From contig NZ_QCYG01000005.1 in NCBI RefSeq assembly GCF_003072065.1, forward strand, positions 124,001 through 188,000: 64,000 nucleotides of DNA, given 5' to 3'. The stretch's first letter is position 1. The number at the start of each line of letters is the position of its first letter. The DNA comes from Thalassorhabdomicrobium marinisediminis (GTDB lineage: Bacteria; Pseudomonadota; Alphaproteobacteria; Rhodobacterales; Rhodobacteraceae). A program made the translations under genes and the position numbers. Shown one piece after another: positions 1 through 64,000 of this stretch. Below the pieces are notes generated by a model. It did not search any database. It saw only the letters and a list, made by a program, of their open reading frames with translations, and was not told the DNA's origin.

Positions 1-336
1 CGGCAGCGCGTTTCGATCGCGCGCGCGCTCAGCTATGAACCCGAGATTCTTATGATGGATGAACCATTCGGCGCCCTCGACGAATTCACCCGTCGAGAGA
101 TGCATGACGAACTCATCCGTATTCATGCAGAGCGTCCCCATACCGTGCTTTTCGTTACGCATTCCCTGAGCGAAGCGCTCTATCTTTCCGATCGGATCGT
201 TGTGCTCGCGGCTCGACCGGGTCGTGTGAAATCCATCATCTCCGTTGAGAACCCGCGCCCAAAGGGAGGGATTGCTCACGCTGATACAGGCTATTTACGT
301 CAGCTGGCTGAATTGGAGGAATTATTGCATGAATAA
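1..336 (+). CDS. ABC transporter ATP-binding protein, NitT/TauT (nitrate/taurine-like) type, 5' end missing
   Basis: The frame is open from the first base of the window, so only the last 111 residues are seen. They begin just after where the ABC signature would lie (RQRVSIARAL), then show Walker B with the D-loop (MMDEPFGALDEFTR) and the H-loop histidine (LFVTHSLSEAL). The layout and the short C-terminus match SsuB/TauB-like ATPases that energise small-solute importers. The stop overlaps the permease start by 8 bp, so the two are translationally coupled. Substrate cannot be told from the ATPase; the downstream enzymes point to nucleosides or pyrimidines. Confidence 0.9.
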   Translation, partial: RQRVSIARALSYEPEILMMDEPFGALDEFTRREMHDELIRIHAERPHTVLFVTHSLSEALYLSDRIVVLAARPGRVKSIISVENPRPKGGIAHADTGYLRQLAELEELLHE

Positions 337-1111
337 CACCCATTCCCTCGCCGGACGACTGCGGCAGACTTGGCCCGCCTTGGCACTCTTTGGGGCGGTC
401 ATGCTTTTGTGGGAGTTTAGCGTAGACTGGTTCGACGTCCCTTCATTCTTGCTGCCACCGCCGTCCGTTATCTTTCTCGAGATGGCGGAGAACTGGCAAA
501 TGCTACTGAAGAACCTCTGGGCTACTATGTTGGCTGCTATCCTGGGTTTCGCCCTGGGAACCGCTGTGGCGATCGCGTTGGCAATTCTGTTCCTATACTC
601 GCGCACTGCTGAGCGCGCTCTGTTTCCCTGGGCAATCACCATCAAGACCATCCCCGTCCTGGCGATTGCGCCCCTTCTCACCATTTGGCTTGGCTACGGA
701 ATCGCTCCCAAGGTGGCGATCGCCGCATTGATCTGCTTCTTCCCGACGCTTGTGAACGCGGTAAAAGGCTTTCGTACGATCGACTCCCAGACTGTCGAGT
801 TCTTTCGAATTGCGGGCGCCTCGAAAGCACAACTCTTTCGCCATGCGCGTTTGTATGCCGCCCTGCCCTATATATTCGCAGCCGCCAAAATCAGCGCATC
901 GATGTCCGTGATCGGAGCGATCGTTGCCGAGTTCACCGGGGCCAATTCCGGCATCGGCACGCTTATCGTTACAGCAGGTTATCAAATGGATGCGACCATG
1001 TTGTTCGCGGCAATCGTTGCTTCGTCCATTGCCACCATCGCACTGTTTTATGTCGTCGTATTGATCGAGCGGTTTTCTCTCTATTGGCCAGAGGCGCGCA
1101 TAGACGCCTGA
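329..1111 (+). CDS. ABC transporter permease, NitT/TauT type (BPD_transp_1)
   Basis: A 260-residue integral membrane protein. ATG at 329 was chosen over the upstream frame start at 245 because GGAGGAA at 315-321 sits at the right distance and because it gives the usual length. Hydrophobic segments are visible near residues 15-30, 65-90, 105-125, 180-200 and 215-240. An EAA-like cytoplasmic loop (EFFRIAGASKAQLFRH) lies about two-thirds along and contacts the ATPase. It sits between the ATPase and the binding-protein gene, forming one importer. Family assignment is firm; substrate is inferred only from neighbours. Confidence 0.9.
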   Translation: MNNTHSLAGRLRQTWPALALFGAVMLLWEFSVDWFDVPSFLLPPPSVIFLEMAENWQMLLKNLWATMLAAILGFALGTAVAIALAILFLYSRTAERALFPWAITIKTIPVLAIAPLLTIWLGYGIAPKVAIAALICFFPTLVNAVKGFRTIDSQTVEFFRIAGASKAQLFRHARLYAALPYIFAAAKISASMSVIGAIVAEFTGANSGIGTLIVTAGYQMDATMLFAAIVASSIATIALFYVVVLIERFSLYWPEARIDA

Positions 1112-1145
1112 CGCCGAAAAATCCATCCAACAAGGAGTTAACGAT

Positions 1146-2117
1146 ATGAAGAATGTCACGACCATTGCCGCATCCGTGCTTGCCGTACTTGCCACATCAG
1201 GTGCCGCGCAGGACGATGAGCTTGAATCCGTATCACTGCGGCTGCCCTGGATCTTGAACGTTCAAGCTGCGGGTTACGTCATGGCCCTCGATCAGGGGTA
1301 TTACGAAGACGCTGGGCTCGATGTGGAAATTTTGCCCGGCGGGCCGAATTTGAACTCGACAGCCCTCGTTGCAACCGGATCCAACACATTTGGAACCCAT
1401 GACATCAGCGGACTGCTTCTCGGTGCCGCGCAGGGTATGGACATCGTCATGGTCGGTGCGTGTTTCCAAGACCATCCCGGCGGAGTAATAACCTTGGCCT
1501 CCAAGGGTATTGAAACGCCAAATGATCTGGTCGGCCAGCGTCTGGCCTACAACGAGGGGGGACCTTGGGTGCTTGTGCAGGCGATGCTGGCCCGCGAAGG
1601 GGTTTCCCTCGACGATATCGAACTTGTGGTGTCCCCCTCGACGGAATTGCTTATCAACCGCAACGTTGACGCCAAAACAGGGTTTACCGTCAATGAACCG
1701 ATCGCGGTCGAGCTTGCCGGCATTGAAACCAATGTAATCCTGCCATCGAACTTTGGCGTTAACACGAATGCTGAAGTAATCTTTACGACACGCGACTTCA
1801 TGGAGCAAAATCCGGACACTGTTCAGGGTTTCGTCGACGCCACCGTGCGCGGCTATGCCTATGCCTATGAGCATCCTGATGAGACAGTTGAAGCTGTCCT
1901 GAAGATGAACGACCAACTTGAGCCGGAACAGCAAGCCGAGCAACTCCGGCGGCAGGAAAGCTATGTGTTCAACGAGTTCACCCGTGAGAACGGCCCCTGC
2001 GCCTTCGATACCGGCGTGGTCGCCGATACCATGGCTGTTCTGAAAGAGTTTACGGATTTCGATGCCGACCTCGATCCCGACAGCCTTTACTCAACCGAGT
2101 TCGTTCCAACGAAATAA
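1146..2117 (+). CDS. ABC transporter substrate-binding protein, NMT1/THI5-like
   Basis: A 323-residue periplasmic protein with a signal peptide (MKNVTTIAASVLAVLATSGAAQ), then a start typical of NMT1/TauA proteins (VSLRLPWILNVQAAGYVMALDQGYYEDAGLDVEI, split here only by description: LPW, AGYVMALDQGYY, GLDVEI). AAGGAG lies just before ATG 1146. NMT1-like proteins bind thiamine-pyrimidine precursors, pyrimidines, sulfonates, nitrate or riboflavin in different systems. Next to a uridine phosphorylase and a nucleoside hydrolase, a nucleoside or nucleobase ligand is the best inference. The 34-bp gap to the permease gene supports one operon. Confidence 0.88.
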   Translation: MKNVTTIAASVLAVLATSGAAQDDELESVSLRLPWILNVQAAGYVMALDQGYYEDAGLDVEILPGGPNLNSTALVATGSNTFGTHDISGLLLGAAQGMDIVMVGACFQDHPGGVITLASKGIETPNDLVGQRLAYNEGGPWVLVQAMLAREGVSLDDIELVVSPSTELLINRNVDAKTGFTVNEPIAVELAGIETNVILPSNFGVNTNAEVIFTTRDFMEQNPDTVQGFVDATVRGYAYAYEHPDETVEAVLKMNDQLEPEQQAEQLRRQESYVFNEFTRENGPCAFDTGVVADTMAVLKEFTDFDADLDPDSLYSTEFVPTK

Positions 2118-2194
2118 TCCCAAACAACAGCGTTCTCATGAGGTCTGGACCGCCAGGCCCGTGAGAAGCTGTGCCTGAAAGAAAGGAATGCGCC

Positions 2195-3022
2195 ATGACC
2201 CAAGAACACACCCCAATCCACCCCGGCGGCAAACAAATGCATCTCCATACCAAACCAGGGGAGGTCGCTCGATACGTCTTGATGCCCGGTGACCCGGCAC
2301 GGGTTGGAACAATTGGTGAATGCTGGGACAGGTTCGACGAAGTCGCGCATCACCGAGAGTTCCGCACGATCCGCGGTCTCTCCGGCGGCACCGATATCTC
2401 GGCTTGCTCCCATGGAGTTGGCGGCCCGTCGACGGATATTGCGCTGACCGAACTCAGCAATTGTGGTGCTGACACATTCATCCGGGTCGGCTCCTGTGCC
2501 GCTTTGCAACCCGAGATGAAACCAGGCGACTTGATCATCGCCACGGGAGCTCTTCGACTGACGGGAACGGTCGACGCCTATGTCGACAAGTCCTACCCTG
2601 CGGTAGCCAATTACGAATGCGTCCTCGCTCTGATCGAAGCCGCTGAAGAAATGGGTGAAACCTATCATACCGGTCTCGCCGCAAGCGTGGACAGCTTTTA
2701 CGCCGGCGAAATCAACCCCATGCCCGGAGACTTCCGTCAATCCCATATGGACACCGTTCTCGACGACTTGCGACGTGCCAAAGTCGCCAATTTCGAGATG
2801 GAAGCCGCAACGATTTTCACACTCTGCCAGCTGTTTGGCTACCGCGGCGGGATGATCTGTTTCGTTGGCGCAAACCGTGTCACCAAAGAGCGTTCCGAGG
2901 ACCCCGAAGCCACGAAGCGTTGCTGCGCGGTGGCCTCCAGGGCGGTCCAGATACTGGCGGGCTGGGATGAAAAGAAGAAAGCGGCAGGCAAGGCTCTGCT
3001 CTATCCGTCGCTGCTCTCATGA
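2195..3022 (+). CDS. Nucleoside phosphorylase, uridine phosphorylase type
   Basis: A 275-residue cytoplasmic enzyme of the PNP/UDP family, which splits a nucleoside with phosphate into base and ribose-1-phosphate. Seen: the phosphate loop (LMPGDPARV, about residues 29-37), the glycine-rich stretch (CSHGVGGPSTDIALTEL), RVGSCAAL, and the ribose-binding NFEMEAATIF segment with the Met-Glu pair typical of uridine phosphorylases. ATG 2195 was chosen over GTG 2171 because of GAAAGGA just upstream. Its last four bases overlap the nucleoside hydrolase start (ATGA). Uridine is the likely substrate, but specificity within this family is not safely read from sequence. Confidence 0.87.
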   Translation: MTQEHTPIHPGGKQMHLHTKPGEVARYVLMPGDPARVGTIGECWDRFDEVAHHREFRTIRGLSGGTDISACSHGVGGPSTDIALTELSNCGADTFIRVGSCAALQPEMKPGDLIIATGALRLTGTVDAYVDKSYPAVANYECVLALIEAAEEMGETYHTGLAASVDSFYAGEINPMPGDFRQSHMDTVLDDLRRAKVANFEMEAATIFTLCQLFGYRGGMICFVGANRVTKERSEDPEATKRCCAVASRAVQILAGWDEKKKAAGKALLYPSLLS

Positions 3023-3960
3023 CACGCAAGATTATTTTTGATACTGATCCTGGCGTGGATGATGCGGCGGCTTTGTTGCTGGCGCATCGCCATCCCGCCC
3101 TCGATCTCATTGGCGTGACCACGATCTTCGGTAACGCTGATATCGATGATGTCACTCGCAATGCCCTTTGGCTGCGCGAGGTGTTCGGGTTCGACGCGCC
3201 GGTCGCGCGTGGGGCTGCACTTTCACTTTCCGGCGATGCGGGCCCATACCCTGAGTTCATTCATGGTGTTGACGGCTTGGGCGGACTGGCCCCCGCTTCA
3301 GTATCTGAGGAACCCGACCCCCGACCAGCACATGTCTTGATTTCTGATCTGGCGAGGAAGGCAGGTGGGGATGTAACCATTGTCGCCGTCGGTCGTTTGA
3401 CGAACCTCGCTCTTGCCCTGATGCATGACGAGAAGCTCCCGAACTATATCCGTGACGTCATTATCATGGGTGGGGCCTTTGGAGGAGGCAACGGCAACGT
3501 CACTCCGGCGGCCGAGGCCAACATCATCGGTGACCCTGTAGCCGCTGATATTGTGTTCGGAGCGAATTGGACCGTCCATGCCGTGGGGCTCGATGTCACA
3601 AGGCAAGTGATGATGACCGAAGAGATGTTCGCCGGAGTAAAGTCTGGCGACACGGCGGCCAAGCTCGTTCGCGACGCCTCCAAGCTCTATTCTCGATACC
3701 ACGACCGATTTGGCATTGACGGCTTCTACGTCCATGACTCTTCCGCGGTTGCTTGCGCGATTTCACCAGAATTGTTCACCTTCCGCGAAGGGCCCGTAAG
3801 GGTGGTTCGCGAAGGGATCGCCCGGGGCCAAACCATACTGCGGGACGTCGACACGTTCTACCCGCCCGGCGCATGGGACAACCGCCCGTCACACAAGGTT
3901 GCTTTCGAGGTCGATGCCAAGGGCGTTCTCAACCTCTTGGAGTCAGCGCTACAGCAATAA
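3019..3960 (+). CDS. Nucleoside hydrolase (inosine/uridine-preferring, IunH/RihA family)
   Basis: A 313-residue N-ribohydrolase that cleaves nucleosides to base and ribose. The calcium-binding aspartate cluster is present at the N-terminus (FDTDPGVDDAAALLLA, about residues 7-22), followed by TNLALAL and the IIMGGAFGGGNGNVTPAAE loop that binds ribose; the C-terminal HDSSAVACAI region carries the active-site His-Asp. Length matches the family. The start overlaps the phosphorylase stop by ATGA. Having both a phosphorylase and a hydrolase in one operon suggests a catabolic or salvage route for imported nucleosides. It is the last gene of the operon. Confidence 0.92.
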   Translation: MTRKIIFDTDPGVDDAAALLLAHRHPALDLIGVTTIFGNADIDDVTRNALWLREVFGFDAPVARGAALSLSGDAGPYPEFIHGVDGLGGLAPASVSEEPDPRPAHVLISDLARKAGGDVTIVAVGRLTNLALALMHDEKLPNYIRDVIIMGGAFGGGNGNVTPAAEANIIGDPVAADIVFGANWTVHAVGLDVTRQVMMTEEMFAGVKSGDTAAKLVRDASKLYSRYHDRFGIDGFYVHDSSAVACAISPELFTFREGPVRVVREGIARGQTILRDVDTFYPPGAWDNRPSHKVAFEVDAKGVLNLLESALQQ

Positions 3961-4177
3961 ACTGCACTCTCACCAAGGCTCGAATGAAGAGATTGTCCGA
4001 GGTACATCCTGAATTGCATACCGCAGAGCTTCCTCGGTCGCTATGGCGACAAAGCACTCTGGTTGTCGCCAGTCGGGAATGACCTCTATCTGACCGCTTT
4101 CCCCCGGTCCCCTCATCGCCTATCCTGCCGCCGACAAGCTGGCCACGAAGATCCGGTGGAAAGAACGAGGGACGGGC

Positions 4178-5717
4178 ATGCCGCTATTGCAATGGTTGAC
4201 GAGGGATGAGGATCTGCGGGCGGCGGATCGGGTGCCGTATCGGCTGCTTGACGAGGTGCCCGACCTGAGCCATGGCGCGGGCGATGAGGGGCTGCTGGTG
4301 CAGGGCGACAACCTTGAGGCGCTGAAGGCGCTGCTGCCCTTCTATGCGGGCCGGGTCAAATGCATCTACATCGACCCGCCCTACAATACGCGGTCTGCCT
4401 TCGAGCATTACGATGACAGCATGGAACACGCGAAATGGCTGGCGATGATCGTGCCGCGGCTGATGCTGCTGCGGGAATTCCTGAGCGAGGATGGCTCTAT
4501 CTGAGTATCGATTGACGACAACGAGGGGCATTACCTCAAGGTTGTCATGGACGAGATCTTCGGGCGGCGGAATTTTATAGCAAACGTGATATGGCGAAAG
4601 AACTATTCACCTAAATCAAGTGCCCGCCATTTCTCGGACGACCACGACCATATTCAGATTTACGCAAAAAGCGCCGATCATTTTATTCCAAATTTGATGC
4701 CGCGCGGAGAGAAGCAGGACAAAGCTTATAAAAATCCTGATAACGATCCACGAGGTCCATGGAAAACAAGCGACTTATCCGCAAGGAACCCCTACAGCGC
4801 TGGAATATACTCTGTCACGACTCCCAGCGGAAGATTTATCGAAGGCCCTCCGAAGGGGAGATACTGGTCGATAAGCAAAGAAAACCTCGCCGTATTGGAT
4901 GCTGACAACCAAGTTTGGTGGGGTGTAAGAGGCGATGCCATTCCCCAGCGAAAACGCTTCCTCACCGAGGTAAAACAAGGCGTAGTGCCCCAAACGATTT
5001 GGGGCTATGAAGAGGTGGGGCATACACAGGCTGCAAAAAAAAGAGATTGTCGCCCTGTTTGGAATAGAAGTGTTCGGGACCCCCAAACCCGAACGCCTCA
5101 TTCAGCGCATCCTTCACATCGCCACCAACCCCGGCGACCTCGTCCTCGACAGTTTCCTCGGCTCGGGCACCACGGCGGCCGTTGCGCACAAGATGGGCCG
5201 CCGTTGGCTCGGGGTGGAGATGGGCGACCATGCCCGCCCCCATTGCGCCCTGCGCCTGCAAAAGGTCATCGAGGGCGAACAGGGTGGCATCTCCAAGGAT
5301 GTTGACTGGGACGGCGGCGGCGGCTTTCGCTTCTGCACCCTCGGGCAGGCGGTCTTTGACACAGATGGCCGGATCGACCCGGCGATCCGCTTTGCCGATC
5401 TCGCCCGCCATGTCTGGTTCAGCGAGACCCGCCAGCCCATGAATAAGGCGCCGGACGGGCCGCTTATGGGCGTCCATGACGGTCGCGCGGTCGCCCTGCT
5501 CTACAATGGTATCCTGAAGGATCGCAGCGCGCAGGGCGGCAATGTCCTGACCCGTGCGGTGCTGAAACTGATCCGCGACGACCTTGCCGCCACCGCACCT
5601 GATTTCGAAGGCGATCTCGTCGTCTACGGCGCCGCCTGCCGCGTGTCCGACGCCACGCTGAAGGAACAGGGCATCCTGTTCCGCCAGACCCCCTACGACA
5701 TTCCGGCGAGGACCTGA
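4178..5717 (+). pseudogene. Type III restriction-modification methyltransferase subunit (Mod), broken by one stop and one frameshift
   Basis: A beta-class DNA adenine methyltransferase of about 513 codons if repaired. The DPPYN catalytic motif is at residues 66-70, and the AdoMet motif follows near the C-terminus (LDSFLGSGTTAAV). ATG 4178 follows AGGGA. Two lesions are visible. TGA at 4502-4504 interrupts LSEDGSI-stop-VSIDDNEGHY, where the family normally has Trp (TGG). The reading frame then shifts at a run of eight A (5035-5042): seven A would join AAKK to EIVALFG. Everything else still translates as good Mod sequence, so decay is recent, or expression needs slippage plus readthrough, or these are assembly errors. 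It is followed 2 bp later by intact res. Confidence 0.88.
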
Positions 5718-5719
5718 CC

Positions 5720-8425
5720 ATGCAGCTCAAGACCTACCAGAAAGCTACGCTGGACACGCTCGACGCTTTCTTTGCCCGCGCGCTTGCCACCGGCCCTGCC
5801 GAGGCCTTTCAGCATGCGGTCGAAGAGCAGGAAAAGCTCGCACACCTTGAGGGTCGCAAACTGGAGCCTCGGACCTACCAGCCTCTGCAAAGCCTCCCCG
5901 AAGTTCCCTATGTCTGCCTGCGCCTACCAACCGGTGGCGGCAAGACGATTCTCGCGGCGGAGACGATCCGGCTCGCCACGCGCAGCTACCTGCGCCGCAA
6001 ATGGCCGCTGACACTCTGGTTCGTGCCCTCGGATGCAATCAAGACCCAGACGCTGGAGGCGTTGAAGGACCGCACGCACCCCTACCGCCGCAGGCTCGAT
6101 GAGAATTTTAGCGGCCATGTCCGGGTGTTCGACATCGCGGAGTTCGAGATGTTGCGCCCCCAGGACCTGGCGGGTTCAGCTTGCGTTGTCGTCTCCACGG
6201 TCCAGGCGTTCCGGGTAACGAACACCACCGGACGCAAGGTCTATTCTTACCACGAGGAACTCGAAACACATTTCTCCGGCGTGCCGACTGAGGGAATGGA
6301 AGTCGTGTCGCCTGAAGAAGCCGCCCAGAACGACCAGCTGACCGAAGGCGCGGTGAAATTCTCCTTCGCCAACCTCCTCTATGATCAGCGCCCCCTGATG
6401 ATCGTCGACGAGGCGCACAACGCCGTATCAGGCCTGACACGTGAGGTGCAGGCCCGTATCCGACCTGCGGCCATTGTCGAGTTCACGGCAACCCCGCGCG
6501 GCCGTAACAACATCCTGTATTCCGTCACGGCAAGCGCGCTGAAGGACGAGGAGATGATCAAACTCCCGATCCGCGTCCGGCCGCATGACGACTGGCGCGA
6601 GGCGGTCACCGGCGCGGTGGCCACCCGCAACATGCTGGAAGAGAAGGCAAAGCGGGACAAGGATCATATCCGTCCTGTGGTGCTCTACCAAGCCCAGGCG
6701 CGCAATGGTCACCCCACGGTGGCGGAGCTGAAGACCTATCTGGTCGAGGAAAAGCTGATCCCCGAGGACCGAATCAAAATTGCAACCGGCGAGCAGCGCG
6801 AACTCGACGGCGTCAACCTGCGCGATCCCGCCGAGCAGACGCGGCACGTGATTACCGTGGACGCCTTGAAGGAGGGCTGGGATTGCCCCTCAGCCTATGT
6901 TCTCTGCGCTACCCAGCGGCTCCAGAGCCGAGGCGCTGTTGAGCAGCTCTTGGGCCGGGTTCTACGCATGCCCTATGCGGCGCGCAGGAAGGATGCCGCG
7001 CTGAACTGCGCCTACGCCCATGTCTCGGAGCCCTCGTTCAGGGAGGCGGCCCAAGCGTTGACCGACAAGCTGATCGACATGGGGTTCACGGACGAGGAGG
7101 TTCGGGAGTCCCTAAAGCCCCGTGGTGTCGAGCAGAACGACCAGGGGGAACTGTTCGACCCCGATCCAGTGCGCCCGAAGCCGGTGCTCCAGTTCACCGT
7201 GCCCGACAACGAGGATGCCCGTGAACGCCTGAATGGGTGGCAGGACGAGGGGGTCGACTACATCCAGCGCGATGACGGCACGTTGGCCGTCGGCGTTAAG
7301 GGCGAGGTGACCGACGAGATTGCCCTGGGCGTCCGCGAGATCACGCGTGAAGAAGATCGTGCCCATTTCGATGCTCAGCTCGAAAAGCACCGGGCGACCG
7401 TAGAGGCCAGCCGAACGCTCGCCCAGAAGGGCCATGTCATCGAGATCCCCCAGCTTCTGGTGAAGATGGAGGGCGAGACCTTCCTCGCCAAGACAGATGC
7501 GATCATGGAGCGCGTCGACTGGTCCCTGGATCGCCATCCGGCGCGGCTGACCGAACAGGAGCTGAGCTTCCACAAGTCCCAGGACGTCATCGAGATCGAC
7601 CTCGAGGGTGAGAAGCTGGTCTACAGTCGCATGACAGAAGAGCAGCCGATCCTGTCCGGCCTGCATGCTCCTTCGGACGCGGACCTCGAGGCATCGCTGG
7701 TCCAGTGGCTGGAGCGAGAATGTCGGGTGCCGGATATACCGCAGGCGGAAATGCTGCCCTGGATCGCCGCCATGGTGGCAGATCTGGTCACGAACAGGGA
7801 CGTCAGCATTCGCACTCTGATCGACTGGCAGCATCAGATCGCCGCGCGCATCCGGTGGAAGATCCAGACGATTCGCAACGAGGAAAAGACCCGAGCGCAT
7901 CAGATAGCGCTGTTCGATGAAGGGGCGAAACCTACTTGGTCTGACAGCCGCGTGATCCGGTTCGATGACACTATCTATCAAAATGTGCCTACCAAACCGA
8001 CGGGTGCTTTCCGTTTCAATCGACACCTTCTGGGTCCAGATCGTGCTCCTCTAATCGACGGAGATCTCAACGGCGAGGAATTTCAGTGTGCTTGGAGCCT
8101 TGATAGCCTTGAAGAGGTCGAGGTCTGGGTGCGTAATGTGGCGCGGCATCCGAATTCGTTTTCATTGCCCCGCGTGGGCCGACGCTTCTATCCGGATTTC
8201 GTAGCAAAGCTACATGACGGCCGGGTTTTCGTTGTGGAGTACAAAGGCGAACACCTGATTGGTGCACCGGAGGCCCGCGAAAAGAATGCCATTGGCAAGA
8301 TATGGGCTCGCACGACAGGCGGCGTGTTCCTCATGGTACGCAAAGTCGCGCATGGTATGGATATGGCGGATCAAATGAGGAATGCGGTTGCAATACATGA
8401 ACGGCAGCAGGGGCCAGGTTATTGA
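5720..8425 (+). CDS. Type III restriction endonuclease subunit (Res), DEAD/DEAH helicase plus nuclease
   Basis: A 901-residue intact Res subunit, the ATP-dependent translocase and nuclease of a type III system. Walker A TGGGKT lies at residues 71-76 and the DEAH box at 230-233; the second RecA domain has LKEGWDCPSAYVL and QLLGRVLRMPY (helicase motif VI, about residue 415). A PD-(D/E)XK nuclease is at the C-terminus (FYPDF at 823-827, EYKG at 840-843). GAGGA lies 9 bp before the ATG. Res needs Mod for site recognition, so with Mod broken it is probably inert as a restriction enzyme; this is inference. Confidence 0.93.
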   Translation: MQLKTYQKATLDTLDAFFARALATGPAEAFQHAVEEQEKLAHLEGRKLEPRTYQPLQSLPEVPYVCLRLPTGGGKTILAAETIRLATRSYLRRKWPLTLWFVPSDAIKTQTLEALKDRTHPYRRRLDENFSGHVRVFDIAEFEMLRPQDLAGSACVVVSTVQAFRVTNTTGRKVYSYHEELETHFSGVPTEGMEVVSPEEAAQNDQLTEGAVKFSFANLLYDQRPLMIVDEAHNAVSGLTREVQARIRPAAIVEFTATPRGRNNILYSVTASALKDEEMIKLPIRVRPHDDWREAVTGAVATRNMLEEKAKRDKDHIRPVVLYQAQARNGHPTVAELKTYLVEEKLIPEDRIKIATGEQRELDGVNLRDPAEQTRHVITVDALKEGWDCPSAYVLCATQRLQSRGAVEQLLGRVLRMPYAARRKDAALNCAYAHVSEPSFREAAQALTDKLIDMGFTDEEVRESLKPRGVEQNDQGELFDPDPVRPKPVLQFTVPDNEDARERLNGWQDEGVDYIQRDDGTLAVGVKGEVTDEIALGVREITREEDRAHFDAQLEKHRATVEASRTLAQKGHVIEIPQLLVKMEGETFLAKTDAIMERVDWSLDRHPARLTEQELSFHKSQDVIEIDLEGEKLVYSRMTEEQPILSGLHAPSDADLEASLVQWLERECRVPDIPQAEMLPWIAAMVADLVTNRDVSIRTLIDWQHQIAARIRWKIQTIRNEEKTRAHQIALFDEGAKPTWSDSRVIRFDDTIYQNVPTKPTGAFRFNRHLLGPDRAPLIDGDLNGEEFQCAWSLDSLEEVEVWVRNVARHPNSFSLPRVGRRFYPDFVAKLHDGRVFVVEYKGEHLIGAPEAREKNAIGKIWARTTGGVFLMVRKVAHGMDMADQMRNAVAIHERQQGPGY

Positions 8426-8503
8426 CGTTGCAGAGACATTATCCGGTTTCGTCTTACGACGTCAGGACAGCCCTAAAGCTGCCCTGCCCATCGGTTTTTG
8501 CGT

Positions 8504-9667
8504 TTACTGCCGCAAGGTTAAGCGTGCGTAGATGCTCGTGACGGACATCAAGAGCGAATAGCACCCTTTGGTCTTACCCATAGTCTGCGGGTTGTGGTTG
8601 GCAATCTCCTGATACGCTTGCGTCGCCGTGCGGATCAGGTCGGCGTCGGTCAGGACCTCGGGTCTTTCCATCCGCCAGCGCATGCCATTGTTCCGGATGA
8701 AAACTGAATGTGCCGCAATGATCGGGAAGATAAGGCCATCGGGCACCTCTTTGACCATGCGATCCTCGCGTTCGATGGAGCGGATGCCAGTACCGATGAA
8801 CCCCTGATGCTGCTTCCAGTTGAGGTATAGTTGCCATGCAATCGGTGCTACGTCGAGGAAGCAGTCGTAGATCTTCTTGTTTTCAGGCTTCTCCACCAAT
8901 TCTTGGAACAGCTTGAGGCAGCGCGTCTTCTGACTGTAGGAGAACACCTTGTTCTCGGGGTCCGACTGCCGCTTGAATTTTTCCATCATCTCGACGGGCA
9001 AAGCGGCGAAAGTGACCTGCACCAGCTTCTCGGTGTCAAGGGTGTCTTCCTTGTCGTTCTGTTCGCTCTCACTCTTTTGCAGTCGCACATCCGGGAAATG
9101 CTCGATCATGCGTGCTTCGAGAGCGTCGATGTGTCCTCGTCGCCCAGCGATGGACAGGGCCCGCACATCGTTCTGGAAGTTCCTCGCGATGGAAATCTCA
9201 GCAATCAGGTCGTCGTCGTCAGTCACGATGATTTCGTAGCGGATACTCGGTTCCTGATAATCCTCATTGAATGTTTCGGCGTAGAACTTCCGCAGTTCGC
9301 CCTGGGTCTGCGATCCATTAATGATGCTTGGCTTGAGTAGCGTCATCTTTCTGTTCTTATCGTCCACTTCGGCATCGCGGGCGACGATTACGATGCCACC
9401 GTTCAGAATTGAGAAAAGCGGCGAATTGTCCTTCAGGGTTTTGCGGATCGCCTGATGGACGAGTGTGGGCGACTTCTTCTGCTTGCCCTTTGCTTCGACC
9501 AGATACTCGCGAACGTTCTCGTTGTCCTCGAGTTCCAGCACCGAACGCGCGGGCGCTGTGCCGGCATATACTTTCCGGCTCGCGCTCGTATCTTCGGGCG
9601 AGGAAATGTTACGGCAGTTGTGGTAGGGGAATGCGAACAGGGTCGCGGCTGCATCAGCAGTCGTCAT
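8504..9667 (-). CDS. AIPR-family protein (abortive infection phage resistance type)
   Basis: A 387-residue protein with the AIPR hallmark region: a long N-terminal part, then SPLFSILNGGIVIVARD and SIINGSQTQGEL (about residues 108-150), where the NGxQT motif is the family signature. No membrane segments are seen. ATG at 9667 was chosen because GAGGT precedes it by 7 bp; an in-frame GTG at 9730 has no such site. It is convergent with res and 78 bp from it, so the two share a defence-island context. The family was named from phage-resistance proteins; the biochemical activity is not established here. Base composition is lower in GC than the core genes. Confidence 0.85.
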   Translation of the reverse strand: MTTADAAATLFAFPYHNCRNISSPEDTSASRKVYAGTAPARSVLELEDNENVREYLVEAKGKQKKSPTLVHQAIRKTLKDNSPLFSILNGGIVIVARDAEVDDKNRKMTLLKPSIINGSQTQGELRKFYAETFNEDYQEPSIRYEIIVTDDDDLIAEISIARNFQNDVRALSIAGRRGHIDALEARMIEHFPDVRLQKSESEQNDKEDTLDTEKLVQVTFAALPVEMMEKFKRQSDPENKVFSYSQKTRCLKLFQELVEKPENKKIYDCFLDVAPIAWQLYLNWKQHQGFIGTGIRSIEREDRMVKEVPDGLIFPIIAAHSVFIRNNGMRWRMERPEVLTDADLIRTATQAYQEIANHNPQTMGKTKGCYSLLMSVTSIYARLTLRQ

Positions 9668-10559
9668 GGATAGTACCTCATTTTTCCGATGTCCGACAGA
9701 TTTGAACGGCGCGCCCACCTGGACGGCCAAGACGAGACATCAGTGAAAAGATGCCGAACAAAGCACCTCCAGTCAATAGGGGCGATCATAACGCAGTTTC
9801 ATCAAGTCTTTACCTCAAGCCAGAGCCTACGAAATTCAAGAATAGAGTCCGCTTGGGGTTGGCGGCGGACATTTGTGCGGCATGGCGCAGACGAGCCTTG
9901 AGAGTCGCAGGCGGCGGCCCTCGCCCATGTTTGGTCATCATTATTTTGAGGCTCCATCCTTGATGTGGAACAGGGTTTGAGTATCTCCATAAATGATAAG
10001 CTGGATTCTTATCTGCTCGGGCGGAGACGACGATACGACGGCGGGCTCGGACATTCCCAACCATGCCATAGGTACCCGAGGACGCTATCACGGGCATGCC
10101 AAGCATAGTACGAACGTGCAAATGCAATTCAAACTCAGGCTTTCCAGACCGGGCAGTCGAAGCTCCATGTCGTGAGCCTCCCCTCCGACAGGCTTGCACC
10201 GGCATCTTCGCCTCGTCTCAGCTTCGGTGGCAGAGGTCGTTCCAATTTCATTTGATGAGCCATGTGCGGTGCCGCCACCACCACCAAATCAATCTTTTGT
10301 TTTTCAAAAAAAATTACCGTTTTCGCAGAATGCTACGCAATAGCTGCTCATAAACAAATTTTAGGCCTCAGATCGCCTTTGCGTACAAGCCCCCCTACTC
10401 GCATCGGAAATAAATTATCAGATCATTGATATAACAGAAAAATACAGCTTCAAACCTGACTGATTTGCGTTGAAGCAACGGGTCGACGAGGGACTTATCC
10501 ACAATTCTGTTGCTGCCGTCCTATTGGGGCGTGCCAGGTGCTGGCCCTAAATTCACTTC
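9668..10559. other. Gene-free stretch of about 0.9 kb inside the island
   Basis: No convincing protein gene is seen: open frames here are under 135 codons, lack ribosome-binding sites and overlap one another. The AIPR promoter must lie at its left end. The part from about 10290 to 10460 is clearly AT-rich compared with the rest of the window. A small perfect hairpin (CGTTG-AAG-CAACG) lies near 10469-10481 and a single TTATCCACA 9-mer at 10495-10503, just before the helix-turn-helix gene. It may contain control sites for the element genes downstream, or an attachment region, but nothing can be assigned. Confidence 0.5.
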
Positions 10560-11042
10560 ATGACCAAGCAATCTAAAATCCACGTTGGCAGCCATGTCGT
10601 CACATTGAATAAAGCGAGCGTGCACCTCGACGTGTCCATGCCAACCATTCGTCCAGTACTGCAAAGACTGGGGGTGCGGATACTGCCAGCCGACCGATGT
10701 GACATGTCTGAGATCTGGCGGCGTATGTGGTTGATCGATGATGTCCGCCAGGACGCACTGACCAGGATGATGGAACCTCTCTGCTCAATCGACCTGCTCG
10801 CTGCCCGGATGAATGTGACACCACAGACGATCCGCCGCGCCGGCAACAATTGCGATTCACGTTGGAATCTTCCGCATCACTATGACCTTGGACCTCGCAT
10901 TCGTCGGTACTTGCCGATGCACATCGAAGCCTGGGCGAGGAACGTGGAACCAGAGCCTTGGCTGGTCCGCCGGTGCGGCCCGAGAACCCGCATCGGGCTG
11001 AGAGCACGAAATCCCAGCGCCGCATCGAAACACACGAAATGA
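10560..11042 (+). CDS. Small protein of unknown function with two helix-turn-helix-like segments
   Basis: A 160-residue basic, Arg-rich protein that I do not recognise. Two stretches look like DNA-binding helix-turn-helix units: residues about 15-38 (LNKASVHLDVSMPTIRPVLQ) and about 76-94 (SIDLLAARMNVTPQTIRRAG); both carry the VS/VT-x-x-TIR pattern of a recognition helix. The ribosome-binding site is weak. It lies 120 bp ahead of the two recombinase genes in the same direction, so a role as element regulator or recombination accessory factor is plausible. Codon use is unlike the core genes. Confidence 0.55.
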   Translation: MTKQSKIHVGSHVVTLNKASVHLDVSMPTIRPVLQRLGVRILPADRCDMSEIWRRMWLIDDVRQDALTRMMEPLCSIDLLAARMNVTPQTIRRAGNNCDSRWNLPHHYDLGPRIRRYLPMHIEAWARNVEPEPWLVRRCGPRTRIGLRARNPSAASKHTK

Positions 11043-11162
11043 CGAAACAACCAACAACTACAGAAACAGCGAAAAATATGACGAACACCCAGCACATTTC
11101 GGCAGTCGAAAATTCTGGGACCTTCCTCATCAAGATGAAAACAACAGTCAAAGGACAAAAAA

Positions 11163-12933
11163 ATGAACACTAAACCCAAACTTCCGAATAGCGATAAATT
11201 GATCGAACCAAGCATGCAGGATGTCGCGGACTGGATCAAAGAAAGCGCTCCTTGGGCGGAGGCAACGTGTCGTGACTATCGCGCAAGTGCGTCGGTGTGC
11301 AACTATCTACTCGGTCAATCGGCTGGCAGACGTTCCGGCAGACCTCTCCAAGTTCAGGGCAAAGTTTCCCAGCAACGGAAGTGACTGTGCTCACTTCAAG
11401 ACATTCAAGGCACGCGACGCTTTTCGAAAGAAAATGATTTCAGTTCTCAAAAGGTTTGATGGCACCATGGATGCCGAGCGTGAGTTGAGAGCAAAAGAAG
11501 ACGATTGGAACATTTTGCTTGATGCAGTGAGAAACGATTTGCCGAAAGGAAGAATGAAAGCTGTTTCAGTCTCGGTTTTTGCGAATGAATGCCGCCGATC
11601 TGACCTCAAGCCAAACCAGCTCGCCGAAAAAAAGATCGAAGAGATCTGCCAATGTATGCCACCTGAACACTACGCTATCATCAGGAAAGCTACAAAGTAC
11701 ATCCAGGAACTCAAGTCAATTTCCCAATCGAAATCCCTGTCGGCCCTGCTGCCGGTGCGCGACATTGTTCTCACGAGCGGCGCTCGGCGCTCTCCATTGA
11801 GAAAGCTTCCGGACTGTCTGAACGAGCAGGCGGAAACCTTGGTTCTTCAAATTGCCCGAGGCGACTATGACGAAATTCTTGACGAGTATGGTAGGCACGC
11901 AAGTGATGGCGCTATCGGCGTGTTCCGCGCGGCTCTCCGGAAATTCGTTCAAATCGCAATCGAGCTCAACATTCTGGATCCCGAGACAGACCCACTCCAG
12001 AAAGTCTTCGAGAAAAATGTCTTCATCGAATGCATGCGCGCCATTATCGCAGATCAAGACCCTTCCCGGTCCATCTCAAAAAGAACGCTTCACACTTACG
12101 TCGGCCGAATGATCGCTATGGCTGCACATTGCGGGTACCCCGTGGACTTCATGAAGCAATCGATGAAGACGAACAGGATCCTGAGGCAAGGCTATGCGGA
12201 CAGTCAGGTCATGGCTAAGCAGCCCGAGAAATTTTGCCGAAAGCTCCTGGGCGATCGAACCGCCGAAATCACATTCCATTCGCTTCATGTCACATTCATG
12301 GACAATTCCAAGCGGATCCTCCGAGGAGGTCAGTCTTCGCCAAACGACGAATACCGGATCAACCGCTTCGGTGTTTTGGCCGCGATGAGTTCAATCTCGC
12401 TGTGGGGATCGCCACTTCGTATCGAAAACTTGCGCAACCTTCAGCTTTTTGGTCCGGAAGCCAATTTGCTCATGCCGAAGCGCAAAGGACAGCCAGTCAA
12501 GATCACCATTTGCGGAAAAGAAACCAAGAACCGTCGGCCGATTGACGCTCAGATTCTCGATAACAGAACTCGGGCGGTGGAGGTTTTGAGATGGTTCATT
12601 CAAGAAATCCGCCCGCGGTTCCCGACCGCAAGCAACTCGAACTATCTGTTTCCAGGCTACAAAGCCGACCGCTTGTCATCAACCGCGTTTGGGAATGCTC
12701 TGTACAGTCATACTCGGGATCTTGGGATCCCCATGCACCCGCATAACTTCCGGCATGGGCTGGCGACCCTCTACCTCCGCGATCACCCTGGGGAGTATGG
12801 CCAAGCCGCCCGGTTGCTCCACAATACGTCAGCCACCGTTCGAAAGCACTATGCATGGATCGATGTTGAGAGAGAGCTCTTCGAAGTCCAGCGCGAAATT
12901 GCAAGAAAGGCGGGGTTCCGCCATGAGGATTAG
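11163..12933 (+). pseudogene. Tyrosine recombinase (integrase) 1, frameshifted near its N-terminus
   Basis: The natural start is ATG 11163, which follows AAAGGA. It reads well through ADWIKESAPWAEATCRDY and NYLLG, a SAM-like DNA-binding segment, to about 11327. There one base too many (around 11325-11334) moves the sense frame; the next frame continues as NRLADVPADLSKFRAKF and stays open to 12933. The catalytic domain is complete: Arg in SPLRIENLRNL, HNFRHGLATL (HxxR), and LLHNTSATVRKHYAWI with the second His and the nucleophilic Tyr. Translation from a later start would lack the N-terminal arm. The stop overlaps recombinase 2. It could be a sequencing error; otherwise it is a decayed integrase. 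Confidence 0.75.
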
Positions 12934-14344
12934 GAGCGGCACACTTTCAAGAGTACAGGACTGCATCGCAGACTCGTGCTGGTCGGGTACTCTGGCTCTC
13001 GATGATATGTTGCGTATGATCGCCGATGGTAAATTTTCGGCTCAAGATCTGCACGATCTCACGGCGTTCATGAATGAACTGCAAGCGCGGTCCAACGCCG
13101 TCGATTACGAAGTAGTGTTGGTCGCGACCGAGAACCGTTCTGATTATCAGATCGCTCGCTTGCGCAGAACTACTTGGATGCTTTTCGAGGCCCACCCGAT
13201 TCTGCGCGCGCTCGACAGGGTGATCGCATCACGAAAACCGTCGGTTCGAAAAAAATATAAACCTCGGGAACGCAAGTTCTCCGTTTTTTTTGAAGAGCTG
13301 CCGCAAGATTGGCAGGACTCGTTTGCTCGGATGGATGCCGGACAGCCCGGGAAATACGGAACTGTTCCGGTCCCCTCTATGGCTGCGACGATGAAAACGA
13401 AGGCTTGCGAGTTTATCAAAGCCGCACAGGTTGCCGGCTCCCCTGAAGCGATGTGTATCGCATCTGCCACTTCATATGAGCGATCCTTGATTGCTCGAGA
13501 AAAACCTCTATCGCGCAAGACCATGCTATCTTCCGTTCGGCAAATTCGTGATTTCGCGAGGTATCTTGGATCGGAAGAAGCTGTGTTGGACCATCTGGCC
13601 GATCGCATTCGCGTGCACGAAAACAGGAGCCAGCACTACACACCAGTCAAGCAAGCCGCGATCAACCTGATTCCAGAATACTCGGAGATTTTTGGCATGG
13701 CTTTGGATATGCTGTCCAAGGCAAGCCATACACAAAACCCACGATCCGCCCAATCGTACCGGAACAAAGCTGTCGCGATCACCTTGTTTTGCCCTTTCCC
13801 TCTCAGGGTCTCGGATACCAGGCTGAGGTTCGGTGAGGAAATTCTCTGGGATGGAAGGCAATACCAGTTCGACCTCACGATCTCAAAAACTGGACGGGCA
13901 TATCGACCGTACATTCTTCCTGTCTTCGGCTTCTTTATTGACCAATTGATTCTGCAGGGCTGTTCAACCGAATATTTGGATGCCTTGAGAACAGAATGCC
14001 TTGAGAAACGCCGCCCGCTTTTCGTCAACTATGACGATACTGAGCCGCACCCGCGGTACGTCAGCTATGCTTGGGCGTCAGTGTTTGGGACGGGCAGCCA
14101 TATTGCCCGTACCCATTTGCATAATACCTTTGGTCGCTTGGGTGCGCGGGGCGTCGAACTGGCAATGCTCGCCTGAGATCACCGCTCGGAAGCCACCGCT
14201 GAAGCTTATCGAACCCAGGCGTTCAACTTGCTTGCGCAAGAGAAAATGCACGAAGACCTGGCGGCAGGTATCAATGAGGAGGAATGGAAGGAGTATTTTG
14301 ATCAAAATCCCCACGCTGAATTTACTACCGCAGGAGGTACCTGA
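12923..14344 (+). pseudogene. Tyrosine recombinase-like protein 2, with a premature TGA before the catalytic Tyr
   Basis: ATG 12923 overlaps the end of recombinase 1 by 11 bp. The frame runs 417 codons to TGA at 14174-14176, then continues in the same frame for 55 more codons to TGA 14342. Catalytic-domain traces are PFPLRVSDTRLRF (Arg), KTGRAYRPYILPV and HIARTHLHNTFGRLGARGVELAML. The segment after the stop, DHRSEATAEAYRTQAF, looks like the end of the fold and probably carries the nucleophilic Tyr in EAYR. Without readthrough the product would lack that Tyr. It is divergent from recombinase 1, so the pair probably acts together. Annotators may call it as an intact CDS ending at 14176. Confidence 0.72.
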
Positions 14345-14347
14345 CGC

Positions 14348-14584
14348 ATGACACCACACGACTACCCGCAGCTTCCAAACTGGATTTCCAATCGGCGCTA
14401 CTGCACCATCAAGGATCTCATGCGCCTATTCGACGTGTCCCGCCCAACGATTGATCGCTGGTGCCGCGAGAACCCTCAGTTTCCTCGGAAGCGAAAGCTC
14501 GGAATCCCGGGGCGCGGCAACTGCAGCACGCGTTTCATCGTATCTGAGGTTGCGGCTTACGTTGATCTTATTGATGCAACTTGA
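14348..14584 (+). CDS. AlpA/excisionase-like DNA-binding protein
   Basis: A 78-residue protein with a MerR/AlpA-type winged helix-turn-helix: YCTIKDLMRLFDVSRPTIDRWCRE (residues about 18-41; motif core LFDVSRPTIDRW), then a basic wing and SEVAAYVDLI. AGGAGG lies 10 bp upstream of the ATG, inside the tail of recombinase 2. Position between the integrases and tRNA-Phe fits a recombination directionality factor or a regulator of such an element. Length and motif match the AlpA family; the precise role is inferred from context. Confidence 0.78.
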   Translation: MTPHDYPQLPNWISNRRYCTIKDLMRLFDVSRPTIDRWCRENPQFPRKRKLGIPGRGNCSTRFIVSEVAAYVDLIDAT

Positions 14585-14662
14585 GGCCCGTGATTGCCAA
14601 ATCGGAGGCGCTGCCCGATACTCTCGAAAACCGATGCGGCCGGATAAGCCACCCAGCCCGCT

Positions 14663-14684
14663 CTGTGCCACCACTGTGCCACCA
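14663..14684. repeat. Perfect 11-bp tandem direct repeat near the tRNA-Phe end
   Basis: CTGTGCCACCA occurs twice back to back (14663-14673 and 14674-14684), 78 bp from the 3' end of tRNA-Phe and 79 bp after the AlpA-like gene. Its complement TGGTGGCACAG resembles the TGGTGCC of the tRNA CCA end. Tandem short repeats next to an attachment site are typical of recombinase arm-binding or directionality-factor sites. That function is inferred. Confidence 0.6.
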
Positions 14685-14761
14685 AGGAAAATACGACGAA
14701 ACTGCGAACCGGAGATACCGACCCAAATGAGCGTAAGCCATTGTATAGTCTTGATTTCTAA

Positions 14762-14836
14762 TGGTGCCCGGGGGCGGAATCGAACCACCGACACGAGGAT
14801 TTTCAATCCACTGCTCTACCCCTGAGCTACCCAGGC
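14762..14836 (-). tRNA. tRNA-Phe (anticodon GAA)
   Basis: On the minus strand the gene starts GCCTGGG-TAGCTCAG and ends GGTTCGATTCC-GCCCCCGGGC-ACCA with CCA encoded. The anticodon loop TTGAAAA gives GAA, reading Phe codons. The acceptor stem is complete with one U-G pair. The anticodon stem GTGGA/TCCTC has a U-U opposition at its second pair. The 3' end faces the accessory island, making it the likely integration site. Confidence 0.95.
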
Positions 14837-14933
14837 ACGGGAAGGGGTTAACCCCTTGGGTGTGGGCGTTTTAGGGGGATGGAGCGGCGCTGTCCAGCCC
14901 GAAAACGGCTTTCTTTGAAATACCCGCGTCGCG

Positions 14934-15164
14934 TCAGGAAAGACGTGGCAAATCGGGGTCTTCGGTCCCGCCATCGCGGCCGTCTTCACCCTTTTCCAAG
15001 GCCTCTTCCAGCGCTTGGGCGAGGTCTTCGGCATCCTCGGGGGCGGTTGACGGGATCGCGTAGCCGCCGCCCAGCCATTTCGCCAGATCCACATCCGCGC
15101 AGCGTTTCGAGCAGAACGGACGATACGCCGGCGCCGACGGTTTGTCGCAGATCGGGCAGCTCAT
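14934..15164 (-). CDS. yacG: DNA gyrase inhibitor YacG (zinc-binding)
   Basis: A 76-residue protein. The four zinc ligands lie in MSCPICDKP (Cys3, Cys6) and FCSKRCADVDL (Cys18, Cys22), and the WLGGGYAIP motif follows; an acidic tail makes up the rest. In other bacteria YacG binds GyrB and blocks DNA binding. The start overlaps the stop of the RNase E/G gene (ATGA), the usual Rhodobacterales arrangement. It is the last gene of the murA-yacG block. Confidence 0.92.
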   Translation of the reverse strand: MSCPICDKPSAPAYRPFCSKRCADVDLAKWLGGGYAIPSTAPEDAEDLAQALEEALEKGEDGRDGGTEDPDLPRLS

Positions 15165-16201
15165 GCGAGCAGCCCACCCAGAAGCGGCGCAATCGGCAGG
15201 CGTTCGCGCTTGCGTTGCAGCTCGAAGTGCCCCAGCGGCGTCCAGCCGACCAGCGCGGTGTCGATGGTGTCGGCGCGGAAGGCGCGGCGCAGGGCGGCTT
15301 CGATCTGCTTGCGGTGGGCTTTCGACATGGGCGCGAGGTCGATCACCACCTGCCCGCCCAATCCCCGCAGGCGCAGCGCGCGTGGCAACGCCGCCGCAGT
15401 GGCCAGATTGGCCTTCAGCGTCGCCGCGGGCGAGGTGTCGCCGCCGGTGTTCACATCCACCGCCACCAGCGCGCGGGTGGGCTCTACATACATGAAAGCG
15501 CCACCGCCCAACCCCACCTTCGGCGAGTGCAATGCCTCGATCTGGTCCAGCACGCCCTGATCGGCGAAGCTGCCGGCGTCGGTCACCACCTGTGCGGGCT
15601 CGACCCAGTCGCGCCACGCCAGCGCATGGGGTCCGTCACCTTCGGTCAACGCTTCTGCGCCGCCGGTGTCATCGGCCATCACGGCCCGCGCAAGCGCGTC
15701 CATGGCGGCGATGTCGTCGATAATGTCGTCGTCGGCCGCCTCGGCGCAGGAGGACCGCAGGATCAGGCCGAACCCCTCGCCCAACTCGACCTCATGGGCG
15801 CAGGCAAGCACCCGGTCGCGCACGCCGTCGTCCTTGATCTGGCGGCTGACGTTGATGCCAGGTTTGCCCGGCGTGACGATCGCATAGCGCGACTTGAACA
15901 GCACGCGGTCGGTCACCGGCACGGCCTTGCCCTCATCCGCATAGCCCGTCACCTGCACCAGCACCGGCTGACCGGGGGCCAGCCCCCTGCCCTGCCGCAA
16001 AAACGCGCTGTCGCCTTCGGGCAGGCGCAGCATCATGCCGCCCTGCCCCTTCAGCGGCCGGTCGCAGATCGCGCGGAAGATCGCACCGGGGCGCGGGGCG
16101 CTGTCGTCATCCACCAGCAGGTCCTGCAATTTGCCATCGACCAGCAGCGCCGCAGCCTCGCGGCCGGCCACATGGTCCAACACGATCATCCGAGCCTTCA
16201 T
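15161..16201 (-). CDS. Ribonuclease E/G family protein (short RNase G-like)
   Basis: A 346-residue protein, from ATG 16201 which overlaps the maf stop by ATGA. The RNase E/G catalytic region is visible: [11 protein letters not shown] with the metal-binding Asp near residue 240, then [23 protein letters not shown], which carries the second Asp. It lacks the long C-terminal scaffold of RNase E and the zinc-link region is reduced, so it is the short form found next to maf and infA in Rhodobacterales. It may process rRNA or mRNA, though short forms are poorly studied. Confidence 0.88.
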
Positions 16202-16779
16202 GTCCAGATCCTTATGCCCGCGGCCTGCAACAGGTTCGCGGTTTCCACCAGCGGCAGCCCCATGACCGCCTGATACGAGCCTGCAATCCACGGGATGAAC
16301 GCGCCCGCCGGCCCCTGAATGGCATAGCCGCCCGCCTTGCCGCGCCAGTCGTCGGTGGCGAGGTATCCGGCAATCTCCGAATCGCTAAGCCGCTTCATCT
16401 TCACATCGGTGACCACATCGCGGACCTGCACCCGCTGGGGGGTTTTGACCGCCAGCGCGGTGATCACCTTGTGCCGTCGGCCGGACATCAGCCGCAGGAA
16501 CGCCTCGGCCTCGGCCGCATCGGCGGGTTTGCCCAGAATGCGCCGCCCCACGGCAACGGTCGTATCCGCGCACAGCACGACCTCATCCGCCGCGCAGGGC
16601 AAGGCTTCGGCCTTTTCCCGGGCCATCCGCCGCACGTAATCGCGCGGCTTCTCGGCCGGGGTCGGGTCTTCATCGATATCGGGGGCGCGGATCTCGGCGG
16701 GGGTCAGCCCCAGCTGCGCCAAAAGCTCCAGCCGCCGGGGCGAGCCAGAGCCGAGAATCAGACGCGGCGTCTCCGCCAC
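16198..16779 (-). CDS. maf: Maf-family nucleoside triphosphate pyrophosphatase
   Basis: A 193-residue house-cleaning enzyme that hydrolyses non-canonical or excess NTPs to NMP and PPi. It starts with the Maf signature ([14 protein letters not shown], about residues 7-20), then AREKAEA and [18 protein letters not shown], whose Asp is catalytic; residues [13 protein letters not shown] and [12 protein letters not shown] complete the family pattern. The gene lies 1 bp after infA and overlaps the RNase gene by ATGA, so the three are translated together. Confidence 0.93.
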
Positions 16780-16780
16780 G

Positions 16781-16999
16781 TTATTTGAAACGGTAATTAA
16801 TCCGACCCTTGGTCAGATCGTACGGGGTCATCTCGACCTGCACCTTGTCGCCAGCCAGAACACGAATACGGTTCTTGCGCATTTTGCCTGCCGTGTGTGC
16901 GATGATCGTATGGCCGTTTTCCAGCTCGACCAGGAACGTCGCATTCGGCAGGAGGTCCTTTACGACACCGGGAAATTCGAGCAGTTCTTCCTTGGCCAT
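16781..16999 (-). CDS. infA: Translation initiation factor IF-1
   Basis: A 72-residue S1/OB-fold protein that binds the ribosomal A site during initiation. The sequence is near-universal: [20 protein letters not shown], then [19 protein letters not shown] and the C-terminal [13 protein letters not shown]. Length is exact for the family. GGAGAG lies just upstream of ATG 16999. It heads the infA-maf-RNase-yacG run; 104 bp separate it from the phosphatase gene, enough for its own promoter. Confidence 0.98.
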
Positions 17000-17103
17000 G
17001 TTCTCTCCATCATGAAATCCGCGAAACGGCGGACGAGGACTAAATGCGCGTCCCGCGCGCGGTTTTCAAGGGCTAAGTGGCAAATTTGCCGATCAATGGG
17101 CCG

Positions 17104-17580
17104 TCAAGAGACGGTGTCGCCGCCATCTTCGCGCGCGCCGGGCCCCCAGCGGTCGATCAGACGGTCGCGAATCTGGTCGCGAGTCTGTCGGTAATGGACC
17201 AGACGTTCCTCGCGCGCGTCACCCAGTCCGGTGGGGTCCATGATCGGCCAATATTCCACCGCCACATGGGAATTGCGCGTCAGCTCTTGCGCCATGCGCA
17301 AACTGGCCGGAGACAGCGCCACGATCATGTCGAAGGACGACAGATCGTCGCCCCATTCGACCATCTCGTCGAAGGACCGGCTGCGGTGGCGGCAGATCTC
17401 GACGCCCCATTCCATGCAGACATGCACCGCAAAGCCGTCGATTTCCAGATCGTTCTTCACGCCCGCCGACTGCAGGTAAGTGTCTGTGCCGTAAAGGCTT
17501 TTGGCGATCCCTTCGGCCATGGGCGAGCGTACGGAATTGTGGTCGCAGCAAAACAGGATCGACTGGGGCAGCTTCTCCAC
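17104..17580 (-). CDS. Low-molecular-weight protein-tyrosine-phosphatase family protein
   Basis: A 158-residue protein with the P-loop CDHNSVRSPMAE near the N-terminus (Cys12 and Arg18 in C-x5-R-S) and a DPTGLGD segment near residue 116 that supplies the general acid Asp. The fold is shared by small tyrosine phosphatases and thioredoxin-coupled arsenate reductases; no clear resolving cysteine pair is seen, so the phosphatase is favoured. The gene sits between UPF0262 and infA in the conserved block. Confidence 0.85.
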   Translation of the reverse strand: MEKLPQSILFCCDHNSVRSPMAEGIAKSLYGTDTYLQSAGVKNDLEIDGFAVHVCMEWGVEICRHRSRSFDEMVEWGDDLSSFDMIVALSPASLRMAQELTRNSHVAVEYWPIMDPTGLGDAREERLVHYRQTRDQIRDRLIDRWGPGAREDGGDTVS

Positions 17581-17581
17581 C

Positions 17582-18061
17582 TCAGCCCCCGAAATGCAAA
17601 ACGCAAATCAGGGTGAACAGGCGGCGGGCGGTGTCAATGTCGACGCAGGCCTTGCCCTCAAGCCGCTCTTGCAGGATGCGCGCGCCTTCGTTGTGGATGC
17701 CCCGACGGGCCATGTCGATGGTTTCGATCTGGCTGGGGGCGGCGGATTTCACCGCGTCGAAATAGCTTTCGCAGATCTGGAAATAATCCTTCACCACCTG
17801 CCGGAACGGACCAAGGGACAGGTGGAACTCGCCCGCCTGACCGCCCCCCTCTTCCGCGATGGCGAAGACCAGCCGCCGCTCGCGGATCGACAGGGCCAGC
17901 CGGAACGGCCCCTGCGGCACCGCGCGACCCTCGCGCGCGGGCAGCGAAAAGGAATTGTCCTCAAGCAGGTCGAACATGGCGACCTTGCGTTCCTGTTCGA
18001 TCTCGGGCGTGGGGGGCGGCAGGGCTGCGTCGTCAAGCTGGATGTCGATGATCTTCGCCAT
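17582..18061 (-). CDS. UPF0262 family protein
   Basis: A 159-residue soluble protein of unknown function, conserved in Alphaproteobacteria. It opens MAKIIDIQLDD, has QERKVAMFDLLEDNSF in the first third, and GIHNEGARILQERL near the end, all typical of UPF0262. It follows hisD by 4 bp and precedes the phosphatase gene by 1 bp, so it belongs to the same transcript. No catalytic motif is recognised. Confidence 0.9.
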   Translation of the reverse strand: MAKIIDIQLDDAALPPPTPEIEQERKVAMFDLLEDNSFSLPAREGRAVPQGPFRLALSIRERRLVFAIAEEGGGQAGEFHLSLGPFRQVVKDYFQICESYFDAVKSAAPSQIETIDMARRGIHNEGARILQERLEGKACVDIDTARRLFTLICVLHFGG

Positions 18062-18065
18062 GGGG

Positions 18066-19370
18066 CTAATCCTTGTTCAACCGGTCAAGCCGCGCGCGCA
18101 CGCTCAGCCCGTGCGCTTCGAGGCTTTCGGAGATCGCCAGCCGTTCCGCCGCCGGTCCGATCTGTGCCAGCGCTTCGGGGCTCATCCGCGACAGGGTCGT
18201 GCGTTTGAGGAAATCCATCACCGACAGCCCGCTTGAGAACCGCGCCGAGCGCGCCGTGGGCAAGACGTGATTCGGCCCGCCGACGTAGTCGCCAATCGCC
18301 TCGGGCGTCCAGGCGCCGATGAAGATGGCCCCCGCGTGGGTGATCCGCTCGGCCAACGCATCGGCCTCGGCCACGCAAAGCTCAAGGTGTTCCGGCGCGA
18401 TCCGGTCGGACAGGGCCACGGCCTCATCCATGGTGCGCACGGTGATCACCGCGCCGAAATCGCGCCAGCTCGCCCCCGCCACCGCACGACGCTCCAGCGT
18501 TTGCAGCCGCGCTTCGACCGCCTGCGCCACGGCTTGGCCGAAGGCTGCGTCGTCGGTGATCAGGATGCTCTGCGCGCTCTCGTCGTGTTCCGCTTGGGAC
18601 AGCAGGTCCAGCGCGATCCAGTCGGGATCGTTGTCACGGTCCGCAATCACCAGAATCTCCGACGGGCCGGCAATCATGTCGATGCCCACCTTGCCGAAGA
18701 CCCGTCGTTTCGCAGCAGCAACAAAGGCGTTGCCCGGCCCGGTGATCTTGTCCACCGGCGCGATGGTTTCGGTGCCGTAAGCCAAAGCCGCCACCGCCTG
18801 CGCGCCGCCGATGCGGTAGATCTCGTCCACGCCCGCGATGCGCGCCGCCAGCAGCACCAGCGGGTTCACCGCCCCGTCCGGCGTGGGAACCACCATCGCC
18901 AGCCGGTCCACCCCGGCGACCTTGGCGGGCACGGCGTTCATCAACACGCTGCTGGGATAGGTGGCAATGCCGCCGGGCACGTAAAGCCCCGCCGCCGAGA
19001 CCGGCGTCCAGCGCCAGCCGAGCCTGGCCCCCGCCGCGTCTGTCCAGCTTTCATCGTCCGGCATCTGGCGCGCGTGATAAGCGCGAATGCGGTCTGCGGC
19101 GAGCTCAAGCGCCACCCGATCCTCGGCGCTCACCTGCGCGCAATAGCTGTCGATCTCGGCCGCGGTGAACCGCAGGCCGTCCGCGTCAAGCTCAAGCCGG
19201 TCGAACTTCGCCGTCAGCTCAAGCACGGCGCGATCACCCCGCGCGCGCACATCGGCGATGATTTCAGCCACCACCGCGTCCACGTCGGGGCTGTCTTCGC
19301 GTTTGGCGGCCAGCAAGGCGCGGAAGGCCTCTTCGAAACCGGAGTCGGCGCTGTTCAGAAACTGGGCCAT
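18066..19370 (-). CDS. hisD: Histidinol dehydrogenase
   Basis: A 434-residue zinc enzyme that makes the last two NAD-dependent oxidations of histidine synthesis, histidinol to histidine. Seen: YVPGGIATYPSSVLMNAVPA (about residues 130-149), GGAQAVAALAYGTE, the signature GPGNAFVAAAKR, GPSEILVIAD and the zinc and catalytic region DLLSQAEHDESAQS; APEHLEL follows. Length is normal. It is not with other his genes, as usual in Rhodobacterales, where hisD lies downstream of murA. DUF2948 precedes it by 8 bp. Confidence 0.97.
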   Translation of the reverse strand: MAQFLNSADSGFEEAFRALLAAKREDSPDVDAVVAEIIADVRARGDRAVLELTAKFDRLELDADGLRFTAAEIDSYCAQVSAEDRVALELAADRIRAYHARQMPDDESWTDAAGARLGWRWTPVSAAGLYVPGGIATYPSSVLMNAVPAKVAGVDRLAMVVPTPDGAVNPLVLLAARIAGVDEIYRIGGAQAVAALAYGTETIAPVDKITGPGNAFVAAAKRRVFGKVGIDMIAGPSEILVIADRDNDPDWIALDLLSQAEHDESAQSILITDDAAFGQAVAQAVEARLQTLERRAVAGASWRDFGAVITVRTMDEAVALSDRIAPEHLELCVAEADALAERITHAGAIFIGAWTPEAIGDYVGGPNHVLPTARSARFSSGLSVMDFLKRTTLSRMSPEALAQIGPAAERLAISESLEAHGLSVRARLDRLNKD

Positions 19371-19378
19371 CTCAGCGC

Positions 19379-19864
19379 CTACCCCTCATCGTCCGGGTGG
19401 CGCGGCTTGCTGCGCGACGGCGCGACATAGGGGCGGGTCACGTCCTTCAACACGACCTCCAGCGCCTCGACCTCCACGCGGATCGCGCCGTCCCCGGCCA
19501 GCGTGAACTCGACGAACCCGCCCCCGTCCGTGCCCGGAGTGAAGGCAATCGCCAGAATCGACAGCACAAGATCCGCATCCCGCGCGGGCACGCCCTGGCT
19601 TTGCACGTTCATCACGTCCTCGACCACCAGCACCGATTGCACCCGCTCATAGTCGCGCTTGCGGGCCTCGGCCTTGTCTGCGTCTTCCCAGCGGAACCGG
19701 TTGAGCAGGATCGCGAACCGCCGTGCCGACCGGTCCCATTTAACCTCATGCCCGGGAAAGATCGCATCCTGCACAAGGCCGGAGATCACGCCAAGATCAT
19801 CCGCGTCCAGCGCCTTCAGGCGCAGGGGCTGTTCCGCCCCGTCCTCAAACCGTGCATCGCTCAT
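19379..19864 (-). CDS. DUF2948 family protein
   Basis: A 161-residue acidic cytoplasmic protein of unknown function. It has the family pattern [22 protein letters not shown] near the N-terminus and [10 protein letters not shown] in the middle, with [17 protein letters not shown] at the end. The start overlaps the murA stop by ATGA. It is found between murA and hisD in many Rhodobacterales, which supports the call. Confidence 0.88.
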
Positions 19865-21132
19865 GATCCGGCCACCCGTTCGATATCGGCACCCACGCCG
19901 CCCAGCTTGCCAGCCACATCCTCATAGCCGCGATCAAGGTGATAGACCCGGTTCACCTGCGTCTCGCCCTCCGCCTTGAGGCCGGCGAGGATCAACGACA
20001 CCGAAGCCCGCAGGTCCGTCGCCATCACCGGCGCGCCTTTCATCCGCTCGACCCCCGTCACCCGCGCTGTGCCGCCTTGCACGTCGATATCCGCGCCCAT
20101 GCGCTCAAGCTCGGGGGCATGCATGAAACGATTCTCGAAAATCTTCTCTTCCAGCACCGAGGTGCCATCGGCAAAGCACAACATCGCCATCATCTGCGCC
20201 TGCAGATCGGTCGGAAAGCCGGGGAACGGCTCGGTCGTCACGTCCACCGCCTTGGGCCGGTCGCCCTTGAGCTTGACCTTGAGGCCCGCCTGCGTCTCTT
20301 CCACGGAGACGCCCGCCGCATCGAGCTTCTCGCAGAAGGCGCCCAGCAGCGACACCTTGCCGCCAAGGCACTCGACCTCACCGCCCGCGATCACCGGCGC
20401 CAGCATATAGGTGCCCAGTTCGATCCGGTCGGTGACGACCGGGTGCGTCGCGCCGTGCAGCTTCTCGACGCCCTGAATGGTGATCGTCGGGGTGCCGTCG
20501 CCCTCGATCTGGGCGCCCATCTTGCGCAGACAGGTTGCCAGATCGACGATCTCGGGCTCGCGCGCGGCGTTGTTGATCACGGTCGTGCCTTTGGCCAGCG
20601 TCGCGGCCATCATGATATTCTCGGTGGCGCCCACGCTGGCGAAGGGGAAATCGATGACCGCCCCCTTGAGCTTGCCCCCCTCGGCCTTGGCATGCAGGTA
20701 GCCGTCGCGCAGGTCGATCTGCGCGCCCATCTTGGCCAGTCCGTCGGTGTGGATATCCATGGGCCGCGCGCCGATGGCACACCCGCCGGGCAGCGACACG
20801 ATCGCATGACCCTCGCGGGCCAGCAGCGGCCCCAGCACCAGATTGGACGCCCGCATCTTGCGCACGATGTCATAATCGGCGGTGGTGTTGATCGCGCCGT
20901 GACAACACATCGTCTGCACCTTGCCGTCCTGCAGCGCGGAAATCTCCGCCCCCAGTGATTCGAGAAGGACCGTCATCGTCTTGATGTCCGACAGGCGCGG
21001 CGTGTTGGTCAGCGTCAAAGGCTCATCGCTGAGCAAGGTTGCCGGCATCAGCGTCAGCGCCGCGTTCTTCGCGCCAGCAATCTCGATCTGGCCCGACAGC
21101 GGTCGACCGCCGCGAACGACAATGGAATCCAT
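19861..21132 (-). CDS. murA: UDP-N-acetylglucosamine 1-carboxyvinyltransferase
   Basis: A 423-residue enzyme that transfers enolpyruvate from PEP to UDP-GlcNAc, the first committed step of peptidoglycan synthesis. It starts with the [18 protein letters not shown] signature (residues 14-31) holding the catalytic Lys and Asn, and has the fosfomycin-target Cys118 in [30 protein letters not shown] and the inside-out barrel repeats fit the family. It probably heads the leftward operon. The Cys form predicts fosfomycin sensitivity of the enzyme. Confidence 0.98.
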
Positions 21133-21135
21133 ATA

Positions 21136-21297
21136 TCAGTCTTTCTGTTCGGCGGAGCTCTCGTCCGCTTGTTTTGTGGCTTCGGCTTGCGATCTTGCCC
21201 GCGCCTGCGCCTTTCGACGCCCCATATTGGCCTTCAGCGCCGCCTTCAGACGCTCTTCCCGCGTGGGGTTCGACTTGGGGTGCGATTTGCTGCTCAT
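21136..21297 (-). CDS. Small conserved basic protein of unknown function
   Basis: A 53-residue highly charged protein starting MSSKSHPKSNPTREERLKAA, with ALKANMGRRKAQARAR and an acidic end. It is predicted to be helical and disordered, without a membrane segment. It lies 3 bp ahead of murA, and this position is common in Rhodobacterales. ATG 21297 was chosen over the upstream in-frame start at 21345 because the extra residues look non-coding. Function is unknown. Confidence 0.7.
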   Translation of the reverse strand: MSSKSHPKSNPTREERLKAALKANMGRRKAQARARSQAEATKQADESSAEQKD

Positions 21298-21381
21298 GCC
21301 GCTTGTTACCCGACAGTGCAAAAACCGTCCAGAGAGGGCTTGCAAGAACCGTCAATTGCGTCTACTTCCCCCGCCATCGGC

Positions 21382-21456
<75 letters not shown>

Positions 21457-21511
21457 TGAATTCCCCCCGACATATCACTACGCACCGGCGGCCCCGGCCC
21501 ACGGGCCCCTG

Positions 21512-21769
21512 TCACATGCGCGGGGGGGCGGGGGTCTTGATCGTCGACAGCACCTCGCCTTGCGTCGTGCAGGTCAGGCGCACCCGTTTGCCGTTATAAA
21601 AGAACGTCAGGCGCATGCGGCCCGCGTCCTCGCCCTCTCCGGTCTCGAAGCGGCTGGTGATCTCTCCGGCGCGCATCAGCGTGGGCACGTCCGCCGGGGC
21701 CACGCCCAGCAGCGGGCCAAGGTCGGCGGCATCCACCACCGGCTGTCCGCGTGTCATGTCGATCTTCAT
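21512..21769 (-). CDS. DUF6522 family protein
   Basis: An 85-residue protein: MKIDMTRGQPVVDAADLGPL at the start, then VPTLMRAGEITSRFETGEGEDAGR and a beta-rich end (RLTFFYNGKRVRLTCTT). ATG 21769 follows AAGGGA; the ATG at 21784 is less well placed. I recognise it as the DUF6522 type that accompanies denitrification genes in Rhodobacteraceae. It is divergent from pseudoazurin and shares the intergenic FNR-type box, 70 bp upstream of its start, so it is probably induced at low oxygen. Function is unknown. Confidence 0.75.
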   Translation of the reverse strand: MKIDMTRGQPVVDAADLGPLLGVAPADVPTLMRAGEITSRFETGEGEDAGRMRLTFFYNGKRVRLTCTTQGEVLSTIKTPAPPRM

Positions 21770-21838
21770 GGCGATTCCCTTCATTTCGCGTGTTTCGCAG
21801 GGTCGCAGCCCTGCCCGGGCGCCGTTTCGGCCCCGTAT

Positions 21839-21852
21839 TTGATCTAGATCAA
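21839..21852. promoter_or_regulatory. FNR/Dnr-type operator
   Basis: TTGATCTAGATCAA is a perfect 14-bp palindrome matching the FNR/NNR/Dnr consensus TTGAT-N4-ATCAA. It lies between the divergent DUF6522 and pseudoazurin genes, 91 bp from the pseudoazurin ATG. Control of the module by oxygen and/or nitric oxide is therefore very likely; which regulator binds cannot be told. Confidence 0.88.
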
Positions 21853-21943
21853 GAATCTTCTTCTCGTTTCTTGCGCAAACGCAAAGTTCGCGCAGCGGCT
21901 TTCGCTATTGTTGGCTCAACAGCAACTCGAAAGGACAAAGAAG

Positions 21944-22375
21944 ATGCTCAAGACACTGACTGCAAGCCTCGCACTGGGCCTCGCGCTGACGGGGGCCGCA
22001 GCGGCCGAGAACTTCGACGTAAAGATGCTCAACCGTGGCGACGACGGCGCCATGGTCTTCGAGCCCGCGTTCCTGCAGCTCGCCCCCGGCGATACGGTGA
22101 CGTTCCTGGCCACCGACCGCGGCCACAACGCCGAGACGGTGCCCGAAATGATCCCCGAGGGGGCCGAAGGCTTCGAGGGCAAGATCAACGAAGAGATCGT
22201 CGTCACCTTCGATCAGGAAGGCCTCTACGGGATCCGCTGCAAGCCGCACTATGCCATGGGCATGGTGATGACGGTCGCCGTGGGCGAGATCGAGGAGGCC
22301 CCCGAAGACTTCCTTGAAGGCCGCATCCCGCGCGGCGCCAAGCAACGCTTCGAAGAACAATTGAACCACTTGTGA
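21944..22375 (+). CDS. Pseudoazurin (blue copper protein)
   Basis: A 143-residue periplasmic electron carrier. A signal peptide ends at about LTGAAAA (residue 21). The type-1 copper ligands are His61, Cys99, His102 and Met107, in GHNAETV and [11 protein letters not shown]; their spacing equals that of characterised pseudoazurins. It donates electrons to copper nitrite reductase, and nirK follows 56 bp downstream. ATG 21944 follows AAGGACAAAGAAG. The FNR-type box upstream indicates low-oxygen or NO-induced expression. Confidence 0.95.
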
Positions 22376-22431
22376 CGCATTCCGGCGGCCTCTCGCGGGG
22401 GGCCGCCCCTTTCCCAGAAAAGGACAAGACC

Positions 22432-23643
22432 ATGACACGACACATCAACCCGGGCCTCATGCCGACCAGCCGCCGCAACATCCTGCGCGGATCGGTCCTT
22501 GCCGGCGCTGCCGCCATGACCGGTGCTGCTGCCCTCGCCACGCCGCGCCGCCAGCCGGTGCCGCAGACGAAGGCGCCCACGGCCCGCTTCATTCAGGCCG
22601 AAGCACAGGCTCAGGTGCAGGCGGCCCCGGTGGATCTGAGCGGCTACACCCGCGTCAAGCAAGAGCTGGTGGCGCCCCCCTTCGCACCCAAGCACGAACA
22701 GGTCGCCACGGGCGGGCCGAAGATTGTCGAAGTGACCATGGACACGACCGAACGCCTGATGGTCGTTGATGAGGACACCGGCGCCAGCATCTGGGCGCTG
22801 ACCTACAACGGCTCGGTCCCCGGACCGCTGATCATCTGCCATGAGGGCGACATGGTCGAGCTGACCCTGCGCAACCCGCACGACAGCATGATGGAGCACA
22901 ACATCGACTTCCACGCCGCGACCGGTGCTTTGGGAGGCGGAGGCCTGACCCACGTCTACCCCGGGGAAGAGACCGTGCTGCGCTGGAAGGCCACGAAAGC
23001 GGGCTGCTTCACCTATCACTGCGCCCCCGGCGGTGCGATGATCCCCTACCACGTCTGCCACGGCATGAACGGCGCGGTCATGGTGCTGCCCCGCGAGGGC
23101 CTGAAGGACGCCGAAGGCAACCCGCTGCGCTACGACAGCATCGCCTACATCGGGGAACAGGACTACTACCTGCCGATGGACGAAATGGGCGACTACAAGA
23201 CCTATACCGCCGCCGGGGACGACTATGCCGACAGCCTTGAGGCGATGCGCACGCTCACGCCCACGCACAGCGTGTTCAACGGCGCGGTCGGCGCCCTGAC
23301 CGGAGAGAATGCCCTGCGCGCCAAAGTGGGCGAGACGGTGCTGATGATCCACAATCAGGCCAACCGCGACAGCCGTCCGCACCTGATCGGCGGCCACGGG
23401 GACTACGTCTGGGAGACATCGTTCACCACACCGCCCCTGAAGGACGTCGAAACATGGTTCGTGCGCGGAGGCACCGCGATGGCGGCGATGTACACCTTCG
23501 AGCAGCCGGGCGTTTACGCCTACGTGAACCACAACCTGATCGAAGCCACCCTGCTGGGTGCGGCCGCACACTTCGTGGTCGAAGGCGACTGGGACAACGA
23601 GTTGATGGAACAGGTCGTCGCCCCCCGCAGCTTCAGCGCATAA
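22432..23643 (+). CDS. nirK: Copper-containing nitrite reductase
   Basis: A 403-residue periplasmic enzyme reducing nitrite to nitric oxide. A Tat-like signal ([18 protein letters not shown]) is at residues 12-29. The two cupredoxin domains hold His156 and His161 ([11 protein letters not shown]), His196-Cys197 (TYHCAPGG), His207 and Met212 (PYHVCHGM): type-1 copper by His156, Cys197, His207, Met212 and type-2 by His161, His196 and a C-terminal His. Start 22432 follows AAAGGACAAG. The loop reads HVCHGM where Alcaligenes-type enzymes have HVVSGM. It is grouped with pseudoazurin and nirV. Confidence 0.97.
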
Positions 23644-23655
23644 GGCAGTGAAGAC

Positions 23656-24411
23656 ATGACATTTGCCATCGCCACAGAACAAGGATCGCCGATTTCTTTG
23701 CGTGTTCGGTTGATCTCATCGGTGGCGGTGGCACTTCTGGTCGGGGTCGCGTTCATACCGCGCGATCCCGACATTTTTTATGCGCCGCAGATGGCCGAAC
23801 GGCCGGTGATCCTGCCCGATGGCGCACGGCTTTACGTCCAGAAATACGAAGTCACCGTGACCGAGTGGAACCGGTGCCACGCCGACGGGGCCTGCACGCT
23901 GGCACTTCAGGTGCCCGCCAACCGCGACGCGACCACCCAGCCCGCAACGGGGCTGTCCTACACAGACGTCAGCGAATATCTCCGCTGGATCAACGCACAG
24001 TCCGACGCGACCTTCCGCCTGCCGTCGCTCCACGAATGGGAATTCATGGCCGCCCCGGTGCTGCCGCCCGAGCCGGACCCGATCTTTACCGATCCAGAGC
24101 TGACCTGGGCCTCGGCCTATCTGGTCGAGCCGCAAACCAAACGCACCCTGCGCCCGCAGGGCAGCTTTGCGACCACAAACGAAGGCATTGTCGATCTGAA
24201 CGGCAGCGTCTGGGAATGGACGCAGGATTGCTACGCGGGCGCCTCGGACGGAGAGATCACGCCCGACCGTTGCCCCGCCTTCTTCGTGGGCGGCGAGCAT
24301 GTGGCCGCGATGTCGTACCTCGTCCGCGACCCCGCCCGCGGCGGCTGCGCCGTCGGCACGCCCCCCGCCCATCTGGGCCTGCGCCTCGTCTCCGACCGAC
24401 CGGTGAACTGA
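23656..24411 (+). CDS. nirV: NirV, formylglycine-generating-enzyme-like protein
   Basis: A 251-residue protein with one N-terminal membrane anchor (residues about 15-35), followed by a SUMF1/FGE-sulfatase fold: YEVTVTEWNRCHADGAC, RLPSLHEWEFMA, then NEGIVDLNGSVWEWTQDCY and a GLRLV end. NirV proteins accompany nirK in many denitrifiers; their role is not settled, possibly in maturation of NirK. It is 12 bp after nirK. It carries Cys residues, but no clear match to the catalytic Cys pair of true FGE was established. Confidence 0.88.
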   Translation: MTFAIATEQGSPISLRVRLISSVAVALLVGVAFIPRDPDIFYAPQMAERPVILPDGARLYVQKYEVTVTEWNRCHADGACTLALQVPANRDATTQPATGLSYTDVSEYLRWINAQSDATFRLPSLHEWEFMAAPVLPPEPDPIFTDPELTWASAYLVEPQTKRTLRPQGSFATTNEGIVDLNGSVWEWTQDCYAGASDGEITPDRCPAFFVGGEHVAAMSYLVRDPARGGCAVGTPPAHLGLRLVSDRPVN

Positions 24412-24478
24412 CGGGCGCGCGGCCTGTGCATCCTTCGTAGAGTGTAACGCCGCTGCTCCCTCTGGCCCGTCGCGCGCG

Positions 24479-25831
<1,353 letters not shown>

Positions 25832-26016
25832 AAGCGTGTACTGGGACAGAGGATGCTGCACGTTGGGTTGCCTTCGGTTTGAGCGGTGCATCCGGCCCCT
25901 GCATGGAACGACGGCGCCAGACACCGGTCGAATACCAGGACAGGCTAATTCATCAAATTGTCAGGAATGCGATGAATAGTGGCAAATTTATGATAATAAG
26001 GCATAAATTCGCGCGT

Positions 26017-26075
26017 CATCGGCGCAGCGCCTGCGCCGATGCGGGGGCTGCGGCACCGCCCCGGCGGGGCGGTGC
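26017..26075. terminator. Two adjacent strong hairpins between kinase and acyl-CoA synthetase genes
   Basis: CATCGGCGCAG-CGC-CTGCGCCGATG (26017-26041) is a perfect 11-bp stem and GCACCGCCCC-GGC-GGGGCGGTGC (26053-26075) a perfect 10-bp stem. Both lie just past the end of the leftward acyl-CoA synthetase gene. Neither has a long T-run, so they may act as a processing or mRNA-stabilising element rather than a simple terminator. The rest of 25832-26088 contains the AT-rich kinase upstream region. Confidence 0.5.
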
Positions 26076-26088
26076 GCTTTGGCGGGGC

Positions 26089-28002
26089 TTACCCCTCTTG
26101 CGTGTCCCAGCGCCAAGGGCGGGTATAGGCGCCCAGCGCGTCGTTGATCTGCGCCTCGGTCACGTCGCCGGTCTTCGACACCTGCGCCACCAGACCCAGC
26201 TTCTTGTCCTCAACCACCGAAGACACCTCGGCTGCCACCTTCGCCTTGGACAAGGCTTCGTTATAGACCCGTTTGATCGCCATCTTGCGCAGGTCGGGCT
26301 TGAAGGTCTTGCCCACGGCCGTCTTCGGCAATTCGTCCATGATTTCAAGGTGTTTGGGATAGGCCGCGCGCTCATGGATATGTTTGCAGGCGAACTCCAT
26401 CAGCGCCGCTTCGGTCACCGTCGCCCCGTCGGTCAGCTCGACATAGGCGGCGGGCACCTCGCCCGCGTGGGCGTCGGGCTGGCCGATGGCTCCAGCAAAG
26501 GCCACCTCGGGGTGACCGGCCAGCGCCTCTTCGATTTCCGCAGGGTCAATGTTGTGCCCGCCCCGGATGATCAGGTCCTTCGCCCGTCCGGTGATCCAAA
26601 GATAGCCGTCCTCGTCAAAGCGGCCCAGATCGCCGGTGCGCAAGTATTGCTGCACATCGCCCAGCGGGGACCCCTCGCCCGGGTAGAACAGGTCGCGATT
26701 CTTAGCCTCTTCGGTGTAGGTGTGGTTGTCGTAAACCCCGGGGGAGCCCACGCAGATTTCGCCCACTTCGCCCGTGGGCATGTCGCGCTGGCTTTCGGGG
26801 TCGATGATGCGCACGTGGGTGTAGGGGAATGGAATCCCGACCGAGCCCACCTTCTTCTCGCCCGAGGGCGGGTTGATCGAGACCAGACAGGTCGCCTCGG
26901 TCAGCCCGTAGCCTTCGCAGATGGTCACGCCGGCCGCACTCTCGAAGCGTTTGTAAAGCTCAAGCGGCAGCGGGGCCGAGCCGCAGAACGCCAGTTGCAG
27001 CGACGAAATATCGGCGTTCACCTTGCGTTGCATCAGCGCCGACATGGCCGTGGGCACGGTGATCACAAAGGTCGCGCGGTGGCGTTCCACCAGCTTCCAG
27101 AAGTTGTCGAACACCCCGTCGCCGCGGTAGCCCTGCGGCGTCGGAAAGACGATCTGCGCGCCCGAGCCAAGGCTGGCCCCCAGCGCCACGATGGTGGCAA
27201 AGACGTGGAACAGCGGCAGCGGCACCATCTGCACGTCTTTTTCGGTGAACAGCAGCCGGTCCCCCAGCCAGGCGTTGTAGATAATGCCCGAATTGCGGTG
27301 CTGTGCGACCTTGGGCATCCCCGTGGTGCCGCCGGTGTGGAAATAAGCCGCGACCCGGTCGCCTGCCGGATCCTCGAACCCCAGCGTGGTCGATTGTTTC
27401 GCGATGGCGCGGTTAAAGTCGATGACTTTCGCACCATGGCTTACCTTCACCTTGGGGCGGATCAGCGGCACGATGTATTTCTTGACCCCGGTCAGATAGC
27501 GCAGCAGGTCCACTTCGACCACGGTCTTGACGTTGGGTGCCAGCTTCACCGCCTCGGCGGCTTTCTGGGCCACGTCCGTCTTGGGGAAGGCGCGCAGCGT
27601 CACCAGAACCTTGGCGTTCGTCTCTTTCAGGATCGCGCCGATCTGGTCGGCGTCCAGCAGCGGATTGATCGGGTTGACGATCCCCGCCACGGCCCCGCCC
27701 AGATAGGTCAGCACGGTTTCGGTGGCGTTGGGCAAAAGGAAGGCCACCACATCGTCGGTGCCCACGCCCAGCTCACGAAACAGGTTCGCCGTCTGCGCCA
27801 CCTTGCCCTGCAACTGCGACCAGGTCAGCGTGTCTTCGGGGTCTTTCTCGCCCGAGAACATCTGGAACGTCACCGCCTTGCGGTCCCCGAACTTGCCCGC
27901 GGTCTGCGACAGTTGCGCCCAGACCGAATGCGGCACGTTCCGCTCGCCCCATGGCTTTTCGTTCTCGATTGCATCGCGGTCGGCTATGGACGCAAAGGTC
28001 AT
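26089..28002 (-). CDS. AMP-binding acyl-CoA synthetase
   Basis: A 637-residue adenylate-forming ligase. The phosphate-binding loop is AYFHTGGTTGMPKVAQH (about residues 212-228), followed by VPLPLFHVFA, YGLTEATCLVS (motif A5), LRTGDLGRFDEDGYLWITGR and the catalytic Lys near the C-terminus (KTAVGKTFKPD). It activates a fatty or related carboxylic acid with ATP and CoA. The length and the FREL/LLPN opening fit the approximately 630-residue acyl-CoA synthetases of Rhodobacterales. Chain length preference is unknown. No neighbour is clearly in the same pathway. Confidence 0.93.
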   Translation of the reverse strand: MTFASIADRDAIENEKPWGERNVPHSVWAQLSQTAGKFGDRKAVTFQMFSGEKDPEDTLTWSQLQGKVAQTANLFRELGVGTDDVVAFLLPNATETVLTYLGGAVAGIVNPINPLLDADQIGAILKETNAKVLVTLRAFPKTDVAQKAAEAVKLAPNVKTVVEVDLLRYLTGVKKYIVPLIRPKVKVSHGAKVIDFNRAIAKQSTTLGFEDPAGDRVAAYFHTGGTTGMPKVAQHRNSGIIYNAWLGDRLLFTEKDVQMVPLPLFHVFATIVALGASLGSGAQIVFPTPQGYRGDGVFDNFWKLVERHRATFVITVPTAMSALMQRKVNADISSLQLAFCGSAPLPLELYKRFESAAGVTICEGYGLTEATCLVSINPPSGEKKVGSVGIPFPYTHVRIIDPESQRDMPTGEVGEICVGSPGVYDNHTYTEEAKNRDLFYPGEGSPLGDVQQYLRTGDLGRFDEDGYLWITGRAKDLIIRGGHNIDPAEIEEALAGHPEVAFAGAIGQPDAHAGEVPAAYVELTDGATVTEAALMEFACKHIHERAAYPKHLEIMDELPKTAVGKTFKPDLRKMAIKRVYNEALSKAKVAAEVSSVVEDKKLGLVAQVSKTGDVTEAQINDALGAYTRPWRWDTQEG

Positions 28003-28127
28003 AACACGATCCTCCCCTTTTGTTATTGCCCGCCATCCCGTGGCGGAGTTCCCTTTTGGGCAGGATGTGGCGGTTTGTCCTGCGGCACAAGCCTGACGCT
28101 ACGAAAAACCGGGCCGGAAACGGCGCG

Positions 28128-29921
28128 CTATTCGGCGGCCATGCCGTCGGTGAACTGCAACCGCGCCAGCCGCGCGTACAGCCCGTCTTCGGCCACAAGC
28201 GCATCATGGGTGCCCATGGCGGCGATGCGCCCATCCTCGAACACGATGATCCGGTCGGCCTTTTTCACCGTCGCCAGACGGTGCGCCACGATCAACGTGG
28301 TGCGATCCGCCGACAGCTGGTCCACCGCCCGCTGCACGGCCCGCTCCGATTCCGCGTCCAGCGCGCTGGTGGCTTCGTCCAGCAGCAGCACCGGCGCGTC
28401 GCGCAGGATCGCGCGGGCGATGGCGATGCGCTGTTTCTGCCCGCCCGAAAGCATGACCCCCCGTTCGCCCACGTAAGACTCGTATCCGTCGGGCAGCGCC
28501 ATTAAGAAATCATGCGCGGCGGCGGCGCGGGCGGCGGCCTCGACCTCGGCATCGGTGGCATCAAGCTGGCCAAAGCGGATGTTGTCCCGGGCGGAGGCGG
28601 CGAAGATCACCGGGTCCTGCGGCACCAAAGCGATGTGGCGCCGGAAATCCGCCCGCGCCATGTCGCGCAGGTCTTGGCCGTCCAGCGTCACCCGCCCCGA
28701 CGATGGGTCATAGAACCGCAGCAGAAGCTGGATGATCGTCGTCTTACCCGCCCCCGACGGCCCCACGAGGGCCACGGTCTCTCCGGGGGAGACGGTGAAG
28801 GACACATCGTCCAGCGCCGAGACATCGGGCCGCGCGGGGTAGCGGAAGGTTACGTTCTCGAAGGCAATCGCCCCGTGGCGCACCTCGGGCGCAGGCAGCG
28901 CCTGCACCGGATCGCGCACCGCGTCATCAGCGGTCAGCAACTCCACCAGCCGCTCGGTCGCGCCCGCGGCGCGCTGCAACTCGGACCAGATCTCGGTCAG
29001 GGCGGCCACCGCACCGGCGACCATGATCGTGTAGATCATGAACTGCACCAGCTCGCCCACGGTGATCACCCCGGCGCGCACGTCCGACGCGCCCATCCAC
29101 AAAAAGCCCACGATGGCGCTGAACGCCATGAAGATCACGATGGCCGTCAGCACCGCGCGGGTGGCAATGCGCTGGCGGGCGACGTCGAAACTCTGCTCTG
29201 TCACCCGATGAAACCCGGCGCGGCTCTGCGCCTCGTGCGTGAAGGCCTGGACGGTCTGCGCGCTGAGCAACTGCTCGCTCGCATCGCCGGAGCTTTGCGC
29301 GATCCAGTCCTGATTTTCCTTGCTCAGGCGGCGCACCCGGCGGCCCAGAATGATGATCGGAAACACGATCACCGGAATCGGCCAAAGCACCAGCGCGGTC
29401 ATTTTGACGCTGGTGAACAGCATCAGCCCGATCCCGCCCACGAGAATCAGAAGGTTGCGCAAAGCCACCGAGACCGAGGACCCGATGACCGAGAGGATCA
29501 GCGTCGTGTCCGTGGTGATCCGGCTGAGCACCTCACCGGTCTTGACCCGCTCGAAAAAGGCGGGCGACATGCCGATCACCCGGTCGAACACCGCCACGCG
29601 AATGTCCGCGACGACCCGTTCGCCCAGCCGCGTCACGAAATAATACCGCAGCGCCGTGCCCACCGCGAGCAAGCCCGCAAGCGCCAGCGCCGCCGCGAAA
29701 TACCCGTCCAGCAGGGCCGCTTCGGCCACGTCGAAATTGTCCACCACCCGGCGCACCGCGATGGGCAGCGCCAGCGACATCCCCGCGGTCAGCACCAGCG
29801 CCGAGCCTGCCAGCGCGATCATCCAGCCATAGGGGCGCATGAACGGCCACAGGGCGGCCAGCGCGCTGATGCGTTTTGAGGCCGCGCGATCGGCTTCGGT
29901 GGTTCTGGGGGCTCTGGCCAT
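28128..29921 (-). CDS. ABC exporter half-transporter (MsbA/lipid A or multidrug type)
   Basis: A 597-residue fused transporter. Six membrane helices occupy residues about 25-320 (ABC_membrane domain); the ATPase follows with Walker A GPSGAGKTT, Q-loop VPQDPVIF, signature LSGGQKQRIAIARAI, Walker B VLLLDEATSALD and H-loop VAHRL. It would work as a dimer. The family includes MsbA and multidrug exporters; a substrate cannot be given. It is divergent from ugpB with a 183-bp gap. Confidence 0.92.
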   Translation of the reverse strand: MARAPRTTEADRAASKRISALAALWPFMRPYGWMIALAGSALVLTAGMSLALPIAVRRVVDNFDVAEAALLDGYFAAALALAGLLAVGTALRYYFVTRLGERVVADIRVAVFDRVIGMSPAFFERVKTGEVLSRITTDTTLILSVIGSSVSVALRNLLILVGGIGLMLFTSVKMTALVLWPIPVIVFPIIILGRRVRRLSKENQDWIAQSSGDASEQLLSAQTVQAFTHEAQSRAGFHRVTEQSFDVARQRIATRAVLTAIVIFMAFSAIVGFLWMGASDVRAGVITVGELVQFMIYTIMVAGAVAALTEIWSELQRAAGATERLVELLTADDAVRDPVQALPAPEVRHGAIAFENVTFRYPARPDVSALDDVSFTVSPGETVALVGPSGAGKTTIIQLLLRFYDPSSGRVTLDGQDLRDMARADFRRHIALVPQDPVIFAASARDNIRFGQLDATDAEVEAAARAAAAHDFLMALPDGYESYVGERGVMLSGGQKQRIAIARAILRDAPVLLLDEATSALDAESERAVQRAVDQLSADRTTLIVAHRLATVKKADRIIVFEDGRIAAMGTHDALVAEDGLYARLARLQFTDGMAAE

Positions 29922-30104
29922 ATCAAGGCTCCTTCATCGTCGCCGCAGACTTACTTCCGCCCGCCCCAAGTCACAACCGCGCCGATGCGCGCAGGTGTGC
30001 AAGGTCCGGCGGCTTGTCGCATAAATTTAACTTGCGCGTCGGTTTTTGCACGATATCGTCCCGGTGTCTGCTGGCAGCACGCCGGCCTGAACTGGGAGAA
30101 TATT

Positions 30105-31415
30105 ATGAGAAATCTAGCCACTGGAGCAGTGATCGCGGGATCGACGCTGCTCACGCCGCTCGCGTCCTATGCACAGACCGAGATTGAATTCTGGCATGCC
30201 TTCACCGGCCGTCTGGGCGAGCTTGTCGCCGCCCAGGTTGAAGATTTCAACGCCAGCCAGGACGACTACGCCGTCAACGCCGCCTACAAGGGCAACTACT
30301 CCGAGACGCTGAACGCCGGCATCGCCGCCTTCCGCGCCGGTGAGCAGCCGCACATCCTGATGGTGTTCGAAGTGGGCACCGCCACGATGATGTCCGCCGA
30401 GGGCGCCGTGCGCCCCGTGGGCGAGGTGATGAACGCCTCGGGCGCCGAGTTCGACGCGGACTCCTATATCGGCGCGGTCAAGGGCTACTACACCAACACC
30501 GAAGGCGAGATGCTGTCGCTGCCCTTCAACTCCTCCACCCCCGTGCTCTGGGTGAACCGCGACATGCTGGAAGAGGCCGGCATCGACCCCGACGTGGATC
30601 TGACCACATGGCAGAAAGTCGGGGACGTGCTGGACCAGCTCAAGGATGCAGGCGTCGATTGCCCGCTGACCACCGCATGGCAAAGCTGGATCCACCTTGA
30701 GAACCTGTCGGCCTATCACGACGTGCCTTTCGCCACCAAGGACAACGGCTTTGGCGGCACCGACACCGAGCTGGTCTTCAACGGCGAAGCACAGGTCGCG
30801 CATATCGCGCAGCTGGGCGAATGGGCTCAGGACGGCAAGTTCTTCTACGCCGGTCGCCGCAATGAAGGTGGCGCCAACTTCCGCGGCGGCGAATGCGCGC
30901 TCTTCACCGAAAGCTCTGCCGGTTACGCGGGCATTCAGGCCGAGGCCGAGTTCGACTTTGACGTGCGGCCCCTGCCCTATTGGGAAGGTGTCGGCAACGC
31001 GCCGCAGAATACCATCATCGGCGGGGCATCGCTTTGGGTGATGGAAGGTCACGAGGAAGAGGATTACGAAGGCGTGGCCGAATTCATGGCCTACCTGTCC
31101 TCGACCCCGGTGCAGGCCCAGTGGCATCAGGACACCGGCTATCTGCCGATCACCAACGCCGCCGCCGACGCCACGCGCGAATCCGGCTTCTATGACGAGA
31201 ATCCCGGCACCGAAACCGCGGTGACGCAGATGACCCAGAACGAGCCGACGGCGAACTCCAAAGGTGTTCGTCTGGGCTCTTATGACCAGATCCGCGGCAT
31301 CATCGACGAAGAGCTTGAGGCCGTCTGGTCCGGCGACAAGGACGCGCAAGCGGCCCTTGATAACGCGGTCGAGCGTGGCAACCAGCTGCTGCGCCGGTTC
31401 GAGCGCGCAAACTAA
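30105..31415 (+). CDS. ugpB: sn-Glycerol-3-phosphate ABC transporter substrate-binding protein
   Basis: A 436-residue periplasmic protein with a signal peptide ending near PLASYAQT (residue 25), followed by the UgpB-type start EIEFWHAFTGRLGELV and YKGNYSETLNAGIAAFRAG. GGGAG lies 8 bp before ATG 30105; the earlier in-frame start at 29985 lacks one. UgpB captures glycerol-3-phosphate and glycerophosphodiesters. The gene order ugpB-ugpA-ugpE-ugpC is standard. A hairpin follows the stop. In other bacteria ugp is phosphate-regulated, but no clear Pho box was seen here. Confidence 0.95.
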   Translation: MRNLATGAVIAGSTLLTPLASYAQTEIEFWHAFTGRLGELVAAQVEDFNASQDDYAVNAAYKGNYSETLNAGIAAFRAGEQPHILMVFEVGTATMMSAEGAVRPVGEVMNASGAEFDADSYIGAVKGYYTNTEGEMLSLPFNSSTPVLWVNRDMLEEAGIDPDVDLTTWQKVGDVLDQLKDAGVDCPLTTAWQSWIHLENLSAYHDVPFATKDNGFGGTDTELVFNGEAQVAHIAQLGEWAQDGKFFYAGRRNEGGANFRGGECALFTESSAGYAGIQAEAEFDFDVRPLPYWEGVGNAPQNTIIGGASLWVMEGHEEEDYEGVAEFMAYLSSTPVQAQWHQDTGYLPITNAAADATRESGFYDENPGTETAVTQMTQNEPTANSKGVRLGSYDQIRGIIDEELEAVWSGDKDAQAALDNAVERGNQLLRRFERAN

Positions 31416-31426
31416 GCAAACCTAAT

Positions 31427-31455
31427 GACAGGCGGCTCGGGTCGGGCCGCCTGTC
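31427..31455 (+). terminator. Hairpin between ugpB and ugpA (attenuator or mRNA stabiliser)
   Basis: GACAGGCGGC and GCCGCCTGTC form a perfect 10-bp stem with a 9-nt loop, extended by a flanking ATGAC/GTCAT pairing with one bulge. It is followed by ATTTCC, not a T-run, and then ugpA 18 bp later. Such hairpins after binding-protein genes usually reduce or uncouple downstream expression so that the binding protein is made in excess. Confidence 0.75.
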
Positions 31456-31473
31456 GTCATTTCCGGGGGACAG

Positions 31474-32355
31474 ATGGAAAAACGGGTCACATTCAAGGGC
31501 TGGCTGCTGCCGCTGCTGCTGATCGCGCCGCAGGTGCTGATCTCGGCCGTCTTCTTCTTCTATCCGGCGGGTCAGGCCATCTGGCAATCGCTGTTCATCC
31601 CCGATCCCTTCGGCCTGTCCATGCAATACGTGGGCCTTGGCAACTTCGAATATCTGCTGGGCGACCCCTATTACCGGGCGTCCTTCCTGACCACCGCCGT
31701 CTTCTCGACGCTTGTGACGCTGGCTTCGATGATTCCGGCGCTGTTTCTGGCGGTCGTGGCCGACCGGCTGATCAAGGGCGCAAGCGTCTATCGCACGTTG
31801 CTGGTCTGGCCCTATGCCGTGGCCCCCGCCGTGGCCGGCGTGCTGTGGCTCTTCATGTTCAACACCCGCGTGGGCGTGGTGTCGTGGTATCTGGGGCTTC
31901 TGGGCTATGACTGGAACCACGTCCTCAACGGAAGCGAGGCGATGGGCCTTGTCGTCGTCGCCTCCGCCTGGGGGCGCATCAGCTACAACTTCCTGTTCTT
32001 CTTCGCCGCGCTGCAGGCGGTGCCGAAATCCGTGATCGAGGCTGCGGCCATCGACGGGGCGCATTTCTGGCGTCGCTTCTGGACCATCGTGCTGCCGCTG
32101 CTGTCGCCCACGACCTTCTTTCTGCTGGTCGTCAACGTCGTCTATGCCTTCTTCGAGACCTTCGGCGTGATCCACACGATCACCGCGGGCGGGCCGCAGC
32201 AATCCACCACGATCCTTGTCTATAAGGTCTTCGCCGACGGTTTCGTGGGGCAGGACCTCGGCTCCTCCGCCGCGCAGTCGGTAATCTTGCTGGTGGTGGT
32301 CGGGCTGCTGACCATCGTGCAATTCAAATTCGTCGAACGGAGGGTGCACTATTGA
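31474..32355 (+). CDS. ugpA: sn-Glycerol-3-phosphate ABC transporter permease UgpA
   Basis: A 293-residue membrane protein with six helices. GGGGGA precedes ATG 31474. The MalF-like fold is shown by [13 protein letters not shown], the mid-protein [15 protein letters not shown], and the EAA loop ([22 protein letters not shown]). It pairs with UgpE to form the membrane channel. It lies 58 bp after ugpB across the hairpin, and its stop overlaps the TTG start of ugpE (TTGA). Confidence 0.95.
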
Positions 32356-33257
32356 CCGCCCGTGATCCCCTTGTCGCCGCCGCTCCGCCGCTGAAATCCG
32401 GGCGCGAACCTGCCCCCGGCATGGTCGAAAAACGCGGCCGCAGCCTGTGGCTGAGCCATGCGGTGATGATCCTTGGCGTGCTGATCGTGTTCTTTCCGAT
32501 CTGGCTGGCCTTCGTCGCCTCGACCGTCACCCAGTCCGAGATCATCCGCCCGCCCATGCCCGTCTGGCCCGGCGACCAGTTCTTCATCAACTACAAGAAC
32601 GCCCTGTTCTCTGGCGTGAACGTGCCCGTGGCAACGATGCTGATGAACAGCCTGATCATGGCAATCGGCATCGCCGTGGGCAAGATCATCATCTCGCTGC
32701 TGTCGGCCTTCGCGATTGTCTATTTCCGCTTCCCCGGCAAGACGATCTTCTTCTGGCTCATCTTCCTGACGCTGATGCTGCCCGTCGAAGTGCGGATCGT
32801 CCCCACCTATGAGGTCGTCGCAGGCTTCGGCATGCTCAACAGCTATTCGGGGCTGATCTTCCCGCTGATCGCCAGCGCCACGGCCACCTTCCTGTTCCGG
32901 CAGTTCTTCATGACCATCCCCGATGAGCTGGCCGAAGCCGCCCGCGTCGACGGGGCGGGGCCCATGCGCTTTTTCTGGGACATCCTTGTCCCCATGAGCC
33001 GCACCAACGTCGCCGCCCTTTTCGTGATCCTGTTCATCTACGGCTGGAACCAGTATCTCTGGCCGCTGCTGATCACCACCGACCCGGAAATGAACACGAT
33101 CGTCATGGGCCTCAAGCAGATGTTCCCCTCGGGCGACGACTTCGCCCACTGGCCGACGATCATGGCGACCTCGATCCTTGCGATGATCCCGCCGGTGATC
33201 GTCGTCATCTCCATGCAAAAACTCTTTATCCGCGGCCTCGTGGACAGCGAAAAGTAG
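32352..33257 (+). CDS. ugpE: sn-Glycerol-3-phosphate ABC transporter permease UgpE
   Basis: A 301-residue protein from a TTG start whose GGAGG lies 8 bp upstream inside ugpA; the TTG overlaps the ugpA stop. An alternative ATG at 32421 gives 278 residues, close to E. coli UgpE, but has no ribosome-binding site. Six helices and the EAA loop ([18 protein letters not shown]) are present. Ends [17 protein letters not shown], typical of MalG/UgpE proteins (last motif [10 protein letters not shown]). It completes the importer channel. Confidence 0.94.
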
Positions 33258-33263
33258 GGCCCT

Positions 33264-34313
33264 ATGGCAACTGTAGAACTCGACAACATCAAGAAACGCT
33301 TCGGCGGCACGCAGGTCATCCACGGCGTCAGCACTGCCATCGAAGACGGCGAATTCATCGTCATCGTCGGCCCCTCGGGCTGCGGTAAATCCACCCTGTT
33401 GCGCATGGTCGCTGGGCTGGAATCCGTGTCCGAGGGCGAGGTTCGCATCGACGGGGAGCGCGTGAACGAGCGTGAGCCGATGGCCCGCGACATCGCCATG
33501 GTGTTCCAGAACTACGCGCTTTATCCGCATATGTCCGTGCGCCAGAACATGGGCTATGGCCTCAAGATCGCGGGTCTGCCCAAGTCCGAGATCGCCGCCA
33601 AGGTCGATGAGGCCGCAGCCCTTTTGCAGCTTGAACCCTATCTCGACCGCCGCCCCCGCGAATTGTCCGGCGGCCAGCGCCAGCGCGTCGCCATGGGCCG
33701 CGCCATCGTGCGCGAACCCAAGGTGTTCCTGTTTGATGAGCCGCTGTCGAACCTCGACGCGAAGCTGCGGGTGCAGATGCGGCTGGAAATCCGCGACCTG
33801 CAAAACCGCCTTGGCATCACCGCGCTTTACGTGACCCACGATCAGGTCGAAGCGATGACCATGGCCGACCGGATGATCGTCATGAACGCCGGCCGCGCCG
33901 AGCAGATCGGCACCCCGCTTGAGGTGTACGAGCGCCCGCAGACGCTGTTCGCCGCCCAGTTCATCGGCAGCCCCTCGATGAATGTGCTGGATGCCACCAT
34001 GCAGGACGGCGTGTTGCATCTCGGCGGGGCGACGATGCCAGCCCCCACCACCGCCACCGGCAAGGTCACCGTGGGCCTGCGCCCCGAGCACGCGATTGCC
34101 GATCCCGAGGGGCCGCTGAGCCTCACCGTGCAGATGGGCGAGCCGCTGGGCGCCAACACGCTGTTGCACGGGCGCATCGGCGACGGGTCCGAGGCCTTCA
34201 CCATCAGCCTGCCCGGCGTCCATCACGCCACCGCGGGTGAGCGGATCGCCTTCCGCGTGCTGCCCGAAAACCTGCATTTCTTCGACCCCGAAACCGGCGC
34301 GCGCATCGACTGA
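33264..34313 (+). CDS. ugpC: sn-Glycerol-3-phosphate ABC transporter ATP-binding protein UgpC
   Basis: A 349-residue MalK-type ATPase. Walker A GPSGCGKST (about residues 36-44), Q-loop VFQNYALYPHM, signature ELSGGQRQRVAMGRA, Walker B VFLFDEPLSNLDAKLR and H-loop YVTHDQVEAMTMA are all present. The C-terminal TOBE/OB domain (GRAEQIGTPLEVYE onwards, about residues 212-349) is the regulatory region. It lies 6 bp after ugpE and ends the operon. Confidence 0.95.
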   Translation: MATVELDNIKKRFGGTQVIHGVSTAIEDGEFIVIVGPSGCGKSTLLRMVAGLESVSEGEVRIDGERVNEREPMARDIAMVFQNYALYPHMSVRQNMGYGLKIAGLPKSEIAAKVDEAAALLQLEPYLDRRPRELSGGQRQRVAMGRAIVREPKVFLFDEPLSNLDAKLRVQMRLEIRDLQNRLGITALYVTHDQVEAMTMADRMIVMNAGRAEQIGTPLEVYERPQTLFAAQFIGSPSMNVLDATMQDGVLHLGGATMPAPTTATGKVTVGLRPEHAIADPEGPLSLTVQMGEPLGANTLLHGRIGDGSEAFTISLPGVHHATAGERIAFRVLPENLHFFDPETGARID

Positions 34314-34427
34314 CCCGCATGGGCCGCCGGCCACGGTGGCCCGACCGAGGCAGCGCGCATCGGTTTGGCGCAATTTCTGGGTCGCGCCCCCTGTTCGCCC
34401 CCGCGCCAACCGCCTATGGTCGCGGCG

Positions 34428-35558
34428 ATGAACGATCGCGCCGCGCCCTTGATGGACCTTGAGACGACGGGCAGCGGCCTTTGCCTCCGCCTGCGCGGCC
34501 CCCAAACCGTTGCGAACGCCCGCGCCTTGGCGGCCAAGCTGGACCAGCAGCCCGACAGCGGCGCGGTTGAGCTTGACCTGACAGAGGTGGGCAGGCTCGA
34601 CACCGCAGCGGCCTTCGTGCTCGTGTCCTTCCGCGACCGGCGGGAACAGGCGGGGCAAGAGGTCACGTTCACCGGTCTGCGCGCAGGTCACCAAAGCCTG
34701 CTCGACACCGTCGCCCGAAGCCTGCCCAGCCCGACGACGGAGCCGAAGACCCCGTTCACCTTCACAGACGCCCTCGCCCGCGTGGGGGAGGTCATCGCCG
34801 GCGGGGTGAAATTCATCCTCGCCCTGTTGGGCTTTCTCGGCCTGTTCCTCGCCCGCCTCGCGCGGACCCTGCGCCACCCGTCGGAATTCCGCTTCACTTC
34901 GCTGGTGCATCACGCAGGCGCGGTGGGGCTTGGCGCGGTGCCCATCGTCGCCCTCATGGCCTTTCTAATCGGCGTGGTGCTGGCCTTTCAGGGCTCGACC
35001 CAGCTGCGGCAATTCGGGGCCGAAGTCTTCGTCGTCGACCTGATCGCCATCTCCATCCTGCGCGAGCTTGGCATCCTGCTCACCTCGATCATCGTCGCGG
35101 GGCGCACCGCCTCGTCCTACACCGCCGCCATCGGTTCGATGAAAATGCACGAAGAGATCGACGCCATGCGCGGCCTTGGCCTTGATCCGGCAACAGTGCT
35201 GTTCGTGCCGCGCATTCTGGCCCTTGTCATCACCCTGCCCATTCTGGGCCTAGTGGCGAACGTGATGGGCCTTCTGGGCGGCGGGCTTATGGCGTGGATC
35301 GATCTGGGCATCTCGCCCGCGATGTTCATCACGCGGCTGGTCAACGGGACCGACATCAACCACGTGATCATCGGGCTGGTGAAAGCGCCGGTCTTCGCGC
35401 TGATCATCGGGCTGATCGGCTGTCACGCGGGCATGCAGGTGCGGGGCAACGCGGAATCGCTGGGCCGCATGACCTCCTCCGCCGTGGTGCGCGCCATCTT
35501 CGCGGTGATCGTCGCCGATGCGGCCTTCTCCATCTTCTTTGCGCAGATCGGGATGTGA
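34428..35558 (+). CDS. MlaE-type lipid ABC transporter permease with N-terminal STAS domain
   Basis: About 376 residues from ATG 34428 (ATG 34416 is equally possible; no clear ribosome-binding site). The N-terminal 100 residues form a STAS-like domain (AVELDLTEVGRLDTAAAFVLVSF), the counterpart of separate MlaB. The rest is an MlaE permease with five helices and the signature region TQLRQFGAEVFVVDL, ILRELGILLTSIIVAGR and FVPRILALVITLPIL. It belongs to a four-gene operon moving phospholipids between the membranes. The next gene starts 2 bp later. Confidence 0.92.
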   Translation: MNDRAAPLMDLETTGSGLCLRLRGPQTVANARALAAKLDQQPDSGAVELDLTEVGRLDTAAAFVLVSFRDRREQAGQEVTFTGLRAGHQSLLDTVARSLPSPTTEPKTPFTFTDALARVGEVIAGGVKFILALLGFLGLFLARLARTLRHPSEFRFTSLVHHAGAVGLGAVPIVALMAFLIGVVLAFQGSTQLRQFGAEVFVVDLIAISILRELGILLTSIIVAGRTASSYTAAIGSMKMHEEIDAMRGLGLDPATVLFVPRILALVITLPILGLVANVMGLLGGGLMAWIDLGISPAMFITRLVNGTDINHVIIGLVKAPVFALIIGLIGCHAGMQVRGNAESLGRMTSSAVVRAIFAVIVADAAFSIFFAQIGM

Positions 35559-35560
35559 CC

Positions 35561-36370
35561 ATGACCGACACCGCCCAGAAACGCGACGTCGTGATCTCCG
35601 TGCGCGGGCTGCGCAACCAGTTCGGCACGCAGGTCGTCCATGACGGCCTCGACCTCGACATCTACCGTGGCGAGATTTTGGGCGTGGTGGGCGGCTCGGG
35701 CACCGGCAAATCCGTGCTCTTGCGCTCTATCGCTGGATTGATCACCCCCGCAGCGGGCGAGATCACCGTGCTGGGCACCGACATGGGTCGCGCGGATGAG
35801 GACGCGCACAACGCCATCGCCGCGCAGACCGGCGTGATGTTTCAAGACGGCGCGCTGTTCTCCTCGCTCACCGTGCGCGAGAATGTCGAAGTGCCTTTGC
35901 GCATGGTCCACGGGCTGGACGGCAAGCTGCGGCGCAAACTGGCGGATCTGAAAATCTCCATGGTGGGCCTGCCCTATCTGGCGGGCGACAAATACCCCTC
36001 GGAGCTGTCCGGTGGCATGCGCAAACGCGCGGGCCTCGCCCGAGCGCTGGCGCTCGATCCGCAGATCGTCTTTCTGGATGAGCCGACCGCAGGCCTCGAC
36101 CCCATCGGTGCGACCGACTTCGACATGCTGATCCGCGGGCTCAGCCGCGACCTTGACCTCACCGTCTTTCTCGTGACCCACGACCTTGATACACTGCACG
36201 CTGTCTGCGACCGGATCGCGGTTCTGGCGGAACGGCGCGTGCTGGTCACGGGCACGATGCAGGACATGCTCGACGTTGATCACCCTTGGGTGCATGACTA
36301 TTTCCACGGGCCACGGGCGCGCGCCGCTTTGACGACCAATGACACCACGACCAAACCGCAAGGGACCTGA
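35561..36370 (+). CDS. MlaF-type lipid ABC transporter ATP-binding protein
   Basis: A 269-residue ATPase. Walker A is GGSGTGKSVLLRSI (about residues 40-53), the Q-loop is MFQDGALFSSLTV, the signature ELSGGMRKRAGLARA, Walker B IVFLDEPTAGLDP and H-loop VTHDLDTLHAV. The GTGKS Walker form and GGMRKRAGLARA are typical of MlaF. ATG 35561 follows the permease stop by 2 bp. It pairs with the STAS-MlaE permease. Confidence 0.94.
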   Translation: MTDTAQKRDVVISVRGLRNQFGTQVVHDGLDLDIYRGEILGVVGGSGTGKSVLLRSIAGLITPAAGEITVLGTDMGRADEDAHNAIAAQTGVMFQDGALFSSLTVRENVEVPLRMVHGLDGKLRRKLADLKISMVGLPYLAGDKYPSELSGGMRKRAGLARALALDPQIVFLDEPTAGLDPIGATDFDMLIRGLSRDLDLTVFLVTHDLDTLHAVCDRIAVLAERRVLVTGTMQDMLDVDHPWVHDYFHGPRARAALTTNDTTTKPQGT

Positions 36371-36378
36371 CGCGCCTT

Positions 36379-38115
36379 ATGGAAACCAAAGCCAACTACA
36401 TCCTGATCGGGGCCTTCACGCTGGCCGGTGCCGTGGGCATCGTCGCCATGCTGCTGTGGTTCGCGCGGATCGAACTGGACCGGCAATTCGACTATTACGA
36501 CGTGCGCTTCACCTCCGTGTCGGGCCTGAGCGAAGCGTCGGACGTGCGCTTCAGCGGCCTGCCCGTGGGACAGGTGGTCGATGTGCGGCTGGCCCCCGTG
36601 CGCGACGGCACGATCCTTGTGCGGGTCGAGGTTGATTCCGCCACGCCCGTGCGCACCGACAGCGTCGCCACCATCGAAGCGCAGGGCGTCACGGGCGTGT
36701 CCTTCGTCCAGATCGGCCCCGGCACGCCCGAGGCCGCGCTGCTTGAGCCGACCGAGGAGATGCCCGTGCCCGAGATCGAGGCCGGCCGCTCGATCATCCA
36801 GTCCCTGTCGGAAGACGCCCCCGCCCTGATCGAGGAAACCTTGCAGATCGCGCGCGATCTGGGCGAGGTGCTGGGCAGCAACCAGGGCCGCATCGAACGC
36901 ATCCTGCGCAACGTCGAGGATGCCTCGGCCACCTTTGCCACCGCGCTTGAGGATTTCTCCAACGTCGCCGGTTCGGTCTCTGCCTTCGCCACCGAGATCG
37001 GCAACTTCAACGACACGCTGGATAGCCTCTCCGATGACCTCGAAGGGCTGCTGCAAACCTCCGAAACCTCCATCGCGTCCTTCGGGGCGCTCTCGTATGA
37101 GGCCGAAACGCTGCTGATCACCGGCACCGAGACGCTGGAACAGGCACAAGGCACCATCGCGGCGACGGAAAGTTTCATCAAGGACGACCTGAGCGCCACG
37201 ACGGAAAGCCTGCGCACCACCGTGGCGGACCTGCAAACCACGATCAACACGGTCGCCACAGATGCCCGCGGGCTGATCGAGACGTTTGATGCCACCGGCA
37301 CCGCCGCCACCGCCCGCCTGACCGAGGCCGAGGCGACCCTGACCGCCGTTGAAGACGTGCTGGCCCGCGTGTCCGAAACCGCGACGACCATCGACGGCGC
37401 CGCCGCCCGCTTCGACCGGCTTCTGGAAACCGAAGGCGCGCCGCTTCTGTCCGAGACCCGCGCCGCCGTGGCCGACGCCACCAGCGCCATCGCCTCCATC
37501 AGCGAGGTTGCCCAAACCGATCTGCCGACCATCGTCGAGGATATTCGCACCGCCACCGCCACCGCGTCCCGCGTGATCACCCAGGTGGGCGAAGACCTCA
37601 GCAACGCCAGCGGTCGCATCGACGGGCTTAGCCTCTCGGCGGCGGCGACGCTCAGCCAGATCACCGCCACCTTCAAGAACGCCAACATCACGCTGGATGC
37701 CATCGACTCCGCCGTGGCCACCGGCGACGTGGCCCTTGCCGCCGCCGAACGCGCTTTCTCCGGTGCGGATCGGGTGATCAACGAAGACATCGACGGGCTG
37801 ATCACCGGGTTGGAAACCAGCATCTCTTCGCTCAACGCTGCCATCGCTCAGGTCTCCGACGACATCCCCGAAATCTCCCAAGGCCTGCGCAGCGCCAGCA
37901 CCTCGGCGCAGCAGGCCTTCGACGGGTTGAACCGTGTCGTGGGCGCCGCCGGCCCGTCGATCACCACTTTCACCGAGGACGGCTTGCCGCTTTTCACGCG
38001 GCTGGCTGACGAAGCGCGGGCATTGATCCGCAACCTCGACCGGCTTACAGCACAGATCCAACGGGATCCGGCCCGCTTCTTCCTCGACCGGCAAACCCCC
38101 GAATACCAAAGATGA
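36379..38115 (+). CDS. MCE-domain (MlaD-like) lipid-transport protein with long coiled-coil tail
   Basis: A 578-residue protein. A single N-terminal membrane anchor (ILIGAFTLAGAVGIVAMLLW, residues about 9-28) is followed by an MCE domain at residues about 40-115 (FTSVSGLSEASDVRFSGLPV and GVTGVSFVQIG). The remaining 430 or so residues are Ala/Thr/Ser-rich helical repeats without Cys, probably a periplasmic coiled coil. It is much longer than E. coli MlaD (about 180), closer to needle-forming MCE proteins such as PqiB. It overlaps the next gene by ATGA. Confidence 0.92.
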   Translation: METKANYILIGAFTLAGAVGIVAMLLWFARIELDRQFDYYDVRFTSVSGLSEASDVRFSGLPVGQVVDVRLAPVRDGTILVRVEVDSATPVRTDSVATIEAQGVTGVSFVQIGPGTPEAALLEPTEEMPVPEIEAGRSIIQSLSEDAPALIEETLQIARDLGEVLGSNQGRIERILRNVEDASATFATALEDFSNVAGSVSAFATEIGNFNDTLDSLSDDLEGLLQTSETSIASFGALSYEAETLLITGTETLEQAQGTIAATESFIKDDLSATTESLRTTVADLQTTINTVATDARGLIETFDATGTAATARLTEAEATLTAVEDVLARVSETATTIDGAAARFDRLLETEGAPLLSETRAAVADATSAIASISEVAQTDLPTIVEDIRTATATASRVITQVGEDLSNASGRIDGLSLSAAATLSQITATFKNANITLDAIDSAVATGDVALAAAERAFSGADRVINEDIDGLITGLETSISSLNAAIAQVSDDIPEISQGLRSASTSAQQAFDGLNRVVGAAGPSITTFTEDGLPLFTRLADEARALIRNLDRLTAQIQRDPARFFLDRQTPEYQR

Positions 38116-38753
38116 GATCGCCCATGCCCCTGCCCGCCCTGCTCCGCCGTCTTGGCCTTGCCGCCACCCTGCCGTTGCTGGCTGGATGCTCGGCGCTCGG
38201 CGCGCTCAATGACGTGAGCACACCGCTCGGCGTCTATGAGCTGCGCGCACCCGACACGCTGCCCACCGCGCGCCGCACCGCCGCGCACGACATTATCGTC
38301 GAGGTGCCCACCACCAGCGGCGTGCTGGAAACCGACCGCATCCTGATCCGCCCCGATCCGCTGCAGGCGCAATACCTGCCCAACGTGCGCTGGGGGGATG
38401 AGGCGCCGCTGATGCTGCAAACCCTTCTGCTGCGCAGTCTTGAGGGCACGGATGGCTTCCGCTACGTCGGCCGCCGCCCGCTCTCGGGGCGCGGGGATTA
38501 TGCGCTGCTGACGGAACTGGTGGATTTCCACGCCGAACCCTCACCCACAGGCCCCGAGGCAACGGTGCGTCTGCGCATGACCTCACGCCTCGTGCGCGAA
38601 GCGGATGCCCGCGTGGTCAGCACCCGCACCTTCACCGCCACTGCACCGGCGGCCAGCACCGAAACCCCCGCCCTGATCGCTGCTTTCGATCAGGCCTCGG
38701 ACGCGGTGATGGTCGATTTCTCGCAATGGGTGCTGGCGACTGTGGGTGGCTGA
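38112..38753 (+). CDS. ABC-type transport auxiliary lipoprotein (PqiC/YmbA-like)
   Basis: A 213-residue protein whose signal ends in the lipobox LLAGC (Cys25 or so), so it is an outer-membrane or periplasmic lipoprotein. The following YELRAPDTLPTARR, VPTTSGVLETDRILIRPDP and LQAQYLPNVRWGDEAPLMLQ segments fit the ABC_trans_aux (PqiC) family. It ends the Mla/MCE operon, probably the outer-membrane partner of the MCE protein. ATG 38112 overlaps the MCE stop. Confidence 0.88.
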   Translation: MRSPMPLPALLRRLGLAATLPLLAGCSALGALNDVSTPLGVYELRAPDTLPTARRTAAHDIIVEVPTTSGVLETDRILIRPDPLQAQYLPNVRWGDEAPLMLQTLLLRSLEGTDGFRYVGRRPLSGRGDYALLTELVDFHAEPSPTGPEATVRLRMTSRLVREADARVVSTRTFTATAPAASTETPALIAAFDQASDAVMVDFSQWVLATVGG

Positions 38754-38762
38754 CGCCACGCC

Positions 38763-39311
38763 TCAGGCCGCGTCACTGTCCTCGGGCGGATAGATTACCA
38801 TGCCATCGGCGCGCAGCTCCGCGCCCTCGGTCGGCGTGGCTTCGGTGATCTTCGTCTCGGACATGATATGCCCCACAGGATAGCCCCGCAGCAGCAAATA
38901 ATCGGTGATGATCCGCCGGTGACAGCGCCACCAGACCGCTTCCGAACACATCATCGCCACGACCTTCTCTCGTCCCAAGGATACAAGATCGTCAAAGGCA
39001 CTCTGGAACGCCTCGCCCATGGCGTAATCGGCATAGTTGTGGAAACTGCGCACCCGCCAGAAGGCGTTCACATCGTCATCGACCTGAGGCTGTTTCGACC
39101 GCCGCCCGCCCAGCGCCGGCATATGCCGATAGCCGATCTGGTACTCGGCCAGCGTTTGGGGGAATTGGTTGTCATTGAACGCCGGAAAGCGCCGCGACTT
39201 GGGGAACGAGCGCACGTCGACCAGCACTTCCACCCGCGCCATCCGCAACATCTCGATCACGGTCTCAACGTCGCGGGTGGAATGGCCGATGGAATGGAAC
39301 CGGTAGCTCAT
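38763..39311 (-). CDS. DUF488 domain-containing protein
   Basis: A 182-residue cytoplasmic protein. It has the DUF488 signatures FHSIGHSTR at the N-terminus, VDVRSFPKSRRFPAFN, YRHMPALGGRR and, near residue 125, MCSEAVWWRCHRRIITD with its Cys-Cys-His-Arg set. Function is unknown; the conserved Cys/His pattern suggests a nucleic-acid or metal-binding role. It overlaps the DUF2945 gene by ATGA and is convergent with the Mla operon (9-bp gap). Confidence 0.9.
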   Translation of the reverse strand: MSYRFHSIGHSTRDVETVIEMLRMARVEVLVDVRSFPKSRRFPAFNDNQFPQTLAEYQIGYRHMPALGGRRSKQPQVDDDVNAFWRVRSFHNYADYAMGEAFQSAFDDLVSLGREKVVAMMCSEAVWWRCHRRIITDYLLLRGYPVGHIMSETKITEATPTEGAELRADGMVIYPPEDSDAA

Positions 39312-39520
39312 GACTTGAGCTTGGTCAGCGCGTCTTCCTTGTGGGCCGCGATATGGTCGGTCTTGTCGCTTTCGATCTCGTATTGCGGCTCCTCCTTCGA
39401 CGCGCGTCGGGTGTGGCCCTTGTAATCGAAATCCGAGGTATGGATTTTCGTGATGGTGCCGCTCACCCGGCCCGCTTCGGAATTCCAGCTCACGTGGTCG
39501 CCTTTGGAAAATTTGGCCAT
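39308..39520 (-). CDS. DUF2945 / HVA1-type TUDOR-like small protein
   Basis: A 70-residue protein: MAKFSKGDHVSWNSEAGRVS, then GTITKIHTSDFDYKGHTRRAS and YEIESDKTDHIAAHKEDAL. The GDxVSWNSEAGxVxGxI pattern is the signature of this family. ATG 39520 was chosen because GGAGGA precedes it; the earlier in-frame start at 39586 is in non-coding sequence. It is coupled to DUF488. Cellular role is unknown. Confidence 0.88.
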   Translation of the reverse strand: MAKFSKGDHVSWNSEAGRVSGTITKIHTSDFDYKGHTRRASKEEPQYEIESDKTDHIAAHKEDALTKLKS

Positions 39521-39675
39521 GATGGGTCCTCCTTCATTACCCCAACAAACGCCGCTTGCGATTGTTCCGGCGCGCAGCCCCCCCACGCGACCGCAAAGGA
39601 GGCAGAAATCCCCCTTTCGGGCGCGCGGGTTCTGTTGACGGGGCGCGGCGCTTGCCGTAGGAAGCGAGGCACACA

Positions 39676-39749
39676 GCGGGCGTTGTGTAGTGGTAAGACC
39701 TTAGCCTTCCAAGCTAATGACGCGGGTTCGATTCCCGCCGCCCGCTCCA
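39676..39749 (+). tRNA. tRNA-Gly (anticodon TCC)
   Basis: Acceptor arms GCGGGCG and CGCCCGC pair fully; D arm TGTAGTGGTAAGAC, anticodon stem TTAGC/GCTAA around CTTCCAA giving TCC, T arm GCGGG-TTCGATT-CCCGC, discriminator T and encoded CCA. A compact 74-nt glycine tRNA. Confidence 0.96.
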
Positions 39750-39788
39750 GACTTTCCTGACAGTGACATAGATGCAGGCGCGCGGCCC

Positions 39789-40445
39789 TCAGGCGTCGAT
39801 CGGCACGATCAGCTCGGCCCCGCGCGCGCGATTCGAATTGACCGCCGTGTCGACGCGATGGAACTCCAGCGTCTCGTCCAGCGTGGCTTGCATCAGCCGC
39901 GCCGCACCGGTCCCCTCCTCGCCCAACCACTTGCCCCAATTCTCGGGCTCAAGGATCACCGGAATCCGGTGGTGGATGCGCCCCATTGCGTCATTGGCCG
40001 TGGTGGTGACGACCGCCGTCGTCGGCCCGATGTCCCCCCAGTCCTGCCAGATCGCCGCCATCGCCATCACCGCCCGGTCGCGGCGCTGGACGAACCACGG
40101 CAGCTTCGCGCCATCCTCATGGCGCTCCCATTCATAAAACCCGCTCACCGGGATGATGCAGCGCCGCGCGCGGGCCGCGGCGCGAAAGGCGGGCTTCTCC
40201 GCCACGGTCTCGGCCCGCGCATTGATCAGCAAGGGGCCGTCACCGGGTGTCTTGTACCAATGGGGGATGAAGCCCCAGCGCATGGGCCCATAGCGCCGCC
40301 CGCCGTCCTGCGCCGTGACCGCGGGCACCTGCACCGTGGGGCAGACGTTGTAATTGGGCACCTCGGGCAGATCGTTCGCCGGGGTGGCGCCAAACAGCTT
40401 CGCCACCGCATCATGGGGCATCGTCAGAACCATCCGTCCGCACAT
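39789..40445 (-). CDS. SOS response-associated peptidase (SRAP/YedK/HMCES family)
   Basis: A 218-residue protein that crosslinks to abasic sites in single-stranded DNA. The catalytic Cys2 is at MCGRMVLT, the conserved NARAETVAEKPAFR (Asn, Glu) lies near residue 78, GFYEWE near 107 and HHRIPVIL near 172. After Met removal Cys2 would form the thiazolidine bond to the abasic site. Length is normal. It lies alone, convergent with tRNA-Gly. Confidence 0.95.
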   Translation of the reverse strand: MCGRMVLTMPHDAVAKLFGATPANDLPEVPNYNVCPTVQVPAVTAQDGGRRYGPMRWGFIPHWYKTPGDGPLLINARAETVAEKPAFRAAARARRCIIPVSGFYEWERHEDGAKLPWFVQRRDRAVMAMAAIWQDWGDIGPTTAVVTTTANDAMGRIHHRIPVILEPENWGKWLGEEGTGAARLMQATLDETLEFHRVDTAVNSNRARGAELIVPIDA

Positions 40446-40493
40446 TGTGTAACCCTTTCAAAACTTTGCAGGCCGAACCCGCCGAGCCCGCGC

Positions 40494-40802
40494 CTAGCGC
40501 CGATGGGCATTGCGGGCGAGCTCGATCCGCGCATCCATCATCGACATCTCTTTCAGGATATCCGCCCGCCGCGTGCGGTCCCCGGTCTCGCGCAGCTCCG
40601 CCCGCAGCCGCTCCAGCGCGCGGCTCAGGCTCACGAACTCCGGCACCGCACCGCTTTCGCGCAGCAAGCGGTTGAGCAAAGCATTCTCCGGGTCCGCCTC
40701 GGGCGCCAGCGGCTTGCCCTGCCCGGGCAGATCGTCAAAGGCGCCCTCCGCCTGGGCGGCACGGATGCGGGCGTCGATCAGGTCTTCCAGTGGATGGGCC
40801 AT
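40494..40802 (-). CDS. DUF1992 (DnaJ homologue family C-like) protein
   Basis: A 102-residue helical protein. It starts MAHPLEDLIDARIRAAQAEG and continues with FDDLPGQGKPLAPEADPENAL and LLRESGAVPEFVSLSRAL, the DUF1992 pattern. ATG 40802 was chosen by family length over the in-frame start at 40877. Function is not known; the domain also occurs in DNAJC28. It is 48 bp upstream of the SRAP gene in the same direction. Confidence 0.85.
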   Translation of the reverse strand: MAHPLEDLIDARIRAAQAEGAFDDLPGQGKPLAPEADPENALLNRLLRESGAVPEFVSLSRALERLRAELRETGDRTRRADILKEMSMMDARIELARNAHRR

Positions 40803-41064
40803 GGCGCAGCCTACCGCGCGCAGCCCCCGCCGCGCAACACCCCGCGCGCGGTCCCCTAAGCCCGCCTTAACCGGCAAGCGGCAGATTGCGTCGTGGTTAA
40901 CCCGTGGGCCGCAGCGCCCGCGCCATGGACATCCGGGACAGCCGGCCCCTCAGACCACCCCCGCCCGCACAGGGCAGATCGGGTGCAGGGGCGGGTCACC
41001 GCGCAATCGACCCTGACGGAGTGACGCCCGTCACGGCCACCCCACCCCGACAACCTTCTCTTCT

Positions 41065-41094
41065 CTTCATCTGACCCAATAAACTCAAATCCGA
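41065..41094. repeat. Single-arm copy of an intergenic repeat (family also at 50956-51017)
   Basis: The 30 bases from CTTCATCTGACC through ATAAACTCAAAT to CCGA match 50996-51025 at 27 of 30 positions. It lies in the 354-bp gap between DUF1992 and the 5'-nucleotidase gene. Here the partner arm is missing. The rest of this gap holds the DUF1992 upstream region and the nucleotidase terminator; no gene is seen. Confidence 0.75.
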
Positions 41095-41099
41095 CAGCG

Positions 41100-41135
41100 C
41101 AAAAAGAAACCCCGCCGCACCTGCGCGCGACGGGG
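41100..41135 (-). terminator. Rho-independent terminator of the 5'-nucleotidase gene
   Basis: On the minus strand CCCCGTCGC and GCGGCGGGG pair over 9 bp (one G-T) around an 8-nt loop, followed by TTTCTTTTTG. It starts 22 bp after the nucleotidase stop. Confidence 0.88.
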
Positions 41136-41156
41136 CCAAAAGCGTGTGAAACCGCC

Positions 41157-42713
41157 TTATTTTACGGTGATGCGACCATCGGTATAGGGCTCATAGCTGC
41201 CCTGCTCGGCCAGATACTCCGCCACCACATCGGCCACGTCGGGGCCGAAGTCATAGGCGTTCTCGGCGTCGCGGAACATCGCAAACCCGTCCCCGCCGTT
41301 GCGCACGAAGTTGTTGGACGCCACGCCATAGGTCTTGGCGGGGTCCAGCGCCTCGCCCCCGATCATCACATCGGAAATCCGGCTGCCCGGCTCTTGGCTC
41401 AAGTCAACAGCGTAGGTCATGCCAGAGACTTGCAAGAAGCGGCCCGCGCCCTCTTCATGCTGGCTGGCGGCGTTCTCCAACGCCTCTTTCAACGTCTCGC
41501 CCGAGACCTGAAAGGTCGACAGCGTGTTCTGGAACGGCAGCACGGTGAGCACTTCGCCCATGGTCACTTCGCCGGCGTCGATGTCGGCGCGGATCCCGCC
41601 CGAGTTCATCAGCGCCACGTCGATCCCCTGATCCTTGACCCGCGCCAGCATGGCATCGGCGATCAGGTTGCCCATGTCGCATTCCTCGGCCCGGCACACG
41701 GTCCGGTCGCCGGTCAGCGGGCCTGCGGTCTCGGCCACGACCTCATTGCGGATCTCGTCCAGCGGCACGGCGGCTTCGGCCACACGGTCCTTGGCGGCCT
41801 GATCCTCGACCACCGAGCCGTCGATGATGATCGGCGCGCCCGAGGCTTCGGTGATCACGCCTTCATCGTCGAAGGTCACGTTCAGCTCACCCAGAAACTT
41901 GCCATAGGCATAGGCCTGCACGATCGCCGTGTCGCCCACCATCGTCGGATAAGGGCCGACCGCGTCCTCGTGATCGCCCAGCAACGTGTTGGTGTGGCCG
42001 CCCACGATGACATCGACGCCGGTGGTGTTCTCAGCCACCTGCTGGTCGACGTTGTAGCCCGAGTGGCTGAGCACGATGATCTTGTTCACGCCTTCCGCTT
42101 CCAGCTTGTCAACCTCGGCCTGCACCGCGTCGGACGGGTCGGTGAAGATCACATTGGGGCCGGGGCTGGCCAGCTCATCGGTGTTCTGCGGCGTCAGACC
42201 GATCAGGCCGATCTTCTCGCCGCCCTGTTCGATGACCGTGGACTTCTGGATCGCATCGGCCAGCAGCGGCTCACCGGAAATGTCGGCGTTCGACATCAGG
42301 ATCGGGAAGTCCAGCGCATCGACGAAGCCGCGCAGCACCTCGGGGCCGTCGTCGAATTCGTGGTTGCCCACGGTCATCGCGTCATAGCCCATCAGGTTCA
42401 TGAACTCGGCGGCCAGCTTGCCCTTGTAATAGGTGTAGAACAGCGTGCCCTGAAACTGGTCGCCGCCATCCACAAGGATCGAGTTGTTGGACCGCGCCCG
42501 CGCCTCGTTTACGGCGGTGACCAGACGGGCCGAACCGCCAAAGCACTCGCCCGCCTCGTTGTCTTCGGCCGAGCAGCCGCTGTCGTATTTGCTGATCGGC
42601 TCGAATCGGGCGTGGAAATCGTTGGTGTGCAGAATGGTCAGCGAATAATCCGCCGCCGCCATCCCCGCGATCATCGTAAACGCGGTCGTGCTTGTCAAAA
42701 GTCTTGTAAGCAT
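41157..42713 (-). CDS. Periplasmic 5'-nucleotidase/metallophosphatase (UshA-like)
   Basis: A 518-residue protein with a signal peptide ending near AGMAAADY. The metallophosphatase domain has LTILHTNDFHARFEP (about residues 25-39), VDGGDQFQGT, TVGNHEFDDG and a later HTNTLLGD; the C-terminal 5'-nucleotidase domain has LMNSGGIRADID and the substrate region NNFVRNGGDGF. ATG 42713 follows GGGGAG. It dephosphorylates extracellular nucleotides or nucleotide sugars, supplying phosphate and nucleosides. A paired Cys (GCSAEDNEAGECFGGS) probably forms a disulfide. Confidence 0.94.
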   Translation of the reverse strand: MLTRLLTSTTAFTMIAGMAAADYSLTILHTNDFHARFEPISKYDSGCSAEDNEAGECFGGSARLVTAVNEARARSNNSILVDGGDQFQGTLFYTYYKGKLAAEFMNLMGYDAMTVGNHEFDDGPEVLRGFVDALDFPILMSNADISGEPLLADAIQKSTVIEQGGEKIGLIGLTPQNTDELASPGPNVIFTDPSDAVQAEVDKLEAEGVNKIIVLSHSGYNVDQQVAENTTGVDVIVGGHTNTLLGDHEDAVGPYPTMVGDTAIVQAYAYGKFLGELNVTFDDEGVITEASGAPIIIDGSVVEDQAAKDRVAEAAVPLDEIRNEVVAETAGPLTGDRTVCRAEECDMGNLIADAMLARVKDQGIDVALMNSGGIRADIDAGEVTMGEVLTVLPFQNTLSTFQVSGETLKEALENAASQHEEGAGRFLQVSGMTYAVDLSQEPGSRISDVMIGGEALDPAKTYGVASNNFVRNGGDGFAMFRDAENAYDFGPDVADVVAEYLAEQGSYEPYTDGRITVK

Positions 42714-42833
42714 AAGGCTCCCCATTGGTTTTTTGGTTTTGACTGGCCGCAGCTTGGGTCAGGTCGCGACAAGAGTCAAAGCTTTGCCGCGCCCGCCCGC
42801 GTGACGTGGCGACAGCCTGCCCCGGCGCGACTT

Positions 42834-43448
42834 TCACTCCAGCCCGCAGTCCCGCGCCATGGGCTGCAACGCTGCCTCCAGCCCGCGCAGGTCGAAGTGC
42901 GCCGCGATGGGCTGCGCCTGCGCCGGTGTGATCCGTGCCATCAGGCGATTGGCCCCGCGCAAACGGTCCAGCCACAGGCGCGGACGTTGGGCAAAGGTCG
43001 CGGTCTGCCGCTCCGCCCCGACCCAGGCCTGCGCCGTGGCCGTGGCGCCGTCGAACTGCGTGGTGACCATGGTGTTCTGCCCCAGATGCGCGTGCCAAGC
43101 GATCCAGACCGTCAGGACAGGCGGTTTCCCCGCAGGCAAGGTGCAGCGCACAAACAGGTTGGGCGCGCGGAACCCGCCGCTGTCGGCTGGCAACAACAGC
43201 GCCTTGCGCGGATCGCGGGTCTCGGGGTCGACCCCTTCGGCGAACTGCCATTTGCCCGTCGCCTTGGTCACCGGCTCCAACGCAGGGGCCTGCGGGCGCG
43301 TGGCCGTAGCATCGTAACAGGCCAGCCGCGCCAGCGGATCGGGGATCATCCGGCACAGCGCGACGTCAAGCCCCGCCTGCGCCTCCGCCCCCGTGCCAGA
43401 CATCGCCAGCACCAGCGCCACAGATCCTAAACCAAATCCCGCTCGCAT
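42834..43448 (-). CDS. Secreted TagO/VasI-like protein
   Basis: A 204-residue protein with a signal peptide (MRAGFGLGSVALVLAMSGTGAEAQ). The mature start LCRMIPDPLARLACYDA is the Cys-x-I-x-D-RLACYD motif of VasI/TagO proteins; the rest (LFVRCTLPAG, LTVWIAWHAHLGQN, MARITPAQAQPIAAHFDLRGL and RDCG end) matches the VasI fold with four Cys likely in two disulfides. VasI/TagO was named for type VI secretion, but no such gene is in this window. ATG 43448 is preferred over 43505. Confidence 0.75.
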   Translation of the reverse strand: MRAGFGLGSVALVLAMSGTGAEAQAGLDVALCRMIPDPLARLACYDATATRPQAPALEPVTKATGKWQFAEGVDPETRDPRKALLLPADSGGFRAPNLFVRCTLPAGKPPVLTVWIAWHAHLGQNTMVTTQFDGATATAQAWVGAERQTATFAQRPRLWLDRLRGANRLMARITPAQAQPIAAHFDLRGLEAALQPMARDCGLE

Positions 43449-43505
43449 ACGTTCGCCCCGTTTGTCCCGCTTGACCTTCGCGGCCCGCCACGGCACGAGT
43501 TTCAC

Positions 43506-43841
43506 ATGATGATTTACAAAATTCTAACGTCCAACCAATGGGCGACGCTTGAGGACACCGGCCGCTTCGACGGTGCGCCCATCGATCTGGCCGATGGCTA
43601 CATCCACACCTCGACGGCCCAACAGGCACAAGAGACGGCGGACAAGCACTTCGCGGGACAAGCGGGGCTGATGCTGGTGGCGCTGGACAGCGGCACCTAC
43701 GGCGACGATCTGCGGTGGGAAGTCTCGCGCGGCGGCGCCGAGTTCCCCCACATCTACAACCGTCCCCTGCTCCGCTCCGAAGTAGTCCGGGCGCGGCCCA
43801 TGCCACTGCGCGACGGCCGCCACGTGCTGGACCTGTCGTGA
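43506..43841 (+). CDS. DUF952 domain-containing protein
   Basis: A 111-residue soluble protein. It has the DUF952 pattern: [19 protein letters not shown] near the start, [21 protein letters not shown] (residues about 29-49), LVALDS and [11 protein letters not shown]. The fold is related to ADP-ribosyltransferase-like or RES-like domains by general knowledge, but activity is unknown. The stop overlaps the GTG start of pyrD (GTGA), so both are co-translated. Confidence 0.9.
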
Positions 43842-44881
43842 AGGCGCTGGAGATCCTTGGCCTGCGCGGGCTGCGGCGGCTGGACCCGGAACTGGCGCAC
43901 GGGCTGGCACTGAAAGCCTTGCGCGCGGGGCTCGGGCCGCGGCGGGGGCCGGTGACCTCGGACCGCCTGCGCTGCACGATTGCGGGTTTGGACCTGCCCA
44001 ACCCGGTGGGGCTGGCGGCGGGCTTTGACAAGAACGCCGAGGCCTTGAGCGCCCTGCACCGCAGCGCCTTCGGCTTCCTCGAAGTGGGCGCCGCGACGCC
44101 ACTGCCGCAGGACGGCAACCCGCGCCCGCGCCTGTTCCGGCTGACCGAAGACCGCGCCGCAATCAACCGCTTCGGTTTCAACAACGACGGGATGGAGGCG
44201 ATTGCGCGACGGCTCGCCGCCCGCCCCGCCGGGCGCGTCGTGGGGCTGAACCTCGGCGCGAACAAAACCAGCCTCGACCGCGCGGCAGATTTCGCCAAGG
44301 TGCTGGGCCGCTGCGGGGCGCATGTGGATTTCGCCACGGTCAACGTCTCCTCGCCCAACACCGAAAAGCTGCGCGATTTGCAAGGTAAGGACGCGCTGGC
44401 CGCGCTGCTGTCGGGCGTGATGGAGGCGAATACCGCGCGCATTCCGGTGTTCCTGAAAATCGCGCCGGACCTTACCGACAACGATCTGGCCGAGGTGGCC
44501 GAGGTGGCGAATGCCTCGGGCGTCGCGGCCATCGTCGCCACCAACACCACGCTATCGCGCGACGGGCTGACCAGCGCCCACAGGGCCGAGGGCGGCGGTC
44601 TGTCCGGCCAGCCCCTGTTCGAGAAATCCACGCGGGTTCTGGCGAAACTCTCAACGCTCACCCCGGTGCCGCTGATCGGTGTCGGCGGCGTCGGTTCGGC
44701 GGAGCAGGCCTATGCCAAGATCCGCGCGGGGGCCAGCGCCGTGCAACTCTACACCGCGCTGGTTTATGGCGGCCTGAGCCTCGCGCGCGAGATTGCTTTG
44801 GGCCTTGACGACTTGCTGGCCCGCGACGGCTTTGCCACTGTCGCGGACGCCGTGGGGACCGGAACAGGAGACTGGCTATGA
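43838..44881 (+). CDS. pyrD: Dihydroorotate dehydrogenase (quinone), class 2
   Basis: A 347-residue FMN enzyme of pyrimidine synthesis that oxidises dihydroorotate with a membrane quinone. The GTG start at 43838 overlaps the DUF952 stop. Seen: [16 protein letters not shown], the [25 protein letters not shown] segment, [26 protein letters not shown] with the catalytic Ser, [16 protein letters not shown] and [26 protein letters not shown]. The N-terminal helix is of class 2. The stop overlaps arsC. Confidence 0.96.
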
Positions 44882-45228
44882 TGCCCACGCAGATGACCCT
44901 TTGGCACAATCCGCGCTGCTCGAAATCCCGCGCGGCGCTCAAACTGCTGCAAGACGCAGGGCACGCGCCCGCCGTGCGGCGCTATCTCGAGACGCCGCCC
45001 AGCGCGGACGAGATCGTCGCTGTGCGAAATGCGCTTGGGATGACGGCGGACGAGATGATGCGCAAAGGTGAAAATCTCTATCGCGAGCTGGGCCTTGGCA
45101 CCGCCTCCGAGGCCGAGTTGATCGCCGCCATGGCGGCGCATCCGATCCTGATCGAGCGGCCCATTCTGCTGCACGGGGGCAAGGCGGTGATCGGTCGCCC
45201 GCCGGAGCGGGTGTTGCAGATCGTGTAA
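44878..45228 (+). CDS. arsC: ArsC-family arsenate reductase (glutaredoxin type)
   Basis: A 116-residue protein. The active Cys14 lies in [12 protein letters not shown], and the substrate-binding Arg appears in [11 protein letters not shown] near residue 87-97, as in ArsC1-type proteins. It starts ATGATG and overlaps the pyrD stop. ArsC reduces arsenate with glutathione and glutaredoxin, but homologues such as YfgD-type are not proven reductases; no other ars gene is close, so a general role is possible. Confidence 0.88.
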
Positions 45229-45283
45229 GGGGGCGCTGCCCCCGTCCTGCGGACTCCCCCGGGATATTTGAGAAGCAAAGATG
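45229..45283. repeat. Intergenic GC-rich hairpin plus conserved tail, possible dispersed Rhodobacterales repeat
   Basis: GGGGGC-GCT-GCCCCC (45229-45243) forms a hairpin between the convergent arsC and MATE genes and is followed by CGGACTCCCCCGGGATATTT and GAGAAGCAAAGATGG. I recall closely similar strings in many Rhodobacterales intergenic regions; this was not checked. It may act as a terminator for both genes. Confidence 0.5.
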
Positions 45284-45290
45284 GAGGCAG

Positions 45291-46619
45291 TCAGGCGTCG
45301 ATGGAGCGTTCCAGGGCGGGGTATTTCCACGCCAGCGTCGCGCCGCGTGCCGCAAAGCTGATGAGCAGCGCCAGCCAAAGGCCGTGGCTGCCCGCCAGCG
45401 GCATCAGCGTCAGGGCGGCGGTGAAATAGATCGCGGTGGACAGCGCCATCATGTTGCGCATGTCGCGGGTACGGGTGGCCCCGATGAAGATGCCGTCCAT
45501 CATGAAGGGCGCGGCCGAGATCAGCGGCGTGAGCGCCATGAAGATCAGATAGTCGCGGGCGGTGACGCGGACGTCGGGCGCGGTGGTCATCCAGTCGATG
45601 ATCGTGCCCCCGAACAGCGCAAAGGCCAGCGCCAGCGCCACGCCGGTGGCAAAGCACCAACCCGAGACGAGCAGCGCCGCGCGGCGGAAGGCGGCGCGGC
45701 GGCGCGCGCCCAGCGCTTGGCCCACAAGGCTTTCGGCGGCGAAGGCGAAGCCGTCCATCGCATAGGCCGTGACGGTGAGGAACTGCATCAGGATATGCGT
45801 CGCCGCCAGCCGTGTGTCGCCGTAGCGGGCGGCGAAGAACAAAAACGACATGAAGATGGATTGCAACAGCAGCGAGCGGATCAGGATGTCGGTGTTGACG
45901 CTGGCGAAGCGTTTGAGCTTCGCCGGGTCCAGCAGCCGTGCGCGGTCGCGCCACGGCGCGGCTTCGAAGGCAGCGCGGCAGAACCACAGGCCCAGCACGC
46001 AGCCCGAGACCTCGGCGATGACCGTGGCCACCGCCACCCCCTGCACGCCCCAGCCCCAGCCCAGCACGAAAACCAGATCCAGCGCGATGTTGATGCCGTT
46101 CATCGTCAGTTGCATCACAAGGATCGCGCGGGTGCGTTCCGCGGCGACCAGCCATCCGGTGATCGCATAGGTGGCAATCAGGAAGGGCGCGGACCAGACG
46201 CGGATCGACATATAGCTGCGGGCGAGCGTTTCCACCTCGGCGCTGGCGGGCGACAACCGGAAGCCCGCAGCGAAAAGCGGCCATTGCAGGGCGATGATCG
46301 ACACCCCCGCGAGCGCCGCGATGGCCAAAGCGCGGATCAGGATCGCCGCCGTCTCGGCCCCGTCCCCCCCGCCAATGGCTTGCGCGGCAAAACCGGTGGT
46401 GCCCATGCGCAAAAAGCCGAACACCCAATAAAGCGCGGTCAGGATCAGCGCGCCGATGCCCACGGCACCGATGGGCGCGGCCTCGCCCATCTGGCCGACC
46501 ACGCCGGTGTCCACGAGACCCAGGATCGGCACGGTGATATTGGCCAGCACCACCGGCACCGCGATGTTGAGGATGCGGCGGTGGGTCAGCGGCCCCGGTC
46601 CGGCCACCGCGTCAGCCAT
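45291..46619 (-). CDS. MATE family efflux transporter (DinF-like)
   Basis: A 442-residue membrane protein with about 12 helices in two related halves. The N-terminal half contains VPVVLANITVPILGLVDTGVVG, typical of MatE domains (LVDTGVVGQMG), and the second half repeats the pattern around FAAESLVGQALGARRRAAFR. MATE pumps expel drugs or organic cations with H+ or Na+. The stop region is convergent with arsC and the start overlaps the thioesterase gene by 8 bp. Confidence 0.93.
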   Translation of the reverse strand: MADAVAGPGPLTHRRILNIAVPVVLANITVPILGLVDTGVVGQMGEAAPIGAVGIGALILTALYWVFGFLRMGTTGFAAQAIGGGDGAETAAILIRALAIAALAGVSIIALQWPLFAAGFRLSPASAEVETLARSYMSIRVWSAPFLIATYAITGWLVAAERTRAILVMQLTMNGINIALDLVFVLGWGWGVQGVAVATVIAEVSGCVLGLWFCRAAFEAAPWRDRARLLDPAKLKRFASVNTDILIRSLLLQSIFMSFLFFAARYGDTRLAATHILMQFLTVTAYAMDGFAFAAESLVGQALGARRRAAFRRAALLVSGWCFATGVALALAFALFGGTIIDWMTTAPDVRVTARDYLIFMALTPLISAAPFMMDGIFIGATRTRDMRNMMALSTAIYFTAALTLMPLAGSHGLWLALLISFAARGATLAWKYPALERSIDA

Positions 46620-47112
46620 CGGGCGGCGCGTCCGGCGGCTGTGGCATCAGGAAATGCCCCGTGGCCTGCGCGAACAGGCGACTGCGGTTGTCCTGCCACG
46701 CCTCCACGTGCACGCTGGCATAGCGCCGGCCCGAACGGTTGATCCGCGCCCGCGCATAGGCATCCCGCGGCAGGCCCGAGCGCAGGTAATCCACAGTGAA
46801 GTCGATCGTCTTGGGCAGCCGCTGGTTGGTCACATCCTCGCCCGCTTCCATACGCGTCCACATGAGCATCCAGCTCAGCTCGACGATGGCCGTCGTCTCG
46901 AGAAAGGCCGAGGTCGCGCCGCCGTGGAGCGCCGGCAGCATCGGGTTGCCGATCAACATCTCCTGGAACGGCATGATTCCGGTGAGCTCATCCCCGCGCC
47001 GGTCAAAGCGAAAGCCCATGTATTGGATATAGGGCACGCCCTGCAGCAGCGATTGCAGCGCCGCGTCGCGCCGTTGTTTGACGACTTGAACAGGTTCGGG
47101 TTTCCGGCTCAT
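46612..47112 (-). CDS. PaaI-family (hotdog) thioesterase 1
   Basis: A 166-residue hotdog-fold protein. Core motifs are [23 protein letters not shown] (HGG-x2-SAF; about residues 48-70), then [14 protein letters not shown] and [25 protein letters not shown] 47112 overlaps the next gene by ATGA. It probably hydrolyses an acyl-CoA. Together with thioesterase 2 it forms a tandem pair of diverged paralogues, upstream of the MATE gene. Confidence 0.88.
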
Positions 47113-47561
47113 ACCACGCTTCCTTTCGGGCCGCTTTCGGCGGTCTGGATGGTGAAGGCGCCGGTGGCGGTGGCCACGGGGTTGTCGGGGTCCGCATCCA
47201 TCGCCGTGGCCCGCACGAAAGCGACTGAGCGGGTCACGTGATAGCATTCCGCCCGCGCGGTGATCGTGTCGCCCGGGGTGGCCGAGCGCATGTAGTCGAT
47301 CCGCAGATCCAGCGTCGCGGTGCCCAGCGGCAGGCTGTCATGCACCATCACCGCCGCCCCGCCGCAGGTGTCCAGCAAGGCCGAGACCGCGCCGCCGTGG
47401 ATCACGCCGGTGGCCGGATCGCCCACCAACCGCGCGTCATAGGGCATGGTGATCGTGGCGTGACCGTTGCCGATCTCGGTCACTTCCATCCCCAGGGCCG
47501 AGGCATGGGGCAAGGCGGCGATGAATTGCGCGGCGATGCGCGTCTGGCGTTCATTGGTCAT
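47109..47561 (-). CDS. PaaI-family (hotdog) thioesterase 2
   Basis: A 150-residue hotdog-fold protein. The PaaI signature is clear: [25 protein letters not shown] (core [13 protein letters not shown]), then [16 protein letters not shown] and [13 protein letters not shown] 47561 was chosen over the frame start at 47591 on family length. It shares an operon with thioesterase 1 and the MATE gene and is divergent from the MerR gene 160 bp away. An acyl-CoA substrate is likely given the fatty-acid genes nearby. Confidence 0.9.
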
Positions 47562-47720
47562 GCCCTGTTGAACCCTGCCCCGCGCCGTCATTCAAGGGGC
47601 AATCGGCGGCGCCCGCCTGTCGCCAGGACCGATCCCCGACCTGATCCGTCGCCGCTGCCGCCAATGCGTTGCCCTTGGGAAAACCCACCGTTAGGATGCG
47701 CCCAACCCAAGGAGACGTGA

Positions 47721-48089
47721 ATGGCTCAACCACGTTTAAGCTTCAAGGAAATGTGCGCGAAGTTCGATGTGACCCCGCGCACCTTGCGGTATTACGAATA
47801 CATCGAACTGCTGTCGCCCGAGCGTGAGGGGCGGTCGCGATTCTACGGCCCCAAAGAGCTGGCCCGGATGACGCTGATCCTGCGCGGCCGCAAGTTCGGC
47901 TTCCCGCTTGAGGACATCCGCCAGTGGCTGATGATCTATGAACATGAGGGCACAGAGGCGCAGATGCGGTCCTGGATCGAGCTGGCCGACAAGCAGCTGG
48001 TCGAGCTGGAAGAGCAGCGCGCGCAACTGGACGAGACGCTCGCCGAGCTGCGCGCCCTGCGCGACGAGACCGCGCAAAGCCTGACCTGA
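47721..48089 (+). CDS. MerR-family transcriptional regulator 1
   Basis: A 122-residue regulator. The winged helix-turn-helix is SFKEMCAKFDVTPRTLRYYE (residues about 7-26), the wing has FYGPKELARMTLILRGRKFGFPL, and a coiled coil (ELADKQLVELEEQRAQLDET) forms the dimer. There is no ligand domain or metal-binding Cys. AAGGAGACG precedes the ATG. It is a close paralogue of the MerR gene at 48452. The fatty-acid oxidation genes downstream are likely targets. Confidence 0.92.
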   Translation: MAQPRLSFKEMCAKFDVTPRTLRYYEYIELLSPEREGRSRFYGPKELARMTLILRGRKFGFPLEDIRQWLMIYEHEGTEAQMRSWIELADKQLVELEEQRAQLDETLAELRALRDETAQSLT

Positions 48090-48370
48090 GGCGCGGGCTT
48101 CGGCGGGGATGCTCCGAATCCACGGGTCTCGCTCGGCGGAAAGGTGCGCAGGCGGACCTGTGCAGCGTGGGGTTGTGGCGCAGCCGTTGCGCCCCGCCTG
48201 CCCGATAACGTAGCGTAAATCTTCGGAAGGTAGGGAAACCCTTACCAAATCACCAGCAACGCAACGGCCAAAGCACCCCGCCCGGGGTTGCGCCGCCGGC
48301 AGGAATGACCACATCTGCGGCAAGTTCGACGCTGACCTGCGGTAAAGGCAGCGTCTGACGCGGCGTTACG

Positions 48371-48386
48371 TTTACGTTCGCGTCAA
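48371..48386. promoter_or_regulatory. Candidate MerR-type operator
   Basis: TTTACGTTCGCGTCAA is an inverted repeat of form TTnACG-N4-CGTnAA, 66 bp upstream of the second MerR gene. LiuR-type MerR regulators of acyl-CoA catabolism use sites of this general form. A weaker related string (TAACGTAGCGTAAA) is near 48204. The rest of the 362-bp gap 48090-48451 holds a small hairpin near 48230-48246 and no gene. Confidence 0.5.
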
Positions 48387-48451
48387 GTGTTAGTGTAGGG
48401 TCGGGACAGCATCCCAACCCTGCGGCCAAGCGCCTTCTCAGGGGAACCGAT

Positions 48452-48850
48452 ATGACGGACCAGACCATGACCATTCGCCAGATGTGCGAAGACTTCAACG
48501 TAACGCCACGGACGCTTCGGTTCTACGAAGCCAAGGAGCTTTTGTTCCCCGTGCGCGAGGGCCAGAAACGGCTGTATGGCAAACGCGACCGTGCGCGGCT
48601 CAAGCTGATCCTGCGCGGCAAGCGGTTCGGCTTCAGCCTTGAGGAAATCCGCCAGCTTCTGGACCTCTATTACATGGACGACGGGCAGGAAACGCAACTG
48701 CGCGAGACCTATGCCCTCGCCCAGAAGCATCTGGCCGACATGGAAAGCCAGCGCGCCGAGCTGGACGACGCCATCGCCGAGCTGAAGGCCCAGATGGACT
48801 GGGGTGCGGCCCGACTTGCACAACTCGAACCAAAACGCGCCGCCAGCTAA
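48452..48850 (+). CDS. MerR-family transcriptional regulator 2
   Basis: A 132-residue regulator with TIRQMCEDFNVTPRTLRFYE (helix-turn-helix, residues about 6-25), KRLYGKRDRARLKLILRGKRFGFSLEEIRQ (wing and hinge) and a coiled coil at residues 85-125. It aligns along its length with the MerR at 47721, so the two arose by duplication. It lies 33 bp before the acyl-CoA dehydrogenase in the same direction and may control it and itself through the operator at 48371. Confidence 0.92.
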   Translation: MTDQTMTIRQMCEDFNVTPRTLRFYEAKELLFPVREGQKRLYGKRDRARLKLILRGKRFGFSLEEIRQLLDLYYMDDGQETQLRETYALAQKHLADMESQRAELDDAIAELKAQMDWGAARLAQLEPKRAAS

Positions 48851-48883
48851 GGCCGGGGCAAAGACCAAGGGAAGATCACGACC

Positions 48884-50662
48884 ATGCCAATCTATCACGC
48901 GCCGATCAAGGACATGCAGTTCATCCTTCACAACCTGCTGAAGGTCTCGGAACAGGAGATTCCGGGGTTTGACGAACTGGATCGCGATTTCACCGGCGCC
49001 GTGCTGGAAGAGGCAGGCAAAGTGGCGACAGAAGTGCTCTTGCCGCTGAACGTCGTGGGCGACACCGAAGGCTGCACGCTCGAGAACGGCGTCGTGCGCA
49101 CGCCCACCGGCTTCGACAAGGCGTTCGAGGCGATGAAGCAGGGCGGCTGGACCGCGATGGATTGCGACCCCGACTATGGCGGTCAGGGCCTGCCTTATGT
49201 GATGCACACCGCCGCGCAAGAGGCGTTCGTGTCGGCCAACATGGCGTTCAACATGTATCAGGGCCTGACCCACGGCGCCTATACCGCGATCCACATCCAC
49301 GGCAACGACGAACAGAAACAGAAATTCCTGCCAAAGATGGTGTCCTGCGAATGGACGGGCACGATGAACCTGACCGAGCCGCACTGCGGCACCGATCTGG
49401 GTCTGATGCGCACCAAAGCCGAGCCACAGGACGACGGCAGCTTCAAGATCACCGGGCAGAAAATCTTCATCTCCGCCGGCGATCATGATCTGGCCGAGAA
49501 CATCATCCACCTCGTGCTGGCGAAAATCCCCGGCGGGCCGGACGGCATCAAGGGCGTGTCGCTGTTCATCGTGCCGAAGATTCTGGTGAACGACGATGGC
49601 TCACTGGGTGAGCGCAACGCGGTCTCGGTCGGCAAGATCGAAGAGAAGATGGGCATCCACGGCAACTCGACCTGCGTGATGGATTACGACGGGGCCACGG
49701 GCTACCTGATCGGTGAAGAGCACAAGGGCATGCGCGCCATGTTCACGATGATGAACGAAGCGCGCCTGGGCGTGGGCCTGCAAGGCTATGCGCAGGCCGA
49801 GATCGCCTATCAGAACGCGGTGGCCTATGCGAAAGACCGCCTGCAGGGCCGCGCGGTGACCGGAGCGGAGAACCCCGAGGGGCCGGCCGATCCGCTGATC
49901 GTGCACCCCGACATCCGCCGCAACCTGATGGATCAGAAAAGCTTCGTTGAGGGCGCGCGGGCCTTCACCTACTGGGGCGCCTCGCTCATCGACCGGTCGC
50001 ACAAGACCGGCGACGCGCAGGCCGAGGGGCTGATCTCCTTGATGACGCCGGTGGTCAAAGGCTTCCTGACCGACAAGGGCTACGAATATGCCACCGCCGC
50101 GCAGCAGGTCTATGGCGGCCACGGCTACATCGAGGAATGGGGCATGTCGCAATACGTCCGCGACGCGCGCATTGCGATGATTTACGAGGGCGCCAACGGC
50201 GTGCAGGCGCTGGATCTGGTGGGCCGCAAGCTGGCACAGGACGGCGGCAAGCACGTCATGGCCTTCTTCGAGATGGTCAAGACCTTCATCGCCGACAACA
50301 AGGGCGACGACGCCTTCGAGAAGGACTTCCTCGATCCGCTCAAGGCCGCGTCGAAGGACCTGCAGGCGGCGGGGATGTATTTCATGCAGAACGGCATGAA
50401 GAACCCCAACAACGCGCTGTCGGGGTCTTACGACTTCATGCACATGATGGGCCACGTCTGCCTTGGCCTGATGTGGGCGCGCATGGCGAAGGCCGCGCAA
50501 GAGGCGTTGGACGCGGGCGACAGCGACACCGCCTTCCTCGAGACCAAGATCGCCACGGGCCGCTACTACATGGCGCGGCAACTGCCCGCGACGGGGATGC
50601 ATCTGGCGCGGATCAACAGCGGGGCCGAGACGGTCATGGCGCTGGACGCGGCGAACTTCTAA
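48884..50662 (+). CDS. Acyl-CoA dehydrogenase, long DmdC-type
   Basis: A 592-residue FAD enzyme. It has the extended N-terminus ([19 protein letters not shown]) and C-terminus of the DmdC group, with [15 protein letters not shown] (substrate/FAD loop), [19 protein letters not shown], and [24 protein letters not shown] with [12 protein letters not shown] near residue 430-445, which includes the catalytic Glu. DmdC oxidises methylthiopropionyl-CoA, but paralogues serve fatty-acid oxidation; next to thiolase and FadB a beta-oxidation role is favoured. Confidence 0.93.
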
Positions 50663-50710
50663 GGTTGCGGCGGGGCCTTATGCGCCCCGCCCACCACGAC
50701 CGGAGATTTC

Positions 50711-50923
50711 ATGCCCAAACGCTTTCGCCTCACCCGCCGCTTTCCCGTTGCCATGACCGAGGACGGCTACCGCCGTTTGCGCAAGTTCGCACAGGAAGCG
50801 GGCCTCGATGAGGGCGAGGCGCTGTCGTTCCTGTTCGAGAACTTCGACAGCGTCATTGACGCGGACACCTTCGGCCACCGCCTGCGGCTGTTCAATTCCG
50901 AGCTGGAGGCCCGCAAGAAATGA
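50711..50923 (+). CDS. Small conserved protein of unknown function
   Basis: A 70-residue protein, MPKRFRLTRRFPVAMTEDGY followed by RRLRKFAQEAGLDEGEALSFLFENFDSV and an HRLRLFNSELEARKK tail. The middle resembles a ribbon-helix-helix pattern (short basic strand, then helix RRLRKFAQEAG and EALSFLFENF), which would fit a DNA-binding role, but this is weak. It sits between acyl-CoA dehydrogenase and GST genes. The start has GGAGAT upstream. Confidence 0.7.
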   Translation: MPKRFRLTRRFPVAMTEDGYRRLRKFAQEAGLDEGEALSFLFENFDSVIDADTFGHRLRLFNSELEARKK

Positions 50924-50955
50924 GGGGCGCCCGGCGCAAACCGGCCCTCCGGGGG

Positions 50956-51017
50956 GAGTTTACCTGGGTCAGATGAAGCAGGGGCACCGCGTCCCCTTCA
51001 TCTGACCAGATAAACTC
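50956..51017. repeat. 62-bp imperfect palindrome, intergenic repeat with both arms
   Basis: GAGTTTA pairs with TAAACTC, GGTCAGATGAA with TTCATCTGACC, and GGGG with CCCC around the loop CACCGCGT; small internal loops separate the stems. The right arm continues into CAAACCCGA and recurs at 41065-41094. It has no T-run. It may be a mobile palindromic repeat, an RNA structure or a terminator. Confidence 0.85.
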
Positions 51018-51062
51018 AAACCCGATCCGCACCAGAGACCCGGCCCTTGGGAGGGGGCGCAA

Positions 51063-51695
51063 ATGATGAAATTGCATTGTTTCGGAGAAAGCGGCAACGC
51101 CTACAAGGCGGCCCTGACGCTCGAGCTGACCGAGGCGGAATGGGAGCCGGTCTTCGTCGATTTCTTCAACGGCGCTACCCGCACGCGCACGTTTCGCGCG
51201 CTCAACGTGATGGGTGAGGTGCCGGTGCTGGAGGACGGCGATCTGGTGCTGAGCCAGTCGGGCGTCATTCAGGACTACATCTCGTCCAAGACCGGCCAGT
51301 TGGGCGGGCGATCCGCGGCTGAGCGGCGGGACGTGTTGCGCTGGATGTTCTTTGACAATCACAAGGTCAGCGGCGTGGCGGGGCCCTTGCGGTTCAACAC
51401 CAACTTTCTGCCAGAAGAGAAACGCGACGCGCAGGTGAACGCCTTCTTGCTGATGCGTCTGACTTCGGCGCTGAAAATCCTTGAGACGCAACTGGGCGAG
51501 ACGCCGTTTCTGACCGGCGCGGCGCTGACGATCGCCGACATCGCCTGTTGCGGGTATCTCTATTACCCCGAACCCTTCGGGTTCGACCGCGCGGATTATC
51601 CCAATATCGACACGTGGCTGGACCGCATCGCGGCCACGCCGCACTGGAAACACCCCTATGATCTGATGCCGGGCAGCCCGGCTGATCGTGCCTGA
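51063..51695 (+). CDS. Glutathione S-transferase family protein
   Basis: A 210-residue protein. The N-terminal thioredoxin-like domain (residues 1-78) starts MMKLHCFGESGNAYKAALTL, with Ser/Asn at the usual catalytic position and VMGEVPVLEDGDLVLSQSGVI as the glutathione-binding EVPVL-x-SxxI motif. The C-terminal all-helical domain has FLTGAALTIADIACCGYLYY (N-capping box TIADI). It is 10 bp ahead of thiolase and may be cotranscribed; substrate unknown. Confidence 0.92.
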   Translation: MMKLHCFGESGNAYKAALTLELTEAEWEPVFVDFFNGATRTRTFRALNVMGEVPVLEDGDLVLSQSGVIQDYISSKTGQLGGRSAAERRDVLRWMFFDNHKVSGVAGPLRFNTNFLPEEKRDAQVNAFLLMRLTSALKILETQLGETPFLTGAALTIADIACCGYLYYPEPFGFDRADYPNIDTWLDRIAATPHWKHPYDLMPGSPADRA

Positions 51696-51705
51696 AGGAG
51701 AGACT

Positions 51706-52917
51706 ATGACCGACGCTTATATCTATGACGCGATCCGCACCCCGCGCGGCAAGGGCCGCAAGGACGGGTCCTTGCACGAAGTGACCTCGGCCCGGCTGTC
51801 GGCCGGCATGTTGAACGCGCTGAAATCGCGCAACAATCTTGAAGGCCACGCGGTTGAGGATGTGATCTGGGGCAACGTCACCCAGGTCAAGGAGGCCGGC
51901 GGCTGTCTGGCGCGCACGGCGGTGCTGTTGTCCGAGCTGGACCAGAGCATTCCCGGTCTGGCGATCAACCGCTTTTGCGCCAGCGGCATGGAGGCGGTGA
52001 ACCTGGCCGCCAACCAGATCGCCGGCGGCGCGGGCGACGGCTATATTGCAGGTGGCGTGGAAATGATGGGCCGGGTGCCCATGGGCTCGGACGGGGCGGC
52101 GATTGCCGTTGATCCCGCGATTGCCATGAACACCTATTTCGTGCCGCAGGGCATTTCCGCCGACATCATCGCCACCGAATACGGCTTCAGCCGGGAAGAG
52201 GCCGACCAGTTCGCCGTCGCATCCCAGCAACGGGCCGCGAAGGCCTGGAAGGAAGGGCGCTTCGACAAATCCATCGTGCCAGTGAAGGACCAGAACGGGC
52301 TGACCATTCTGGACCATGACGAATACATGCGCCCGCAGACCGACATGGAGTCGCTGGGCGGGCTGAAGGCGGCCTTCAAGGAGATGGGCGAGGTGATGCC
52401 CGGTTTCGACAAGATCGCGCTGATGAAATACCCGCATCTGGAGCGGATCAACCACATCCACACGGCGGGCAACTCGTCCGGCATCGTCGACGGGGCGGCC
52501 GGTCTGTTGATCGGGTCCAAGGAGTTCGGCGAGAAGCTGGGCCTCAAGCCGCGCGCCCGCATCCGCCAGACCGCGAAGATCGGCACCGATCCGACGATCA
52601 TGCTCACCGGGCCCGTGCCCGTGACCGAAAAGATCCTTGCCGACAGCGGCATGGCGATCTCGGACATCGACCTCTTCGAAGTGAACGAGGCGTTCTCGAG
52701 CGTCGTGCTGCGCTTCATGCAGGCCTTCGGCGTCGATCACGACAAGGTCAACGTCAACGGCGGCTCCATCGCCATGGGGCACCCGCTGGGCGCGACCGGG
52801 GCGATGATCCTCGGCATCCTGCTGGACGAGATGGAGCGCTCCGACAAGGAAGTCGGCCTCGCCACCTTGTGCATCGCATCCGGCATGGGTGCGGCAACCA
52901 TTATCGAACGCGTGTAA
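51706..52917 (+). CDS. Acetyl-CoA C-acyltransferase (thiolase)
   Basis: A 403-residue thiolase. The acyl-accepting Cys91 is in INRFCASGMEAV, and the C-terminal catalytic pair is in GGSIAMGHPLGATGAMI (His) and LCIASGMGAATIIERV (Cys). NEAFSSVVLRF is also typical (NEAF motif). ATG 51706 follows AAGGAGAG. It cleaves 3-ketoacyl-CoA with CoA in beta-oxidation. FadB starts 12 bp later, so the order is FadE-type, GST, FadA, FadB. Confidence 0.95.
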   Translation: MTDAYIYDAIRTPRGKGRKDGSLHEVTSARLSAGMLNALKSRNNLEGHAVEDVIWGNVTQVKEAGGCLARTAVLLSELDQSIPGLAINRFCASGMEAVNLAANQIAGGAGDGYIAGGVEMMGRVPMGSDGAAIAVDPAIAMNTYFVPQGISADIIATEYGFSREEADQFAVASQQRAAKAWKEGRFDKSIVPVKDQNGLTILDHDEYMRPQTDMESLGGLKAAFKEMGEVMPGFDKIALMKYPHLERINHIHTAGNSSGIVDGAAGLLIGSKEFGEKLGLKPRARIRQTAKIGTDPTIMLTGPVPVTEKILADSGMAISDIDLFEVNEAFSSVVLRFMQAFGVDHDKVNVNGGSIAMGHPLGATGAMILGILLDEMERSDKEVGLATLCIASGMGAATIIERV

Positions 52918-52928
52918 GGACCTGACAG

Positions 52929-55124
52929 ATGGCTGATTTTACAATGAAAACAGACGCCGATGGCGTCGCGATCATCACCTGGGACGTTCAGGGAAAATCC
53001 ATGAACGTGCTCAGTCTTGAGGGCTGGGACGATCTGGATGCCTGCATCGACGAGGCTTTGGCCGACGACACGGTCAAGGGCATTGTCATCACTTCCGGCA
53101 AGGACAGCTTTGCCGGGGGCATGGACCTCAACATCATCGCGAAGATGAAGGACAGCGCGGGGGACAATCCGGCGCAAGGTCTGATGGACGGCTTGATGAA
53201 GTCCCACGGCATCCTGCGCAAGATCGAGCGCGCGGGCATGGACGACAAGAACAAGGGTGGCAAGCCCATCGCTGCCGCCCTGCCCGGCACGGCCCTTGGC
53301 ATCGGGCTGGAAATCCCGCTGGCCTGTCACCGCATCTTCGTGGCCGACAATCCCAAGGCCAAGATCGGTCTGCCCGAGATCAAGGTCGGCATCTTCCCCG
53401 GCATGGGCGGCACCACGCGGCTGGTGCGCAAGATGGGCGCGATGGCGGCCTCTCCTTTGTTGCTCGAAGGAAAGCTGAACGACCCCAAGAAGGCGAAGTC
53501 CGCAGGCGTCGTGGATGAGGTCGTGGCCCCCGATCAACTGCTGGCGGCGGCCAAGGAATGGGTCCTGTCCGAGCCGAAGATCGTCAAACCCTGGGACGAG
53601 AAGGGCTACAAGATGCCCGGCGGCGATCCCTATCACCCCGCTGGCTTCATGACCTTCGTGGGCGCCTCGGCCATGGTGAACGGCCAGACCATGGGCGTCT
53701 ATCCGGCGGCCAAGGCGTTGCTTTCGGCGGTCTATGAAGGGGCGATGGTGCCCTTCGACACGGCCATCAAGATCGAGGCGCGCTGGTTCACCCATGTGCT
53801 GATGAACCCCAGCTCCGAAGCGATGATCCGGTCGATCTTCATCAACAAGGAAAAGCTGGAAAAAGGCGCGAACCGCCCCGACGTGCCGGACCAGACGGTG
53901 CAGAAAGTGGGCGTGCTGGGCGCGGGCATGATGGGCGCGGGGATCGCGCTGGTCTCGGCGCTGGCGGGGATCGAGGTCGTGCTGATCGACCGCGAGCAGG
54001 AGGCCGCCGACAAGGGCAAATCCTACACCAGCGCCTATATGGACAAGGGCATCGCGCGCAAGAAAGCGACCGAAGAGAAGAAGGCAGGTGTGCTGGGGCT
54101 GATCAACGCCACCACCGATCTGGAGGCTTTGGCCGGCTGCGATCTGATCGTTGAGGCGGTGTTCGAGGACGCGGGCGTCAAGGCCGAGATGACCAAGAAG
54201 GTCGAGGCCATCGTGGGCGAGGATTGCATCTTCGCCACCAACACCTCGACCCTGCCGATCACCGAGTTGGCGAAAGCCAGCGTGCGGCCCGAGCAGTTCA
54301 TCGGCATCCACTTCTTCAGCCCCGTGGATAAGATGCTGCTGGTCGAGATCATCCGCGGCAAGGAAACCGGCGACCGCGCGGTGGCCAAATCGCTCGACTT
54401 CGTGCGGCAGATCCGCAAGACGCCGATTGTCGTCAACGATGAGCGGTTCTTCTACGCCAACCGCTGCATCCTGCCTTACGTCAACGAAGGCGTGCGGATG
54501 TTGCAGGAAGGTGTGGCCCCCGCGATGATCGAGAACGCGGCGAAGCTGGTCGGCATGCCGCTGGGGCCGCTGCAACTCACCGATGAGACCTCCATCGACC
54601 TTGGCGTAAAGATCGCCAAGGCGACAAAGGCCGCACTGGGTGAAGCCTATGACGACAGCGCCGATGAGCTGATCTTCTGGCTCGCAAATGAGGGGCGTCT
54701 GGGGCGCAAGTCCAACGCGGGCTTTTACGACTACGACGAAAAGGGCAAGCGGCAGGGCCTATGGTCCGGTCTGGGCGAGCGTTACACCCTCGCCGACGAA
54801 CAGCCCGACCTGACCGAAGTGCAGCACCGTCTGCTGTTCGCGCAGGTGCTGGAAGCCGTGCGCGCCTTCGAGGAAGGCGTGCTGACGGACATCCGCGAAG
54901 GCGACGTTGGCGCCATTCTGGGCTGGGGTTTCGCGCCGTGGTCCGGCGGCCCGTTCAGCTGGCTCGACATCCTTGGCGCGCCCTATGCTGCCGAGCGCTG
55001 CGACCAGTTGGCCGAGACGTTCGGCAAGCGTTTCGCCTGCCCCAATCTTCTGCGCGAGATGGCCGAGAAGGGCCAGTCCTTCTACGGCCGCTTCGGTGAC
55101 GGATCCGCGGCCAAAGCCGCCTGA
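52929..55124 (+). CDS. 3-Hydroxyacyl-CoA dehydrogenase/enoyl-CoA hydratase (FadB/FadJ type)
   Basis: A 731-residue two-function enzyme. The N-terminal crotonase domain (residues about 10-200) has FAGGMDLNIIAKM, GTALGIGLEIPLACH and GLPEIKVGIFPGMGGTTRL with its catalytic Glu. The NAD domain starts at about residue 325 (VGVLGAGMMGAGIALVSALAG), with NTSTLPITELAK and GIHFFSPVDKMLLVEII; two C-terminal HCDH domains complete it. It ends with a terminator at 55149. It catalyses the second and third beta-oxidation steps and is the partner of the thiolase. Confidence 0.96.
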   Translation: MADFTMKTDADGVAIITWDVQGKSMNVLSLEGWDDLDACIDEALADDTVKGIVITSGKDSFAGGMDLNIIAKMKDSAGDNPAQGLMDGLMKSHGILRKIERAGMDDKNKGGKPIAAALPGTALGIGLEIPLACHRIFVADNPKAKIGLPEIKVGIFPGMGGTTRLVRKMGAMAASPLLLEGKLNDPKKAKSAGVVDEVVAPDQLLAAAKEWVLSEPKIVKPWDEKGYKMPGGDPYHPAGFMTFVGASAMVNGQTMGVYPAAKALLSAVYEGAMVPFDTAIKIEARWFTHVLMNPSSEAMIRSIFINKEKLEKGANRPDVPDQTVQKVGVLGAGMMGAGIALVSALAGIEVVLIDREQEAADKGKSYTSAYMDKGIARKKATEEKKAGVLGLINATTDLEALAGCDLIVEAVFEDAGVKAEMTKKVEAIVGEDCIFATNTSTLPITELAKASVRPEQFIGIHFFSPVDKMLLVEIIRGKETGDRAVAKSLDFVRQIRKTPIVVNDERFFYANRCILPYVNEGVRMLQEGVAPAMIENAAKLVGMPLGPLQLTDETSIDLGVKIAKATKAALGEAYDDSADELIFWLANEGRLGRKSNAGFYDYDEKGKRQGLWSGLGERYTLADEQPDLTEVQHRLLFAQVLEAVRAFEEGVLTDIREGDVGAILGWGFAPWSGGPFSWLDILGAPYAAERCDQLAETFGKRFACPNLLREMAEKGQSFYGRFGDGSAAKAA

Positions 55125-55148
55125 GCCATCCGGCAGCCCACAACGAGA

Positions 55149-55174
55149 GGCCCGCGCTATTGCGCGGGCCTTTT
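55149..55174 (+). terminator. Rho-independent terminator of the fatty-acid oxidation genes
   Basis: GGCCCGCGC-TATT-GCGCGGGCC is a perfect 9-bp stem followed by TTTTGCG TTTT, 24 bp after the fadB-type stop. Confidence 0.93.
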
Positions 55175-55308
55175 GCGTTTTGAGCGGGTCGCTTCGTGCC
55201 ATGGCCCCGCCCCGCCCCCCCTGCGCCCCGCTCTGTCGCGCGAATTGACCCTAGGTTAATGGCCAAAATCAGCCTAGGCTGCGGGGATTGGGTTCATCGG
55301 TTGCCATT

Positions 55309-57639
55309 ATGCCAGTGCTTTTTATTTTTCAGGTCTTCTTGTTCGCATCGGTGGCCATTGTCGTCGCGAACCTGCCGAAACCGTTCCGCGCGCGGTATTT
55401 CTACAGCTATCTGGCGGTGATCCTGCTGTTTGGCGGATTGCTGGGCAATGCCTATGCGGTCGAGGTTGCGGGCGGCATCACCGTGGGGGGGACGGCCCTC
55501 GTCAAGGGCGCGTTCATGCTCACGGCGGTGCTGTTCGTGCTGGTGGAACGGGATGTCTTCGTGCTGCGGCGGCTGATCTTCCTTGTCGTATCGGTGCTGA
55601 CGTTCACCATGTTCCTCTCGGCGGTCATGTCGATGACGTTGCAGGCCGGGGGGACGTTCAACCGCTATGATCTGCCGCCCGCCGTCTTCGCCGCCGATAC
55701 GCCGCTGATCGTGCTGATCGGCATCATGCTGGTGCTTGAGCTTGCGGTGCTGTTGTGGCTGTTTGAGCAGATCAAGCGGGTCAGCACCTCATCGGTGGTG
55801 GTGGCCACGGGTTTCACGCTGGGGTTCGTGGCGGTGGTGCTGCTGGACGGGCTTCTCGCTCCGATCCTGACCGGAGAGATCCGGGGCCAGCCCACCTCGG
55901 CGGCGGCCGGCCGCGCGGTGGGCAGCTATGTGGTCGTGTCGCTGGCATACGGGCTGGCGCTGCTGGTGTTCTTCATCCTCTTCCCGGCCCGGCTGACCGC
56001 CTACGTCCATGAGAGGGTCTTCACATGGCCCACGCTTTTGTCGTCAAGCCAGCGGATCATCCGCGAGCTGAGCGAAAAAGAGCAGCAGCTGACGCAGTCC
56101 GAGGGGCGCATCCTGCAATCCGCGATCCTTGCCGGATTGGGCTATGCGGTGTCGAACGCCACCACCGGCAAGGTTGAAGAATGTGACCGGACCTATGCCG
56201 AAATGCACGGGCTGACGCCGGAGCAGCTTACCGGCCTGGACATCGTGCGCGACGTGATTGAGGGGATGGTCCACCCCGACGATCTGGACAGCGCGCGCGC
56301 AGCGCACGACCGGCTTCTGGCCGGTGAGACGGTCGTGACCGAGCTGCGCCATCTGCGGCCCGACGGGGCGGTCCGGTCCCTGCGCAAGGTCTATTCCCCG
56401 CTGCCGCAAGAGACCGGCGGTGCGTTCCGCTATCAGGTGGTGGGGCAGGATGTGACTGACACGCGCCAGTTGCAGGACAGCCTGCAACAAAGCCAGAAGA
56501 TGGACGCCATCGGCAAGCTGACCGGCGGCATGGCCCATGATTTCAACAACCTGCTGGCGGTGATCCTTGGCAATCTTGAACTGCTGGACGAAGAGGTGAC
56601 GGACCCCGACCACAAGGAGCTGATCCGCAATTCGGTGACGGCGACGATGCGCGGCGCGGACCTCACGCGCAACTTGCTCAGCTTTGCGCGCAAGGCGCCG
56701 CTGCGGCCCAAGGTGGTGGACATGAACGCGCTGGTCGAGGACCTGCAAAGCTGGACCCAGCGCACGCTGCCCTCGACCATCACCGTGCGCACCCGGCTTG
56801 AGCCCGCGCTGTGGAAGACCCGCGTCGATCCCACCTCGGCCGAGAGCGGGCTGCTCAACCTGATCCTGAATGCCCGTGACGCGATGCCCTCGGGCGGGAC
56901 GTTGACCATCGAGACCGCCAACGTGATGCTGCGCCCGGACGATCCGGCGCTGGAGGGGGCCGACGCGGCACCCGGGCGCTATGTGTTGCTGCAGGTGCGC
57001 GACACCGGCGAGGGGATCGCCGCCGCCAATCTGGCCAAGGTTTTCGATCCGTTCTTCACGACCAAGCCCGTCGGCGCGGGCTCGGGGCTTGGCCTGTCGA
57101 TGGTGTCGGGCTTCATGCAGCAATCCAAGGGGCTGGTGCGCGTCGCCTCGACCCCGCAAGAGGGCACGACGATCAGCCTGTATTTCCGCGTCGCCGAGGA
57201 CGAGGTGCCCACCGCCGCCCCCGACCCCGGCGTCGATTTGCAGGCGCAGGACCGGCATATCCTGCTGGTCGAGGATGACCGGCAGGTGCTCGCGACCATG
57301 CGATCTATTCTGACGCGGCAGGGGTTCCGGGTGAGCACCGCCACCACCGGCGACGAGGCGCTGGCGCTGGTGCCGCGCATTGACCGGATCGACCTGCTGC
57401 TGACCGATATCGTCATGCCGGGGATGTTGCAGGGGGGCGATCTGGTGGCGGCGCTGAAACGCGACCGGCCGGACCTGCCGGTGGTGATGATGTCAGGCTA
57501 TTTCGACGCCGGCAGCGGGACCGGGCCGCGCGCGGACGCGACCGGCGCGCATCTGGTCAAACCGGTCAAACGGCAAGAGCTGTTGCGCGCTGTCGCACAG
57601 GCGCTGTCCCCCGTCCCTCCGGCGCAAGGCACGGGCTGA
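55309..57639 (+). CDS. Hybrid sensor histidine kinase with PAS and receiver domains
   Basis: A 776-residue protein from ATG 55309; a TTG at 55288 in the same frame is possible. Seven or so membrane helices fill residues 1-230. A PAS domain follows (SAILAGLGYAVSNATTG to FRYQVVGQDVTD, about 265-385), then HisKA with GKLTGGMAHDFNNLLAVILGN (H-box), HATPase_c (NLILNARDAM, DTGEGI, GSGLGLSMV) and a C-terminal receiver with HILLVEDDRQVLATM, phospho-acceptor Asp in LLLTDIVMPG and the Lys in HLVKPVKR. No partner gene is adjacent; its signal is unknown. Confidence 0.93.
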   Translation: MPVLFIFQVFLFASVAIVVANLPKPFRARYFYSYLAVILLFGGLLGNAYAVEVAGGITVGGTALVKGAFMLTAVLFVLVERDVFVLRRLIFLVVSVLTFTMFLSAVMSMTLQAGGTFNRYDLPPAVFAADTPLIVLIGIMLVLELAVLLWLFEQIKRVSTSSVVVATGFTLGFVAVVLLDGLLAPILTGEIRGQPTSAAAGRAVGSYVVVSLAYGLALLVFFILFPARLTAYVHERVFTWPTLLSSSQRIIRELSEKEQQLTQSEGRILQSAILAGLGYAVSNATTGKVEECDRTYAEMHGLTPEQLTGLDIVRDVIEGMVHPDDLDSARAAHDRLLAGETVVTELRHLRPDGAVRSLRKVYSPLPQETGGAFRYQVVGQDVTDTRQLQDSLQQSQKMDAIGKLTGGMAHDFNNLLAVILGNLELLDEEVTDPDHKELIRNSVTATMRGADLTRNLLSFARKAPLRPKVVDMNALVEDLQSWTQRTLPSTITVRTRLEPALWKTRVDPTSAESGLLNLILNARDAMPSGGTLTIETANVMLRPDDPALEGADAAPGRYVLLQVRDTGEGIAAANLAKVFDPFFTTKPVGAGSGLGLSMVSGFMQQSKGLVRVASTPQEGTTISLYFRVAEDEVPTAAPDPGVDLQAQDRHILLVEDDRQVLATMRSILTRQGFRVSTATTGDEALALVPRIDRIDLLLTDIVMPGMLQGGDLVAALKRDRPDLPVVMMSGYFDAGSGTGPRADATGAHLVKPVKRQELLRAVAQALSPVPPAQGTG

Positions 57640-57648
57640 GGCCCGCCG

Positions 57649-58302
57649 TCAGTCCGGATCGAAGCGGTAGCCGTGGCGGGCGATGTCGGTGGCGCAAAGC
57701 GCGGCGATCCGCTCTGCATCCGCCGTGGTATAGAAGCCGCGCCAGTCGCGGGGGCGGCGGCTTTCGTTGGCGCGGGGCATGTCGGGCGCAAAGCCCAGAT
57801 GCGCAGCCAGCGGGGCCATATCCTCGGCCAGATGTTCCAGACGGATGAGCAGGTCACAACGGTCCCGTCCGGCGCTGTCGGTGGTGTAGTGCCCGTAAGG
57901 GGCCGCGCGCAGGCTGGCGGCGGTGTGCGGCGCGTTGAGGAATTGCGAAAAGCTCACCCTGCGGGCCAGCGTGACCGCCGGATGATCGAAACTCTGATCG
58001 CGCAGCCAGTGATAATAGCTCACCATCCGGTCCCATGGGTTGCGCACAAGGGTGAAGATGAACAGCCGGTCCATGTCCCGGGGCGTGATCAGCCCTTCGG
58101 CATCGGCCAGCGTCGAATGCTTCCAAAGCCGCCCGCGCGTCTGCACCCCTTTGAGGCGCCCGCGCCGACGCACCGCCTTGGGCGTGTCGCCGATCAGGAT
58201 GTCGTCGGCCTTGGCCCGCGCTTCAAGTGCGAGCGCCATCGCCGTGCCGCCGGTCTTGGGGATATGCACGAACAGGTAGCCGCGCCCACGGGACAGGATC
58301 AT
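57649..58302 (-). CDS. Sulfotransferase family 2 domain protein
   Basis: A 217-residue protein. The PAPS 5'-phosphosulfate loop is LFVHIPKTGGTAMALAL (about residues 9-25) and the 3'-phosphate loop FTLVRNPWDRMVSYYHW (about 85-101). ATG 58302 is preferred over the upstream 58404 start, which has a non-coding look. Enzymes of this class transfer sulfate to sugars or peptides; the acceptor is unknown. It is downstream of and codirectional with the EamA transporter (5-bp gap). Confidence 0.87.
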   Translation of the reverse strand: MILSRGRGYLFVHIPKTGGTAMALALEARAKADDILIGDTPKAVRRRGRLKGVQTRGRLWKHSTLADAEGLITPRDMDRLFIFTLVRNPWDRMVSYYHWLRDQSFDHPAVTLARRVSFSQFLNAPHTAASLRAAPYGHYTTDSAGRDRCDLLIRLEHLAEDMAPLAAHLGFAPDMPRANESRRPRDWRGFYTTADAERIAALCATDIARHGYRFDPD

Positions 58303-58307
58303 CGCCC

Positions 58308-59219
58308 CTACCGCGAGCGCAGGGCGATGATCGCGCCCGACAGGATGATCAGCGCGATGCCCATCAATGCCACCATCCCCAGCGTCTGCCCCCAGAACAG
58401 CCACGCGAAGAACGACGCGAAGACGATCAGCGCATATTCGTTGATCGCCACGAAGGACGCCTCGCCCAGTTGGTAGCCGCGGGTGAGCAGCACGACGCCC
58501 AAGATCGAGCCCACGGCCTGCGCGATGGTCACCCAGACCATGGTGAGGTCCGGCGCGACATAGCCGCGCTGCACCCAGCCGTCCGCCCCGGCGGCGGCCT
58601 CAACGGGCCAGAGCGTCAGCGCCACCAGCCCCACCGCACCATAGATGCCGAGGATCAGGAAATAGCTGGCGGTCATGACCACCGCGTCCTCCCCCTCGCA
58701 CCACGCACGGGTGCCGATGGCCCCGATGGCGTAGAACACGCCGGCCAGAATGGGCAGCACCGACAGCCATGTCAGCCCGCCCTCTTCGGGCCAGACCACA
58801 AGCAGCGCCCCGGCAAAGCCCATGACCACCGCGCCCCAGCGCCAGAAGCCCACGGATTCCGCGCGAAACAGGGCCGAGAAGATCAGCACGAAGATCGGGG
58901 CGGTGAACAGACCGGCGACGACGATGCCGATGGGCAGCAGCGCCAGACAGCCGAAATAGATCAGCAGCGCGGTGGCGGTGAAGAAGTTGCGCGCCAGCAC
59001 GTGCCACGGCCGCCGCGCGCGCAGGGTGCCGAAGCCCAGCACCGGCAGCAGCACCAGCAGCGGCAGCGCCAGCGCGGTGCGGGCGAGATGGAACAGCCAC
59101 AGCGACGAGGTGTCGGAAATCGCGGCGATCAGGTTGTCCGCCATGCCCAGCACGAACATCCCGCCCAACGTGTTGAGCGTGGACAGACGCGGAAAGGTGG
59201 TTTGGGGCACAGCGACCAT
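58308..59219 (-). CDS. EamA/DMT family transporter
   Basis: A 303-residue membrane protein with about ten helices in two EamA repeats, the first near LGGMFVLGMADNLIAAI to AVVMGFAGALLVVWP, the second near LPILAGVFYAIGAIGTR to ALMGIALIILSGAIIALRSR (short excerpts). It probably exports metabolites or amino acids; substrate unknown. ATG 59219 was chosen by the helical start. It forms a two-gene unit with the sulfotransferase. Confidence 0.9.
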   Translation of the reverse strand: MVAVPQTTFPRLSTLNTLGGMFVLGMADNLIAAISDTSSLWLFHLARTALALPLLVLLPVLGFGTLRARRPWHVLARNFFTATALLIYFGCLALLPIGIVVAGLFTAPIFVLIFSALFRAESVGFWRWGAVVMGFAGALLVVWPEEGGLTWLSVLPILAGVFYAIGAIGTRAWCEGEDAVVMTASYFLILGIYGAVGLVALTLWPVEAAAGADGWVQRGYVAPDLTMVWVTIAQAVGSILGVVLLTRGYQLGEASFVAINEYALIVFASFFAWLFWGQTLGMVALMGIALIILSGAIIALRSR

Positions 59220-59601
59220 AATAGGGCCACCTTCGGGGCAAACCGGCGCGAAAACCAGCCCGAAAACGACCGCCCCTTCCGCAGGCGCGGCACGCGCACG
59301 GCAAGCCCGCCGGCGGGCACAGCGCACGCGGAGTTTGCCAGATGCGTCCGGATTGACCTAAGCTTACCCCAGACCCTTGCGCGTGCAGGGCCCCGGGGCC
59401 GCCGCCGCTGCCCCACCGGCACGCCTTGGGCGTTTGACGCGCGGCGGGTTCGCCCCAGTTATGCAAGGACACGAGAGACGACAACACGCGGACAGCAACT
59501 CTCAACAGCGACACGGCAAGCCATTGTTCCGCTTGCCCTAACCGGGGACAGACCTTTCCCGCTCCGGGATCCGGCCAGCGCCCCACGACAGGAGGAAACC
59601 T
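59220..59601. other. Intergenic region between EamA and BCCT genes
   Basis: A 382-bp divergent gap with no convincing gene. It must hold promoters for both flanking genes. A hairpin GGCAAGC-cattgttcc-GCTTGCC lies at 59515-59537 in the probable leader of the BCCT gene. GGAGGAAACC just before 59602 is the BCCT ribosome-binding site. No operator was recognised. Confidence 0.6.
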
Positions 59602-61263
59602 ATGACAGAACTCGATCCGGACCATGACCCGACGGTGTCCCACGGGATCCCCGATCCCGAAGGCACATCGCATGTCATCGACACCGACTACGAAGTCGGA
59701 CAGGACAACATCGAGACGCAGATCGGGCCGTTCGGTCTGGACATCCACAACCCGGTGTTCCTGATTTCGGGTCTGTCGATTGTGGCCTTCGTGTTCTTCA
59801 CGCTGGCCCTGCCCGACAAGGCGGGCGAGGTCTTCACATCAATGTTCAACTTCACGACCCAGAACTTCGACTGGTTCCTGATCGGGTCCGCCGACATCAT
59901 GGTGCTGTTCGCGCTGCTGCTGATCGTGACGCCCTTTGGCCGCGTGCGGCTGGGCGGCAGCGACGCGACGCCGGATTATGGCTATGTGGGCTGGTTCGCG
60001 ATGCTCTTTGCCGCCGGTATGGGCATCGGGTTGATGTTCTATGGCGTGTCCGAGCCGCTGACGCATTTCTCGACCTCGCTGGGTGAAACCTCGATGGAGG
60101 GCGACCTGCGCACCGACTGGGCGCCTTTGGGGGCGGCCACCGGGGATGAACCCGCCTCGATCCGGCTTGGCATGGCGGCCACGATCTTCCATTGGGGCCT
60201 GCACCCTTGGGCGATCTATTCCATCGTGGCGCTGGCGCTGGCCCTGTTCAGCTTCAACAAGGGGCTGCCGCTGACCATCCGCTCGGCGTTCTATCCGCTT
60301 CTGGGCGACCGCGTCTGGGGCTGGCCCGGGCACCTGATCGACATCATCGCGGTCTTTGCCACGCTCTTCGGGCTGGCCACCTCTCTCGGGTTCGGGGCGA
60401 CGCAGGCGAATGCGGGCCTGAACGAGCTCTTCGGCGTGCCCAAGGGCGTCACCACCGAGGTCGTGCTGATCACGATCATCACCCTTGTCGCCACCTTCTC
60501 GGTGCTGCGGGGGCTTGATGGCGGGGTGAAGATCCTGTCCGAGCTGAACATGGGGCTCGCCGCCCTGCTGGCGATCTTCGTGCTGGTGGTGGGCCCGACG
60601 GCCTTCCTGTTCGTGTTCTTCTGGGACAGCCTTGTGGCCTATGTGGAATACTTCCCCGCGCTGGCCAATCCTTTCGGGCGTGAGGATGTGAACTTCAGCC
60701 AGGGCTGGACCGCGTTCTACTGGGCGTGGTGGATCAGCTGGTCACCTTTCGTGGGCATGTTCATCGCCCGCGTGTCGCGGGGCCGCACGGTGCGGGAATT
60801 CATCACCTGCGTGCTGTTGATCCCGTCGATGGTCTGCGTGATCTGGATGTCGATCTTCGGCGGCACCGCGATCCATCAGGTGATCACCGACAACTTCACC
60901 GGCGCGCAAGAGGCCGAGCTTGCGGTGCAGCTGTTCCACATGCTGGGCGAGCTGCCGCTGGCCTCGATCACCTCGTTCATCGGCATCGTGCTGGTGGTGG
61001 TGTTCTTCGTCACCTCGTCGGACTCCGGGTCGCTCGTGATCGACACGATCACCGCAGGCGGCAAGATCGACGCGCCGGTGCCGCAGCGGGTGTTCTGGTG
61101 TATCTTCGAAGGTGCGGTCGCCATCGCTTTGCTGATCGGCGGCGGGCTGGCGGCGTTGCAGTCGATGGTGATTTCCACTGGTCTGCTGTTCACGCTGGTG
61201 CTGTTGGCGATGTGCTATTGCATCTTCCGCGGCCTGAGCAACGAGCTGAAGGAAGGCGCCTGA
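59602..61263 (+). CDS. BCCT family transporter (betaine/carnitine/choline type)
   Basis: A 553-residue membrane protein with 12 helices. The family signature is clear: AAGMGIGLMFYGVSEPLTHF (glycine stretch with MFYGVSEP), GLHPWAIYSIVALALA, and ISWSPFVGMFIARVSRGRTVREF (two conserved Trp and Arg). The long charged N-terminus (about 45 residues) may be regulatory. The likely substrates are glycine betaine, choline or DMSP by osmotic uptake, but this was not resolved. GGAGGAAACC precedes the ATG. A strong terminator follows at 61291. Confidence 0.94.
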   Translation: MTELDPDHDPTVSHGIPDPEGTSHVIDTDYEVGQDNIETQIGPFGLDIHNPVFLISGLSIVAFVFFTLALPDKAGEVFTSMFNFTTQNFDWFLIGSADIMVLFALLLIVTPFGRVRLGGSDATPDYGYVGWFAMLFAAGMGIGLMFYGVSEPLTHFSTSLGETSMEGDLRTDWAPLGAATGDEPASIRLGMAATIFHWGLHPWAIYSIVALALALFSFNKGLPLTIRSAFYPLLGDRVWGWPGHLIDIIAVFATLFGLATSLGFGATQANAGLNELFGVPKGVTTEVVLITIITLVATFSVLRGLDGGVKILSELNMGLAALLAIFVLVVGPTAFLFVFFWDSLVAYVEYFPALANPFGREDVNFSQGWTAFYWAWWISWSPFVGMFIARVSRGRTVREFITCVLLIPSMVCVIWMSIFGGTAIHQVITDNFTGAQEAELAVQLFHMLGELPLASITSFIGIVLVVVFFVTSSDSGSLVIDTITAGGKIDAPVPQRVFWCIFEGAVAIALLIGGGLAALQSMVISTGLLFTLVLLAMCYCIFRGLSNELKEGA

Positions 61264-61290
61264 CACGGCCCGCCTTTAACACGCTACAAA

Positions 61291-61321
61291 GGGCCCGCCG
61301 GAGCGATCCGGCGGGCCTTTT
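61291..61321 (+). terminator. Rho-independent terminator of the BCCT gene
   Basis: GGCCCGCCGG-agcgat-CCGGCGGGCC (61292-61317) is a perfect 10-bp stem followed by TTTTG, 28 bp after the BCCT stop. Confidence 0.94.
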
Positions 61322-61426
61322 GCATGGGCGGTCACGGGTCTGCCAATGGCCCCTGTTCTTGGCCGAAGGATTTGATATGTTGCGCGAAACAAGGTGGCGG
61401 AGCAGGCCCCAGATGACAGTGAACCG

Positions 61427-62443
61427 ATGACAGCCCTGACCGAGTTTTCCCGCCTTGAGAGCGACGGTTTATGGCGCCCCACGCCGGAGGATCAACGGCG
61501 CGAGGTCATCGTTTCATTGGGCAATGCCACGCTGATCATCACCGACATGGCCAACCGCCCCCTCACCCATTGGTCCCTGCCCGCCGTGGCGCGCCTGAAC
61601 GGCACCGCGCGGCCCGCGCTGTTCAGCCCCGATGCTGACACCTCTGAGACGCTCGAGATCAGCGACGATCTGATGATCGACGCCATCGAAAAGGTGCGGC
61701 GCACGGTGACGCGGCGGCGCAACCGCCCGGGGCGTCTGCGCGGCGGGCTGGTGCTCGGCACGGCCGCGGTTCTGGCGGCGGCGGCGCTGCTGTGGTTGCC
61801 CGATGCGATGATCCGGCAGGCGCAAACCGTGGTCCCCCCGGTCAAACGCAGCGAGATCGGCGCGACGCTGCTGGGCCATATCCAGCGGATCACCGGGCGC
61901 ACCTGCCGCAGCCGTCTGGGAAGCGACGCGCTGGCCAAGCTGCACCAGCGCACGCTGGGGGCGGATGCGGGCGGACAGGCCTTCGTGGTGCCTGCCGGCC
62001 CCGAGGCGGCGCTGTATCTGCCCGGCGGCCTGATCGTGCTGAACCGCGACCTGATCGAGGACACCGAAGACCCGGCGGTGGTCGCGGGCCATCTGATCGC
62101 CGCCCGCGCCCAAGCCCATGAGGAAGACCCGCTGGCGGCGCTGCTGCGCGACAGCGGGTTTGGCACCACGTTTACGTTGCTCACCACCGGCGAGATCGGC
62201 AGCGAGACCTTGCGCGCCTACGCCGAAGGGCTCCTCGCCGATCCGCCGCCCGCCCCGGTCGACGAGACGATGATCGATCTGTTCGACGCCGCGCGGCTGC
62301 CAAGTTCGCCCTACGCCTATGCGCTCGACGTCACCGGAGAGGCGACGCTGGGCCTGATCGAGAGCGACCCGATGCAGGGGCAAGAGGTGCCGCCGCTTCT
62401 GAGCGATGCGGAGTGGATCAGCCTGCAGGGGATTTGCAGCTAG
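61427..62443 (+). CDS. Membrane-anchored protein of unknown function (possible peptidase relic)
   Basis: A 338-residue protein from ATG 61427; a GTG 33 bp upstream in the same frame is possible. Residues about 30-90 form a beta-rich cytoplasmic region (VIVSLGNATLIITDMANRPL); a single membrane helix lies near 107-127 (LVLGTAAVLAAAALLWLP). The periplasmic part has FVVPAGPEAALYLPGGLIVLNRDLI followed by EDPAVVAGHLIAARAQAHEEDP; this resembles the core of M48-like peptidases, with the expected HExxH reduced to AGHLIAA, so it is probably not active. It ends at a terminator. I do not know its function. Confidence 0.75.
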   Translation: MTALTEFSRLESDGLWRPTPEDQRREVIVSLGNATLIITDMANRPLTHWSLPAVARLNGTARPALFSPDADTSETLEISDDLMIDAIEKVRRTVTRRRNRPGRLRGGLVLGTAAVLAAAALLWLPDAMIRQAQTVVPPVKRSEIGATLLGHIQRITGRTCRSRLGSDALAKLHQRTLGADAGGQAFVVPAGPEAALYLPGGLIVLNRDLIEDTEDPAVVAGHLIAARAQAHEEDPLAALLRDSGFGTTFTLLTTGEIGSETLRAYAEGLLADPPPAPVDETMIDLFDAARLPSSPYAYALDVTGEATLGLIESDPMQGQEVPPLLSDAEWISLQGICS

Positions 62444-62470
62444 GCCCCGCGGGGCCCGCGCACAGCAAAA

Positions 62471-62500
62471 GGGCCGCGCCGGTGTCCCGCGCGGCCCTGT
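62471..62500. terminator. Bidirectional terminator between convergent genes
   Basis: GGGCCGCGC and GCGCGGCCC (62471-62479 / 62489-62497) pair over 9 bp. On the + strand TGTTTTCG follows; on the - strand TTTTGCTGTG follows. It separates the unknown protein from the SPOR gene. Confidence 0.88.
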
Positions 62501-62523
62501 TTTCGTGTTGTCGTTATGCGGTG

Positions 62524-64000
62524 TTATCGGCGGGTGAACGCCCCCGGAAACCCGGCGTTACGGGCTGCGCCAAGGGCAGATTGCAGCGCGCCCTCGGACG
62601 AGAACGGCCCAGCCAGCACCAGCCGCAACTGTTGCCCGTTCTGGTCAAAGACGCCGATCCGCATGGGCAGACCCCGCGCGCGCAGGCTTTGCGCCACGGA
62701 TTGCGCGTGGTTGCGGCTTTGGAAGGTGCCGATCTGCACATAACGGTGGCCGCTGATCTGCTCGGCCTGGGGCCGGGGCGCGGCGCTGCGGGTGGACAGG
62801 CGCGCGGTCGTGGTCCGGGGCTGCGCCGCCGGAGCGGGGGCCGTGGCATAGGTCGTGGTCGCCGTGTAGCTGGGCTGCACGGAGGTGGCGGGCAAGCCGC
62901 GCTGGGTGTTCAACCGCCCGTCGCCCCAGACGCGGGCATAGCCGTCGGGCACCCCGGGAGCCGCGGCATAGTGGGTGGGGTTCGAATAGGGCGGCGGCGC
63001 GGTGTTGACGATGTCCGCAAGAACGCCGCGCCGGGGGCTCGTGACGGTCGCCCGCGTGGTCGTCGCGGGGGCCGTGCGTTGGGCGGCAACCACGCGGATC
63101 GTCGGATTGCCCTGGGCGTCGCGGAAGGTGTCGCGGCAGACCGTCGACGCGCCACTTGGCACCGCCACCGTCCCGACCGGACACTGCGGAGCCAGCCGGG
63201 TGTTCATGTTCGGCACGAAGGTTGAGCCGGGCGCCGCATCCAGCGGGTTGGAATAGCCGCCCTGCCCCGCCCGTGCGAGGACCGGACCGGTGCTGCCGGG
63301 GGCCCAGTCCAACGGGTTGGAATAGCCCTGACGCGGCGCCGCGGGCGTGGGGGCGGCTTGCGCGATGGTTGGGGCGGCCACAGGCGTGCCGGGGCAGACC
63401 AGCGGCTGGCCGGTGCTGACGATCACGTAACGCTGGTTGGTCGCGGCCATGGCGGCGCAGGCCTGGGTGCGGGTCATGCGCACCGTGCGCGGGCCGGTGG
63501 GCGTGGCGACCGGAGGTGCGGCCACCACGGGCGGCGCGACGTTTGCCACCACGGGTGCCGGCGCCGTGCCGCCGCAGTCGATGGGCTGCCCGCTGCGCTG
63601 GCCGATGAAGTTGGGCTGAACGCCCGTGCGCCCGGCGCAGGCTTCCGCGCGGGTGATGACGCGCGGCTCGGGCGCGGGGGCGGGCGTTGTGATCACACGG
63701 GGTGAGGGGCGCGCCACAGCGACCGGCACAGGTGCAGGCTCGGGCTGGCGCACCGTAGCGGGGGCCGGCGCAGGTGTGGGGGTCGGGTTTGCCGCGATGA
63801 CCGGCGCGGGGCTGGGCGTGGGTGCGGGTTGCTGCGCGGGCTCGGGTGCAGGGCGCGGCGCGGGGTCAACCGGCGCGCGCGGTGCGGGCGCGGCGGCCCC
63901 TGCGATCCGCGTGGGCTGGAAACCACACAGCTGGCGCCGTTCCCGCGTCACACGGGGCACCCAGTTCGTCTGGCCCCCGATCCCGGCGCGCACGAAAACG
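62524..64000 (-). CDS. SPOR-domain protein with Cys-containing repeats, 5' end missing
   Basis: At least 490 residues; the frame stays open to the window edge, so the true start and probably a signal peptide lie outside. The C-terminal about 75 residues are a SPOR domain ([20 protein letters not shown], then [19 protein letters not shown]), which binds denuded peptidoglycan at the septum. Upstream there is a long Pro/Ala-rich linker and repeats: [12 protein letters not shown] to SGQPIDCGG and [12 protein letters not shown] to TGQPLVCPG, each with two Cys, and a pair of [12 protein letters not shown] units. This points to an outer-wall or lipid-linked protein. Confidence 0.85.

Follow-up and report, generated by a model that had tools for sequence, protein, structure and literature searches.

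A conserved gene trio with two unlike tyrosine recombinases beside an AlpA-like gene at the probable end of a decayed tRNA-Phe island in Thalassorhabdomicrobium marinisediminis

Unlike tyrosine recombinases can work as partners, as do XerC and XerD, which act as a heteromer, and in the GMT gene set (GmtX/Y/Z) unlike tyrosine recombinase genes are adjacent or overlapping. According to PMC10214605 and PMC3414803, the described multi-recombinase families (Tn554, SE, GInt, RIT and GMT) share a plan in which a single operon encodes at least two tyrosine recombinases and, in most cases, a small accessory protein. In the same sources, Tn554 has a pair of catalytic tyrosine recombinases, of which one or both are long, and mostly one small protein, and Alphaproteobacteria yielded no ginC-ginD blocks (PMC10214605). 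The comparison below draws on PMC10214605, PMC3414803, PMC5385486 and PMC4482086 and, for GMT, on PMC12259885 and PMC12715929; among the publications listed by literature searches, none describes the HTH-rec1-rec2 trio reported here.

The locus lies in a window of 64,000 nucleotides, the whole stretch of T. marinisediminis DNA analysed. As the preliminary description had it, four codirectional ORFs are present within 10560-14584 (Table 1), and the two recombinase genes overlap by 11 bp (rec1 stop 12933, rec2 start 12923). Its single tight block of four genes holds for HTH-rec1-rec2 as a unit but not for the AlpA-like gene, which is tied to another system. The ribosome-binding site of the latter, placed inside recombinase 2 by that description, sits in a severed rec2 tail and outside the present ORF, because rec2 stops at the TGA at 14174-14176. 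The 3' end of the tRNA-Phe gene faces the block. Taken as a whole, the four genes are probably best explained as two adjoining systems, located where a single decayed island ends.

Table 1. Features of the locus and of its neighbouring cargo (window coordinates).
Feature	Position	Strand	Basis
Type III methylase, broken (neighbouring cargo)	4178-5717		ORF reading
Type III restriction subunit (neighbouring cargo)	5720-8425	+	PADLOC REase_III 1.3e-150
AIPR/AbiU-like gene (neighbouring cargo)	8507-9670	-	AbiU 4e-16 (PADLOC), AIPR 1.1e-21
Double-HTH, excisionase-like protein gene, 160 aa, trio gene 1	10560..11042	+	ORF; AlphaFold; profiles
rec1, large tyrosine recombinase, frameshifted near 11290	11163..12933	+	Frame match to relatives; Phage_integrase
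rec2, second tyrosine recombinase, ended by in-frame TGA 14174-14176	12923..14176	+	A2 profile; profile-profile match to rec1
rec2 C-terminal tail, severed, with catalytic Tyr	14177..14344 (end about 14342-14344)	+	Match to intact relatives' C-termini
AlpA-like protein, 78 aa	14348..14584	+	72-73% identical proteins in G254 and R. capsulatus SP108; PHROG 66
Arm-like direct repeats GTGCCAC..GTGCCAC, island end	14665..14682	+	Motif common to both ends of R. capsulatus and G254 islands
tRNA-Phe, attachment gene, 3' part = att core	14762..14836	-	ARAGORN and Rfam; direct repeats bounding islands elsewhere

The true start of rec1 is near 11163, the pieces 11163-11384 and 11221-12933 forming a single frame in relatives, in most of which the protein is ∼590-685 aa long. 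It matches Phage_integrase at 8.3e-6 (26.1 bits, cut-off 27.1), and the residues R400, K436, H508, R511 and Y544 are invariant across 25 sequences. Rec2 gave no meaningful match in Pfam or NCBIfam; across 24 sequences its R295, K322 and R396 are invariant and the Tyr column nearly so, i.e. the catalytic Arg, Lys, Arg and Tyr are conserved in both families. Profile-profile comparison detects homology between the two (prob 94.8, E 5.5e-8) as separate families, in keeping with the unlike, divergent recombinases first described, and they co-diverge (rho 0.70 over 20 loci, reached in 0 of 2000 permutations). Judged by these profiles, the two recombinases are full-length paralogues that diverged long ago, not a recent duplicate. 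The window rec2 ORF lacks the catalytic Tyr because of its TGA: the A2 profile match spans rec2 through this one stop, beyond which a rec2-like tail stays in frame and carries the Tyr, with 57-66% identity to the intact C-termini at L047, L048, L100, L101 and L102 (40% at L067). With rec1 frameshifted and rec2 ended before its Tyr, the window copy of the trio is evidently dead, and we count its decay among the points demonstrated. A structure model of rec2 was too poor for use (pLDDT 59). Annotation of rec2 reads 'hypothetical protein' in seven of seven matching plasmid records, and that of rec1 hypothetical protein or site-specific integrase.

The first gene of the trio had been credited with two HTH-like units in 160 residues and with a dedicated tie to the recombinases, and both points stand. 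AlphaFold predicts two winged-HTH-like units (pLDDT 79), and of the 47 loci that could be assessed, 42 have the gene upstream of rec1 (41 detected by profile, one by tblastn). The HTH genes form one BLAST cluster of 27 distinct loci (28 rows, as L068 is the same as L047). Six of 22 family members match the TIGR01764 excisionase model (E up to 1, best 1.1e-8), the window protein itself not being among them, and a fold search with its model returned weak single-domain matches, none with E below 0.001, that include BldC (prob up to 0.82) and the Xis of phage Pukovnik (0.75).

The recombinase pair proved to be conserved elsewhere, as the preliminary description had suspected: of 50 loci collected, 49 could be assessed, and in 48 of these rec1 immediately precedes rec2. 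Rows L183 (= L095), L068 (= L047) and L099 (= L048) were dropped before counting, as were L042 and L046, which had no trio match; at contig edges, L060 was not assessable for rec1, nor L037, L060 and L065 for the HTH gene. Rec1 and rec2 are adjacent or overlapping, without an intervening gene, in most loci, and overlaps between trio genes are often 4-14 bp. Eight loci have an extra protein lacking a match to the catalytic part, and when the ORFs downstream of rec2 were clustered in a first BLAST pass, no cluster exceeded seven loci. Of 390 Rhodobacterales genomes, 30 carry relatives of rec2, the genome of the window among them, with rec1 beside them, so that the arrangement is not due to chance. 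Within one genus, taken as Sulfitobacter because one stretch matches a named plasmid exactly, 15 of 62 genomes have rec2. Among 337 sampled Alphaproteobacteria, which include members of its family, the genome of the window was the only one with a match at E 1e-15; a search of genome contigs found none with rec2 and five loci with a rec1 alignment, and viral contigs and phage records held no trio relatives, the rec1 query included. When an intact rec1 was compared by tblastn with 72,556 plasmid records (E 0.01), 24 were listed, all alphaproteobacterial by name. Some trio plasmids carry replication or partition genes, and the annotation of one (CP049035.1, 14.9 kb) has DDE-type transposases and no other tyrosine integrase. 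The conservation of the HTH-rec1-rec2 trio in Rhodobacterales, its catalytic residues and the association are shown at the level of sequence.

The AlpA-like gene has a different distribution. Its product matches PHROG 66 'excisionase and transcriptional regulator' (6.4e-6), HTH_17 just under the cut-off (1.4e-5) and, weakly, Phage_AlpA (0.089). An AlpA adjoins the trio in only two of 50 loci (E 1e-4), whereas in the four other genomes with the best AlpA matches it lies beside a tRNA gene in five of five loci, and the 390-genome search found no rec2 in these four. In G254, an AlpA 73% identical to that of the window adjoins tRNA-Phe in an island that has a P4-type integrase, a 46-bp exact repeat and arm repeats at each end but no trio. 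The island of R. capsulatus SP108 (AlpA 72% identical) holds the P4-type/AlpA system and the trio together between 55-bp tRNA-Phe direct repeats (98%); the AlpA-like gene and all three trio genes are open there, its integrase is intact, with Arm-DNA-bind_3 and Phage_integrase domains, and the GTGCCAC motif is found at both ends of this island and of that in G254. A third island, in G285, has 48-bp exact tRNA-Phe repeats 50.8 kb apart, a P4-type integrase inside one end and a trio 7.5 kb from tRNA-Phe; since neither AlpA nor GTGCCAC arm-like repeats were detected in it, these are not a strict feature of P4-type islands. In the window, an AlpA-like gene and arm repeats adjoin the tRNA, and 25 kb upstream of rec2 the genome has a scrambled remnant, probably of a P4-type integrase, the C-terminal part of which is 61-63% identical to the R. 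capsulatus integrase. A second tRNA-Phe att copy was not found in the window genome, and because this far repeat is missing we call the island a remnant. By these relationships, AlpA belongs with the P4-type-integrase tRNA-Phe island and not with the trio. AlpA as a general fourth gene of the operon was thus rejected, given the two loci in 50 and the trio-less P4-type islands that carry it, and the earlier inclusion of AlpA in the element is not supported. The order rec1-rec2-AlpA does recur, at tRNA-Phe in R. capsulatus SP108, but is rare overall. There and in the window alpA directly follows or overlaps rec2, so that the two systems may form one operon in these cases.

Besides plasmids, trio loci reside in islands whose integrases are of P4, dusA, DUF6538 or phage type. 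A tRNA lies within 10 kb downstream of rec2 in 15 of 50 loci and a few more have a dusA end; the remaining loci show no att landmark within the stretch read. The nearest downstream tRNA within this distance has its 3' end toward the trio in 14 of 15 loci (p 0.001), a polarity that may come partly from shared ancestry of tRNA-Asn islands; for upstream tRNAs the figure is three of five. At tRNA-Asn, tRNA-Cys and in one tRNA-Phe case an integrase stands between trio and tRNA. Three loci (L036, L039 and L184) have matching operons and a conserved 100-bp right end but different flanks and cargo. An autonomous element consisting of the left operon and this right end was considered and rejected: the right end is a dusA att site, i.e. 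the dusA 5' end with arm repeats, and is seen without rec2. Part of it occurs in six further genomes, of 371, without a detected rec2, and also in G195 at 36 kb from the trio there. Autonomy is further undercut by two dusA islands (G435 and G219) in which a second att copy and a separate conventional integrase lie at the opposite end; the second copy in G219 holds a dusA fragment only, and the 80 kb read there contained no intact dusA. The best candidates for the ends of an element, the collection of which the preliminary description had looked to, are thus dusA island ends. Of the distinct class of integrative element proposed there, the conserved pair with its HTH gene stands, and ends of the trio's own were not found.

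We regard a decayed P4-type island end together with an accessory heteromeric trio module as the probable explanation overall. The AlpA-like gene, the GTGCCAC repeats and tRNA-Phe would form the attachment end of an island whose P4-type integrase, now scrambled, would once have stood at the far end, with AlpA as its likely excisionase or regulator. HTH-rec1-rec2 is a conserved three-gene module carried in islands of unrelated integrases, usually pointing at the attachment gene, and on plasmids. Rec1 and rec2 most likely form a heteromeric recombinase on the model of XerC and XerD, aided by the double-HTH protein in the role of an excisionase-like architectural factor, and the trio would be accessory to the main integrase, acting at a site within the island or plasmid; heteromer, HTH role and reaction are what we infer. 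That the trio is an undescribed Rhodobacterales two-recombinase system with its own site and reaction, riding in or serving varied islands and plasmids, we put forward tentatively, as a possibility somewhat short of even.

The trio might instead be the core recombination machinery of a separate class of integrative element, with ends of its own, that inserts preferentially near the att ends of other islands. Its conservation, the catalytic residues in both recombinases, its occurrence in unrelated islands at several target genes and its presence on plasmids such as CP049035.1 all agree with this. We nevertheless find it rather doubtful, as the only conserved terminus found is the dusA 5' end, a conventional integrase stands beside the opposite att copy in both cases followed, and no empty site emerged for the single locus tried (L036), the left-flank query of which matched only its own genome among 21. 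Slightly less probable still, and in our view unlikely, is a resolution system, in which an XerC/XerD-like heteromer would resolve multimers of circular islands or plasmids. It would suit two different catalytic recombinases, of which rec1 weakly matches XerC/XerD models (best 3.2e-7, in the window), the plasmids with replication or partition genes and the frequent position near an attachment gene; against it stands the double-HTH gene, since to our knowledge Xer resolution has no dedicated partner of this kind. Read as a defence system, the trio gave no PADLOC match for rec1 or rec2, and the HTH protein matched mad1 marginally.

Membership in one of the described families is highly improbable despite the shared plan outlined above, because gene content and order differ, the GmtY model NF040693 does not match the rec1-rec2 pair, and the 24 plasmid records include no Tn554 or RIT host named in the accessible portions of the literature. 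This model gave two matches at E 0.001 in the window genome, on other contigs and below the cut-off, and when 22, 24 and 25 family members were scanned against NCBIfam, the matches included none of such Gmt models as that library may contain. As far as tested, the trio is none of the described multi-recombinase families. We give next to no weight to the reading of rec2 as a copy of rec1 that was duplicated recently and has decayed, and of the arrangement as a chance relic. Both genes are indeed broken in the window, but separate families with invariant catalytic residues in 24-25 sequences, and the intact rec1-rec2 pairs of relatives, already contradict it.

If the undescribed two-recombinase system is real, many Rhodobacterales islands carry a second, heteromeric recombination machine besides the integrase, and their mobility has so far been read with one machine missing. 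Even if merely accessory, the trio marks island ends, and intact copies are present in named strains, open to testing.

Compared with the described families, the trio resembles Tn554 in its two catalytic tyrosine recombinases and small protein. Tn554 has the order tnpA-tnpB-tnpC and one recombinase of ordinary size, whereas in most trio loci both recombinases are long (mostly about 440-690 aa), the HTH gene comes first and the hosts are others; the 24 plasmid records matching rec1 at E 0.01 include none of the Tn554 hosts in Table 2 of PMC3414803. Unlike for Tn554-type elements, no termini of its own were found for the trio. GInt (ginABCD) likewise places a recombinase operon with a small HTH/HLH protein near one island end, but has three integrase genes, ginABC, followed by the small ginD, in place of two recombinases and a leading HTH gene. 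The strand-biased circularizing SE elements (intA-tfp-intB-srap) share two RHRY recombinases of unlike size, an auxiliary protein and a narrow host range; they have tfp between intA and intB, where most trio loci have no gene, and imperfect inverted terminal repeats with a 6-bp footprint, where the trio's own termini were not found. RIT shares adjacent or overlapping genes for unlike tyrosine recombinases but has three of them; trio loci have only two, and the preliminary description rightly set the locus apart from that pattern. The name of GMT points to Gammaproteobacteria, and the trio does not match the GmtY model. As in dusA-associated integrase islands, the trio islands L036, L039 and L184 end at the dusA 5' end, and at the opposite end of those in G435 and G219 the integrase is a separate gene of conventional kind. 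The window resembles the P4-type (Arm-DNA-bind_3) tRNA islands in its tRNA-Phe target, AlpA-like gene and arm repeats at the tRNA end; those of G254 and R. capsulatus SP108 have the integrase at one end and AlpA with arm repeats at the other, whereas the window island retains only a remnant of its integrase, lacks the far att copy and has the trio ahead of AlpA.

The HTH gene and the two recombinase genes rec1 and rec2 form a real unit, and the recombinase pair with its HTH gene proved to be conserved elsewhere, a condition that the preliminary description had raised. Relatives of rec2 were found in 30 of 390 genomes of the order, the window genome counted, and in 15 of the 62 genomes of one genus; among 337 sampled Alphaproteobacteria the window genome was the sole match, and a search of phage records and viral contigs found no relative. 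Named carriers include Falsirhodobacter, Limimaricola, Thioclava, Sulfitobacter, Gemmobacter, Paracoccus and Rhodobacter capsulatus. With profiles of the three families, which were built from many of the very loci scored with them, we scored 50 distinct loci drawn from plasmid records, from named genomes and from larger stretches of carrier genomes. Of the 49 loci in which its place could be assessed, 48 have rec1 immediately upstream of rec2; the HTH gene was assessable in 47 loci and lies 5' of rec1 in 42, once by tblastn only. In an independent BLAST clustering, HTH genes from 27 distinct loci fell into a single cluster. Across 20 loci, rec1 and rec2 diverge in step (rho 0.70 between their pairwise identities), and the HTH gene follows them more weakly (0.44 with rec2, 0.35 with rec1); 0 of 2000 permutations were as high. 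The original observation was a good one, and the trio merits a family name.

Rec1 and rec2 align at 13% identity in a profile–profile comparison that spans 401 columns, with a probability of 94.8 and an E of 5.5e-8, and each family retains its own catalytic residues. This divergence and separate conservation rule out that rec2 is a recent, decayed duplicate of rec1, one of the outcomes that would have refuted the preliminary description; the two are old paralogues, and residue conservation demonstrates their catalytic capacity. All four open reading frames of the preliminary description are present at the positions it gave, as is the 11-bp overlap of the recombinase genes, and the predicted structure of the HTH protein indeed comprises two winged-HTH-like units. 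Of 22 HTH-family members, 6 matched the TIGR01764 excisionase model with E values no higher than 1 (lowest 1.1e-8). The window copy of the trio is dead: the N-terminal piece of rec1 sits in another frame than the remainder, the two being read in one frame in relatives, and rec2 is interrupted by an in-frame TGA, past which its tail holds the catalytic tyrosine and matches relatives, so that neither recombinase is intact. Beside the block, a type III methylase gene is also disrupted, and a restriction subunit and a nearby AIPR/AbiU-like gene are apparently open.

Features of the block and its surroundings in the window
Feature	Position	Strand	Remark
Type III methylase gene	4178-5717		in-frame stop near 4502, frameshift near 5030
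Restriction subunit	5720-8425		apparently open
HTH gene	10560-11042	plus	160 aa
rec1	11163-12933	plus	N-terminal piece 11163-11384 in another frame
rec2	12923-14176	plus	in-frame TGA 14174-14176
AlpA-like gene	14348-14584	plus	78 aa
GTGCCAC repeats	14665-14682
tRNA-Phe	14762-14836	minus	3' end points toward block

AlpA, described as a member of the same unit, is part of another system and a neighbour of the trio. It adjoins a tRNA gene in 5 of 5 loci checked in G254, G168, G054 and G200. These are the best four among the other AlpA genomes, and rec2 was found in none of them in the search of 390 genomes; the seven stretches read likewise gave no hit to trio queries. In R. capsulatus SP108 (NZ_SWJZ01000056.1) the order is HTH-rec1-rec2-AlpA-repeats-tRNA-Phe, all four genes being open, and a second, 55-bp copy of the tRNA 3' part (98%) lies ~31 kb off, adjoined by a P4-type integrase (Arm-DNA-bind_3 and Phage_integrase domains). 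Judged from inspection of the sequence alone, the cargo between integrase and trio in this island (L113) seems to carry RAMP-like genes, a type I methylase gene and a stretch of CRISPR-like repeats. G254 has the same island without the trio, with a 46-bp exact repeat, P4-type integrase, cargo, AlpA (73% identical) and tRNA-Phe, and GTGCCAC repeats at both ends. In G285 (G285:C1:3717087-3767986; L035 with L208 and L209), exact 48-bp tRNA-Phe repeats enclose 50.8 kb, with a P4-type integrase (46% identical) immediately inside one end and a divergent trio 7.5 kb from tRNA-Phe; AlpA was undetected and GTGCCAC repeats were absent in this island. Outside it, at a distance of 3.4 kb, 30 bp of the tRNA part recur once more.

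Pieces of the same P4-type integrase, one inverted, remain in the window genome 25 kb upstream of rec2; the far att copy was not found there, and chromosomal synteny with two same-genus genomes picks up again only at about window -20800. The window therefore contains one end, that at the tRNA, of a decayed P4-type island, and the block is the trio joined to that end. A same-genus genome, G061, in which rec2 was not found, has the tRNA-Phe 3' end in two more copies of 46-48 bp (L087 and L086; G061:C10:211417 and 226304), which suggests other islands stacked at the same tRNA.

Position ties the trio to islands. These have at least four kinds of integrase, since the trio occurs in P4-type, dusA, DUF6538-like and phage-type contexts. 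At six tRNA-Asn loci (L048, L050, L057, L186, L189, L190) the nearby integrase resembles a DUF6538 protein, with a domain score taken for L048 only; tRNA-Asn is a recurrent island site, where the trio co-occurs with a DUF6538-like integrase some 630-800 aa long. Phage-type integrases lie near trios at tRNA-Cys (L102) and tRNA-Phe (L192). The trio's direction relative to the tRNA is non-random: of 15 loci whose nearest tRNA lies <=10 kb downstream of rec2, 14 have the tRNA 3' end facing the trio (p 0.001), a figure weakened by shared ancestry of the tRNA-Asn loci; for upstream tRNAs the count is 3 of 5. Islands L048 (611-3255) and L102 (4760-7431), at different tRNAs, have 82% identical cargo with two metallophosphoesterase-like genes by inspection; their HTH genes are 83% identical and rec1 and rec2, where alignable, only 65-68% alike, and the recombinases may have been exchanged.

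Most likely, rec1 and rec2 would form a heteromeric tyrosine recombinase that serves islands and plasmids in an accessory role, with the HTH protein as its excisionase-like partner; we infer both heteromer and reaction. A less likely alternative is that the trio is autonomous and moves by itself, as would the distinct class of integrative element that the preliminary description had raised as a possibility. The operon and the right end, 100 bp long, are common to three loci (L036, L039, L184), with differing cargo and flanks; a tripartite element with its own right end was rejected here because that end is the dusA 5' end. The opposite att copy lies ~55 kb off in G435 and ~42 kb off in G219, each with a Phage_integrase gene beside it. 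Two trio islands at dusA extend over about 55 kb (L184 with L202-L204) and 42 kb (L036 with L205-L207), and in both a conventional integrase stands at the far end from the trio. Plasmid trios accompany replication genes, for example on a 14.9-kb plasmid, and the trio may, less probably than an accessory recombinase, be a multimer resolution system.

The GmtY model did not match the recombinase pair, and no Gmt model was among the model matches of 71 family members. In 8 loci, L035 (10919-12868), L094 (11113-13098) and the oriented L052, L053, L056, L061, L062 and L064, a large open reading frame adjoins the trio. Its protein has 2-4 matches in each locus to the rec1 N-terminal region and none to the catalytic part of rec1, and is a possible non-catalytic partner; it may resemble Tfp of SEs and GinC of GInts, which are non-catalytic partners. 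With its two recombinases and single small protein, the trio recalls Tn554, SEs and GInts (PMC10214605, PMC3414803, PMC5385486), from which it differs in gene order, gene number and hosts.
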